Origin: Imbricaverruca yamaguchii
Taxonomy: Eukaryota; Arthropoda; Thecostraca; Neoverrucidae
Length of the DNA: 64,000 nucleotides
NCBI GenBank assembly: GCA_034440575.1
Contig: JAOTOL010000414.1
Location: 1 to 64,000 of the forward strand
Direction of reading: 5' to 3'
In this document: in pieces, positions 1-64,000 of the stretch
Layout of the letters: each line of letters opens with the position of its first letter
Position numbering within the stretch: the stretch's first letter is position 1
The notes under the pieces: model-generated
What the model was told of the DNA's origin: nothing
Seen by the model: the letters and a program-made list of their open reading frames with translations, nothing else
Database searches by the model: none
Program-made: the position numbers and the translations under genes

Positions 1-1310
1 CCAAGTAAACGGCCAATGCCCTAGTCAGTGACTTAGAGAACGATATTTGGCTACCGTAGTCGGCTAAACGCTTGAAGCCCCAGCATAGTGATTTAGACGA
101 CAAAATATCCTTGTCACAATTAGCAAACCGTTTGAAATGTTCAACTGAATGCCCAGTGAGGCCCGATCCACCTGAGAAAGGACGCTTTTTGTTTACTCAC
201 CAGACGACGATCGTCCTCTTAGAAGATTCAAATTCATGTTGATTCGTCGTACACCGGATACGATACGGAAGTAAGACGTGTCGAAATTAAGCAATATAAG
301 GTTAGTGCATTCGCTAAATTTGTGGACAAACTTCACGCTGGAATGATGTCAAACACAAAGAAACAAACACATTTCCTTAGAAAAACGACGCCATGATGGC
401 AAGCATGAAAAAACAATCGGTGAATTATAAATCGATGTTTGTAAACTGATCATGCGTGCATGTCCTAAGTGAAAGAACGCATGCTGTAGGTGGAATGTAT
501 ATGATGACCAAAATCAAAATCATTCACATGACATGTACATACTCATCCACGAACCGAACGGTTCCCCACTATCCAGAAATCCCTTCAATCTCCCCACCCC
601 TCCCACCTGGGGAAGACGAGCTGACTTCACTCGATCGACAGTCCAGCATGCACTTGACCTAATTATCCAGCTGGACCAGTTATTCCGGCTCAAGTCACGA
701 CAAAGAACAAGCCTGCCCGGACAGCGGATTGTGGCAAAGGCAAGGCGGTGCATCTGCAGCTTTATCAGAGCGCCTGCTCACGCGGGCTGGTCAACACTCT
801 CTTTGAAGTACCGCATGACTATGACCTTACTGGTGGTGACGCGAGCGTCACTATATTACGGGGAAGGTATCTCGCGGTGCAAATTGTGAGTATGACTCGA
901 GACCGTTCTGGATGTCGCATCAACCTGATACGTGCATTTTGCTTAACATGAACTAATATGGATCATGTGTCAGAGTCACCTCAAAGACTAACTCGGGTAT
1001 AAATGTCTTGGAGCTTGCCACTGTAATTCGTTCAGTCTGCCATTTGTATCGTGAGTGAATGTATGCGCGATGAACGGGAGCATTTGGGCGTAGATAACAT
1101 AGCGAATGTCAAAATTTATCTGGAAAGTAAATTCGAGATTTAGGACAATGCCCTGTGTTTTAGCGAAGTTCGTATCGGACTCTTTTAAAATGAATTTGAC
1201 TCCCATGTATCTTGGGAAGCGAGCTCTGAGTGGATCCCAGGCACTTTGTCGGCACCAACTGGCGTACTGATCTCAGCAGAGGACCCAACAGCCCCGGCCG
1301 CCGTCGCACT
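1..1310. other. No recognisable gene
   Basis: Unremarkable, moderately AT-rich DNA. Open frames here are short (under 120 codons), overlap on both strands and show no domain or splice structure I can defend. Confidence 0.5.
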
Positions 1311-1377
1311 TGTTATGCTTAGTTTGCATTTGAGGGGCGCATCGACTGCAAATGTCATATACCTGTTATGCTTAGTT
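1311..1377 (-). mobile_element. Minimal LINE 3' tail insertion with 14-bp target duplication
   Basis: A 39-bp segment (1,325-1,363) is bounded by two perfect copies of TGTTATGCTTAGTT at 1,311-1,324 and 1,364-1,377. Read on the minus strand, the segment carries GTCGATGCGCCCC followed by CTCAAATGCA. This matches the last few dozen bases of the three long LINE copies in the window (3' ends near 34,917 plus, 44,752 minus and 57,065 minus). The size of the duplication equals that of the two LINEs with both ends (44.7-49.8 and 57.1-62.7 kb). I read it as a target-primed insertion that stopped almost at once. Confidence 0.7.
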
Positions 1378-1819
1378 CAGCATGAACTATCGCAGCGAGC
1401 CGACGGTCGGCTGGCCAAGAATGTCACGGCATGACACGCCGGGTGTCGTCGTTGTGACACGTGTCATTATTGTGTCATGCGACACTGTAGAGCAGAGGGC
1501 GAGCGGGCGGTCGGAAGTGACGATGGCTGGCGCCTCCCTTCGGGGGTGTGGTGCAATAGGTGTTGTCAGTCGTTCAGACCAGGGGTGTTGCCCCCCCTCC
1601 TGGCCGACCTGTACCCCTCTCGGGCGGGCGGCAGGCCCTCGAGCCGTCAGTCACCCTGAAACAGTCGGTGAGGATGGATGTACGCGAGAGATCGGGTTGA
1701 GAGATGGAGTTGTTTTATCGAGTCTAGTGAGATCTAGCCTGTTAAAGATGTGGGGCCCGGGCGCTGTCAGGCAGATCGCGACTTACCAACAACGTACCTA
1801 CAAGTCGCCAGGGGGTACG
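1378..1819. other. No gene seen
   Basis: GC-richer spacer between the LINE tail and the 41-bp minisatellite. Nothing supportable on either strand. Confidence 0.45.
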
Positions 1820-4236
1820 CGGTGTGCACCAGGAACCAGGATGGACTGTCGCTCTGGAGTAGACGGGCGGTGTGCACCAGGATGGACTGTCGCTCTGGAG
1901 TAGACGGACGGTGTGCACCAGGATGGACTGTCGCTCTGGAGTAGACGGGCGGTGTGCACCAGGATGGACTGTCGCTCTGGAGTAGACGGGCGGTGTGCAC
2001 CAGGATGGACTGTCGCTCTGGAGTAGACGGGCGGTGTGCACCAGGATGGACTGTCGCTCTGGAGTAGACGGGCGGTGTGCACCAGGATGGACTGTCGCTC
2101 TGGAGTAGACGGACGGTGTGCACCAGGATGGACTGTCGCTCTGGAGTAGACGGACGGTGTGCACCAGGATGGACTGTCGCTCTGGAGTAGACGGACGGTG
2201 TGCACCAGGATGGACTGTCGCTCTGGAGTAGACGGGCGGTGTGCACCAGGATGGACTGTCGCTCTGGAGTAGACGGGCGGTGTGCACCAGGATGGACTGT
2301 CGCTCTGGAGTAGACGGACGGTGTGCACCAGGATGGACTGTCGCTCTGGAGTAGACGGACGGTGTGCACCAGGATGGACTGTCGCTCTGGAGTAGACGGA
2401 CGGTGTGCACCAGGATGGACTGTCGCTCTGGAGTAGACGGACGGTGTGCACCAGGATGGACTGTCGCTCTGGAGTAGACGGGCGGTGTGCACCAGGATGG
2501 ACTGTCGCTCTGGAGTAGACGGACGGTGTGCACCAGGATGGACTGTCGCTCTGGAGTAGACGGGCGGTGTGCACCAGGATGGACTGTCGCTCTGGAGTAG
2601 ACGGACGGTGTGCACCAGGATGGACTGTCGCTCTGGAGTAGACGGGCGGTGTGCACCAGGATGGACTGTCGCTCTGGAGTAGACGGGCGGTGTGCACCAG
2701 GATGGACTGTCGCTCTGGAGTAGACGGGCGGTGTGCACCAGGATGGACTGTCGCTCTGGAGTAGACGGGCGGTGTGCACCAGGATGGACTGTCGCTCTGG
2801 AGTAGACGGGCGGTGTGCACCAGGATGGACTGTCGCTCTGGAGTAGACGGGCGGTGTGCACCAGGATGGACTGTCGCTCTGGAGTAGACGGGCGGTGTGC
2901 ACCAGGATGGACTGTCGCTCTGGAGTAGACGGGCGGTGTGCACCAGGATGGACTGTCGCTCTGGAGTAGACGGGCGGTGTGCACCAGGATGGACTGTCGC
3001 TCTGGAGTAGACGGGCGGTGTGCACCAGGATGGACTGTCGCTCTGGAGTAGACGGGCGGTGTGCACCAGGATGGACTGTCGCTCTGGAGTAGACGGACGG
3101 TGTGCACCAGGATGGACTGTCGCTCTGGAGTAGACGGACGGTGTGCACCAGGATGGACTGTCGCTCTGGAGTAGACGGGCGGTGTGCACCAGGATGGACT
3201 GTCGCTCTGGAGTAGACGGGCGGTGTGCACCAGGATGGACTGTCGCTCTGGAGTAGACGGGCGGTGTGCACCAGGATGGACTGTCGCTCTGGAGTAGACG
3301 GGCGGTGTGCACCAGGATGGACTGTCGCTCTGGAGTAGACGGGCGGTGTGCACCAGGATGGACTGTCGCTCTGGAGTAGACGGGCGGTGTGCACCAGGAT
3401 GGACTGTCGCTCTGGAGTAGACGGGCGGTGTGCACCAGGATGGACTGTCGCTCTGGAGTAGACGGACGGTGTGCACCAGGATGGACTGTCGCTCTGGAGT
3501 AGACGGACGGTGTGCACCAGGATGGACTGTCGCTCTGGAGTAGACGGACGGTGTGCACCAGGATGGACTGTCGCTCTGGAGTAGACGGGCGGTGTGCACC
3601 AGGATGGACTGTCGCTCTGGAGTAGACGGGCGGTGTGCACCAGGATGGACTGTCGCTCTGGAGTAGACGGGCGGTGTGCACCAGGATGGACTGTCGCTCT
3701 GGAGTAGACGGGCGGTGTGCACCGGATGGACTGTCGCTCTGGGTAGACGGGCGGGCGGAGGACGCGCCTGGGAACGGGCGGTGTGACCAGGATGGACTGT
3801 CGCTCTGGAGTAGACGGGCGGTGTGCACCAGGATGGACTGTCGCTCTGGAGTAGGACTGCGGCGGTGTGCACCAGGATGGACTGTCGCTCTGGAGTAGAC
3901 GGGCGGTGTGCACCAGGATGGACTGTCGCTCTGGAGTAGACGGACGGTGTGCACCAGGATGGACTGTCGCTCTGGAGTAGACGGGCGGTGTGCACCAGGA
4001 TGGACTGTCGCTCTGGAGTAGACGGACGGTGTGCACCAGGATGGACTGTCGCTCTGGAGTAGACGGACGGTGTGCACCAGGATGGACTGTCGCTCTGGAG
4101 TAGACGGGCGGTGTGCACCAGGATGGACTGTCGCTCTGGAGTAGACGGGCGGTGTGCACCAGGATGGACTGTCGCTCTGGAGTAGACGGGCGGTGTGCAC
4201 CAGGATGGACTGTCGCTCTGGAGTAGACGGACGGTG
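1820..4236. repeat. 41-bp minisatellite, about 58 units
   Basis: Near-perfect head-to-tail units of 41 bp built around GGTGTGCACCAGGATGGAC and TCGCTCTGGAGTAGACGG. Most units differ only at one position, GACGGGCGG or GACGGACGG, which gives a two-letter variant code along the array. Homogeneity breaks only at about 3,720-3,860, where units carry single-base losses and a scrambled stretch (about 3,739-3,780). Because 41 is not a multiple of 3 and the minus strand of the unit has no stop in any frame, that strand is open for 800-920 codons in all three frames. These are repeat artefacts, not genes. Confidence 0.97.
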
Positions 4237-4682
4237 AGTTTCCGTCGGCAGCCATCAGCGCGAGTTGCGTCGCCGCCCGATACCGTTCGACCGCCAATCA
4301 GTGACGGCCCCAGTAGCGACGCCTCCGTCGGATCACGGCAACAGCAGGTGTGCCCTTTGAACCTGGTTATTCGCGAACTAGACGATGTCTGAGTACACTG
4401 TATCACTGGCGTCACAGGAGATCTGGGCCCGGGCAGTCGAGCCCAGCATAAACAACCACCGTCTTTTAAAAGGACACGTACAAAACAACAAGGGAGATAG
4501 AAAACCAAAGGCGTGCTTCTGGCACTCGTCCCCCACAAACAGATACTATACTATTGGCTTCTCTAACCGCATTGCGAGTGCGGATATCACAACCTGTACA
4601 ATCCTCAACCGCGACATCGACACCATATAGCAAGGCCGTTGCATGGTGAGGGAAGGGGCGGTTGCACCCTCTTCCCATCTCG
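4237..4682. other. No gene seen
   Basis: Spacer between the 41-bp array and the 3' end of the fucosyltransferase-like gene. It may hold that gene's 3' untranslated region on the minus strand. I see no clear polyadenylation signal I would rely on. Confidence 0.4.
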
Positions 4683-6336
4683 CTACCACCCTTTACAGGG
4701 GATGTAGGGCGAGAGCGGTGTGAACGGTGTGCGCTGTTGCAAGGGCACCTGGTCACAGGTGCGGTAGTGCAGCAAAGTCATGGGCAGGCCGGAGCGCGCC
4801 AGCCCGTCGGCCATGAAGTGTTCGTTGCCCGAGTAGCCGGTGGGCCCGATCACGTGGCCGCCCGCCATGAACGCCGCCATGTATCCGAACGTGCCGTACG
4901 ACACGACCGTGTGGTTGCACAGACTGAGCGTGGCCATGTCGACGGCGGCGGCGTCCAAGTGCGCTGGCACGGCGCCCACGTCGACCGCGTGCACCACGTC
5001 GTGGCCGAGGATGTTGGCACGGCACCACGCCGGGTCGTCGCTGGCGACGATGAAGACGGCGCGGCGGTAGCGGCGCCGGCACAGCGACAGGGCGCACTGC
5101 AGGTACTCGGTGCCCACCAGGTGTCTGTCCATGCGCGTTTGCAGCCATTTGGCGTAGTCGGTGCGCCGCACGTGCACGCTAATGAAGGAGCAGGCGGCAG
5201 GCGGACAGGCGAGCAGGGCGGCGGCGGCGGTAAGGCGTGCCGCCGCCGCCGCCGTGGTCGCCGCCCGCCACGGGAACTCGGCCAACAGGCGGCGGCGGTG
5301 TCGCGCAAAGTGCGCGATGTCGCACGGCCCGCCACCCACGCACACGGCCCTGCCGGCCGCCAGCGGCCTGGACATCACCGAGGCCGACGGCGAGGCGGCC
5401 GGCCGGCCGGCACCGCACGGGCAGCACGTCCAAACTGCGGCGTCCTGAAAACAGGCGGTTGAAGTAGGTGGCCATCCCCGGTGCGATCCAGGCGCTGATG
5501 TTGTTGAAGGTGTCGCGGTGCAGTGTCCACAGAGTGAAGTACTGACACAGCTTGTTGCCCAGTCGGCCGCCCGGGTTGACAGTGAGCAGCGGCGGTGACG
5601 GACATACGGTGGCCACTTTCTGGCGCACTGGTGACTGCGGCAGTAACGCCACCGATCGTGACGGCGTGCTATTCAACGGCCGCAGCGTTGTTGGTGTCAC
5701 TGAGGGTGTCGATGTTGACGTCGGCGGTGAAGTCGGTGCCGCTGAAGAGTGTGATCGCAAGGTCATCAATGACAATGGTAGAGGCGAGGAAGCGAGTTAA
5801 AGATCCGTTGACGATGCTGCCGGAGGCGCTGAGGTCACGGCGGTTCTAGATAGCACTTTCGATGTCGTGATCGTGGAGGTCACGTTCTTACTAGCAGTAC
5901 TGCTTGCTGTCGTGCCAACATGTATGGTTGGCTTGTCCCCAGACGTGTGATTCCATCCTCTGGGGGCAGGTTTACCATGAACACTTCCACTGGGGGCGGG
6001 ACTGCTATGGACCCGTCCACTAGTCATGGCGCTGCCATGTACTTGTCCACTGGCGGTGGGAAGCGTTTCGGCCGTTTCGGGCGGGGCATCCCTGCTGGTA
6101 GCTCCAGCTCCACCTCCAACACCAGACGCAACTCTTCCGCTTTGACTCGACGACGTCGGCCCGCCGCTGTGTTCGGGCTGAGCTGCTGGCCTTGCGGTGG
6201 AGAGCCAGTGGTCGATACCAGCGCCCCTGGCGGCCAGTGGGCGCACCAGTCCGATCGGCAGGTGCATGACGACGTAGAAGAATACGAAGCTTATCAGCGC
6301 GAGGCCGACGACAAGTCGAAGGCCGTTCCGACCCAT
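4683..6336 (-). CDS. Alpha-1,2-fucosyltransferase-like (GT11), two exons with one frame break
   Basis: Family role: Golgi type II enzyme moving fucose from GDP-fucose onto galactose of glycans. Start ATG at 6,334-6,336 (MGRNGLR), then a hydrophobic anchor at residues about 8-31 and a long Ser/Thr/Pro-rich stem. An in-frame TAA at 5,797-5,799 is avoided by a 150-bp intron (5,742-5,891; donor GTAAGA, acceptor CTCTTCAG). Its phases match exactly, so I call exons 6,336-5,892 and 5,741-4,683. The catalytic part shows GGRLGNKLCQY, then HVRRTDY (GT11 motif I), SDDPAWC, and CNHTVVSYGTFGYMAAF (the conserved C-terminal motif). The N-terminal catalytic half lies in one frame and the HVRRTDY half in the next. 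The switch falls at about 5,340-5,400, in or beside a GGCC run. This could be an assembly indel, a real frameshift, or a tiny 46-nt intron (GTGCCG to TCCAG). Family assignment is firm; whether the locus is active is not. Confidence 0.8.
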
Positions 6337-7416
6337 TGACCTGGAAGTGAGCCTGTCCGTCGGTTAGCAGGTCACGTGAGAGACCACGAAATATCGTATA
6401 CCGTAATGATATTTGGTCATATCGCGTTTTATATGGCACCTTCGGGTATTCGGCCTATGCTGTTTATTATGAGCACTTTAAATTTATATCATATCCGTCT
6501 TAATAATCAATCCTGATTCTGGTCGTGCAGTTAAAATCAGAAGACTTGCGAGTAATGTCGACCCTTCCCCTCCCCTCCTCTCCCCACCGTCACCATTTGA
6601 GTTGGCGCGCGCTACACATTGCCTCCCGAGCATAGTGCACCAGTCCATGCGGCGGATCAAGCAGTAGACTGCCATGCAATCGCCGATCTAAGGCGGCTTT
6701 TCTCAGCATTTTGCGAACTCACCACCCCCTGTAGTCAGGTGTGAGCAGTCAAGCGTCCGCCCAATCTGGTTACAGAGACTACGGTTTCTGCACTATAGTT
6801 GCTGGACTACACTACAAACAAAGAATATGCATGGAATTCATAGTCAGCCAATGTTTTGTACAAACTGAACTGAATGATACATGCTTATACAATAAAATCA
6901 GCCAACATGGATGGAGTTCAGTGCTAACACGCGCACGTCCGGGGGGGGGGGGGGCAGATATCTGCCCCCGTGGTTTTTCCGAATTTGCCGCCATACTAAT
7001 CGGGTTATCAAGGCCAAACCTCGCTTGGCTGCTCATTAGTCTTTTCCGCATATTCTCATTCATTGAAACTCTGGGTGATCTTAGGTCAGGACACCAGGTC
7101 AGGCGAAGTGACCCAACGTCCCTCGGAGTTCTAGGTGGCATAACTTCCACAATAATTGGGCGATTGATTTCAAACTTATAACACGTCACGATCTCACCCA
7201 GGACCATAATATATATATCTAGGTTTTTCGTAGCAGCTAGGGGCTGCTTTTTGTGCTCAACTTGTTTAAATTGAAGAATATTATCTGTTTTCGAAAGTTA
7301 TTTTCTGGGTTTCCATAAACAGTCCCTCCCCCGAACAGCGTGACATACATCATATCGTAGGGCTCCCTGAGGGTGAGTACACATTTGCTCCGACTTTAAG
7401 TACGAAACCCACTCGC
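6337..7416. other. Upstream region of the fucosyltransferase-like gene; no other gene
   Basis: No second gene is visible. The stretch contains a run of 14 G (6,941-6,954) that merges into a perfect 20-bp palindrome at 6,950-6,969 with centre CAGATATCTG. No promoter motif could be assigned with confidence. Confidence 0.4.
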
Positions 7417-7655
7417 CATATCACCCATATGGTATCACCCATATGGTCGGTATCACCCATATGGTATCACCCATATGGTCGGTATCACCCATATGGTATC
7501 ACCCATATGGTCGGTATCACCCATATCGGTATCACCCATATGGTCGGTATCACCACACCATGGTATATGGTATCACCCATATGGTATCACCCATATGGTC
7601 GGTATCACCCATATGGTATCACCCGATGCGGTATCACCCATATGGTGCGGCACGC
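7417..7655. repeat. Short-unit satellite, GTATCACCCATATG core
   Basis: Alternating 14-bp (GTATCACCCATATG) and 18-bp (the same plus GTCG) units, about 14 in all, with a few degenerate units near 7,550-7,570 and 7,620. The core contains the palindrome CATATG. Open frames across it simply follow the periodicity. Confidence 0.95.
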
Positions 7656-7988
7656 TTCAGCATTGCATACATCACCACGGCTTCATCAGGAAAGACTTCA
7701 AATGAAGTTCGTGGAATGAAGTGATTTCATCTGAATTGATTTGACATGATGTGAAATGGAATGGGGGCCCGGCCAAGTTGAAGTTGAGCTTCATAGTTTC
7801 ATACATGTGGTGATCGGCACTTCGCTATATAAAATATCCACGGCGAATCTGAACTGGAGAAAGTAATGCTGGATTGTGATTCCTTGAAATGCTTGGATGA
7901 CGTCCTACCAAGCAGGACAGCAGTTCCTGAATTGTTCAGAGTCGTCCCATTGCATATTGCATGAGCATCCCCAAGAGAAGTACTTAAG

Positions 7989-8190
<202 letters not shown>

Positions 8191-8564
8191 TGACACGTGT
8201 AATATATCATTCACATAAGTGGTCCAACTGAGTCCATTGAACTGTTGGTGTGATAACCGAGGTGAGGGAGTACACATATTCTAAACATTCTGGTCCTGGA
8301 AACACTTTTTGTGCTTTCATGTTGCAAAGAAAGTCCAGAAATGGATGTTCACTTTGAACTACAGAGGTGCTCTAACAGACCTCACGAAACTGGCGCTAAT
8401 TATTCCTTAATGTTCTTAAATTTTAAAGCATAAATGCAGTCTCCCAAACATCCACATCAACTATATACCACTTATCTACCACTGCTATTGTCAACCATTA
8501 ACCTTCGATGAAACAATTTACCATCATCCAATTCCAATGTATTTATTTTAGTCACAGGCCGCTC
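8191..8564. other. No gene seen
   Basis: AT-rich spacer between the TA microsatellite and the next minisatellite. No coding or RNA signal recognised. Confidence 0.4.
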
Positions 8565-9031
8565 ACCTGCATAGGACACCAGTCACCACTGCTCATCTAT
8601 ATGTGCCCCACCAGTCACCAATGCTCACCTGCATAGGACACCAGTCACCACTGCTCATCAATATGCCCCCGCCTCACCTGGGACACCAGTCACCACTGCT
8701 CATCTATATGTGCCCCACCAGTCACCACTGCTCATCTATATGTGCCCCACCAGTCACCACTGCTCACCTGCATAGGACACCAGTCACCACTGCTCATCTA
8801 TATGTGCCCCACGCCCCACCAGTCACCACTGCTCACCTGCATAGGACACCAGTCACCACTGCTCACCAGCACTAGTCACCACTGCTCATCTATATGTGCC
8901 CAGTCACCACTGCTCATCTATATGATCACCACTGCTCGCCTGCATAGGACACCAGTCACCACTGCTCATCTATATATGCCCCACCAGTCACCACGGCTCA
9001 CCTGCATAGGACACCACCCACCACTGCTCAT
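8565..9031. repeat. Minisatellite, left half of a split array
   Basis: Degenerate units made of two modules: CACCAGTCACCACTGCTCATCTATATGTGCCC and CACCAGTCACCACTGCTCACCTGCATAGGA (each described by its parts). The array stops abruptly at ...CACTGCTCAT (9,031), where the 9,032-13,717 transposon begins. It resumes in the same orientation at 13,718. Confidence 0.9.
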
Positions 9032-9233
9032 TAGACTGCGTCACTCATGATACTTTTTTCAGAGAGCATGGTACCCATACGATTTTATCATGCTCCGAAC
9101 ACGTGGAAACAACATGACACTTTTCATTTCATCTTAATTTTAACCCCCATCCCGCTCCAGGTGAGCTAAGTTGAGCCTATCCGCTAACACAGGCGACATC
9201 AGCGCCTCTAGCGTGAAAGTTTCAAACTAATGA
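9032..9233 (+). repeat. Left (sub)terminal inverted repeat of the transposon
   Basis: Pairs with 13,535-13,717 in inverted orientation. Conserved blocks keep their order (GATTTTATCATGCT, CACGTGGAAACAA, CAGGCG, CAGCGCCTCT) with many substitutions and small indels, which indicates an old insertion. Confidence 0.8.
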
Positions 9234-9990
9234 GTATTTCTTTATTCCGAGGGCTACGGCCATTCTCGATATACACAAAAGGACACTTGATCATGTTTTT
9301 AGTGTTCGTCAGCATTAATGTTATGAAGAGATTCCTAACATAATGCATTGCAGACCATAATAAGGCTTCCGGGGGACCAAACCCTGCTGAAATCCTGCAG
9401 TATCCGGTGCCGTAGTCTGCTGTTGTCATTCGCTCAGGCCTTTGTAAATTTATGTGGCTTATGATGTCTGTGGGGTGGTGATATTTGACGGATGCTGAAG
9501 TCAAACCAAGTGATACCGAAAGGGCACCATCGGTCTCGATGCTGGTACCGTCATTTGACCGTTCGGATTTTAACTGGTTAGCACAGCATCCTACAGCAAC
9601 TCACTGGTCCGAGCTGGAAGCCCCTGACTGATTCGCGGTTGGAGTCCAGCTCTGGCGTGAGATTTGTCTCCAACTATCGCTATGGAGGAATTGAGGTTCA
9701 GGCACAAAAAGGCCCAGTTGTGTCCGACCTTTGCATATGATAAAAAATCAAATCATAAGTTTGATGTCGAACTCAATACCTCTTACCACCGATAACTTCA
9801 TACGAATGCACGTTTCCCAATATCTATGTGTTTCTAATACCGTCTCCTTGACAGGCTCTGATCGTGTCGTGATCCTGAAGTGAAGACTGAAGAGTGAAGC
9901 CAGACGAAACACTTTTTTTAGGACCTCCAAAAAATTTACCCACTAACCAGCTGCCTACCAACAAAGACGTAATCAAGCCAAATTAGGCTA

Positions 9991-12900
9991 ATGCATGGCG
10001 AAAAGGTAAATGTGCGTGCAAACGTCCTGTCCGATAGCATTTTCAATCCAGTGGCTACGATGGTGAAGAACATTTTGGATACCGAAGGAATACCAACGCA
10101 GCAGCTAAAGGGTGTCCAGCGTAAAGTCGCTGACTGTTATAAGCAATGTCAGAAAAACAACACAACCAAAAATGCTGACCGCAAAGACAAGGGCTCTGCC
10201 TATAAGACCAATGAGGGATATTTTGACAGACTTTGACATTGTCCTCTGCCGTCGCAGAGACCTGCGCCACTGCGGCTGCCCGCGGGACAGCCAGGGTCCT
10301 GCGTAGATTTTTCCCTAGTTTTGGTTCATGACACACTTTCTTAACCTCCCCTGATCCACCCTTCCCCCAAGTGAGGTTCATTTCCTCGAACGTAGGTTAT
10401 TTCTCAGGGACCAGAGGAAAGGACGCAAGATGCTGTTCGGCGTAATCGACCGGCTGGAGAGCGCCAGACGGCAGACTGCGGCGCTCCGGAGCCAGCGGCA
10501 GGCCAGGGACGGGTGCCGCCGGCTACGTCCGCCGACTCCAGCGACCACCATGAGCCGGCTTGTCCGCCGACCCCAGTGAAGCCGGCTTGTCCGCCGACCT
10601 CAGTGGAGCCGGCCCGTCCAGCGGCGACGAGGCCGGACCCAGCGGCGAGCAGGCTGTTGCCGGCGACGAGCTGTGACTCCAGCCCAGCTGACGATGGCCC
10701 CCAATCTGACGTCGACTGGGACGACGGTGACGACGATCCGGCTGGCGGAAACCCTAACACGCTGACCAACACGGCCCTGGCTGCGGACCGGTTCGGGCTG
10801 TCTAACCGAGCGGTGGCTGCCGTCGTCAACGCTTTCCAGCTCGACATCGGACGGGCTTCTGCTGCAAATCCCCGGCTGCTGCTGTATCCCAAGGTGTGGC
10901 GGGAGCGGCACAGGGTGCGGCAGGCCTCTATTCAGTCCAGGGCCGACAGTCATGGCGACAGTCTGAGCACCCTCTATTTCGACGGCCGCAAGGACCACCA
11001 CACCAGCGTCGGCCGATCCACCGAGTGCTCCGAGGAGCATATCGCCGTTGTGGCTGAGCCCGGAGGTGAATATCTCACGCACATTATCCCGCAGTCCGGC
11101 CGGGCCGTCGACCAGGTGCGCCAGCTGGTCGCCGTCGCCACCGCCCACGGCGGCGATGTCCGGGAGCTCGGCTGAGACGGCGCCGCCGTGAACACGGGAC
11201 CAGCCGGCGGCGTATGTCGCCTCTTTGAAATAACCACAGAGCATTCTGTGCACTGGTTCGTGTGCCAGCTGCACTTAAACGAACTGAATCAACGTGAAGT
11301 GTTCAAGCAGCTCGACAGGAAGACCACCGGGCGCAAGTCGTTCACCGGACCGCTGGGTAAGGCCGTGGTCGGCGAGATGCACCACCTGCCGGTCGCCAAG
11401 TTCAGCCCGGTCGCCGGCCACGTGCCGGAGATATCGGAGGCAGTGGCTGACGAGCTTAGCACGGACCAGCGTCTGCTACACCGGCTCACAGTGGCCGTCC
11501 AGACCGGTCACATCGCAGAGGAGGACGCCAGGCGACGGATCGGACCCGTCAACCACGCCAGGCACGAGTACATGCTCTACCGACATAGCAGTGCCACATA
11601 AAAAAATCGTGATGATATATTTTGTTATATTACTATAGAAATGCTTTATTTTATTGAAATATGTAAACAGGGATATATAGTTAAAATATGAAACTCGAAT
11701 GACATTACAATTACACATTGAAGTGTTACATTGGCATGTACCAGCTGTGTGTCATAACTCATAACAATTGGATATAAGCCAGATACATGGTCATGATCCG
11801 CAGGTGGCTCACTCTGGGTGCGAGGCTCCTTCGCCTCTACATCGCCCAGACATCACCATCGGCCTAGCTCTCCCAGATCGTCAGTACCTGGTGGCCCCCA
11901 CGTGCCGATGTGGTTTTTCATCAAACGCGGTTGCAGCAACGGCGCCAAGAACATGATGCAGAGCGTGAAACTGCTGCGGACGCTACCGAGCCGACTCTAG
12001 GACTTCGGGCTAAAAAATCGTATCGTTCTGTCGTCGTGGACGACAACCACGAACGGGGACTTTTGGCGACCACATTTCCATATCATTATAAATATTATAT
12101 GTGAAATCATATAAATTGTACCTTACTATACATAAAATTGACTACGTCACGATATCCTGTCAAGGTACGCAGGATTGAAACGAATCGGATTGGGCCGGGA
12201 CTGGAAATGTCACTCCGTGCAGACCTCTAGAAATGTGCACCGTGCAGACCTCTACCACCCACCGCCACGCTACCATTTCTTCATTCCCATCGTACGCTGT
12301 TGGTTTCTAGTATCTAGTATCTAGTACGCTCAGCGGCAAAAAAAAAGACTCAACGGCAACAAAGTATCGTCGAGACAACTATTCCATCGTTCAGACGACC
12401 GCCGACGATAAAATTGTCTCCCGTTTAGCAAGAGCCAATGGAATTACTCGCCCGGTACCACTTTATGCTCGATGGCACGGTACGGAAGTACCCAACTATG
12501 GTATACTCAGCGGCTTTGGAGGCAAGCGACTAGACCACGGGTACTAAAACAACACTAGACCTACGTTAAGTAATGAATAATTTATAACATTAGCTGATTT
12601 TTTTCAATTCATTTCATTGGACAACCACGAAACCATTTTTTTTAGCCCTGGGTCACTTCATACGACCAGTGATGCAGCGAAACAGCTACTGGTGCCACCC
12701 GGAGTCGGTACTGCTGGGGCTGGCGGCGGACGAGGACCTGTAGGTGCGCGCCCGGGCCGTGCTGGCCATCCAGCGGTGCCGGCAGCAGCCAAGGGAGGTG
12801 CTCCGTCCGTTTGCCCTTCCGACAGTAAACTTCGCTGCCTCCGACTTCACGCAGCTCTTCGACTGGAGCACTGCGCCCATCACGGTGTCGCCTCTCTACA

Positions 12901-13118
12901 CAAGCCTGAGTGACGCAGAGATTGAGGGCATCCGGGATGTCCCGCTGGCCGTGGACGTCTATCCGGTACACACGGTGGCGGTGGAGCGGGCGGTGGAGGT
13001 GGCAACGGAGGCGGCCAGCGCGGTGGCTGGAGAGACGCAGCGGCACGGCTACATCTGCAACCGCCTCAGGCACCGACAGCAGCTGCCAGCTGTTATCAGC
13101 AAGAAGTCTTTTATCTAA
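9991..13118 (+). pseudogene. Decayed transposase-like gene of a conserved uncharacterised invertebrate family
   Basis: Five collinear pieces resemble, by my recall, a widespread uncharacterised protein family of cnidarians and arthropods. (a) 9,991-10,232: an N-terminal block with ILDTEGIPTQQLKGVQRKV; a frameshift near 10,232 moves the frame to FDIVLCRRRDLRH. (b) 10,740-11,172: DRFGLSNRAVAAVVNA and LYFDGRKD, then EEHIAVVAEPGGEYLTHI. (c) After an in-frame TGA (11,173-11,175): DGAAVNTGPAGGVCRL and HWFVCQLHLNEL, to 11,601. (d) 11,910-12,000: MWFFIKRGCSNGAKNMMQ. (e) 12,650-13,118: RPVMQRNSYWCHPESVLLG, a TAG at 12,741-12,743, then a tail ending HGYICNRLRHRQQLPAVISK. At least three lesions make it non-functional. 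The 12,000-12,645 gap ends in a T-run plus AG and may be an intron. Its position between inverted termini suggests it was the element's transposase; that is inference. Confidence 0.65.
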
Positions 13119-13534
13119 GTCATGGCAAGTGTCACTGTGCCTCTCGTGCATTTCGTCTCGTGTGAAGTGCATCTCGTGCCGAACTCGCCGCGATGTGTGA
13201 CCCCATGTCTGAATACATGCGTCATACATGTCACCTGATCGCATACCAGTGGTTCTTAAGAGTTAAGAGTGAGGATGGGTTTGAGAGAAAATCAAGCCTA
13301 GTATGCAAATCAGTGAGCTCATCGGTTTGCCTGATGCCGCATTCAGAGACCACCGCCCGCATGACTACAGTGCAGTGGTTTCATTTTGCCTGAAACAGAG
13401 ATTATTCTCTGAAATACACATAATTTTGACTCTATTTATAGTGTTCATGCCGAGGAACACTTATAACGTGGTCACATGTACATTTCGAACATTGAAAGAG
13501 TGGCTGTGGCTGCCAGACGAGAGGAGGAATCGTT

Positions 13535-13717
13535 AGTTTCAAGCTTGCACGCCAGAGGCGCTGTTGCCGCCTGTGTTATGAGACGGCAAATATTTTACTC
13601 GCTCGGAGCAGGATGGGAGTTAAAATTAAGAGAACATTAATGGTGCCATATTGTTTCCACGTGGATACAGCATGATAAAATCATATCACCATGCACTGCG
13701 ATTGATGACACAGCCTA
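13535..13717 (-). repeat. Right (sub)terminal inverted repeat of the transposon
   Basis: Inverted counterpart of 9,032-9,233; outermost bases on the minus strand are TAGGCTGTGTCATC. It ends directly at the 8-bp duplication CTGCTCAT. Confidence 0.8.
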
Positions 13718-13955
13718 CTGCTCATCTATATGTGCCCGCTGTCAGCGGCCGCGGCGAGTCCGAGGGGGGGGGCTCATCTATATGTGCCCGCACCAGTCAC
13801 CAATGCTCACCTGCATGGGTCACCAGTCACCAATGCTCACCTGCATGGGTCACCAGTCACCAATGCTCACCTGCATGGGTCACCAGTCACCAATGCTCAC
13901 CTGCATGGGTTACCAGTGACCAACGCTCACCTGCATGGGCCAGTAGTGAACATGC
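13718..13955. repeat. Minisatellite, right half of the split array
   Basis: Begins with CTGCTCATCTATATGTGCCC, the expected continuation of the unit cut at 9,031. It then becomes five regular units of about 29 bp, CACCAGTCACCAATGCTC plus ACCTGCATGGGT. These units are more homogeneous than those on the left, so this side probably expanded after the transposon inserted. Confidence 0.9.
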
Positions 13956-13995
13956 ACATCATTCAACACCAGGGAGTGGTTTTCGGAAGCTTTTG

Positions 13996-14465
13996 TGCGA
14001 CACCGTAATTATAGTAATTACGATGTCTTAAGCATCGTAATTACGAGATTATAGTTATCATGCTTACTAACCCATATTTCCCGTGATCATGACATCAGAA
14101 TTATGAAACTTAAGCCACCTTAATCTTCGTCATCACAACATCGCAATTATTGCCCTCACCACATCGTAATCCTCGTCATCACAACATCGCAATTATTGTC
14201 CTCACCACATCGTAATCCTCGGCATTACAACATCGTTTTTAATCTCCTCAACATATCGTAATTTTCGTAATCGCTATATCGTAATTGTCGTCCTCACAAT
14301 AAATTAATTATCGTCATCACTTCATCGTAATTGTCGTCCTCACAATATATCAATTATCTTCATCACAACATCGTAATTATTATTCTCACCACATCGTAAT
14401 CCTCGTCATCACTGCATCGTAAGTATCGTCCTCACCACATCGTAACTATCGAAGTTATGCAATTA
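13996..14465. repeat. Degenerate CATCGTAATTATCGTCCTCAC-type tandem repeat
   Basis: About twenty degenerate copies of a roughly 20-bp motif alternating CATCGTAAT(T/C) with CGTCATCACAA or GTCCTCACCA. No coding signal. Confidence 0.85.
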
Positions 14466-14820
14466 TCATCTGTCTCTGCTCACCTGCGGTGTCGGCCGGG
14501 GCGGCCGTTGCAATGAAAACCGAGGAGATCTCTTGTGTGTCTCGCGAATGCTCGACGCCACTACGGCGGCTCCCATGGGCAGCTGCAAGCTGGCAGGCGG
14601 ACGACTATTCTCAGATAGTTGTGGGTTAACTCAAAGGGATGGAGTGGGTGGGCACAGGGAGGCCAAGCAACGGGGTGAATGGATGCAAAGGGACTGGGCA
14701 GACGATGAGCCCAAAGGGACGGGGGTGGGCAGATGGCCCCACAATGACGATGAAGACGGACAGGACAGAGAGGGAGGTGGCTTGCCGCGGGGTTCGGCCC
14801 GTGAGGACCGGGTCACGTCC
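14466..14820. other. No gene seen
   Basis: GC-rich spacer before the 11-bp satellite. A long plus-strand frame opening at 14,533 runs on only because the satellite is stop-free. Confidence 0.4.
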
Positions 14821-15325
14821 GGTAACTGGATTGGATCACCCTGGACCACAGTTGGACCACAGCTGGACCACAGCTGGATCACAGCTGGACCACAGCTGGA
14901 CCACAGCTGGACCACAGCTGTACCACAGGTGGATCACAGCAGGACCACAGCTGGACCACAACTGGACCACAGGTGGATCAGAGCTGGACCACAACTGGAC
15001 TACAGCTGGATCACCCCTGGACCACAGCTGGATCACAGCCGGACCACAACTGGACCAGAGCTGGACCACAGCTGGACCAGAGCTGGACCAGAGCTGACTA
15101 CAACTAGATCACCCCTGGACCACAGGTGGATCACAGCTGGACCACAACTGGACCACAACTGGACCACAGCTGGACCACAGCTGACCACAGCTGGACCACA
15201 GCTGGATCACAGCCGGACCACAGCTGGACCACAGGTGGACCAAACTGGCACAGCTAGACCACAGCTGGACCACAGCTGGACCACAGCTGGAACAGCTGCG
15301 TGACCACAGCTGGACCACAGCTGAA
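14821..15325. repeat. 11-bp satellite, CTGGACCACAG
   Basis: About 45 units of CTGGACCACAG with simple substitutions (ATC for ACC, AGAG for CACAG). Each junction gives a CAGCTG palindrome. The array is open on both strands (33 bp = 11 codons), so it makes long Asp/His/Thr/Gln-rich or Val/Trp/Ser-rich frames that are not genes. Confidence 0.97.
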
Positions 15326-15552
15326 CGATAGCAAGCCAACTGAGATCGCTGCCAACTGTACGGACACCAACCCGCACCACCACCAGAACTGCCGCGACTG
15401 TTACGGCGCACGCGCCGCGAGTCACCAGGCCCCTCGGACCGACCCCCCCACTCCGCCTCATAGCATGTTTGCAAGTGTTGCCCGGGTGTTTATGCCTGCA
15501 GTGTTTGACCAGCGCGCTCCATTGCCGACTGGTTCGCGGTTAGGTGAGCACT

Positions 15553-15965
15553 TGTGACCAAATCGACCAATCCCTGGCTTGTACCCGGTCAACTCATATT
15601 TACATAGGCTGTGCTTGGTTGTGCAACACGTGTAAGAATGGAATATCTTCCAGCTGCTTGTTTTTCCTACAGTCACTTATTGTTTAACGAGCCATTTCCT
15701 GGTTTTAACTAGGATATAACAAGCCAGTGTGTAGGAAAACCAAAATAAATTTGTAAGCTTACCAACCGCTGGGTAGTTATCCCAGTAAACTAGCCAGGGA
15801 AGGGTTCGTTAAATGCGAGCGGCAGTAGGAAAAACCAGCAGCTAGTAGATACTCCATGGCTTACCAGAAGGAAGAACGAACACTCCGTGTTGCAGAACGA
15901 AGCACAGCCTACGCAAATATGCGTAGACTAGGTACAAGCCATGGATTAGTTGATCTGGTTTACAT
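15553..15965. repeat. Fold-back element with arms of about 170-200 bp
   Basis: Left arm about 15,553-15,721 and right arm about 15,769-15,965 are inverted copies at moderate identity, separated by a spacer of about 45 bp. Matching blocks, outside to inside, include CCTGGCTTGTACC versus CATGGCTTGTACC, TAGGCTGTGCTT, GCAACAC, GGTATATCT-like segments, GTTTTTCCTAC, and TTTAACGA..CCTGG. No protein is encoded. The RNA would form one long imperfect hairpin. Confidence 0.75.
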
Positions 15966-16269
15966 TGTGTGCCCTGATCATGTACATGGCATAACTTCGG
16001 ATATAATTAATTATGCCCTTGTACTTGTGCAGGCCGTGTTCTGCCCATTCACAACACACCTCATTAAACAAACCTTTGCATTGTGAAATGACTTGCTGCC
16101 TCCGAAGCCACGAGCTTGTGCGTGGTTTATTTAAGCCATTGGTGGTATATTTGGTTTTCAGTGGATATATCTGCACGCTGTGTTGCCGAATCGTTGGCGG
16201 TTTGGTGAGGTCCGTGGCGCTTACCGACCCTGACACTGGTGCTCGCCATGAACTTGGGCCGCCGCCGAC
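15966..16269. other. No gene seen
   Basis: Short spacer with no supportable coding or RNA feature. Confidence 0.4.
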
Positions 16270-16625
16270 GGCGCTGAAGCTTACTAGTGCCACGTCACTG
16301 ATCTGTACTGGTCACTGATTGGACCAGGTCACTGATCTGTACTGGTCACTGATCGGACCAGGTCACTGATCTGTACTGGTCACTGATCGGACCAGGTCAC
16401 TGATCTGTACTGGTCGCTGATGGGACCAGGTCACTGATCGGTACTGGTCACTGATCGGACCAGGTCACTGATCCAGTGAGGCTTGCTAGTACTAAATCAC
16501 TGATCCATGGTCACGGGGCACTGACATGAGGAACTGAAGCTTACTAGTACCAGGTCACTGATCCATGGTCGCCGTCCACTGGAGTGAGGAAGTGAAGCTT
16601 ACTAGTACTAGGTGACTGATCCATC
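16270..16625. repeat. Minisatellite, GGTCACTGATC core
   Basis: Five or so regular units of about 34 bp alternating GGTCACTGATCTGTACT and GGTCACTGATCGGACCA (16,300-16,470). A looser unit follows that contains GAAGCTTACTAGTACCAGG and ACTGATCCATGGTC (to 16,625). The looser unit also occurs once before the array (16,274-16,292), so two related periodicities coexist. Confidence 0.9.
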
Positions 16626-17140
16626 CAGCGGTTCCCTAGGAAGGTTTGAAAAATAGGCCGGTCCTGGATTTGTGACATCCCAGAACATAATGGACTTGAT
16701 GGAATTAGCCTCTTATATTTCTCATGGATGTTAAAGGTGTTATTTCACAACGAACTGCTTTGCAAAAACGTCCCCAAGATCTGCTGGAAAGTACACGCTG
16801 GGATTCTGATGTAACAGGTTTGAAGAAAATACATGCCATCTGCATGCCATCTTCCGCTAAACATCATTGTACACCACCGTATCGTATCATCGTGTCCGTG
16901 ACATACCAATCTGGATTACCCACAAATGTCCCCTCCACATGGCGGACGGTAGGTCAAGTGCCCCTGCTCCCCAGGCGGCACGTTCCTGTCGGGTCACCAC
17001 GGCCTGCTGTTGGAACAAAACAGTACCGTCACACAATTGGAACCTTCCGCTTGTTATGCAGGGTCACTCCAGCTCATGGCACGGGTAGCAAAAATGGCTT
17101 AGTGCAACATTGATAACAGTCCTTCTGCAGGGCCCTGGTC
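16626..17140. other. No gene seen
   Basis: Spacer between minisatellites. Short overlapping frames only. Confidence 0.4.
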
Positions 17141-17360
17141 GTTAGCATTATCTCAACTGCAACTGTCGACACTGCTGCGGCTCTCAACACTGCGACAGCT
17201 GTCAACACTGCTGCACCTGGCAATACTGCTGCAGCTGCCAACACGGCTACGGCTGTCAACACTGCTACAGCTGTCAGTATTGCTGCAGATGGCAACACTT
17301 GTGCAGCTATCAACACTGCAACAGCTGTCAACACTGCTGCGGCTGTCAACGCTACCTTTG
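17141..17360. repeat. Degenerate 15-18-bp repeat, CAACACTGCTGCAGCTGT
   Basis: Imperfect units of CTGTCAACACTGCTGC/A type. The CAGCTGTCAAC(A/G)CTGC motif also lies inside the 47-bp unit immediately downstream. Confidence 0.88.
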
Positions 17361-17489
17361 CCGACACCATTGCCCAAAGGCGTAGGGATGTGGGGAGAGG
17401 AGATCAGGGGTCTTTGCACCCTCCTATTCCTGATCGAAACCATTAGTCCCGTGAGACCAAAGGGCGCTGGCCTGGCCCCTCTACACCCG
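17361..17489. other. Unique spacer between two related minisatellites
   Basis: About 130 bp of non-repeated DNA separating the short-period and 47-bp arrays. Confidence 0.5.
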
Positions 17490-18215
17490 AAAAGCGTTCC
17501 TACTCTCCTGGCACCGCCACGGTCACAGCTGTCAACGCTGCCGTTCCTACTCTCCTGGCACCGCCATGGTCACAGCTGTCAACACTGCCGTTCCTACTCT
17601 CCTGGCACCGCCACGATCACAGCTGTCAACACTGCCGTTCCTACTCTCCTGGCACCGCCACGATCACAGCTGTCAACGCTGCCGTTGCTACTCTGCTGGC
17701 ACCGCCATGGTCACAGCTGTCAACGCTGCCGTTCCTACTCTCCTGGCACCGCCACGGTCACAGCTGTCATGCTGCCGTTCCTACTTCGGCCGCGTGCGGC
17801 CGTCAACACTGCCGTTCCTACTCTCCTGACACCGCCACGGTCACAGCTGTCAACGCTGCCGTTCCTACTCTCCTGACACCGCCACGGTCACAGCTGTCAA
17901 CGCTGCCGTTCCTACTCTCCTGCCGCCAGCCGCTGTACGCTGCGTTTGCACCGCCACGGTCACAGCTGTCAACGCTGCCGTTGCTACTCTCCTGACACCG
18001 CCACGGTCACAGCTGTCAACGCTGCCGTTCCTACTCTCCTGGCACCGCCACGGTCACAGCTGTCAACGCTGCCGTTCCTACTCTCCTGACACCGCCACGG
18101 TCACAGCTGTCAACGCTGCCGTTCTTGACCGCACGGTCGACTGCCGGGACCCGGGCCGCCTGCCGTTCCTACTCTCCTGGCACCGCCACGGTCACAGCTG
18201 TCAACGCTGCCGCCG
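17490..18215. repeat. 47-bp minisatellite, about 14 units
   Basis: Unit CTGCCGTTCCTACTCTCCTG, then (A/G)CACCGCCACGGTCACAGC and TGTCAACG. Variants differ mainly at GGCACC/GACACC and CGG/CGA/TGG. Three units are interrupted by short GC-rich segments (about 17,785-17,805, 17,920-17,950 and 18,125-18,165). The Leu/Ser/Thr-rich frames over it are periodic artefacts. Confidence 0.95.
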
Positions 18216-19870
18216 CCGTCGATGCCGTGGCACACCGTAGCCGGGAGTCCCTCCCACCAGCTCCGGTTCCGGATTGCATGTCTTGGTCATGACTCGTCTA
18301 CCACAGTCCTCGAGCAGTGACGTCACCGTCGTCTCGGGCGATAGGTGGCTTGCGGCACAGCATGCTCACACTAGCCCGTTCCGTCTCGGGGTCTTCACCC
18401 GCCCTAATTCAGGTTTTTCGCGGATAGCGGACGAACAGCGCGCGGCAGCGCGCCCAAATTTCGCAAACCTTTTCCCACATCAATTTGAAATGATGATTCA
18501 AAATTGTTTTGTCAGGTCATCTAGGGTCAACGAGTTAGTCAAGGTCGAGTGAGGTCACCTCCAAAGAAGTTCAACCAGTCGTCACGCTTTAACGGATACA
18601 GACATTTTGAGGAAACTTTCAGTGTTTGCTTATCTTTACGGATGCAATAAAACGTACGAGTGGAATTTTTTCCGCTTTTGACTACATATAAATTTTGTGT
18701 ATTTGGCAAAATGCAGTTCGAATACCGGATTCTGGCTAAAGTAAGCATTTTTTGTTAGGGCAAGTTGACTTTCAACAAAGTTCCTCGGTCTGCTCTACCC
18801 ATTGGAAAAGGAAAACAAAAAAACTTGAAAATTCAAAATTTTGAAATTTGAGAAGAAAAAAAACTTTTGTGGGGCAAAAAAAATTATGGCCTTGGTCGAT
18901 TTCGCTGTCCCTTTCTCATTCCAAATAAATTGTGTTTTTTCATATGTTCCCCAGAATGAACTCCCCAGAGTCAAAAACATAATGTAAGTCGTGAAAAGTG
19001 AAAATCTAACCTCCCTGGTGACGTCACTTTTGGGAGAACCTTTTTTTTGGAGAGTGGACCCGGACCCTACTCGTCGAGCGCTTTCCCATGACATCTCTAT
19101 CGTTTTCGTACGATGCTTAGTTTGGATTGTAGACGGGGTCTCCGACCGCCCCACCCCCGAGACCGGGTGTGAGGATTTCACCGGAAAGACGACGCGGGCT
19201 AGTTGAACGTCGTGCCGTCAGTACCTGCCAGATAAATTCTACGGGTTCAGACAATGCTGCTCGATTTAACCGTGCTGATTGTGTCTTGTATCCCGCCATC
19301 GCAGGGGTGGATGCAAAGCAGGTGCACAGGGTGTGCGTTCCCCATGGGAAGTAGTGACCTTCCAGCCGAGAAAAGCGGCCCTTCAGGAAGAAGGAAGATT
19401 GAATCCCCTTGATCAGCTGATTTTGCAACCGAAGGCGACTTTTGTAGATGCAGCAAAGATGGTAGTCCAAGGTACATAATGTAGAGATGGTAGTGTAGAG
19501 TACAGCTGAAAGTCAGTATTGTAGAATAGACGAGATGGTGGCAGCTGGTCAAGCGGTTTGAAGTCGGTGTCCTCCGTGCGATTGGTGTCCTTTCGTTGGA
19601 CAGCTGACGTTGGCGCGACTAGCGTAGCACGCCATTGTCGCAATCCAGCCTTTTTTGTTGCCCCGTTGCTGGTGCACGTTGGCAGTGACCGATGCGTTGC
19701 GCCCGTGGCGCCGAACCCTCTTGTTGGTGTTTGACCTCGCGACGCACTAGGCTGCTGGTCCAAGTTCTATCTAGATTTGCGAGATGTTTCAGACAATGAG
19801 AAAGAGGTTTTGGCGCTCTTTGCTTGGTCGGCATGGGTTGGTAAATCGTGATCGTGATGCACAACAATAG
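18216..19870. other. No gene recognised
   Basis: Mixed composition. An AT-rich stretch at 18,800-18,990 contains short A/T inverted repeats (AAAATTCAAAATTTTGAAATTT). Open frames up to 128 codons show no recognisable domain. Confidence 0.4.
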
Positions 19871-19876
19871 CTGCCT

Positions 19877-20408
19877 GCTTAGACATCACCGCCGCATTAG
19901 GCCGGGTGAACAAGTGCGCACTGGCACACAAACCTCACAAGATAGACCTACGCAGAGACATGGCAGACTTCATTCTGAAGTTCCTCAGAGACAGGGCCCT
20001 CAAGGTCCGATACGGCAGTATCACATCAAACACCGCATCTCAGGAACAGAGCCCGGCACAGGGGAGTGTGCTCGCACTAAGTCTCTTCGCCATCATGATT
20101 AACGGTATACTTGCTGATCACACCGACACGTCACTTCGATACTCGCTTTTCCCGGACGACACAGACGTTTGAACAATAGCAAAAGGTTCCTAAAAGCTAA
20201 TAAAACCATCCAAATAGGCTTTGATCACTTAGCAAAATTGTGCAAGACGTCGGGCTTCACCCTGTCCGCAAAATAATCGGCCTACCATAAGCAATCGTCT
20301 CTGCCCCACAACCACAACACTTCCTAGAATCGATGGAAAGCCATCGTGCAGGTGAAAAGTTCTATGTTCTTGGGGGTGCATTTGGACGATAAACTTATTT
20401 TCAACACA

Positions 20409-20415
<7 letters not shown>
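19877..20415 (+). pseudogene. Reverse-transcriptase fragment of a non-LTR retrotransposon
   Basis: Open from about 19,877 with LDITAALGRV (RT palm start, normally LDI..AFD-like). Then PAQGSVLALSLFAIMINGIL (the PQGS box) and SLFPDDTDV, which holds the position of the catalytic (F/Y)xDD box. A stop follows at once, then further frames keep thumb-like segments (HLAKLCKTSGFTLSAK and SMFLGVHLDDKLIFNT). The fragment ends where the CA microsatellite begins at 20,409. Both the 5' and 3' parts of the element are missing. The sequence differs from the RT of the 45-kb LINE, so it is probably another lineage. Confidence 0.75.
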
Positions 20416-20549
<134 letters not shown>

Positions 20550-20557
20550 CATACGTG

Positions 20558-20925
20558 TTTACCGTGACTAACGAGGACTATGACCTGGCGGTCACAAACG
20601 AGGACACCCTTTATTTACCACCGCAGAAGCATCGATTTCTTCTCGGTGATAGAGCAAGATCTGCCGAGTAAGATGAAGGGTCGATTTTGGAGGAAGTGTC
20701 CAATTGTTGGTTCCCAGTGTGGATTGAAATACCGAGGACATTGACAAAACCGAGGACTTTGTGTGTCCATACATGTTTATCGTGAATACCGAGGACAGTG
20801 TGTGTCCATGCATGTTTATCGTGACTTCCGAGGACAATGTGTGTCCACATACATATTTATCGTGAATACCGAGGACAATGTGTGTCCAAATATGTTCATT
20901 GTGCACACCGAGGACTGTGGCCTGA
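20558..20925. repeat. 41-bp tandem repeat, ACCGAGGACAATGTGTGTCC
   Basis: Four or five units of about 41 bp (ACCGAGGACA, ATGTGTGTCC, ACATACATGT, TTATCGTGAAT) with earlier, more divergent ACGAGGAC copies at 20,570-20,610. It flanks the CA microsatellite. Related ACCGAGGAC motifs flank the other CA array at 32 kb. Confidence 0.85.
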
Positions 20926-23900
20926 TGGGCACCAATGGCAACTTCCTTTGAAATGCGAAAACAGTGTGTTTGGTTTATCCTAATAAGTGCATCTGTGTGG
21001 TCTTATGTGTCTGTGATAATTCCTCCGCCGAGCCCAAACAACCTATCCCAGCTCATGGGAAGATTCCTAAGCGTAGGACCGTCGTTCTAAAAAAATCATG
21101 GATTCGTATCCTGATGTTCGCAATCGTGTGGGAGGGAGGGGAATGAAAGCAAGGAAATTTACCCAATTGAAAAGCTATTAGATCCTTGTCACAGTTGAGC
21201 GAAAATTGTATGGTTTTTACACCACTGAAGAAGGCTTACATATATCGCTCGATTGTATATATATGTCGTTTAAATCACAACTGTACTTTAAGTCGAAATG
21301 CGTCCGAAAACCACCGGAGGACTAATTATCATGTGCGCAAGCTGTACTCTTCTCAATCTCCACGTCTACGCTCCCTCCTGTGCCTTTAAGAGAGGCGTTG
21401 ATTAACAGAATCGTGGTCAGGATTCCATCCTGGGTATGCCACCAGCCAAAAGGGCCATCTGACCGTGGAAGATGAAAGGTGAAAAGCCTGTCCCAAAAAG
21501 TGTTTTTCTTATTCGTAGAACGTGTGCTTTTCTCGATAAGGATTTCAATACAATTTGTAGCACACTCCCTATTTTAGTGAATAGTCTTACAGTTGTTTTG
21601 ACGTAGGGTTTGAACATTTTCAGTAGGATATGCAGGCACGCGATTACGCTTGACGTGGGATGTGCTGGCCCTCACCCCGCGCCCATTGCTATGTCAGGTA
21701 TGTCGACGCTACTGTTGCGGGCCAGGCGTCCGATGTGAGCTATGTCCAGTGCCCTATCCCTGTTTTTATATCCACTTCAATTACATATAATCGAGACTAA
21801 TTTGAGTTGGTTGTGCTATGGGAAGCAATGGTCCAGATTCGCAATGATAAGTGTCGAGGAAACTTCGCGAATGCATTTCGAAGTAAAATATATCCTAAAC
21901 CCTGAGTAGCATCGTGAAGGTATCAGCTACTTGCGGTTCCATTTCAATTCGCGATAACCAAATATTGAGGAATCATTTTCCCTTACATCCTGACGATTAG
22001 CTGAGTGAATTCGGTCACACTGGACCAGGGGCGTCGCCACCGGGGTGGGCAGCGAGCGAGGGAATTTACCCCCTGCCCTGTGGAAGACGGGGTTCCTGAC
22101 ATCTGAGGAGGCCCCGTGCCGGAAGCGCACAGAAAAGTTGATGTGCTCTCTAGAAGAAAGGCTTCACACTGAGGGTCGCTACCATCCGCTACCATATTAG
22201 ATAAAAGCAGATATTTCTGTAGGAAGTCCCACAAAGCTTGAGAGATTTTGACAGCCTTTCAACCCACCTTTCGGAGGGAGTCAAACACAATGTATATCGT
22301 CACACATCTTTGCGGAGGTGGCCCATGAGCCTTCGATATCTGGGTCCATCATCGCTTTCCTCATCATCCTCCATCCTTCATCATCCTCCATTCGACATAC
22401 GTGCCCGCGGTGTGGAAGGGCTCAAGTCTTCACACATTTCTGATTACAGGCCAAAGCTGAAAACCTGGAGGCAATCCAATGCGCTTCGTGACTCAACCAC
22501 CGCGCGAAAGAGGGGGGGAACAGCTTCCTCTTACCGTGAAGGGGTGGGAGGGGTGTCGCTCCCCTGACCTTTAAAGAGGCCCCTGCTCGGTAATACACTA
22601 AACATTTGAAGTGTGGTCTTCATGAGACGGCTTCACACTGAAAATCACAACCAATCAGAAACATAACGTAAGTCAAAGCTAGTGTTTGTAGTTACCTCCG
22701 CAACGATCTCAGAGGCATTTGTTCAAGGTCCTTGGTTTTGGGATCCTTGTATTTTATGACAATGTGAAGGAAGCCATGCGTGCATTGGTGGAATATTGCA
22801 TGTATTTCAGGGATGCACATGCAAGGGGGCGCTTACATGCAAGGGGGCGCTTCCTCATTTGGTTCCATGTTAACAATCACCGGGCCCAAGGTAGGGGCTC
22901 ACAAAGATAGGATAGGTACCCGTCTTAAGACGAGTAGCCTCCTATTTCAACATTGTATTTAAGGTCACGATTACTGACCTAAGGTCCCGATTGGGACCTA
23001 TTCGCTGGTAACACTCAATCAATGACATGCCAACAAATTAAACCCACGGCGAAACTCGTTTTGACTGGTGTCACAGCAGTTGTCTCGGTGTTAATAAGTC
23101 AACTAGGACAAAGATATGCCGTGATGTGCTTATTTAACACATGTCAGCCATGTTTCAGGCTAGTTATTCCATGATTAATTCGTGTCCACGGAAGTCGGGT
23201 ACCGGGTTCAATGTACGAAAACCTGAGATGAGTTGTGACAGTATATTTAGAGCTTTCATGAAATGGATTCATAGCATCCATGTCAATTTTACAAAACTGG
23301 TTTCATACATCCACACATGGATAGACATGCTGAGCACAAAGCAAACACTGTTCTTCGACACGGCACTGCGGTACCTACCACACATCGAAGATGCGTCATA
23401 CATCCTGCGGTCACATCACACCATTAGTCTGTTATGATCTGATGGGTGTCTGACATCTGATGGGACATGATTTCAGCTACTGTTGGCCTTATATAGAAAG
23501 CTCCAGAGCGAACACTTTCCGAGCATGAGGTAGCTCAAGCCGGCTTTCTCTGATCGCCCGTGCATGGCAGGCGGACACCGTGGAGATCTACGATCCTTCC
23601 ACGCAGATTTCTGGCGCATTTGGTGCTATCAGGAAGTGGCGCATAAACGCAGACATTTTTTACGTACGCTATCAACTCGTCTCCATCCCAACTCTCGCAA
23701 CACCGGAGTCACATGCTTAACGTCGGCCTAAGCCACTCACGGTACGAGCACTAAAATGGATGGCTTTCGGTTCTTCTGTGCTGCAGTGCAGCTTCTCCAG
23801 GCCCCAATGCAGTATCGAGCATGCGGAAATATTTTTGCTTCGATGAACGTTCGCGTTGTGCCTTTGGGCACCCGTGGCACATCGTAGCCAGGCCGACTAA

Positions 23901-24927
23901 TAACATGCGACAACGTTCAACGACTGCGGGATGTGCTTGTCTTATGTAGATGAGGACTGATGGTGACACCTAGGATTTTAACACTGAGATAAATTGAAAT
24001 TCCGTCGCTTCCGATCTAAACTGATAAGTTTAATTCGGAAAGTTGGTATCGAATAATGAACAGGGCTGAAGTAGAGGGCAGGACATATCATTATCACTGG
24101 ATGAGGGAAGGCCAGGTAAATGGCAATGCGTAGTATGGTACAGTCACCAGGATATCCTTCCCCGATATACACTAGATTTAACGATTGCTATGTGTGGAGG
24201 GATATGCAGCAGGGGAAATGCGGAGGGAATGTCCGCCCATCCCGTCGACACATTAGATGAGCTTTTGAGGAAAAAGACATTTTCTGGTTAAAAGGCAATT
24301 AGGCGCTCCACAAGGGTACGTCGAAGGTACACTTTTCGAAGATTCAGTAATATACTTGCTGCGCACACGCACGGTTGCCAGATGGCTTGGAGGAAGATTT
24401 CCATGTATTATAAAGCACATCCAGAACGCACCAGTCGCTTACAGCCCTTGTTGAAATAGACGCACCACGTGTCAGCCAGACTGGCCGCGCCGGCACAGCT
24501 GCGTGCTCATTTGTCCCACACGGTTAGGACAAGTCGACTGTACTCGACGACTGTGCCTGACTGCGCCTGCACCACCGCCCCCGCCACGAGCCTCAGGTCA
24601 GTGCCAACGTTGAGAGCCGCAGTCACCATGCAACAGTTGGATTGTCGTTAGGCACAATCCGAGAGCTAGAAAGTTCTGCAGTCAGGGACCACGCTGCAAT
24701 AAGCCATAGTTTCTAGATGATATATGACCAAATGCCAGTGGCGAGATATATGACGTCAATTCTTTGTTAGTTCACTGTTCCCACCTTCCCTATTTTGGAG
24801 CATATACTCGTGATCAGACCTGACAGCGACGTGAAACTTTGCGCCTTTGTAGAAAACAACATACCCTGCAACATATTCCAGGGATAACCAGTTTTTTATT
24901 CTCACCTAATCTCGTGACCTGACGAGA
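20926..24927. other. No gene recognised over 4 kb
   Basis: I find no convincing coding region. Small items: a direct 18-bp duplication ACATGCAAGGGGGCGCTT at about 22,816-22,853, and a GC-rich island at 24,469-24,620 with a short frame (LSHTVRTSRLYSTT) that ends at a possible splice donor (CTCAG|GTCAGT). That frame could be an exon, but nothing else supports it. Confidence 0.35.
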
Positions 24928-25210
24928 AGACGAGAAGACTAAAATGAGAAGCGCTGCCGACTTTGACCTCGCCTAGCTCATGTGGTGGTCATATCATCGA
25001 TGTGACCCATATTATTGTTGCGTTTTCGTTGGAGAAATATCTGCACATAAATGTGCAAAACAGGAAGTATTGTGATGCCTCGGTCGGACAGCTCTCAGAA
25101 AGCATAACCCTAGAATGAAACTTTGATAAGAAGTCTCATTTTAGACGAGAAGACTAAAATGAGAAGCGCTGCCGACTTTGACCTCGTCTAGCTCATGTGG
25201 TGGTCATATG
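24928..25210. repeat. Two direct copies of a 66-bp segment
   Basis: GACGAGAAGACTAAAATGAG through CATGTGGTGGTCATAT occurs at about 24,928-24,992 and again at 25,145-25,210, differing at about one base. The intervening roughly 150 bp is unrelated. Confidence 0.85.
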
Positions 25211-25682
25211 TACTGCCCCTCAGGGAATGTATTGTTGTCTTTATCCCCTTTATCCCCAGGATTAAAAACGCGGCAACACATGGACACCATAGCTTGCTAT
25301 CCAGTGCTTTCTTATCCAGTGAGTCCGACAAATGACACGTTTGCCTTGTAGGCACGAATTTGAAGAATGTTCACCGGATCCTTCATCATGCAGCGACGAA
25401 TATCTAACCCGGTGCACCTTTGGACATAGGAAAGTGTATCCCACTGTACCTTTCAGCTTACTTCTATAATCATTCCGGTTTTGCTACACATACACAAATT
25501 AGAGTATTTAGGGGCCGTTGGCCCGTGCCCCTCCATCCCTTAGGCGCAAAAGGCCAGTTACTGGCTAACAGGGCGCCGAATGCGCCCTTTGTCCTGCAAG
25601 TAGTGTGCCCAAAGCTTGAATGGGTGTCCCAGATGGATGAAGGATGTCTCAGGTCTGAAAACAAAAATATGTTGGTGTGCAA
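25211..25682. other. No gene seen
   Basis: Unremarkable spacer ahead of the SINE. Confidence 0.4.
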
Positions 25683-25861
25683 GGTGTGGGGATGGCCCAG
25701 TAATTGCGATGTTGAGCTCTGGATGCAAAGGTCCGGGGTTCAACACTGGCACCGCTCTGGATATTTCGAATCCCGCGGCCCACTGGCGACACAGTGTGGG
25801 TTCCGCTATTAGGCATGATTGTGCATACAGTGCGTCGTGAACCACCCAATAAGCAAAAAGG
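25683..25861 (+). mobile_element. tRNA-derived SINE (family A), plus copy
   Basis: The head is tRNA-like, with an A-box-like segment (TGGCCCAGTAATTGC) and a B-box-like segment (GGGGTTCAACACT). The body carries AATCCCGCGGCCCACTGG, ACACAGTGTGGG and GTGCGTCGTGAACCACCC, and the copy ends in an A-rich tail (AATAAGCAAAAAGG). The same modules in the same order occur on the minus strand at 50,212-50,393, which confirms a dispersed family. Confidence 0.75.
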
Positions 25862-28800
25862 TACGAAAGTGTGCGCCGTGGATCTACACTACGACCCCAA
25901 GGCCTGTAGCCGCTTTCATAAACTGAGGGTGCACACCCATGATTGCATTATTTTTCAGGTTTTTGGTCGGTCCGAGCACTGCTCTCTCATTTCCCATGTG
26001 TTTGGTATTGACTATATGCGATTGATAATTGACATATCTATATTTCGGTGGATTATTTTAAACCAGGTGTGTATGCTTGACTAACGAAATTGTTTCCTTC
26101 GTTGTGAAGCTATTGCAAAATCATGTATTTATGAGATGATCATGCCATTAAGTATGTTTTCTTTCTCAACATTTAATGTGGGGTCTTTGAGTCCAGTGAC
26201 TCCCTGTGCTGCGAAACACTGACATACGAGACCCGCGGTTCATACTTTGATAAGATGATATGGCATCTGGCGTCGGCCGTGGGTGTCGCATTGGGCCACC
26301 GCAGGCTGGAGCAGGGTTGTACTGGTGGTGCTAATGTGTTAGGTGTCGTCTGCAGAGCCCTGACCCATGACCCCGAGCGGTGGGGCGACGAGTGGGTTGC
26401 TTGTGGGAAACTGAAGGGGGATGCTGGTCTGCCTGAGCCAACAAAGCAACTAATATTATTAACGGCTTGGCTGGTTGTCTGTCGAATCCAGAGTACGTCG
26501 GTTTACTATATAGGTATTAGTGCCACCGTCAGTGGCCATAGCCTACATCGGAGGTGGGCTGAACGTAGCGGAAGCCTGAATTATGAACGGCAGAACGTTT
26601 GTTGTTCTTTTTTCCAGAAGAGACGACGCACCGAAACGGTCACGGCAAGGACGTGCATATAGTGCATTCAGAAGTGGCATGCACGGCGCACGGGGCCGTT
26701 GTTAGGGAGGGGTCCGGCGTAAGGGGTCAAGTTAGCCTCGCAATAATTCCTGAAAATGTGGAAAGTTCCATAATTGGAGTGCAGATGTCTCCCAGAATAC
26801 TTCTCGAGGTGAGAATGGGTGACTGAAAAACAGAATACCCCTTGTTAAATACCTATATACTTTTGCCTACTATTTTTGTTTCAAATTTCCAAATGCCCTT
26901 GAAGTATGAAGGAGAAGTTCCCTTGAGCATTGTGTACTTTTGGAGGGCAATTGGTATTATTGTGCTTTTGGGTATTCACGAGACAAATTTTTCATGCATT
27001 TTAAACCTCCGTGAAGAAAAGAAAGGGGCTAGGATTGGTTAGGCTAAGTAAGGTTCTAATTTTTTTCCGAGTTGGGAAATATTGTAATTTGTTCGGACTT
27101 TTCAAAAAGGGTTCGATTGCGTTAGGTTTTTAATTTCAAATTTTTTAGAACGATGCATTTTTATTTAACCATTTATAAAACAAATCCTTACATGGGATGC
27201 TAGGCTAGGTTGGGTTAGGTCATGTTGCAATTTTTAAACCCTTAACATCATTTGTGTATGCTAACCTCACTCGACAGTCTTCAATTCGAAAATTCTGCTT
27301 GGCACCCCAGCCTCTGCATGATTTCAAATACGCCACTGGACGGAAATAACAAATTGATAGGAACTGGAAGTATGTCAGGGAGATTGGATGGTACCGCCCC
27401 GCCATCTGACTGGTCTCCATTATAACGGAAAAGGCTCGTCAGATGTCACGCATTTGATTTCCCTAATCTTGTTCTTAAAACTTCTGACATTTGTGAAAAA
27501 GCATGACAATCTATGCTTTTCTTTCCTAGCCTTCCGCCCCCCCCCTCTCCACCAATCACCATGACCTGCCTAGTCTTCTGACCAGGAAAGGCCTCGAAGG
27601 AGCTCCTTACACCTACTATTGAGCAGTAAACACACAACCAAGTGCAGGCCCGGCTCCATCCCGTCCTTAGTAACAAACAAATACAATAGATGCAAGCAAT
27701 CTGTACATCTTCACAAGGCCAAAATAGGATATTGCGCACAGAAATCAGCCTCTGTTTCATGGATCCTTTTTTATTTTGGGTCCCCCTTAACAAAATTACG
27801 TCTGCATTCCTCCTTATCAGCTCTACTCACTTTTGTTCAAGGAAGCCCACCTAAAGCGGGCATCTACTATTGACATGCCACAAAATCAAGGTAGAAATAT
27901 ACTGTCTACTTTGACACAAACTTCATCCGCACAAGTATACAAATATCAACCCCTTTAGACAAAGCCTCGCTATCTAATCATGAACAACCCAGGCCCTTGA
28001 GTACCACTCGGTACTCGCTCCCAACATTGGAGAATTGGAGGATTGAAGGATTGATGTCACCATACTTCTACTCCGAGTGTCAACTATGCTGCCTCTCAGG
28101 GTCTTGCATGTTTCTACAGCTTCCTTCGACATATCACTGCCTACATCGTTAACTTCTACAATTAATCATACTGTTGCAGCACATATACTACCACTCTACA
28201 ATCCGCAACCATACTAGCCTAACGCTACTACTCTACTCCAGAACCCTTTCTAGCTAAACGCTCACATTCAGAAACCGGGTTTGGGGAGCAGTAAATAATT
28301 TCCGATTTCGAAGGAAAAAATCTTCGTTTGATATGAACATGCGTCGACCCTGTTTAAGACCCGATATATCATATGCCTAAGGCCTGCTATATCAGGAAAT
28401 GTCCTTAGAGTTACAGAAAATTTCATTTTGGTGCAAATTTTTGGTTTAAATTCACCAATGGGGGAAGGGACATGTTCCCTTTGACCTCGCTGGATCCGAC
28501 CCTACGGGATCAACTTCCTTAGCTTAGGCCCTTGAGAAATATGCACGAGTCTGACTAGTTAGGTTATTGTTACAAGAGCCACCAAATACGTAACCCTCGA
28601 GTCACATCAGTTATTTTTGTCATCATGAGAGAAATAACTGCTAACAATGGTGCGGCCAGAAACTTCTTAAGGGGGGGGACCCCGGAAAATGTGATGAAAC
28701 ACAGGACGCTTCCGGCGCGCGAAGCGCTTCGTAAATTTCTGGTTTTCCGTGATTAAAATCCCAACATTTCTCAATCCATCGTATTTTTAGGGTGCTAAGG

Positions 28801-31800
28801 GTGTAGTGGGAGGTGGGCCCCGCCCTGCCCGCACTATCGGATAAGCCTTTGACTGCTAGCTCTAGCCTGCTCGTCCCTCGAAGCCCCTTCCTCACAGATG
28901 CTCCTCCAATTATCCTAAGACCTGAAACTTATTACTCGTCCAGGACGGGGTTCTTCTCCCTTTAACACGATGACCGGAGAAAAGGCGGAATCCATGCACT
29001 ACTGTTCTGTTTCGACGATGTCATGCATGCACAGGGATATTGTAATGAAGTCTTCTGATTGTCTCGCAAATTGATACTACATCCTACGCAAAAAAAAATT
29101 GGAGATCGCTAGTAATTATGAAAGCTGCAGGCATGGCTGGAGATGCCGGTCAGAGAGATGGGACGGGCCCCTGGTTTTGCACTGGTTGGGTTTAAGTGTT
29201 AGTGTCTCACTTTGCATTTTCAGTAGTTTGAACATATGTCCCGAAAATAAGAACCCGGACCACCCCGCCACTGGTTTGATCACAGATTTCCACTCTTGAA
29301 TGCGATGTACGAATGCTCCCGAACGTCGGCCAACCGGCCCTCCGCCCAGTTGCCATGTGTTCAAGGTCACAAAGGCTTCGTTGGCATAACGGCTCGACGC
29401 GCCGGAGGATCTCAACCTCATTTGATCCTATCGACCCCCCCCTCTCCAAAATCCCGGTTAGCGTTATGAGTAAGGTTTTCAGGTGCGCGTGCTACACCAA
29501 TTTGGTAGCTGAGAGCGGATTTCGCTCTCTTCCCCGGTGTGGTTTTTCGACTGCCGTCCCCTTCCCAATTGTGATAGGGGAGAAACTCGGTGACTTTTTC
29601 TAACTTTCTTCTATAGTCGCAAAATTTTAATCGCGTGACTACACCAGAGGCGGCTCCAGGGCAAATATTGGGAGGCACCTCTGACGGATTGTTGCGAAAA
29701 CGTAGGAACAGCATGCCTAAATATCATCATCGTGTTACTTTTCAGGTGATTGTAATTTGTTATTCAGTTGCTCATATTATCTTGTTTACCTACAAAAATG
29801 CCTATTTTGAGCCAAATCATGTCAGAGGCGAATCAGGGGAAGACAAAATTGGCAACAAGCGACCGGTTTTCTAAAAGCGGCATCATTACGTTGCCGTTAT
29901 AAAGTTTGGAGGAAGGAGGAGGACAAACGGTAATAATGCGTCACAAGCAGTGACGGAGCCATAAATGTTCTCAATGGCAGATCCAGTCGATGACGAAGTG
30001 TTCAGGACATGCACAAATACGCTCAACGTATCTTCCAGCCAGACATCCCTTTCAGAGGAAAAGGCGCCCCATTGAAACGAAGAGGCACTCCCCGGTATCC
30101 TCGAGATCACCCCACCCCCACCCCAACCTGCCCGACCAACGAATTTTGCCGCCGAATGAAAAGATCGAACTAAGCACCTCCAAGGAAAATATGTCCCCAC
30201 CTGAGAATTCCTGCATCAGCCCATAATCAGGGTCTTTTATAATATGATTCCCTGGTGACTACTTTGCATGAGTGTTGATTTCTGAAAATGATGGGGGGGG
30301 AGTGGAGGCAAATACACGAAGGGAATGGGTAAGCCGAAATGGATTGATTGAGGGCACATTCCATGGCGTCATATGTTAAAAGTTGAGAATATTGAGAATA
30401 TACAGACCCATGCGGCTTTAATTTTTTCTCCATGTTTTCCTCCTGACTTTGCTATTGCAAAAAAGCCCATCTCGACATCACAAAAATATAGATCTGACCG
30501 GTAAAATTATCTTGAACTATTCAGTTTTGAAATGGGCCCAATAGATTCCGAGATCTAAGGGGGGACAGTTTTGGAATGCCCTCCCCAAATCTACAGATTC
30601 AGGTCTAGCAAAACCATACCGTAAAAGGGTTAAGTTAATTTCGTACCAGGTGTCTTATCACCTTTCATGGGCTGCTATTGTCCCCAGCTCCGTTATAGCT
30701 CCATTATCTCCTATACCCACCTACGAAAGTTTACCGTAAACATTTTTTTCTCGCAAATTTATGGATACATATCACTGACTTTCAGTACAAACTCAGAATC
30801 AATATGTACTTGTGGCGACCCAATTCTGATATTCAAACGCTTGCATTCTTTGGTAAGAGAACTTTCCATACCCATTTTACTTCTATGGGTTCGCCAATGG
30901 TATAATACACAAGTTAGCTCATTGGCTATGTGGTATCATATGAATAAGGGCATGCAAAGTACGTGAAGTACTAGACTAAAGCCATCCCTTCGATGATAGC
31001 GTAATTAATACTACTTTGGTAAAACCAGTAACTTGTTGAACCAACTTTGGCCTCCCTTTGATCCGCCCTTGACATATTAGGCTTAAAATAAGCATTTCAA
31101 TAGATCAAGAAGGTAGTATGAGCAGTTGAATTTCACGTTATAGTCACCTGAACAGTGAAAATATTCAGATCTACGTCCTATTCCTAAGCTTTCCAATGTA
31201 TGTAAAAAGTGCCTTCCAGAATTGATTCCTGGAGCCGCCTGTGATGCGATTAAGACACGAAAATGTCGGCACGACGTAGAGTAAAGAAAGGCAGGAATGT
31301 TTATCAAATTTCACGCTCTTACCACATCAAGGTAGGGAACGACAGACGAAAAACCACAAGCATGAAGAATCTCCCTAAACGGAAGATGCCAAACGAAGGT
31401 GCTTGAGGAGCCACAAATTAATATAACTTCGCCGCTGCTACTATCATGGAATGTACCGGCATATTGTACAAGCTAAATACATCGATAAATTACGTTGGCT
31501 TCACCAAAATAGCACTCACCTTTGAATTCTGTCCAAATCCTCTCCTGGCTGGAGCAAGCTGCAAACATCATCGAGCCGCACACCACGCTGCAAACATGAT
31601 CCAGTCGCGCCCTCCAATTCGGTGTAGTGGTGGGCAACGATACTTACGTTCAAGCCTGTACTTTGTCCTCGTGAAGGGCGCACAACCCAACTATATATAT
31701 TTTTCATGTGTGTGGTAAATGGCCTAAAACTAAAAAGAATATGGTATAGTTTTCTGGTTGCATGTGGTCAATAATTTAATTCAATTTATTTGCACTCACA

Positions 31801-31889
31801 GATGGCAAGAAACAAGTACCAAAGAAGTACTCATTCGTTCCCCACCATGAATTCGGACGTCACTAAATATTTCAGCTTGCTCACACTTT
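25862..31889. other. No gene recognised over 6 kb
   Basis: Mostly AT-rich intergenic DNA with frames under 140 codons and no domain I recognise. Notable only for TTAGGTTAGG-like motifs near 27,040 and 27,205, short poly-G/C runs (27,539, 28,670, 30,292), and isolated fragments at 29,640-29,690 and 30,060-30,130 that resemble the modular repeat of 34.9-37.0 kb. Confidence 0.35.
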
Positions 31890-32250
<361 letters not shown>

Positions 32251-32305
32251 CCCCCCCTCTTTTTACAGCTCAAGTCAGTGCCATAATGTTTGCCATTGGT
32301 ATTGG

Positions 32306-34917
32306 GTGTACACCAATCGGAGAAAGAGCTCTGTCCTCTCCACAGATATTGATGAAAGAGTCCTCGGTCGCGGACCGTCTAACGACTTCTCAAGGAGAGT
32401 GGATCCAGGTCCGGCGAGGAAAAACCTGCCCGTCCATCCACATACAAATGCAACCCCTCCCCCAGCCCCTTCAATTCCTACAACACTCCTTGCCTCCCCT
32501 CGGCCCAACACTCCATTACAGTCGGAGAAGAGCCCAGGAGCTCTCCGGGAACAGGCCTCGAGACACCAACGTCTCAGAGACGCGTTGGACCCATGAAGAT
32601 GGGGAAGCCCTCCCCAAACATCCAATCCCTACCCTTCGTCATCACCAACCCTAAATCTACCCAACCCACCCCTAGACCCTCCCAAACCACCCCAACTCTC
32701 CCTCCCCCACCAACCATTTCCGAAGAGAAGGGCGTGGCCTGCGGTCGGGTACCGGTAATAGCACCCTCTACGACCCGATCACGCCTACCAATTGAGGTCT
32801 GCCCAGGGGCCCCGGACATCCCGAGCTGGCTCAAGGGATACGTCGCCAAATGTGGGAAGACAGGATCTCGGGGCTTGCCCCCATCGTCCCATCTCCCCAA
32901 TCCAGCCCTCTCCATACCGCAGAGACTGCGAGGGTGATGGGCCCACCCCTCACCTCCCCAGGCAGGCCGGAAGCGTGCCTCGCCCTGGTCAGTCTCGCCG
33001 ACCGGCAGGGTCAGTCTGAGCGCGCAACACCGGACCCGTCGTGTGCCCTGGCTGGTTCGCCATGAACCGTCATGCTTTAACCCCCTTTTAAAATAGCCCT
33101 CTATACAGACTGTTTTACAATGGAACTGCAAGGGTTTTAGAAGCAGTGCCCATGACTTGCAGGCAGTTCTGAGCAGGGTCTGTCCTGTGGCGGGTCTGTC
33201 CTGTGGCGTTCTGCCTTCAAGAGACAAAGCTGTCGCCGGACACCGCAATTCAGGTGAAATGTTACACCCTCCACCGAAAAGAAGTAGCATCTGACACTAG
33301 TTCCTAGTGTTCCCTCGCAACCACTAGTGAACACACGCCTCCAAGCCGTCGCTGCCAGGATGCACTTTGGTCATACAAGTATTTCATTATGCAGTATTCA
33401 CCTGCCCCCGGGACTTCATTTCCATCTACTGAGCTGAAACTTCTTTGTTCTCAACTCCGATTTTACCGATTTTACTCTTGGGCGACATTAAGTCACATAC
33501 CGTTTGGGGATGTGAAGATGTCAATGGGCGTGGACGTCTGACGGAGCAATTCCTACACGAGGATTGTATGTGTTGTGTATTTTAAACACAGGTACCAGAA
33601 CAAACTTTAGTATGCCGTCTGAACAGACTTCTGCGTTAGACCTGAGTATCTCTAGTCCCCAGCTTGTGCAAATGTTTAATTAGTCGGTGGACACTGACCC
33701 TCTGGAAAGCGACCATTTTCCAATATGGCTGAAATACCGTGAAGGCCCGGTCCTTGGACAGAGGACCGGGCCTTCAAGATGGAATCTTCGCAAAGCAAAC
33801 TGGACTGATCACATAACACAGATAGAAACATCATGCTTTTCTGATGGACAGAATAAACCACACAGTATGGAAGAATTTACATCACTGCTCCCACATTCTG
33901 CTTTCGCATGCATTCCTCGCACCTCGGGTGCTCCACGGCGTACCCAGTCCCATGGTGGACGGAGGAATGCGGAGACGCTATCCGCGCAAGAAAGCGAGCT
34001 TATCGTAAGTTAAGTAAAGGTAGTAACACTAGAAATGTGGTTGCCTTTCGAAGAGCCAGGGCTCTTGCACATCGTATTATAAGATCAGCAAAACAGGTAC
34101 CTTGGCGAGAATATGCAGGCCAAATAAGCAAGCATACCCCGACAGCACAAGTGTGGTCCAGAATAAAACGCATTGCAGGCCAGCATTCATCCGTTCCCAG
34201 ATCTGTCCTACGCATGGGTAATAGGGACGTGACCAAACCTGTAGATGTTGCCAACGAAATTGCCCGCTCCTATCAGAGCGTAGCCGTGGCATTAATTGGG
34301 CTCCGCAATTCTTGCGTCACAAGTCGCACTGTGAAAAGTTCCCTCCTGACTTTGTCACAACCGAAAGTATATCGTATAACAAGCCATTCACAATGGTCTA
34401 ACTCACTTCCGCCGTGGCGAAGCTCAGAAGCGTATGTGAAGGCTCGGCTATTATTCATAACGAAATGATAAAACATCTCCCTCCATGTGAGATCGAAACA
34501 CTTTTAAGCATATTCAACCATCTGTGGCAACAAGGCGACTTCCCAATAGCCTGGCGAGAAGCCTTAGTTATACCGGTGTTGAAGCCTCGCAAACGTGGAC
34601 TGGAACTGCTCCACTATCGCCCAATATCACCTCGTGTTTGGGTCTGAGCAACTGGATTCCCTAAGTAATATTCTCTCTGACAACTCGAACATTGTCCAAT
34701 AGGGACGATTGATGGACTTCTTATCTGCAGTGCCATTCTCCGCAATATATGTCCCTCGCTGATATACACGGCATGTAAATTTTGTACCACAGTAGGGCCA
34801 GTTGGACGGCTACCCACGATGTCAAGCTTGATGCTGCGCTTTGTTAGCTCGAAGAGCTATGGGCGCAAAATGAACTTTGTAGTCGATGCGCCCTAAAAGC
34901 AAAATAACTAACTAATA
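32306..34917 (+). mobile_element. Degenerate I-type LINE copy, 5' truncated and internally deleted
   Basis: Order on the plus strand: a Pro/Ser-rich ORF1 tail (about 32,306-33,060); the ORF2 start with LQWNCKGFRSS-like sequence (about 33,120) and broken endonuclease; the endonuclease-RT linker (PWWTEECGDAIRARKRAYRK, about 33,950-34,270); the RT start (IFNHLWQQGDFPIAWREALV and LLHYRPISP, 34,440-34,640); then a jump over most of RT and RNase H to the 3' UTR. The 3' end carries the hairpin GGGCGCA..TGCGCCC (34,861-34,896) and a tail AACTAACTAA. Several frame changes and stops make it dead. No target duplication was found. Confidence 0.75.
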
Positions 34918-37020
34918 TCCAGAAAATTGCATGGGGAGGCACCTGTCTGGAATGGCACCTCTGGTTGATAAGCTCGAAGGAGTGCCCTCGAGCATACTGA
35001 ACGGAAGTCCCTGTGAAGAGGCGCCTTTAGTTGAATATTCGTTGAGCGGGAAGGGGTGTCTACTCGAGCGTGCTTAAAAAAGACACGTTTGGCTACAAAT
35101 CTATTCAGCAGGGGGTAGGGGCGGAGGGTGTACTCGAACTTCCTCGAAGGGGCTTTTTCATATCAGAAGCCGGCGTCAGCCTCCCATGGGGGCAGTGAAC
35201 ATGACCCCATGGCCGATGCAGAGGGAGCACCCTCTGCATCGCCCACCGAAAGAAGTTCATCTGTATTGACCGCATATTTGTCGTTTTTCGGACTTGAAGA
35301 GTGAGAGGTACGTGCGTGCGTAGGTAGGTGATAGCTTAGCAGTTCCGAGTTCGACCGTTTTAGGAAAAAACACGTGCATTGAATATTCGTATCGGAGTGA
35401 TAGGCTGTCGTGCCAATATTCAAACACGCAGTTAGAATTGAGGCGTGCGGTTTGAAACCCAACACATACAATGCTATTTGATGCTTGCACCAGGTGCGCA
35501 GTTAAGCACATGCACAGGCATGCATCGCGCTTGCGCGTGGCACATTTCGCACTGGGGAATGGCCAGCATCTGTAGTCTTACACGATTAAACATTTGTAGG
35601 CTGATCGGTTAGGTTTGGTTATGTATGGGGAGGTTAGGATGGGAATAATCGTAATATATATGATCTAGGATATAATAGGATACGAATTAAATCGTAACCA
35701 ATGACAGGGACGAACATAGGAAATTCCATGGGGCCATTCCCCGGAGGGGCACCTTCGCTGAAACACATTCTAAGATCGATGCGAGGGAGAGGGCGCACTC
35801 GAGCATATTGAAGGGGCACCCAATTTTCGTTTCAAAGGAACGATTTTCCGCTGAAAAGGCGAAAGACCAGTTTGTGAGCGGAACAAAAGAAATTGGAACG
35901 GGGGGGGGTTGCACTCAAGCCTTCGTGAAGGGCCGCCTTTTTGGCCGGAGAGGAACGACCACACCGTGGGGGGCGGAGGGGGGCACATGGTCCCAATGCC
36001 CCTTGCATACGCTCCTGGCCGTCCATTGCATGGAAGTACTCAATTCATTTTACGCTGTGGTCCCGGAGGTTATGCAACATGCGTATGGTGTTAACCTCGG
36101 CGGTCTAGGCATGTACGGAGTGTAACTTCGGCGGTTATATACCATACGCGTGGTACGGTACCTAGGTATATATGCACACCATACACAAGACGTGCAGAAA
36201 CATTTTTAAAGACAGCCTGCTATCGTGGAGCAGGCCAACGCATAAGAGGAGGAAGTAGACATATCTGGCGATCTTACCATCACGTTTCATGAACGCGTGA
36301 CGTCACCAGAGAGATGAATGGATTATGAATATTGTGATGAATACACCACAGAAACATTTCTGGGCTTCGGAATCTTAGGCTCAAGAGCCTGAAGGACAGT
36401 TAGCCCTTGCCGCAGAAATAAATGGGAGTAGCACAATGTGACAAGGGCTGATCCAAAAATGGTCATGGGTCCTAAATGTCTATAGAGGACGCCATCGTGA
36501 AAGTACTTGGAGGGGCGCATCTGGCTGGCAAAAAAAAATAACATAAGGAGAGAGGGAATGCACTCGGGCGCACTGAAGGGTCAGGGCGAATCCAGGAATT
36601 GCCATGTGGAAGGCACATGTCTGGAGCAACTTTGTCTTTCGAGGAGCGCCTCGAGCTGAAAAATTCGAAGTGGGCTCACTCGAGCTTTCCTGGAGGTGTG
36701 CCTGTTCCTTTCGGAAGGATGCCTGTGGCATAAAAATATGGGAGGATCCACTCGGGCCTCCCCAGAGGGACGCCGTTTTCCGCCAGGAGTGACATCACCT
36801 TCCTATGGGGAATGGGGGGCATTCCCCCTCCCAGTGCCACCTGGTATCCGCCCCTTCCTATCCCCCTTCTTTTCCTTAAAGGCGGTGCATTTTCCTCTGA
36901 GAGGGACACATCTAGCTGCAAAATTCGAGGGGTAGTCTGGAGGGAGTGTTCGAATCTGTCAGCGGGGGAAGGGAATGGAAACAAGGGTGCACAAAAGGTG
37001 GACGTTTGTGCTGCTTAGTG
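34918..37020. repeat. Modular degenerate repeat blocks
   Basis: Blocks at 34,925-35,150, 35,725-35,995 and 36,500-36,975 are built from loose units of about 80-100 bp: GGGGCACCT..CTG then AAATTCGA..GG then CACTCGAGC(A/C)T then CTGAAGGGG. Units differ strongly from one another but keep module order. Unique DNA lies between the blocks (35,160-35,700 and 36,030-36,490). No coding frame is credible. Confidence 0.6.
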
Positions 37021-37538
37021 AGCACTTACCCCATTTTGCAGGTTATGAGTCCCATTTAGTTTCACATGGCCATTCATCACCGTCTTCACTTCCAAGCCAT
37101 TTCTTTTTTGTTCGGCAGTCATCGCGCTCTGAGTAACGCTGTTTCAGATCAATGTTCCAGTAGAAATCAAAATCCGAGCACAGAGCACTGTGGTCCTGAG
37201 GCAGAGATGATCGGAGTTAGCATAGCATGATTTTTTATGCGGAATGCAGATTCACCAGAAGCGAGCCATAAGATTGCGCTGTAATTCAGGAACTGCATGT
37301 TCAGCGCATCCCAATCAAAGCAACACCGCCCGCGAACCAAAACCGTCCACGGTGAAACACCGAATGAATTTGTATACAAATTACTTGGTGCACATTCACC
37401 TTTTGTCCCTGTTGCGCAGGTCTTGTCACATCAGCCAGTTTGAGTGATCATGCTCAGGAAGCATTCAATTCTCGCTGTGATATTTTGTCAGCACAAATAA
37501 AAAGCTGAGAAATTTGCGAGAAGCCTCCAGAGGTCTGT
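37021..37538. other. No gene seen
   Basis: Spacer before the palindromic insertion. Nothing supportable. Confidence 0.4.
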
Positions 37539-37859
37539 CATTGATTGTCTTTGCGTGAGACGAAATGTACGACCCTCAATATACCAGGAGGTGCTGGGTT
37601 TACTCAACATCAAAGTAGCGTTAGGGATCATGCTATATTACTCAACGTTTCGGCCAGGGGCCATCATCATCATCACTCCTGATGATGGCCCCTGGCCGAA
37701 ACGTTGAGTAATATAGCATGATCCCTAACGCTACTTTTGATGTTGAGTAAACCCAGCACCTCCTGGTATATTGAGGGTCGTACATTTCGTCTCACGCAAT
37801 GTCTAAAACCCAGGAGCATCTAAGAGCCATTCTTCGTTGTATTAAACATTGATTGTCTT
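37539..37859. mobile_element. Palindromic retroelement fragment with 12-bp flanking duplication
   Basis: Inverted arms at 37,551-37,668 and 37,681-37,799 are identical except for one A (three versus four in CATCAAA), with a 12-bp loop. The 12-mer CATTGATTGTCT lies directly left of the left arm (37,539-37,550) and again at 37,848-37,859, with 48 bp of non-palindromic sequence between the right arm and that second copy. The arms contain GGCCGAAACGTTGAGTAAT, the kind of sequence found with hammerhead ribozymes in Penelope-like elements. I read it as a Penelope-like fragment inserted as an inverted pair. Confidence 0.6.
37679..37711 (+). ncRNA. Hammerhead-ribozyme-like core
   Basis: CTGATGA (37,679-37,685), then GGCC-CCT-GGCC able to form stem II, GAAAC (37,698-37,702) and GTTGAGTA, which could fold as a two-base-pair stem III ending in the cleavage triplet GTA. 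Caveats: one unpaired T lies between CTGATGA and stem II, and I cannot identify a good stem I partner just upstream. In the inverted arm the core reads ATGATGA, so only the plus strand keeps the full motif. Confidence 0.45.
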
Positions 37860-38394
37860 CCCATATATCAGTATACTTTGCCGTCCCTGCATCATTTAAG
37901 TACTAAGTTCAAGGCTATAGAACACATCCAACCTGTCACTTTAGCTGTTGCGATACATGTAAAGAAAATATCCCACCTTTCGTTGAGAACTATTCTTCAG
38001 GATTCCTTAATATCACCTTGTTGTCTTCTTTTCATTTTTGACAACCTTGTGATTTAGCGTATCATTATTTCGGTAGGAGAAAGAACTGTGCGATTTAACA
38101 TATTTATACAGCATATGGCAATTATATTATAGCAACAGGCTGTGCAACGCTTTTCAAGTGCAAAACTGGTACAGCACGTTTTTCATCAGCAGGAGAAAAC
38201 ATCGCGTTGCTCTGTCGGAAGTAAACGAAATTAACTGGGGCAGATGGAAGGGCAAGCAATCAGTTGTCGGGGAGAGGGATATGTGGAGTATGTAAAGGGC
38301 CTTGGTAGTGGTTAGGCAGACGTGGTTTTCGTTGGGTACGTACACTTTTATGTACAGTATTTTCCATATTTAGTTGTGTATGATGTCTGGCAAA

Positions 38395-38525
38395 TACCTA
38401 CCTACTCCACTTACGTAGGCACCTACCTACCTTTACTCTGGTTAAGGGCAGATTGATTTGTTTATTGGCCAATACCTACCTACCTATGTGGCTACCTAGG
38501 TAGGTACCTACATACCTACCTAAGC
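38395..38525. repeat. Imperfect (CCTA)n/(TAGG)n repeat
   Basis: Runs of CTACCTACCTA interspersed with TAGGTAGGTACC, partly self-complementary. Confidence 0.85.
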
Positions 38526-40983
38526 ACCCATGCTATATGATATTATTGCAGTTTAACATAAGTAAGTTTTACACACCTTTTACCTCCATGAAGCATACAA
38601 AGAGGTTAGGCTTGATGAAGTTAGTTTAGTTGAGCCTTTTGTTATCAGCTAGACAAATGTAGGAAAACCTGTTTTTCTTTAAAAATATTCAAAGTTGGAT
38701 TAGCTGGTCTATTTTATTTCAGAGATTTCTTAGAAAGAGTTGTTTGGAAATTTTCCATTGAAATATTTTTGACATACAAGGCTTTCACCTGGTTTTCTCA
38801 CCTGGTTGGCTCCACAACTTCTTGAGCATCACTCACCCAGCTAGGTTAGGTTATGCTGTGTGAAGCTTGCTTTATTTTGAACATCACTTTTTTGCAGTGT
38901 TGGAAAAACTGGCATTTGTTGGTGTCAAGCATACCAATACATTTTGTACTCCAGGATTATGACTAGACTAAATGAAATATTTTGTACTCAAGAAGGGAAA
39001 AGGAAAAACAACATTGTTTGGTCAAGTGCTACCACTCAAACTCCATACCTGAAAACAAATAGCAGTTGCAGCTGTACCAAATTGCCAACCTGTCAATTAC
39101 CACAATAGAACTAGATGACATTCAGATTTGTTGGTATCATTGTTGTTTGTCAGTTTTTAGCACCACTTATGAGCTAAAAACTTCTCTGCACCACATCAGG
39201 GTTAAAACAATGGTTTTTTGTTAGGTGTGAGATGTCAAAACAAGCACAGTAGAATGCCAAAATTTGCTGTGGAATTAGTGTCATATAAAGTGTTTTTTAT
39301 TCCTCAGACTCCAATTCAAGCTGATGGTTCAGATTCCAAGGAGTAGGATGTTGATGCTTCTTGGGGAAGGATGTTGATTGAGAATTCAGAAAGTGGTATA
39401 TTCCACCTTATTTCACGAATAATATATCACTGCACCACACACATGGCACAGCATGATGTCATGTAAGAAGATGCTATAGAGAAGACATGTGAGGAGATGC
39501 TATTTGTGTCAACATAGTCAATCATTAAGTCAATATTCAATATTTATGCAAAGTTGATTCAATATTCATCAATATTTATTCTTATATATGATATGTCTAG
39601 ATCAATCAATTCCTATTCAATATATATTTTTAGATACTTGTGCTGGAGTGTTAGCCAAGAAGTACCAGAAATCCCTAGTTGGCAAATCTGGGGGTACTTG
39701 GTATTGCCAGAGTAAATACTTGAAACCTTGTTTGGCCAATAAGGTGCTTTGAATGTGCAATCAAAAGTCATTTTGTTAAAGAGACCAATTTTTTTAAAGA
39801 CACAATGAGTCCATTCAATGCAAGAAAATCACTTCAAATATATGAAAATCAGCCCCAGAGCAAGCAAGTTTTCTAAGGCAATTACACCAAGAAACCAATG
39901 CCATTTGTGCACTTATGCATGACTACCAAATAATTTTTTGTAAATGTGTGCGAAGAGAAATCATGTGCCTTGAAATATAACTGCATTTGGGGTTCATCAG
40001 TGTCAGTGAATGGTCTGTAATACTTGTTCCAAATTTCTTCCAAGCCATCAACTGTTTGCCCACCCAGTGATCAACTGTTATTCTAGTGCTGGGGTAAGCG
40101 AATCTGACCAGCTCTCTTTGACAGAAAAAAATGAAACATATGAGTGGTTTTATGGGGGGCAATTTCCTCTCCCATCTAGCAGCTCTAGATCCTTCCAAAT
40201 CGACCCTTGCTTCAACTAAACATTCCTGACATGAACTAAACAAGTACATAAAGGAACTTTTAATATGAATAAGAATTGGTTTCAGCCATTTTTTTTCAGC
40301 TTTTTCATGCAAAATAACTTTCTTGGTGGTGACAACGAAACTATTTTAGACAGATTGTTTTAGTATAATTTTCATTGAACCATTTTATATTCCAAAACCT
40401 ACATCCAAGTCATGTTGGGTTTGTTGTATTAGGTGTGTGTTGTGAGATGGTTTTGGGTGTTGGGTGCACATTTGTGAACTTCGTTGACATTGATTAAGTA
40501 TACTTTTGCTATCATTTTATCTACCATTGCTCATGAAGTTTGCTTATAACCTCATCCTTCACTAATAATTTAACCACAGCCAATTTTGAAGTCTGAGGCA
40601 GAGCTGTTTATTATGAGTTGGTGGCGAATGGTGCGCACAAACTCTATGTTACTATATATATATGTGTATATATATATGACATTATGTCTGTTTCACAGCA
40701 AGGGATGTTGTGATGTTTGAGTATTTGGTGGCCAGTGCAGCTTATTTGCAGGGCTGGGAGTCTATAAATATGTATTACTTGGTGAAATAATTTGAAGTAT
40801 CAGAGCAACTATTGATGGTGTTTGTGTACTTATGGATACATACTAGCTGCCCTGATTATTGTACAACACGAACACCCATGTCCTGGACAAATATTATTTG
40901 TAAACCACTGGTTTTGATTTGGAAGTAAAAATATGGTTGTTTTGCATTGTCATATGTATAGTAATATTTTTCTTTTATTGCAG
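38415..40983. other. AT-rich, CpG-depleted block upstream of MRPS18A
   Basis: From about 38,415 to 39,413 I find no CG dinucleotide on reading through, while TG and CA are abundant. Only scattered CGs follow up to 40,983. A possible acceptor (TTATTCCTCAG) followed by a short frame ending in TAG lies at 39,307-39,347, but no other exon of such a gene is visible. The segment may be a 5' untranslated intron of MRPS18A, since exon 1 there starts with a splice acceptor. Confidence 0.6.
38895..38945 (+). repeat. Fragment related to the hAT-like MITE at 61.2 kb
   Basis: CAGTGTTGGAAAAACTGG, then TTTGTTGGTGTCA and ATACCAATACATT, matches the left half of the 178-bp element at 61,209-61,386. The right terminus and target duplication could not be found, so this is a partial or diverged copy. 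Confidence 0.65.
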
Positions 40984-43568
40984 TTCAAATGTCTCTGCTT
41001 TGGAGAATTTTGACATGTAGGAGTGCTGGAATCTGGGCCTCCAAAGCTCACCAAAGAACATTGTCCACAACATCAGCAGTGCACATCAAGAAGAGTAAGT
41101 TATATTGCTGAAATTATACTGTCAAATAAGCAAATTGCATGATATTTAGAAACCAAGCATGCAGTAATATTGTGTAAAAGTAACCAGGTGTTTCATCACA
41201 CTTGAGTTGATGTAAATAAATTGAGTCTTGTTGCATGCTGAGTTGTTTTGGTATGATGTGAAATTTACTTTGCATTTGTTCATCTTTCTAAGTGATATTT
41301 GTGTCCATGCACCCTTAAACCCCAATACAACCAATAACTGACAGTTAATTGTATCGTCAGTGCACCACTAAACCCCAATAAACCAATAATTGAGGGTCCA
41401 GCATGCCGTTAATGCATCGACACGGTCGCCCCGGTAACTCGACACCTGTGTTATTGGGCCAGTTACCAACTGACCCAACCTAAATGCGAGCGCAATGAAC
41501 AACTGGAATCCCATTTGACCAGGATGGGGAGGCCATTGCAGGCTGGTGCTCTAACAAGCTGTGCTACTGGGGCTGCTGAGGGGCTAGGGTGCACCTTGAC
41601 CTTCGCGGGAGTGTCGCGGCTGACGCTGCCGTTGGCTGTGTCTCGGGTGGCCTGGTGGAGTGCCACCAGCATGTCAATGCACCGGCTGATGACACTCGTG
41701 AGGCGGCTGAAGCGCTAATGTACTGCCATCGTGTTCCAGTCGTGTGTGAGGAGAGCGGGGATACGGTGACGATCGAGGGCCAGATAGTGGCATCGCCTCG
41801 CCAGGGGCTGGTGGTGCGCAACCATGGAGGGGGCTGCACCTGCTCTCTCTGTCATCTCAACCTCAACCTGAAGCACACTGTGAGTATTTATTCCATCCTT
41901 TCAATCTCAACATACAGCTAACTGGTAGTGTCCTCCCTGTCATCCCAGCCTCAGGATAAAATCCCCTTGGCTGTGGTTCGTCCTCCAGACTAACTTTAGC
42001 CTGGGACACACCATTAAGTGCAATATCCTGAACCTCACAAATCGGAAGTGGTGACAGCTTCGGCCTCAAACATGCCGTGACATTCTGCAGTCTAAACATC
42101 GAAAGCACCTTGCCTGACTACCTCAACGAACATGAATCTCAAACACACGATGAATGTCTGAAAAAGTCATCTTCATATACACCGTGATGTCAGATGAACT
42201 TCACAAATCTGTTAGTCTAATAATCGCCAGCCGTGAAATCCGCCAGCCCCGATCTCAAACGGCTGACTGTTTCTCCTTGAAATACATCTCGAAACACAGC
42301 ATGGGTGTCTAGAGACCCCAGCCGTGAAGCGAGTGTTTGGCAGATTCAACCTAATAGGCACCCTGGGTGTTTGTCCAGCTCCTCTTGCAGAACATTTAGA
42401 TTCTGAGGCAACCGTATTCTCAAGCATGCCATGAGCGTCTGGCGACCTCAGTATGACGTTGCACATGTTCGTTCTGCACTAACGATGCGAGCGCGGTCGC
42501 CGCATTAATCACCTACTCTGAACTCGTCGATATTGCGCAGTCACCTCATCCGTCAGTCGTCACTCTACACTCGTTGACGCCGCATGGAGAACTAATATTG
42601 ACAGGCTATGTCCTCACCGGCGCCTTCGCTTTGAAATCATTCGTCCAGATGGAACTGCCGGCGCTCGGTCGGACGACTGATCAAAGCCAGCAATAGTCAC
42701 TGTCATGGAGTACGTCGCCCACAGCGATGTGGCAGGGAGTTTCCTCGCCCACTCCATGGATTGTGTCCCAGCTGGCGGTTTGACGACGAGGGGGCTGCCG
42801 ATCAGTTGCCCACCTCCGGACTGGCGGCGGTGGCGGCTATGTGTTGAGGTCCGGGCGAACCCACCCGTACAGGGCGGGCAGCGCCGGACGGGTGATGGTG
42901 GAGCGCTGATTGGTCGGCCGGCTGTCGCCAGGACGTGCTGATACTCAGCCAGTTCCTGCGCTCAGACGGCTGCATGATGCCGCGTCGCGTGACCGGCGTG
43001 TGTCGTCTGCAGCAGAGACGCCTCCAGCAGCTGGTGGCCATGGCGCAAAAGTCAGGTGAGCCGTCCGCCCGACAGGTGTCGCCAGCCGACGGACAATGCA
43101 TCGGGCGGAGCTCGACCTCTTGTGGGTCCACTTGCGAGTCAGGTGTTTGAAGTAGCGAGTGGGCGTGAGCGTCCCCACAGGGCCTTACCATGGTCAGCCA
43201 CTGATGCTGCGTGTAGCGAGTAGCAAGCGACTGATGCTGCGGGTAACGAGTAGCAAGCGACTGATGCTGCAGGTAGCGAGTAAGCCCGAGCGTGCACCCG
43301 GAACCTTCCCATAGACGGCCACTGATGGGACCTGCCACTAGTGCGGGCGCCTTCTCAACCTGTCACACTGCGGCCTGCCACTAGTTGTGTGCCGTTGACA
43401 GGCCTGATGCCCAACCTCGCACCAGCCTCGAGCAAGTGCGACCCGAAGAAGCGGCACGGCTTCAGGAAGTTCAACAAGTACTTCGACGAGGCGACGATCG
43501 TCGACGTGAAGCCGTTCGGCCACAAGAGCACGTGGTCGCACGGGATCGCGATCGCCCAGCGCTCGTGA
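40984..43568 (+). CDS. MRPS18A: Mitochondrial ribosomal protein S18a (mL66), four exons
   Basis: Component of the mitochondrial large ribosomal subunit, encoded in the nucleus. Coding exons: 40,989-41,094, 41,740-41,879, 42,932-43,055 and 43,402-43,568, giving 178 residues plus stop. All introns are GT..AG (GTAAGT/TTCCAG, GTGAGT/GCCAG, GTGAGC/TTGACAG) and the phases join exactly. Exon 1 encodes a basic, Ser/Thr-rich start (MSLLWRILTCRSAGIWASKA), a typical mitochondrial targeting peptide. It begins after an acceptor at 40,983, so a 5' UTR intron is likely. Exon 2 has TVTIEGQIVASP and a CxCxxC cluster followed by LNLNLKHT. Exon 3 has DVLILSQFLRSDGCMMPRRV, and exon 4 starts GLMPNLAP. These match the order of blocks in animal S18a as I recall it, at near-usual length. 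Exon 1 sits in AT-rich, CpG-poor DNA and exons 2-4 in GC-rich DNA. Intron 1 holds a SINE-like element. Confidence 0.9.
41303..41390. repeat. Two degenerate copies of a ~50-bp segment in intron 1
   Basis: TGCACCCTTAAACCCCAATACAACCAATAA is matched by TGCACCACTAAACCCCAATAAACCAATAA about 50 bp later (each described by parts). It abuts the SINE-like element. Confidence 0.6.
41400..41585 (-). mobile_element. tRNA-derived SINE-like element (family B) in MRPS18A intron 1
   Basis: On the minus strand from about 41,580: GTAGCACAGCTTGTTAGAGC is a near-canonical tRNA A box, and GGTCAAATGGGATTCC about 35 bases on is B-box-like. A non-tRNA body follows (TAGGTTGGGTCAGTTGG.. to CATGCTGGACCCTCAATT). The body is unlike the 25.7/50.3-kb family. 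No second copy lies in the window, so the family call rests on the head alone. Confidence 0.45.
43198..43290. repeat. Three ~30-bp repeats in MRPS18A intron 3
   Basis: CGACTGATGCTGCGTGTAGCG plus AGTAGCAAG repeats three times with minor changes. Confidence 0.85.
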
Positions 43569-44737
43569 GGGCGACTCCGTATGGTGCGGCTCGCTGGTGA
43601 ACTCGACTGCCGTCAGCCGGGCGGCAGTTTCGATCCGGAGTCTGTTAGGGAAACCGAGGTGAGATGCGAGGCGTGAGTGCAGAGTCGAGTGTCAGTGACG
43701 GATCGTGGTTGGCGGTCTGTGTCGTGAGTGGAATGGTGTGATCTTGGCCTGTGGTCTGAGGACAGCCGACTGTCTTGTGCGGGCGTTGTGTCGCAGCACA
43801 CTGACCTGGCCACGTGGCTGGGCATCGGCTCCAGGCGGCGTGCAGAGTCGCGTGTGGGAGTGTTGGTCTCTGCGGCAGCCATGTGGTAATGCTTGAGCCA
43901 TGGAAGGGGCACGATACGTGAACGGGTGGGGCTGTTGGAGAAGTTGTGGCCGGTGTCCTCGCGACTATCGATGTTTCGAACTACGTCGGTGTGGTTCGCA
44001 ACGCAAAATATGGGTGTTTGCGAAGGTGTTTATTGTTATTCGGTGAGTCCTGCTTTCGTGGGACGCTTCGGAAGTCGTCGCAGATCTCGGTTATGGGGAC
44101 GGAGAATTTCCGGGCCGATTTGCTTTCCATTGCCTGGATTAGCGGGTAGCATGTTTTTTCTTCGCTCTCAATACTTAAGTCGACATTCCGATTCACCCCT
44201 TACCCCTAATCGTACATGAGCCGAGATACACTGGCCCCAGCGCTCGTATCGAGTGGAGCGATTAAAGTCTGCGATTAATTGTATGAGCTCCACGGGGAAC
44301 GAACCACCATTGAAGAGGGCTACACGTAATTTCATGAGTAGTTGTATGTTTCCCATTGGGGCCCACAATTAATAGCTTTAATGGCTCCTCTTGATCCGAG
44401 CGCTGAGGCCAGTGTATCGCGGCTCGTAACTAGTGGTTTAATAAGAGCTTACGAATTAATAAGAGCCACAAGTCCCAACCAAGATTAAGCCTGTAATAAG
44501 AAAATGCCATAATCTTGGACAAAATGCCTTAATCTTGGACATAATCTTGGACAAAAAGGGGCCTGCACACTATACACCTACTAGCACAAATATTGCCCCA
44601 TCCACCACTAATTATAAATAAAAGCAAGATTCTCCAACCTAAAAAAATGTCCATCATATTCTTCTAAATTACATTCAATGCGGGACAGCATCAGCATGTT
44701 ATTCCATTGATCAACAACCTTTGACTGAGTGCCTGTT
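43569..44737. other. Downstream of MRPS18A; no further gene
   Basis: Includes the probable 3' UTR of MRPS18A. A short repeat TAATCTTGGACAAAATGCC (three partial copies, 44,510-44,560) and an AATAAA hexamer near 44,619 are present, but the latter is far from the stop and I do not assign it. Confidence 0.4.
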
Positions 44738-44751
44738 GGCACCTAACTGTT

Positions 44752-44880
44752 GTGGTGGTGGATTAGAGTTTAGGGGCGCGACGACATTTAGGGTCATTTT
44801 GCGCCCATAACTGAATTTTGGTCAATTTACGGTGCTGCTATCATATCTTGCTATCCATCTTCACAGGAGCTATCCATCTT
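44752..44880 (-). promoter_or_regulatory. LINE 3' UTR with terminal hairpin
   Basis: Minus strand GGGCGCAAAATGACC..GTCGTCGCGCCCC can pair GGGCGC with GCGCCC around a smaller GAC/GTC pair, then tail TAATCCACCACCAC and the target duplication. The same hairpin, with different loop bases, is at 34,861-34,896 (plus) and about 57,085-57,120 (minus). In LINEs such 3' structures are bound by the RT to start copying; that role here is inference. Confidence 0.6.
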
Positions 44881-47490
44881 CACGGACGGGGGTATATTAC
44901 GTCAATGCGAGCTTGTCGAATGAACATGCAAATATTCACAGACGCCATGACCTCAGAGTCGTTCCCTATAAGCATACGTAAAGAAGAGTCGGCATTCAAC
45001 GGCCCTAAAATCTGGCGTCGTAGAGGATCCAGCAGTTTACAGCCAACTATAACATGGTACACGGTAAGCGGGTAAAAGCAGCGCGGACACATAAAACAGC
45101 CATAGTCAATTTTAGATCGCACGAGCGATTGATACATCAGAAGTAAAATACATCTATCTGCTCCATACGAGCATCTAGAGACTGTGTGCATTACCTGATT
45201 TGCACATTGATGTCCAAGATCGTTGGTGTGGGTGGTGTATGTCAGTCGGCGATCCATCCACACACCCAGAAACTTGGCAGCTGGCTTGAATGGTATGTGA
45301 CGCCTACTGAGCATAATCGCGGGGTCAGTGCAAGAACGTTTGCGGCAGAAGTGGGTAGCGGTGGTTTTCGATGTGGACATAACGAAACCGGTTTTGTTGC
45401 ACCAAGCCTGCACCTTCTGAACAGCCATCTGGAGTTGTCTCTCAACCGTATGCACAGAGCGTGAAGAGGACCATGTGGCGAAATAATCCACGAAAAGCGC
45501 TCTCCTACGGCAGTTGGCAGCGATGTACCCAAGTCATTAATTGAAATAACAAACAATGCAACGCTTAATATGCTCCCCTGCGGGACTCCGTTAACTTGTG
45601 AAAAAGTGCCAGATAGGGAGTTCCCTATTCTGACGAGAAACGTTCTGGAAGGCAGAAAATTGGACAAGAATACACCCATGGGACCTCTGATTCCCATAGT
45701 GTGTAGCTTCATTAGGATACCGTGGCGCCACGCCGTACCATATGCGCCGTGAATGTCAAAAAATATTATTGCTGTATGGTGGCGTTTCATAAACCCAGAG
45801 CGCACAACCGAGTCGAGTGTTAAAATGTGGTCAAGTGTGCTACGGTGTTCACAGAACCCACTTTGTATCACAGTAAGGAGATTGTTACGTTCCACAATCG
45901 GAACCACATCAATCGGACATTCACCATTTTTCAAACAGTTTGCACAGGGAGCAGGTCAGTGAGATGGGACGGTAATGTAATGGATCCGTACCAGATTTAC
46001 TTGGTTTACGTATGGGCACTTTAATTGCCTCCCGCCATGAAGGTGGGAATGTGCCCGATGTCCACATAACATTTAGGGCTTCCAAAAGTGTTTCTAAAGC
46101 AGCAGCTGGTAAACGTTTTATGACATCATTATGCAGTGTCGGGGCCCTCTGCCACACTCTTGAGTGTGCCGATCACTGCAGTTAATTCAGAAATAGAGAA
46201 TGGTATGTTGTACTGGAGGACGTCTGTAGTGGAAAAATAAAGAGGACGTTCCTCGCACCGATCCTTGTGTCTAAAAAAATTGCTCGTTATAAGTGTTCTC
46301 CGAGAGTGCGGATAAGGCACATCCCATCTTGTCAGCCACTTCTTCTGGGTCGATGATGTCTTGTCCTGCAATGTGTAAGACAGGAAGAGGAACTGGGGCG
46401 TGTTTCCCAGAGAAGCGCTTAATGTGGGACCATACCGTAGACAGTGACGTGGAACAATTGAACGTGCTTACATACGATTTCCACGAGTCTCATTTCGCTT
46501 CGGCAATAATACGTCGCGCGAGCGCTCGTGCTTTGCGAAAAGCTATTAAATTGTACGTGCAGCTATTATTATTAAATATACGGAATGCCCTCTTCCTAGC
46601 ACGGATAGCCTCCAGACACTTGTCGGACCACCATGGGACTGGTGCTCGAATTGACGTCCCCGATGATAGAGGGATGTGGCGCTGGGCACTCTGCACAGTT
46701 CCCGAAGCGAATGTTTCTACGGAGATGACGGGTTCATCGGAGTGGTCGCGGAAGGTGCTTTCAAGGTTAGCTTGGAAAGCCTCCCAGTCGGCTCGGTGAA
46801 ATATCCACTTTGAAGGTCGTCGGCCAACCGTAACTCGATTAATGAAATGGGAGTAAACAGGAAAGTCGTCGCTGTTATGTTGGTCACCATCAACCGACCA
46901 TCCTAGGACAGGTGCAATTTCTGGACTGCAGAGAATGAAGTCCAGCACGGACGTCTGTCCAGTCGGTAATGTAATATGTGTTGGTGTTCCCGTGTTAAGA
47001 ATGCAGAAAGAGAAATCGCTTATCAAACGTTCCATTGCACGCCCACGGTTAGTAATCTTTGTTGATCCCAAAATAGAGTGGTGTGCATTAAAATCGCCAC
47101 ACACCATCACCGGCGGTGTGAGTTGAGCCACAGTTTCAGAAAGATCAGAAAGTGGAAACAGTGTGCCCGGTGGTAGGTATATGCTGCATATGGAAACGGT
47201 ACGGTGATTTATTACCACACGAGCAGCAATGCACTGAGTATTTGAAGAGAGAGGTACGTGTGTGGATGGGACAGAGTTTTGCACAGCAATGAACACACCA
47301 CCATGTTACACAGTGCTAGACGGTACGCCTTTTCGTAAAACGGTGTAATTTTTTAGATGAAACGGAGCACCTGGAGCCAGTTTTGTTTCCTGGAAACATA
47401 CTATCGATGGCGTACGGGAACTTAAAAGATGCTGGAGATCACTGAGGCCGGATTTGATTCCCCTACAGTCCCACTGTAAGACTACTATGT
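44880..47490 (-). pseudogene. LINE ORF2: endonuclease and reverse transcriptase, RNase H deleted
   Basis: Starts near 47,490 with a VLQWDCRG-like motif. The AP-endonuclease part shows SICSIYLPPG, VCGDFNAHHSILG, and GQTSVLDFILCS with DFPVYSHF (47,296-46,800). The linker has PWWSDKCLEAIRARKRAF (46,620). RT runs from about 46,250, with LEALNVMWTSGTFPPSWREA, DPLHYRPISL, FFDIHGAYGTAW and GVPQGSILSVALF. The active-site box reads FVDYF (45,494-45,480) where FVDDF is expected, so a catalytic Asp is now Tyr. The frame changes near 45,500 and 45,930 and again between endonuclease and RT. The thumb (FLGVWMDRRLTY) runs into RSKIDYGCFMCPRCFYPLTV, joining RT directly to the C-terminal Cys/His segment, so the RNase H region has been lost. 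Confidence 0.85.
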
Positions 47491-47879
47491 AACATAAAAT
47501 GAATATTGCGTATCACAGACACAGCGACAGTTTGCTGAATTAATAAGAAAAGAAGAATATAAACCAGATAGTCACGTGTGGATGGGTAAGTTAATACAGT
47601 GAAACATGTGCGTTGAAGAGGAAGGAAAATTAAGTAAGATGACTAGTATATGTAACAAACCCAGCGACATGTCTAAAGTGAGCGACAGGACTAAGATGTC
47701 TAAAATGAGATTCAGCGATTATCGTCTGCACACTGTTTCGAGTGGGGGTCCTGATATGCACCGAGCGAGGATGTCCTTGGGCGTGATCGTGGTGTAGCAC
47801 CCTCAGGGGTGACGCCGTACATGGAAACACGCGCTTCTCAGCGCGCGCCATGCCGCTCGGCCCAGTCACCGGTGGGAGT

Positions 47880-49119
47880 TCAAGCGAGGCGGTGGCGGTG
47901 GCGGACCCATCGAGCTAGACGGCCCAGTCGACCCTCGACTCGCCTGCGTGGCGAAGGTGTACCCGCCGAAGGCGGGGGTGTCGCTACAGATTGATGGCCC
48001 GCGGGTTCCGGGCTCGAGGAAACAGATAGCCGTTGGGCTGTACGTCCACAGTCTCCCAAGTTCGGGGCTCCAGGGCGCACTGCAACTTGTGGGACGCTTG
48101 GCTTAACCGTCAAGGGGTGTCCAGATGGATGGAGGAGAGAGCGCGTGGCCGGCTTGAATGTTGAAGTCGGGTATGACGCTGTGGTGTTGGTGGGAGGCGA
48201 TGGTGTAGTCACCGGTGACTTTGTGGGACGCTTCCTCCTCTGCACTTCACGCCACTCACCCCCTCCTGCCCCAGGGGCGCTGTGGAGGGCGAGTCAGCAC
48301 TCTGTGGTGCCTGGCTCTTGCCCGGGGCTGTGGGAGCCTGCTCAGGGAGCGCTCCTCGTCTGTTCCCGTGGGCTTCGGAGAACAGTGACTCAACGTCACC
48401 GGCTTGTAGTGATCGAGATGGTGCCATTCGCTTTGTTGGCAAAGAGATAGGCAGACCGAATTTCCGGAGAAGAGTATACAGGGCGGTTTCTGCAATACTG
48501 GCTCGTGTGGCCAAATCTCTGACACTTGAAACATCTCATCGGATTAGGAAGAAATACTCTGACCTTGGCTCGGACGTAGCCAGCCCTGATTTCAGGGGGG
48601 AGATCTGTGATGTTAAATGTTAAGATGATATTGTTCGCTAAGTTCAATTCCACTCCTCTCCTCGCCTTTATTTTCATAGCTCGTCACTCCAAACTCGGGC
48701 AGTCCATCGACAATCTCCTCCTCGGGCACATCTCGCAGATCAAAGCAATTTATCACGCCTCGAGATGAATTATTTGTCTTATGAGGCTCTACAACAATTT
48801 GGATGGATTCATCGACCCTCTTATCACCCTTGCGAACACTATATATAAAGTCGGACACTCGTAATGCGGTCTCCGCCTCTCCCGCCAACGCGAACTCCAG
48901 TTCCAAAGAGCCGTCCCTCAACTTCCCACAGCGCAAGATCTTACCAAGTCTATCGCACCCGTCCCGTCCCGCCTTTGGAAGGGACGGGATAACCTCTAAG
49001 GATAAGAATGCGGGGAGCAGAACTGTTTGGCTGGCCCCTATGAGAGGGACCAGGAGAGTGTTTTTGGTTAGTGGATGCCATGTGTTGTGTGCTTTGTTTC
49101 GGCTCCTCTGGCGCCCCAC
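47880..49119 (-). pseudogene. LINE ORF1, gag-like with zinc knuckle
   Basis: The N-terminal half has LRVSDFIYSVRKGDKRVDES and SRGVINCFDLRDVPEEEIVD (48,900-48,690), a block I recall from I/Jockey-type ORF1 proteins. After a frame change comes LTFNITDLPPEIRAGYVRAK and the CCHC knuckle CFKCQRFGHTSQYC (48,533-48,492). Further knuckles present in the 61-kb copy seem to be missing. The C-terminal third is Pro/Ser-rich (48,245-47,880). The product would bind RNA; this copy is broken. Confidence 0.8.
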
Positions 49120-49758
49120 CCCTTAGGGGCCCTACTGGGGGACGCCTGAGTCCTGCGGGCAGACGGTCACCAGACGCCCGAGGAGCTATACGGGGCAGGC
49201 GGCGCCTTCGCCCGGCCGGGGGAGAGAGACCACCCCGACCAGGATCCAGGGCCACCCACCCCTTGACCCCGGCCGGCCAGGCCGGCAGGCACTGGTAAAC
49301 CCAGGCCCTAGCCCGAGGCGACCTGCCACTTGATCCGCGTGAGGCCCCACGGGCCCGCCCGCCCCCCCGGGGTATCGGGACCAAAGAGATGTGTTGGTCC
49401 CCCGTCACAACTAGCACCGTGCGACGGGGGACCTCCACCTCCAGGATTCCGTCAACCCCCGGGGACGGGCCGAGGGGCCGCGGGTACCGCGATAAAACTG
49501 AGCTGGTGGGCAGGACCGGAGAAGTTGCCCTGCCTGCTCATAGTAGGGATAGTTGGTGTTGTAGAGTCAGATGAAGGACATGGGTGTTGGGATGAGATTG
49601 GGATTGGAATGGGAGCGTATGGATGGAAGGACGAGTGAGGCACTCTTAGTCTAACCCCTCTCCGGCAGATGGTCGTCGGATCATTGGGGCACTCAATCCC
49701 TCCCTCCCCCACATCACGAAAATGTGGTGCCTCGTCGGGGAGGGGGCACCTAACTGTT

Positions 49759-50211
49759 CTACACCTTGTCTTGTCTAACCTGAATTGGTGACCCTGTGCG
49801 ATATTTCAAACACTCAGTCATTTATCTAACGCTTTAGTGAATTGATGCATTTCAACCATATCACTACTCCTTAACCTCATATAGTTGATTGAGTACCACC
49901 ATGTGTAATGCCATAAACCTTAGTGGCTTTGCTCTGCACTCTTTCTAGGATATCTATCTCTTTCTACGTATATCTCTATCCCTGCACATTATATTTCAAG
50001 TGGGGTCGCACATGGGCTAAGCACCCACAGTTTTTTCCTCTTCATTACTTCATTACTCTTATACCTCACAATCATATTAAATATTCCCAATATTCTGATT
50101 CCAGCTCTGTGCCTAGCTGAGGCACGTTGTTTTTCTGTTTTAAGGTCATTTGAAACTAACACACCTCAGTTTCTTTCGGCTTCAATAATATCCAACCCGT
50201 TACCTCCAATT
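49759..50211. other. No gene seen
   Basis: AT-rich spacer between the LINE and the minus-strand SINE. Confidence 0.4.
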
Positions 50212-50393
50212 GTTGTTGTCTGTTTGTTTATCGGGTGCCTCGCGACGCACTTTATGCATGATCACGGCTAATGGGGCCGCCCACACCGTTTCGCCCGTGG
50301 GCCGCGGGATTGGTTCCCGAGTGGTGCGAGTGTTTAACGCGGGCCCTTGGTACCGGGAGCTCAACACCTTAACCACCCGACCATCCTCGCCAC
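50212..50393 (-). mobile_element. tRNA-derived SINE (family A), minus copy
   Basis: On the minus strand: A box TGGTCGGGTGGTTAAGG (leucine/serine-tRNA-like), GTTGAGCTCCCGG, a degraded B box (GCGTTAAAC), then AATCCCGCGGCCCACGGGC, GAAACGGTGTGGG and GTGCGTCGCGAGGCACCCG, and an A-rich tail ATAAACAAACAGAC. Collinear with 25,683-25,861. Confidence 0.78.
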
Positions 50394-51107
50394 ACTACCT
50401 CCCATTGTACATCGGAAAGTCTCACCTCCATACCCCAGATGCATAAGCTTATGCTTTTCACAGTTGAAAGACATGATGTTGATGGCCAATTAATAGTATA
50501 GGGTTATGGATGGCATATATCCAGCAGATGGCTGTTCTGCTGTGACCAGGACTGATGGTGTACTTCAATCGTGGTTGAGCCGAAGACAAGGCATTTATAA
50601 CAAAATCAGACAGGCTTGGCGCGCCAATTTCCGCCAGTTGTCCAGTATGCCGGTGGTGCTGTTGGCGGGCGGACGTAACGATTGCCGTCATCGGGCGACA
50701 TCAGTCCTTAATGATCCCTGGATTGCCTCCAGCACGAAACACCGCAACGAAATGCTACGAAGCTTTTTCACCAATTTGCTACTGCTGTCATATTTACTCA
50801 TATGAGTTCGGCAACTTAGCAATGTTATGTCCTCGCCTGGTATTGATCGATCGGGGATATTGATGCTCTTCCTTGGCCGCCCGACGAAATCTGTCACAAT
50901 ATTGCCTACTGAAATATGCATCGATATAACTGAGTAAGAAGCTGCAGGAGGTAGGAACAGTGTGGAAAAGCGGAGTCTGCCCGCTCCACATTAAATGCCG
51001 TCGCCGTCGCCTGTATTGAACTGGCTGCCATAAGTCGCGTGTTTACACGAGTCGTGCGATGGTGGCGCCTCTACCGGCTAACGACCACCACTATAAGACG
51101 GGAAGCT
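50394..51107. other. Upstream region of the ionotropic receptor; no other gene
   Basis: Moderately AT-rich until about 51,000, then GC-rich. Small frames only. No promoter element assigned. Confidence 0.4.
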
Positions 51108-51332
51108 ATGGCTCCAGGCGGCAGGACCGGCGCCCGACCGACGGCCGACCGGTCAGCTGGGACTGCTGTCGGCCAGCTGTTGTCGTGCTGTGGATCCGCT
51201 GCTGGTCGGCCCGGACCGTGCTGTGGTTCGGCCGGGACCCTGTGTTGCGGTGCGGCGGACGTTCCCGCCGAACGGAGGCAGTGCTGTGGACTCGCCGTGG
51301 CCGTGCTGTCCGCCGTCGGTGGCACCGTAGTG

Positions 51333-53243
51333 ATGGCTCGGCTGGCGACGCCGACCGGCGCCACCCTGCTATTGGCCGCCGCCTCTATGGCGGCGCCGCC
51401 CGCCGTCGACCTGTTGAGTCTGCTGGCGGGCCGCGTGCGGCCGTGCGAAGTGGTGCTGGCGGTGGACAGCGCGTTTCCGCCGTCAGCGGAGGTACACCGC
51501 GCGGCGTGGCCGGCGCCGTCCATCGTGCTGGACTTGACCGACGGCGCCGGGCCGCTGACCACCGTGCTGGGCGTGCGGCGCGACTGTCTGCTGTTCGTGC
51601 TGGCGTGCGGCCGGCTGCGCGCGTGCGCAGACTTCCTGCACGCCGGCCGCGACGTGTTCAGTCGCGACGCGCGCTTCCTGGAGCTGAGCGGCGAGAACGC
51701 GACGCGCGCCGCTGCCGCGCTGGTGGAGCCGCCGCGCAGCCAGCTGCAGCACCTGGTGGTGCTGCCGTGGCGCGCCGGCAACGCCGTCGTGCCGCTCGTC
51801 ACGCACCGCTTCTTCTCGCCAGCGGCAGGCGGCGACGACGGCCGGGAGCCGGCCATCACGGCCGGCGTGGTGTCTCACTTCGCGCTGGGCCGGCTGCGGC
51901 CCGACGTGGAGCCGTTCCCGGACAAGTTCGCCGACCTTGGCGGCCGTCAGCTGCGCGCCGTCACCTTCCACTACCCGCCCAAGAACATCTTCCACCGGCG
52001 GCCCGACGGCTCTGTTAGCCACGGCGGTCTCGAGACGATCCTGGTGCGCACGTTCGGCTCGGTGATGAACTACCGGCTACACTTCCAGCGGCCGAGCGAC
52101 GGCGGCATGTGGGGTCGCCAGGAGCCGGACGGCTCGTGGAGCGGCCTGCTCGGCGACCTGCACTACGGCCGCGCCGACGTCGGCATGGCCAACCTGTTCC
52201 GCTCCGAGTCGAAGCTGGCCGGTGTGGACATGACGGTGCCGTACATGACTGACTACGCGTGCTACATCGCTGCCGTGCCGCCGCCGCCGCCGCACTACCT
52301 GTCGCTCGTGCGGCCGCTCACCTGGCGCACCTGGCTGTGCGTCGTCATCGCGTTCGTCGCCAGCGTGCCGGTGCTGTGGGCTCTGGCGCACGGCGGCGTC
52401 GCCCGCGACTGGCCCTTCAGCCAGCTGAGCTACGCGGCGTTCTACGCGTTCGGCGTGATGATGCAGGAGGCGATGATCCGGCTGCCGCGGCGACCCGCCT
52501 GCCAGGTGCTAGTCGGCGTGTTCTGGGTGTTCTCGATGGTGGTAACGTCGGCGTACCGCGCCAACCTGGTGGCGTTCATGATGGTGCCGGCGCCGGCCGT
52601 GCCGCTCGACACCACCCAGCAGCTGCTGGCCAGCGGCCTGCGGTGGGGCGTGCGCCGCGGCGGCGGCTGGGAGAGCTGGTTCCAGAACTCGCCCGACCCA
52701 GTGGCGCGCCGCCTCGCCGACGGCATCGACTTCGTGGCCAGCTTCGGCGAGGGTGTGGCGCGCGCCGGCCGGCAGCCGTTCGCCTTCATCAACTCGAAGC
52801 AGTCGCTGCAGTACCTGGTGGCGACCAACTTTACCGACCCGTTCGGCGTGGAGGCGATGCACGTGTCGCACGAGTGCTACATCCCGTTCAGCGTAGCGCT
52901 CGGCCTGCCCAAGTACTCGCCGATGACGTCCAAGTTCAACCGGCTCATCCGGCGCAGCATCCAGGCCGGCCTGGTCGACAAGTACTTCGACGACGTGCTG
53001 GACGACGTGCGGCAGCAGCAGAACAGACGGGTGGCCGCCAAGGAGAGCAGCACGCGCGAACGGCCGCTCAGCATCTCACACATGCAGGCGCCGCTCGGCT
53101 TGTTCGTGATCGGCCTCTTGCTGGCACTGGCTGTGCTGGCCGTGGAGCTGGTGCTGAAGAAGGTGGCCCGGCCAGACGCCGCCGCCGCTTCTGGCACCAT
53201 TGAGGAAGACCCTGCGTCAAAGACACCGGCCTGGCCCGCCTGA
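51333..53243 (+). CDS. Divergent ionotropic receptor (IR), single exon
   Basis: Ligand-gated cation channel of the variant iGluR class used in chemosensation, dendritic membrane. The open frame has ATGs at 51,108 and 51,333. I prefer 51,333 because it puts a signal peptide (TGATLLLAAASMAAPPA) at the N-terminus and gives 636 residues, usual for IRs; from 51,108 it would be 711. Residues about 30-200 form the N-terminal domain. S1 starts near 207 (LRAVTFHYPPKN) and holds LLGDLHYGRADVGMANLFRS and VDMTVPYMTDY. M1 is about 333-352, the pore loop about 359-380 (DWPFSQLSYAAFYAFGVMMQ), and M2 about 390-412, ending SAYRANLVAFM (equivalent of the iGluR SYTANLAAF). S2 is about 415-580 and M3 about 583-608. 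The Arg that binds the glutamate alpha-carboxyl in iGluRs aligns with a non-Arg residue (Lys/Ser), as in most IRs. The C-tail is short. No disruption is seen. Confidence 0.9.
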   Translation: MARLATPTGATLLLAAASMAAPPAVDLLSLLAGRVRPCEVVLAVDSAFPPSAEVHRAAWPAPSIVLDLTDGAGPLTTVLGVRRDCLLFVLACGRLRACADFLHAGRDVFSRDARFLELSGENATRAAAALVEPPRSQLQHLVVLPWRAGNAVVPLVTHRFFSPAAGGDDGREPAITAGVVSHFALGRLRPDVEPFPDKFADLGGRQLRAVTFHYPPKNIFHRRPDGSVSHGGLETILVRTFGSVMNYRLHFQRPSDGGMWGRQEPDGSWSGLLGDLHYGRADVGMANLFRSESKLAGVDMTVPYMTDYACYIAAVPPPPPHYLSLVRPLTWRTWLCVVIAFVASVPVLWALAHGGVARDWPFSQLSYAAFYAFGVMMQEAMIRLPRRPACQVLVGVFWVFSMVVTSAYRANLVAFMMVPAPAVPLDTTQQLLASGLRWGVRRGGGWESWFQNSPDPVARRLADGIDFVASFGEGVARAGRQPFAFINSKQSLQYLVATNFTDPFGVEAMHVSHECYIPFSVALGLPKYSPMTSKFNRLIRRSIQAGLVDKYFDDVLDDVRQQQNRRVAAKESSTRERPLSISHMQAPLGLFVIGLLLALAVLAVELVLKKVARPDAAAASGTIEEDPASKTPAWPA

Positions 53244-54675
53244 TGTCAGTCACAGCGGCGGGGCGGGACTCTCCCTCACAGCACCTGGTAAACACCTGGT
53301 GTAGGGTGCGCGGTCCGCCTGAAGCCACTACGGCGGACGGGAGTGAGGACAGGGCTCTACCTGAGACTGCGCCAGACCTGGTATCCGTAGCATCTGGTGA
53401 GTGGTACCCGACCACATCTTGATGTTAATAACGGCCAGAGGAAGCCGCATGGAAGAGCAGTGAGAGTAACGAAATGTGCGAACAAAAATCGCTGTGTGCA
53501 TAGAATAGGAGAACATACGCCGTCATCGGACAATCTCTCAGACAGCCAGAGCCTCGGACACAGGGTCAGTGATACACACAATTATCGATACCATTTGCGC
53601 GTCAGGTTCTACTCTGAGGACCTCCTCTCCTCCGGCATCTGCTGTTCGGTGACGATTAAGATGTAGCACTAACCCAACACTTGCCTGCTGCCGTCAACCA
53701 GTCATAACAACAGTACACATTTTCCACTACTCTGGATACTATAGCTTAGTATTCGTTCATGACGCTGGGCCAGGGGTATTGTTTTGTATACTTCTTAGGG
53801 AACAAGTGCCCCCCCCCCCCCAAATGTTGGTTCCCCTCCACTAATAATGTCAATTATTAACGCGGAACCCTACGGTGTGCCCTCCTAATCCATTTGTGCC
53901 CTTTGTCCTCCCCCAATGGACGCTAAATCACTTGGTAGTCGCCGCGCCCTTCAGCCCAAATAATCAATCAACCCTCCCTCCCCCCAAAAAAAAATCAATA
54001 CCCATGCGCGGTCCACGAAGGAGGATGCCCAACGGTGCTGAGACTCGCCTGGGGCTTGTGGCTTCAGAGAGTGCATGCATGGTGGGGATATGTGCAGCCA
54101 CGTCATTGTCTCAGTCAGCGTCACAACTGCGGGTGCTGTTGGGACATGGCTGGTCAATGACGCAGTCTGTGGGGAGAGGGCGGGCGGGGGAGGTGATGGG
54201 TGATGCACCAACCACATATCATCGACGGGGAGTGAGCGAAAGAGGCAGCACCGCAGACGCAGATCCCGTGTCGGACCCTTCGCCCCCGAGGCGGTGAGTC
54301 GTCGGATACACACGCCGTACTTTGCACACGCAATTCGACGCACGCGTGTAACACACCACAGTGTTGTCGTGCCGGGCCAACGCGACTGTGGCAAACGGCA
54401 CGGCACGTGCCGAGAGACAATTCGACGGCGGTGCTTCACCACCGCGAAGACTCGGAACTCTGCGGAACACAGCTGTATTACAGCGAGCGCCGAAGTGCAT
54501 ACACATGCATACATCAGACTGACTCGAATCGCATCACAGGTTGCGATGTGCGACGGCTTTGGCGGGCGCGCTGCCAACCGTCGACCACTACTACGAGCGC
54601 TGCCCGCTCCGCCCGCCGCGAACGCACAGCTGCAACGCGCACACATCACTGGCTGAGCACCGGTGCCGCGGCGGC
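53244..54675. other. Between the receptor and the dehydrogenase; no gene
   Basis: Convergent intergenic region holding the 3' ends of both neighbours. A poly-C run is at 53,808-53,821. Minus-strand frames up to 249 codons at 53,951-54,700 show no domain I recognise. Confidence 0.4.
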
Positions 54676-57600
54676 CTACGACAGAGCTGTCGCGACGCAA
54701 GGCTGGCCGGGAAGGTCGGCCGCGAGCTGCGGTGTGCCGGTTGTCGCCACCGTCCGTGCGTCACCTGCCGTGGAGGCGCTCCGACCGGCCGGCGTCGAGT
54801 CTCGCTCGGCGCCCTGGGCTGCGGCCAGACCGGTCCAGCGCTCGCTGGTGGCCCACATCCGAGCCGCCAGCGTCCGGCTGAGCGCCAACTCGCCGACGGT
54901 GGTGCCCTCGCAGTCGCTGGGGCACACAGCGGGCGGTGGTCACGTGACTATTCCTCCAGGTAATTCATACGCCCGTCACACGACATGCTCACCCGCTACC
55001 GCCTGGGCTAACGTCCGGCTATCCTGACCATTTTTCATGTGCCCGGGATCCGCACCAAATCCCCGGGGCAGATAAAGAGCCAGGGTACATGACGGTGGAT
55101 GTTAGCATCCGGAAGACGTCCACCAAATAGCCGAAATACTCAATAGCTGACGTGCCCACCAGACAGCTGGAATACTAATCAACTGACGTGGCGCCCACCA
55201 GACAGCTGGAATGCTAATGAAATGACGTGGCGCCCACCAGACAGCTGGAATACTAATCAGCTAACGTGATGGCTACCAGGCAGTTGCGACGTGTGATCAC
55301 GGCCCGCTCAATACGGAAATAGCTGTCGCATAGCTGGCACCGCAAGTCAGTCTGTCGCTCTTAACTGTTGACAAATGGATGCAGCTGTGAAAATCAGATG
55401 AGGGTTTGATATTCAACACCAGGCTAGGTTAGTTTATGCCGATATGGATATTATTAGGTTAGGCCGCACTGGGGATTGGAATTAACCATAATGACTGCGA
55501 TCTTACGCAACCAAAAGCCGATTTGATATGGCGTCATTCCAATGGTTTGATGGCGACGAGTGGAAATAAATGGAGGTGAGGGGAGGATGGGCTGGCGATT
55601 CAAACTACAACATACGTGTGAAATAATGTGAATGCTTCCTCTGGGTAATATATTCGGGATTCCCGTCGTGCAATAAGCACATATATCCGGTGACCGGACA
55701 CATGTTCAGGCTGGCGGCGAGCCAGCTGATTCTGTCAAGTTGCCAGGGTAGAAGCACCAAACGCAACTATCTAGCATTTGCCGTGGATGTTGCTCTGGTT
55801 AGCACGGTGCACACCTGACACCTCACATTATCATGTCGGCTGCATGGCTTTCTCGGCCATCCATACACGTTTGGCGGCTACGCAATCAGCAATAAAGTGG
55901 CTTTAAATGATTGCCCGGTCGGTAATTTAGGTAGAACGACACTATAAGTAAGGCGGTACAAATGTTCCTTTGACATGTCTTGCACTAGCTGCCCAATTAT
56001 GCCTAAGTGCATTGCCTAGCAGCCCAATTTAACTGGCGTTAATCACGTATTCTGGTCTCGGCACCTACAAAATGGTGGTATGCTTCCAAAAATGAGTCCA
56101 AAACGAAAATATGTTCGTCGGCAAGGGCGCGACCTTGCCTTCCATTCTGAAGTCAGCAGCACTGCGTTTTTACGACGCAGGGCCCAAACGTTACCATACG
56201 CCGACCGCTTATACGATCAGAAATGGTATTGAAGAGAACGACACTGAAACGAAGAAACCACGGGATGAGGTTGGGAGGGGGGGGGGGGGGCTGGCGAGGT
56301 TGGCAGGAACACAAGCCGACAATCAACTATATGACTATTCAGGGTGAACATTCTGCTGGGTTTCATGAACCAGGAAAGGTTTGTTTTCCCAATGATACCT
56401 CCTTTATTTGTTGTCTCAAATAAAGATGAGCATTATTGCCTACGTAGTAAATACCTCGAACACTACTGAAGGAGATAATATAGCGCGGCATTGGTTGCGT
56501 GTGATTTGTCATCATCACCAAGCAGATGGAATAAGCCTAACAAAGAATGGAATGGCGTGTAAACAGATACGAAGAAGAAAACAATCCATTAGCAAACATA
56601 ATTCGTTTTCGAGAACAATAACAATTACTATATTCGTTTCAAAATGGGACTTCAAAGCCCTTAGTATAGCATTCCATATCATTCATCTTACGCTCAACGA
56701 AAATATGTTGGTGCACAACAAATCCTACCTGGGGATTGAACCCTTGCAGAACTGACACACGGATTTCGGAACCCTCAGACTCAAGGTCGGTGCTCCCGCA
56801 TGTCTACAATACGACCCAATCGAAGTGTCCCATGGTTGTCGTGATCTATGACGTCACATATTTACATCATGGCGTAGCGTCGGCAGCGACAAACCACACG
56901 GAAGTGGTACCGGAGCCAACAGAACGGACGCGACACAAGCTATTGACACCTGCAGCACCGCGTCCCAACCCGTGTCACCACGTGTTCGGCGGCGCCACGG
57001 CGTCGCCGGCCACATGGACCCATCGGGAGCTAAGGCGCCCTGCCGCCATCGCCTGACGATCCGATGCTTGGTTTGGTTGGTTATTTGAGTTTTAGGGCGC
57101 ATCGACCAGATTTGGTCATGTAGCGCCCACAACTAATGGTTTGCTACTCGCTAAAAATCTTCAAGCCTTCTTCCGAAGTATACTCTGTACGCAGTTTCAC
57201 ACACTTAAGTCACATCTCTAAGTAGAGGACAAAGCACATTACAGTGATGGACAAATGACATGGAGCTTAATGTCGGAGATATATTCAAATAATTTGCCCG
57301 TGTGGTGAAATGCGAATCGTCCTCAAATGTCAGAAAGGGTAAGGGAGTCTACTAGTCCAGAATGATGCACTCGAAAGCGGGGACATGACAGCAGGACATG
57401 ACGCACTGTGAGGTGTACATCACAACCGTCGCATGTCGGCCTGGGCTCATTCATCACAACAAATGAATATCGGTGGCGTATGCGTACCATATCCTTAACC
57501 TAGATGGTACTATTTCTTGCCTGCGGGAATTTCCTCACCGATCATTTTCATACCATCACTAAGCGGCTTTTCAACGCTTTAAGCTTGGTATAATAAATGG

Positions 57601-60600
57601 AGTCCCATGCTTTCTGCCATTTAAGTTCGATGAATGCGTTCATCACCTGGTTGAGATTTGTGGCTCGAAGGGTAGTGTATGTGTAAAACGCTTTTTACCG
57701 GCTGCCTCCCTTTGCCGCTGCATCAGCCATGTTATTTCCAGTGATTCCAACATGGCTAGGGGCCCAGCATAGTGTGACCCTTCTCCCAGACTGGCTGAGG
57801 GTATTAAGGCGAATTGCGATGTCCTGTAAAAGGGGATTGTGCGGATAAAACGATTTCATAGCCCAAGAGACTGCTTTTAATGAATCCGGAGACAATAACG
57901 TGAGTACTTGCATGCCCCACTTCAATGAAGCATAACGGCTTTTTCAATGGCCATCAATTGCGCGGTATACACGGATGCGTGTGCAGGCAGAGTAAAATGT
58001 ACTAGTGTTGGGACCATTCACGAAAGCACACTCCGACACCATTTGCTGTCCTAGAACCGTCGGTATAAGTAAAAGCACACTCACAATAAGTTTCCAGGTG
58101 CTTTAAGGCTTTCATGCGAAAGAGTTCTGATATCACCTTCGCTTTGCGAGTGTCTGCCAAGTAAATGTCTATCAAGGGAAGAGTCAGTTCCCCAAGGGGG
58201 AGTTGGCATTAACTCCACCCGCATGATGCTGCGCAGGCAGATGCTGTTCTCCTGTAGCAACTTCTGTACGCGGAGACAAAATGGGTTCGAACCAGTGCCT
58301 CGTCGATGCTGGAATATCTCCTGTATGCAGAGGAAAACACGGACTCATAAGCCGGGTGCGTGGGAAATTGTTTCAACTTGCAAGCGTAGCGCAGTCCGAC
58401 TTGGAAGAAGAGGGACTCTTCTCTCCAAGCGGGAGGAAACTCGCCTCCATTCTAAACAGCATTAAAAGTCCTGAGGAGCATTTCAAGCGCGTTTTTGGGA
58501 TAGATCACGAAGCATCTCATCGTGAACATTGTCTGGTCCTTCAGACACACAGCGTAGGAATCAGTTGCTGAAATCAACCCAGTCATTGTAAAGGTTTCGT
58601 TATACGAGTGCTGGTCCAGGGTTTCAAAATCAACAGGTGTAACTTCGCAGTAGGCTTGATGCCGCCTAAAACTGGAGCCACTGTTGCGATTCAAGCTGCG
58701 TTCTGCAAGGGCGCCAGCGATTGCATTTGCGACGTGGAAGGGTTCGATATTGACGCGGCCATCAACGTGTAGAGTCGGCAGTGGAGGAGACCGATATTTC
58801 CAGAGATACGCTTGATTTGCGACCACACTTGCGACGATGGGACAGAGCGATTCAGATTGCTGACGTGCGCCTTCCATGACGCCTTTTTGCCTCCCGGATC
58901 GTGCGACGTGCGGCCGCCCTCGCTTTCCGAAAAGCTAATAAGTTTTCATTGGTGCTATTTCGGATAAATTGCTTCAGGGCTCGGTGCCGCTTCCTATTCG
59001 CTGTTCTGCACTCCTCGGTCCACTACGGAACGGGTGCACGTCGAGGAGAGCCAGTAGTACGAGGTATGCACTCCACAGCGCACTGCAAAAGTAAGGAGGT
59101 AAAAGTTTGCACCGACATTGCACAATGAGTGTCGTATTCGCTAAAACATGCCTGCAGCCGATCTGTAAAAACCGACCACTTATTTTTTTCGGAAATTCCA
59201 TCGCTGTGGCCTAAACCCCAGAACTGCTCCTTCTAGGAATTCCTGCCAAACGGGAAGTGATCGCTACCGTGAACATCTTGGTCAGCGAACCAGTCGAAGT
59301 ATTTTGCTATCTGCGGGCTCACGATACTTCTAGTGCAGAAGTATTTCCAGACGGAAGTGATAAATAGGTTTGTGTGCCAGTGTTCAATATGCATAGGGAC
59401 TCCTCCAACATGAAAGTTTCCAGGCTTCGTCCACGTACATTGGTATCTGTACATCCCCATACCGTGCGGTGGGCGTCAAAATCACCCAGAAGCAAAATTG
59501 GTGGAGGGAGTTCGGCTAGCAGTCGTTGCAGTGCTGCAAGAGGGCAACGCGGATCCAGGGGGAGATATATGGAGCATATACTGATCGAGATATGACCGAA
59601 TACGACCTTTGCGGCTACCGCCTGGAGAGAGACGTACTCAGAGCGAGAGGTTGGACCCGGGAGTACTGTCGTGCGCCGCCAACACAACACCTCCATGTGC
59701 AACAGTATCACTGTTGCAGTCCTTTGCGAAAACCTGGTAGTTACTTAAGAATAGCGGATTGTCGAGTGACAGCTTCTGTCTCTTGTAGACAAGCGACTAC
59801 CGGGTTCCTGTGATGCAGTACATTTTTTAGCTCCTGGAGACTGGTCCTGATGCCTCTACAGTTCCATTGTCAAAGACATGTTGACTTGTGATTAGCCTAG
59901 TACGAACTAGTACACTAGACTAGGCTCGTACGGTCCAAAAGTTGGTATACGACTGCTCGCAGAATCGAGGCGACCAATCGGCCCTGTCCCAAGTGAGTGG
60001 GTTCTCGAGCGAGTTAGTTAGTTAGTTATTTGAGTTTAAGGGCGCTTCGAGGTTCTCGAGCGAGAACGCGGTGACGCTTCTCCTTCCGGCGGGGAGCTGG
60101 CCCAAGGCAATACACGCTTTTGAGGAGCGTTCACGCGCGGAGGAGTGCGCATCTTGGGTGGGCTACTACTGTCAACAGCCAAAGATCCGGACGGGCCTTC
60201 CACCGGCCGTCGCGGCGCCTGGGAGTGCCTGATCTCGAAGAGCGAACTGGCTATCCACTCTTGGCGTCTTGCTGCCCGGACTCTCCATTTCCGCAAGTCT
60301 CATTCTCTTCGCCCCACGGGCGTCTCCCCGGACTCTTGCCTCTGTAGACTCGCGTCCGGAATCGGTGAGAGTCCTAACCAGTGTTTGCGGCTGGTAACGT
60401 TGGTGCAGAGGTTGTGTTTCTCGGCAGAGTTTAGGGACGGATGTGGGAGATCTTGAGCGAGAGGTGGTGGGAAGAGATGACATGGGGCACTGGAGACTGG
60501 GGGCGATGAGTTGGGCTTGGCTGGGGGGCTTTGCTGGTTTCTTAGTCATTTGTACCAGTGTCCACTCCAATTCTCGGGAGGAAAGACACCCTGCCCAAGG

Positions 60601-63600
60601 CTACCTGCACCACCTCTGATGCCACCGAGGTAGCATCATCCCTGGGCGGGGTGTCCGGGCATCTCAACTTATCTGGTGAACGAAAGTGACCACGGCCTGA
60701 CTTGTATCTGTCGCTGGTATGCATATGATGCCAAACGTGTTAAGTAGGGCTGTTAGCTGCGCAAGTAATTGGGTGGTGTCGCATGCTGCCTTGTTGTGGG
60801 GGGATCCTGGGAGGATCTCACTGCCGCTACATACGAGAGTTTTGGATGGGTTTCAATGGCAGCCTCATCCTTCGCCGACTTCGGGAAACGAAAGTTGTTT
60901 GGTGCTCTTGATGAAAAGTATTTATTTCTCTAACGTATGCTGGACGAGACGGTCGTAGACGGATGCGGCACCTGACCATTATCACAGTTAACACACCTCG
61001 GGTCCTTCGAGCTACAGTTGTCGCCAGTATGCTCTGGCGAACCGCATTTCCCAAAGGCTGAGCTGACCCTTACAATGTTGTGGTGGCCGTACCACTGGCA
61101 TCGGCAGCAAAGGATGATATTGAGACAAACATCCTCATTTTAACGCGTATGTAGTCAACGAATATGGTGGTTGGCAGGTCAGTGGAGATAAAAAGTTAAA
61201 AATGATACCAGTGTTGGAAAACTGGAGTTTGTTGGTGTCACAGTATACCAATACATTGGTTTTCAGCCCCCACTAAAACAAGGTCAGTTGTCAGTTAGTG
61301 CATACCTGTTTTTTTTTTGTACTCCAGCCTAAAAAAATATTGGGTTGTACTCCACTACCAAGAAAAAATATGAAAATCCTACACTGAATGATACTGTTAG
61401 TTGGAGTCAAAACGCTTCTCCACGACGTCCCTTGATCCTGTGTGCCTCTCTTACCACACCGTACTCAGACAGGCCATCCACTATTTCCTCTTCGGAGACA
61501 CCTGTCAGGTCATAACAGTTAATCACTCCCTTCGATTGGTTTTTGGTCCTGTGTAGCTGCACCGTGATGGGAATAGTAATTTCGTGTCGTCCATTCTGGT
61601 ATCTAATTGTATACTTAAACTCGGTGGTCCCTATAACGTTCCTTTTTGCCTCCCCTCCACGTTCCGAAACTCAATTTTTGGTCCTCCATCACGCAAAGGT
61701 TCGGTTGCATCGTACGATATCTCCAAGGAGGCTCTACAACCGCGTTTGCGTTGAAAAGGTGACAGTGAGGAGAGCGTCTTCCGAGGTTCCTTTGAGGTGA
61801 GAACCAGAACTCGAGGAGATCGTGGCCTCGATACCGTGGTATTAAGCCGGATATTTGGCTGGTTCTTGGGTTCCGACCACGCGTTGTTGATGTGGTACGG
61901 ACGGGAGGCTCAAGATGGTACGCTCTCGCGGGCGTCTTCAAGGTCGGTGTCCCGACTACCTCTAGGGCAATGGGCCCCTGATCAGGGACCCGGGGAGATT
62001 GTGTGTTAGAAGAATCCATGAAGTATGCTTAGTTTCTGCCCTGCAGATGTTCCACCACACTGGGGCCCAACTGGGGGACGCCTGTGTTCCTTAGGCGGGA
62101 GGACGCCAAACGTTCGCGGAGCTGAACCGGGCAGGGGACGCCATCACCCGGCCGGGAGAGAGAGACTGACCAATTCCGACCGGGATCCAGCGCCGCCCAC
62201 CCCCTTTGACCCCAGTCGGCCGGGCCGGCAGGCACTAGGCCGAGACCCAGGCCCCAGATCGAGGCGACCAGTCACTTGACCCGGGTGAGGGCCCACGGGC
62301 CCGTCCGCCCCTCCGGGATATCAGGACCAAAGAGGCGTAGCGTTGGTCCCCCGTCACAACTAGCACCGTGCGACGGGGACCCCAGCCTCCAGGACTCCGT
62401 CAACTCCGGGGACGGGCCGAGCGGGCGCGACTACCCCGATAAAATTGAGCTGGTGGGCAGGACCGGGGAAGTTGTCCTGCCTCCTCGTAGTAGGGATGGT
62501 TGGTGTTGCGGGGCCAGATGAGGGGCATGGATGTTGGGATGAGATGGCCATTGGGGTGGGAGCGTATGGACGGAAGGACGAGTGAGGCACTCGTAGTCTG
62601 GCCCCCTCGCCGGATCACTGATGGACTGGGATTCTGGGTCCTTAGGGCACTCAATCCTCCTACCGCGTAAAGGTGGTGCCTAGTCGAGGGGCTGGCGATC
62701 CGAGCCCATCTGCGGACCGTGCCTCGTCACCCGACTGATATCACTTGACCTCACCCGATGCATTCGCCAAGCGACCTGGTCTCCACTTGATGCGCACGAG
62801 CCGGTGGGCTCGAGCACCAGTCCCGTCGTCGTTGCCCTTCGGCCGCGATCAATCGGCGTGATACCAGCCACGCTGATATAATGACGGCAATCGACCAGAG
62901 CTCCGACAAAAACCAACGATGCGCCCGTCCCGGTACGCGGCCTAATATGCAGACTTTGCCCCACCTGAGCTGACGTCCTCAATGGGCCGTCAGACCTCAG
63001 CCAAGCGCCCACACCAGACGACCTGCTCTTGCCTGACAGTCGACCCCAGCCAGGTGCCCACACCAGACGACCTACCCTTGCCTGACAGTCAGACCCCAGC
63101 CAGGGTGCCCACACCAGACGACCTGCTCTTGCCTGACAGTCAGACCCCCAGCCAAGCGCCCACACCAGACGACCTGCTCTTGCCTGACAGTCAGACCCCA
63201 GCCAAGCGCCCACACCAGACGACCTGCTCTTGCCTGACAGTCAGACCCCAGCCAGGCGCCCACACCAGACGACCTGCTCTTGCCTGACAGTCAGACCCCC
63301 AGCCAAGCGCCCACACCAGACGACCTGCTCTTGCCTGACAGTCTGACCCCAGCCAGGTGCCCACACCAGACGACCTGCTCTTGCCTGACAGTCAGACCCC
63401 CAGCCAGGTGCCCACACCAGACGACCTGCCTCTTGCCTGACAGTCAGACCCCAGCCAGGTGCCCACACGAGACGACCTGCCTAACAGCCAGACCTCACCG
63501 GATGTACTTAAGGCCGCTGCCGTTGGCTACGGCCGGGTCGACAACGGCCCGACCTCACCTGACGTACTCGCCGCTCCTATTGGCCACGGCTGGGTCGGCA

Positions 63601-63770
63601 ACGGCGTATGCCAGGACGGCGCCTGCGCGCCCTGTTCAGGCTGCGCAGCACGAACATCTGTAGCGGCTTCACCACGATGCTGGCCAGCCAATTGGTGCTG
63701 ATGGTCATGTGGCGGTTCAGCTGGGTGGCGGTCAGGCCCGGGTGTACCGCGTTGCACGTGACGCCACTGC
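54676..63770 (-). CDS. Retinol-dehydrogenase-like SDR, last two exons (5' part off the window)
   Basis: NAD(P)-dependent oxidoreductase of the short-chain dehydrogenase family, resembling animal RDH11-14; substrate uncertain. Penultimate exon 63,770-63,559: after the acceptor GACCGCAG it reads SGVTCNAVHPGLTATQLNRH (the PG motif that follows the catalytic Tyr), then PLQMFVLRSLNR and, one frame over, AGAVLAYAVADPAVANRSGE, ending TACGTCAG|GTGAGG. The frame shift equals one extra G in GGG at 63,630-63,632. With one base fewer, the exon length and both splice phases fit. Last exon 54,916-54,676: after CCCCAG, SDCEGTTVGELALSRTLAAR and MWATSERWTGL, the usual C-terminal helix, then a low-complexity tail to TAG. 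The joined residues read GEYVSDC, the expected GKYFSDC-type junction. The 8.6-kb intron contains a complete LINE. The catalytic Tyr/Lys exon lies beyond 64,000. The indel may be an assembly error or inactivation. Confidence 0.8.
54917..57050. other. Left part of the dehydrogenase intron; no other gene
   Basis: Intron DNA without recognised genes except a short tandem repeat at 55,117-55,290. A run of G is at 56,279-56,291. Confidence 0.5.
55117..55290. repeat. ~45-bp repeat, four units
   Basis: CCACCAGACAGCTGGAATAC then TAATCAACTGACGTGGCGC repeats about four times; the outer units are diverged. Confidence 0.88.
57640..59880 (-). pseudogene. LINE ORF2: endonuclease, RT start and RNase H
   Basis: Starts near 59,870 (LQWNC..G). 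Endonuclease: SICSIYLPLDPRCPLAALQR, LLGDFDAHRTVWG, SLPSGNTSALE (59,600-59,320). The linker and RT start are at 58,877-58,452 (ALEMLLRTFNAV). RT palm is absent. RNase H: YTDGSRTANGVG (58,067-58,032, first catalytic Asp), a degraded EL..I-type helix near 57,950, LLSPDSLKAVSWAMKSF (57,900-57,850), and WAPSHVGITGNNMADAAAK (57,770-57,713, His and final Asp). Several stops and frame changes. Together with the 45-kb copy it shows the family order endonuclease-RT-RNase H, as in the I clade. Confidence 0.82.
60000..60064 (-). mobile_element. 37-bp LINE 3' tail insertion with perfect 14-bp target duplication
   Basis: GGTTCTCGAGCGAG occurs at 60,000-60,013 and 60,051-60,064. The 37 bp between (60,014-60,050), on the minus strand, are TCGAAGCGCCCTTAAACTC then AAATAACTAACTAACTAA, that is, the 3' end of this LINE family with its TAAC-type tail. 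It lies between ORF1 and ORF2 of the larger LINE, so it came later. Confidence 0.85.
60065..62019 (-). pseudogene. LINE ORF1, gag-like with zinc knuckles, split by a MITE
   Basis: ATG at 62,017-62,019 (MDSSNTQSPRVPDQ). A block SKGVINCYDLTGVSEEEIVD (about 61,540-61,470) corresponds to SRGVINCFDLRDVPEEEIVD of the 48-kb copy. The MITE interrupts after about 61,395, and the frame resumes with LFISTDLPTTIFVDYIRVKM (61,200-61,140). Cys-rich segments follow at about 61,110-60,965, including FGKCGSPEHTGDNC and DPRCVNC. The C-terminal third is Pro/Ser/Arg-rich. Frame changes make it non-functional even apart from the MITE. Confidence 0.78.
61201..61394. mobile_element. hAT-like MITE, 178 bp, 8-bp target duplication
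   Basis: Insert 61,209-61,386 starts CAGTGTTGGAAAACTGG and, on the other strand, CAGTGTAGGATTTTC: terminal inverted repeats with the CAGTG(T)TGG-like start typical of hAT. AATGATAC is duplicated exactly at 61,201-61,208 and 61,387-61,394. Removing the insert and one duplicate brings the interrupted LINE ORF1 homology together. It encodes no protein; a related half-copy is at 38,895. Confidence 0.85.
62990..63480. repeat. 50-bp minisatellite in the dehydrogenase intron, about 10 units
   Basis: Unit CAGTCAGACCCCAGCCAAGC, GCCCACACCAGACGACCTGC, TCTTGCCTGA with small indels. It lies just downstream (minus strand) of the penultimate exon and its duplicated donor. Confidence 0.95.
63481..63610 (-). 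repeat. Tandem duplication of exon end plus splice donor
   Basis: The end of the penultimate dehydrogenase exon, GCCGTTGCCGACCCAGCCGT to GTCAG|GTGAGGTC (63,605-63,551), is followed by a diverged copy, GCCGTTGTCGACCCGGCCGT to CATCCG|GTGAGGTC (about 63,549-63,491). Both copies keep a GTGAGG donor. Only the first gives the expected protein junction. Confidence 0.75.
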
Positions 63771-64000
63771 CTGCGGTCACGGCGGTCGGGTCAGGTCGGT
63801 CTGCAGAAAGCTGACGGTGTAAGGTTTATGCAGCGGACAGCCGGTGGTGTTAGCATGATCATGTAGCAGACGGCCGGTAGTGTCGCTTTTTATGTGGCAA
63901 GGAGACGGTGGTGTTACGTCTCAAACCACCCGCCACCGTGGTGGCTGGTGGCTCTTTTTTTTCATAACGCATCGATTGTTTTATATCAAATAGGGTCACG
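63771..64000. other. Upstream intron of the dehydrogenase
   Basis: Intron sequence (minus-strand gene) up to the window edge. A weak repeat with CGGACGGCCGGTGGTGTTA/TAGTGTC-like units is present. No exon seen. Confidence 0.5.

Follow-up and report, generated by a model that had tools for sequence, protein, structure and literature searches.

The hAT superfamily provides the closest described counterparts of the element reported here. Its transposases usually, but not universally, carry a BED-type zinc finger at the N-terminus, and Hermes, a hAT of the Ac family, forms hairpins on the flanking DNA. Duplications of 8 bp are also made by the P element and duplications of 7-8 bp by the Kyakuja-Dileera-Zisupton (KDZ) group, the proteins of which contain cysteine clusters. 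The accessible text of reports on Hermes (PMC10368747) and hobo (PMC8961557) gives nTnnnnAn as the preferred target of both, and that of a third report (PMC12730594) gives 8-bp duplications for Zisupton and Dileera.

The window, the whole 64,000-nucleotide stretch of Imbricaverruca yamaguchii DNA analysed here, contains a complete transposon copy (9032 to 13717, + strand, 4686 bp), both ends of which recur at five other places assigned with it to subfamily A. Duplications at many sites document past mobility of the family, and its copies have definite ends with the protein inside them. We read it as a cut-and-paste DNA transposon working like a hAT element, with a probability of roughly 0.88; the observations behind this explanation are, besides the recurring ends, the 8-bp duplications of a constant pattern and the protein within the ends, uninterrupted frames in some copies, the Hermes-like fold of two predicted models and invariant candidates for the catalytic residues. 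An RNase H-fold transposase of ~740 residues, with a D-D-E triad and a helical insertion domain, would bind the inverted ends, probably through its N-terminal cysteine region, and excise the element, which would then be inserted across an 8-bp target, nTGnnCAn, with a presumed 8-bp stagger and duplication of the target. D-D-E catalysis may, by analogy with Hermes, proceed with hairpins on the flanking DNA.

The window copy

The inverted termini proposed in the initial annotation are present, with 10 of 12 bases equal between TAGACTGCGTCA, from 9032, and the inverted TAGGCTGTGTCA, to 13717. The subterminal inverted similarity, there put at 180-200 bp, was also found, but its extent is ~330 bp per end (left end, 9032 to 9361, + strand; right end, its inverted counterpart, 13401 to 13717, - strand), with 235 of 339 columns (69%) identical in the end-to-end inverted alignment and a local score of 124, versus a maximum of 47 among 300 random internal pairs. 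As had been noted, one type of minisatellite array flanks the copy in equal orientation on the left (8561 to 9031) and right (13718 to 13941), and an identical 8-bp CTGCTCAT is located at both junctions (9024 to 9031 and 13718 to 13725). The 21-mer at the right junction (13717 to 13737, its first base being the last of the element) is identical to intact array units (family D4), and both flanks with one CTGCTCAT therefore make a normal repeat unit. Because CTGCTCAT belongs to that unit, the window copy alone is only suggestive of a target duplication, and it is the copies at unrelated sites that establish the 8-bp duplication. Numerous further tandem arrays are present elsewhere in the window, and a very regular 41-bp repeat occupies 1835 to 4236 (46.9 copies, 99% matches over 1835 to 3754).

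The gene within the copy had been described as decayed, and homologous pieces do extend across ~9904-13112 with no single open frame. Based on tblastn with the barnacle protein P0020 (below), the first, broken, coding part (9904 to 11562, + strand; element 873-2531) holds the N-terminal cysteine region, the first D, the second D and CxxH. The second (11802 to 13118, + strand; element 2771-4081) runs from the RWLT motif to PVHTVAVER, which carries the candidate catalytic Glu; its last open frame is 12744-13118. Nested inside this second part is a 648-bp insertion (12007 to 12654) with 11-bp GGGCTAAAAAA inverted repeats and ACTTC repeated beside both sides; it is missing from the six other copies that span the site (L009, L010, L012, L013, L014 and L016), and no second copy of it is present among the loci retrieved from the host genome. 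A 101-bp stretch (10300 to 10400) is unaligned in other subfamily-A copies, with ~25 bp of it present in L012. With its frame broken and this insertion in the second coding part, the window copy is, judged on its sequence, an inactive relic.

Contig C351 (L012, L041, L042) matches window positions 1-16113 across the element and for several kb on either side of it, at 89-96% in the main blocks; it represents either an alternative haplotype that was retained or a segmental duplication. Because several kb of flank match on both sides, the copy on C351, L012, is the window's own insertion.

Copies in the host genome

The left 202 bases of the element were used to search the host genome (767 Mb, 1430 contigs). 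Among the best 40 of 141 candidates, which were scored, 9 have 90-100% identity, the window included, and 31 have 75-78%; regions were retrieved around 12 of the matches and then around 20 more. Both ends are present in 16 copies: six belong to subfamily A, the other ten to a sister subfamily, B. Excluded from the counting were L012 as an independent site, a false pair (L024), stray left matches (L013 (+) and L018 (+)) and single-ended copies; the retrieved loci L043 and L044 likewise play no part in the results. Duplications are identical at 8/8 positions in 11 of the 16 and at 7/8 in three; L010, which carries a large nested insertion, has 5/8, and L035 has 1/8 in register, its duplication apparently shifted by one base. 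With L012 and the window being the same insertion, there are thus 15 distinct insertions, 13 of them with at least 7/8. Across the 16 copies, duplication identity is 90% at an assumed length of 8 versus 13-34% at lengths 4-7 and 9-12, and 7/8 was reached by 2 of 238 cross-copy control pairs. Failure of the termini to recur at element boundaries had been named beforehand as a refuting observation; they recur elsewhere, with 8-bp duplications.

Pieces of the family protein lie inside the ends in all 16 copies and none were found in the retrieved flanks. Shorter copies with 8/8 duplications, L011 (2477 bp) and seven of subfamily B (2830-3469 bp), are missing parts of the gene, being either non-autonomous forms or forms deleted later. 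L010, a subfamily-A copy, has an insertion of ~4.6 kb (4385-8981) near its right end, with a 352-aa stop-free frame. Upstream of the subfamily-B copy L019, from 666, there is a stop-free frame of 1235 aa that, inspected by eye at its two ends, looks like a LINE endonuclease/reverse transcriptase.

The host genome was also searched with P0020, a 783-aa Amphibalanus amphitrite protein with the source name 'uncharacterized protein LOC122385687', resulting in 58 rows (best 57 of 5334 candidates scored). The best rows each cover ~740 aa in a single frame. No internal stop interrupts 16 of the 58, one of these being a partial match. The family may still be active in the host genome. For 12 of all 58 rows (ranks 1 to 11 and rank 16, five of them stop-free) the flanks were read, for ten rows in short windows set at the spacing of the first two, and all 12 copies are enclosed by paired ends. 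Homologues lying outside transposons had been named as a further refuting observation, which these copies do not bear out. As these 12 are among the best-scoring matches and belong to one subfamily, they are not a census. Their ends are TAGGGTGTGTCGCC / GTGACACACCCTA, or slight variants, and define subfamily C, exemplified by C1353:1694707-1698459, which is 3753 bp long with inverted ends of ~310 bp and the duplication CTGCCCAT. Subfamily-C duplications are identical at 8/8 in three copies (C1353, C198 and C1311), at 7/8 in six and at 5/8 in C1393; that of C1429 is offset by two bases, and that of C1356, a copy whose left terminus is blurred by an AT repeat, is unreadable. The initial annotation had tied the protein family to a cut-and-paste element with 8-bp duplications, and the recurring ends, with the protein inside them, support this. 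At three separate sites (C808, C1284 and C1429; L049-L050, L053-L054 and L061-L062) the right flank starts with CAG versus CTG in the left duplication, which is either a footprint-like change or chance.

Pooling both searches, 22 of 27 distinct insertions have an 8-bp duplication with at least 7/8 identity, and the 20 bases just outside the duplications agree between left and right at 24% in the 16 copies found by their ends. Both results argue against the ends merely bordering a duplicated segment or satellite that carries a host gene, with no transposon involved, an explanation that the minisatellite around the window copy and its duplicate on C351 with the same flanks might have suggested and that we find scarcely credible.

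Target site and element ends

The left copies of the duplications at the 22 independent sites with at least 7/8 identity conform to a target pattern nTGnnCAn, with T at position 2 in 22/22, G at position 3 in 16/22, C at position 6 in 19/22 and A at position 7 in 21/22. The nTnnnnAn preference of hAT (Ac family) elements is matched at 21 of these 22 sites, again in the left copy of each duplication. The window copy (4686 bp), L019 (4458 bp) and C1353 (3753 bp) all fall within the hAT length range of 2.5-5 kb. At the left ends, the hAT terminal motif [T/C]A[A/G]NG is present as TAGGG in all ten paired subfamily-B copies and in 9 of the 12 subfamily-C copies; none of the six paired subfamily-A left ends fits it at the fifth base, these having YAGGC or TAGAC.

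The transposase and its relation to hAT

The protein family had been described as uncharacterised, and its invertebrate homologues indeed have no functional name in their source records; most are nameless, and none of the names shown is transposase. The closest annotated relative is from Amphibalanus. There was no credible Pfam match in the three window fragments or in the relatives, the best being to a zinc finger (E 0.0075, in 1 of 27). Specifically, at E <= 1 the Pfam matches of 27 members include no PF05699 (the hATC dimerisation region, which is matched only structurally), BED-type N-terminal zinc finger, THAP domain or KDZ transposase domain. Five residues, D, D, R, W and E, are invariant, in that order, in all 32 aligned sequences; these are candidate counterparts of D180, D248, R318, W319 and E572 of Hermes. 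The E of an HPE motif was considered as the catalytic Glu and dropped, as the equally invariant E of PxxxxxxE fits the spacing and place of Hermes E572. An N-terminal C-x-C...C-x-C is invariant, save for one H, in the 32 sequences (alignment A2; C138, C140, C144 and C146 in P0073).

Two AF2 models have Hermes as their best match by both Foldseek and VIA-align (scores 15.8 and 16.2, Hermes residues 136-609 aligned) and predict an RNase H fold with a helical insertion domain. Family and Hermes have in common the transposase fold, the order D, D, RW, E, with P-x6-E-R at the last catalytic residue, and an 8-bp duplication with nTnnnnAn. They differ in the D2-RW distance (128 in P0020 versus 70 in Hermes), at the N-terminus, where Hermes has a BED finger and the family C-x-C...C-x-C, and in their inverted ends, ~310-330 bp versus 17-bp TIRs in Hermes. 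At the sequence level, a profile search of PDB sequences returned two chance matches and no hAT, Hermes included. A placement with hAT, absent from the initial annotation, is indicated by the fold together with the target motif and the conserved residues. Membership of KDZ would account for the 8-bp duplications, which Zisupton and Dileera also have (accessible text of PMC12730594). The N-terminal C-x-C...C-x-C resembles the cysteine clusters of KDZ proteins; the Pfam matches of 27 members at E <= 1 include no KDZ domain, however, and the target pattern and fold of the family favour Hermes, so that we consider KDZ membership improbable, although with no KDZ structure in the fold lists the exclusion is not strong. 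A P-element-type transposon, which would share the RNase H fold and the 8-bp duplication, is more improbable still, its fold score being lower than that of Hermes, which also aligns with lower rmsd, and no THAP domain being among the Pfam matches of 27 members at E <= 1.

The host genome also encodes ordinary hATs, for example L069 and L070, that PF05699 detects whereas it misses the family; the best 150 of 618 PF05699 candidates were scored, and all 58 family rows are more than 5 kb away from every one of these places. By eye, L069 resembles the family in motif order and in the wording around the second D, CxxH, RW and P-x6-E: its motifs GTDNCATMMGGKAGFRKLL, CTCH, TRWLS and PHSIASVERAF correspond to GCDGTAVNTGxKGGVIRLLE, CxLH, SRWLT and PCHTQAVER in the family consensus. 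In hhalign comparisons the family profile matched L069 weakly (probability 16%), with the second D in register, and did not match L070. The L069 motifs look bridging, and the accessible text of PMC12730594 documents the hAT diversity in Repbase, with hAT5, hAT6 and hAT7. It is consequently quite possible, if somewhat short of an even chance, that Repbase or Dfam already lists the family, as an ordinary subgroup with a hAT name, and that it lacks annotation only in protein databases. The mechanism would be the same and the novelty would differ; against this, no homologue name shown says transposase (most having no name), and the seven papers in which one or another of four terminal 12-mers occurs are, judged by title, not on transposons. 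At the other extreme, a separate animal superfamily sister to hAT appears to us rather doubtful. It would combine a Hermes-like catalytic core with an N-terminal DNA-binding domain of its own, built on cysteines, with long inverted ends (TAGGGTGTGTCR, for example) and with the target nTGnnCAn; its relatives would range from cnidarians to arthropods, and it might still be moving in the host genome.

We provisionally regard the family as a divergent hAT-like lineage, between a deep hAT clade and a sister superfamily. Its common origin with hAT is likely, given the fold, motif order and target choice, sequence statistics stopping short of proof. No publication recognisable as describing the family was found in a literature search that covered subscription journals thinly and did not extend to Repbase and Dfam; its separation from named hATs, based on protein-database names and this literature, is likewise provisional. 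An animal 'uncharacterized protein' family becomes one of transposases with defined ends and target, and some invertebrate gene models and 'expanded gene families' may therefore need relabelling. The Pfam hAT domain misses a lineage that has many copies in at least the host genome, and the genomic copies with uninterrupted frames are candidates on which hAT-type chemistry could be examined.

A scan of viral contigs gave 79 pattern matches and no relative of the family, and in a BFVD fold search a single entry, A0A8S5VNP6 (probability 0.35), reached E <= 0.001, with the bracovirus protein O92526 at 1.2e-3. In one Amphibalanus protein, FJT64_013150 (P0089, 1012 aa), the family transposase is joined to PF14214 (source name Helitron helicase-like); either the gene model is a fusion or an element is nested there.
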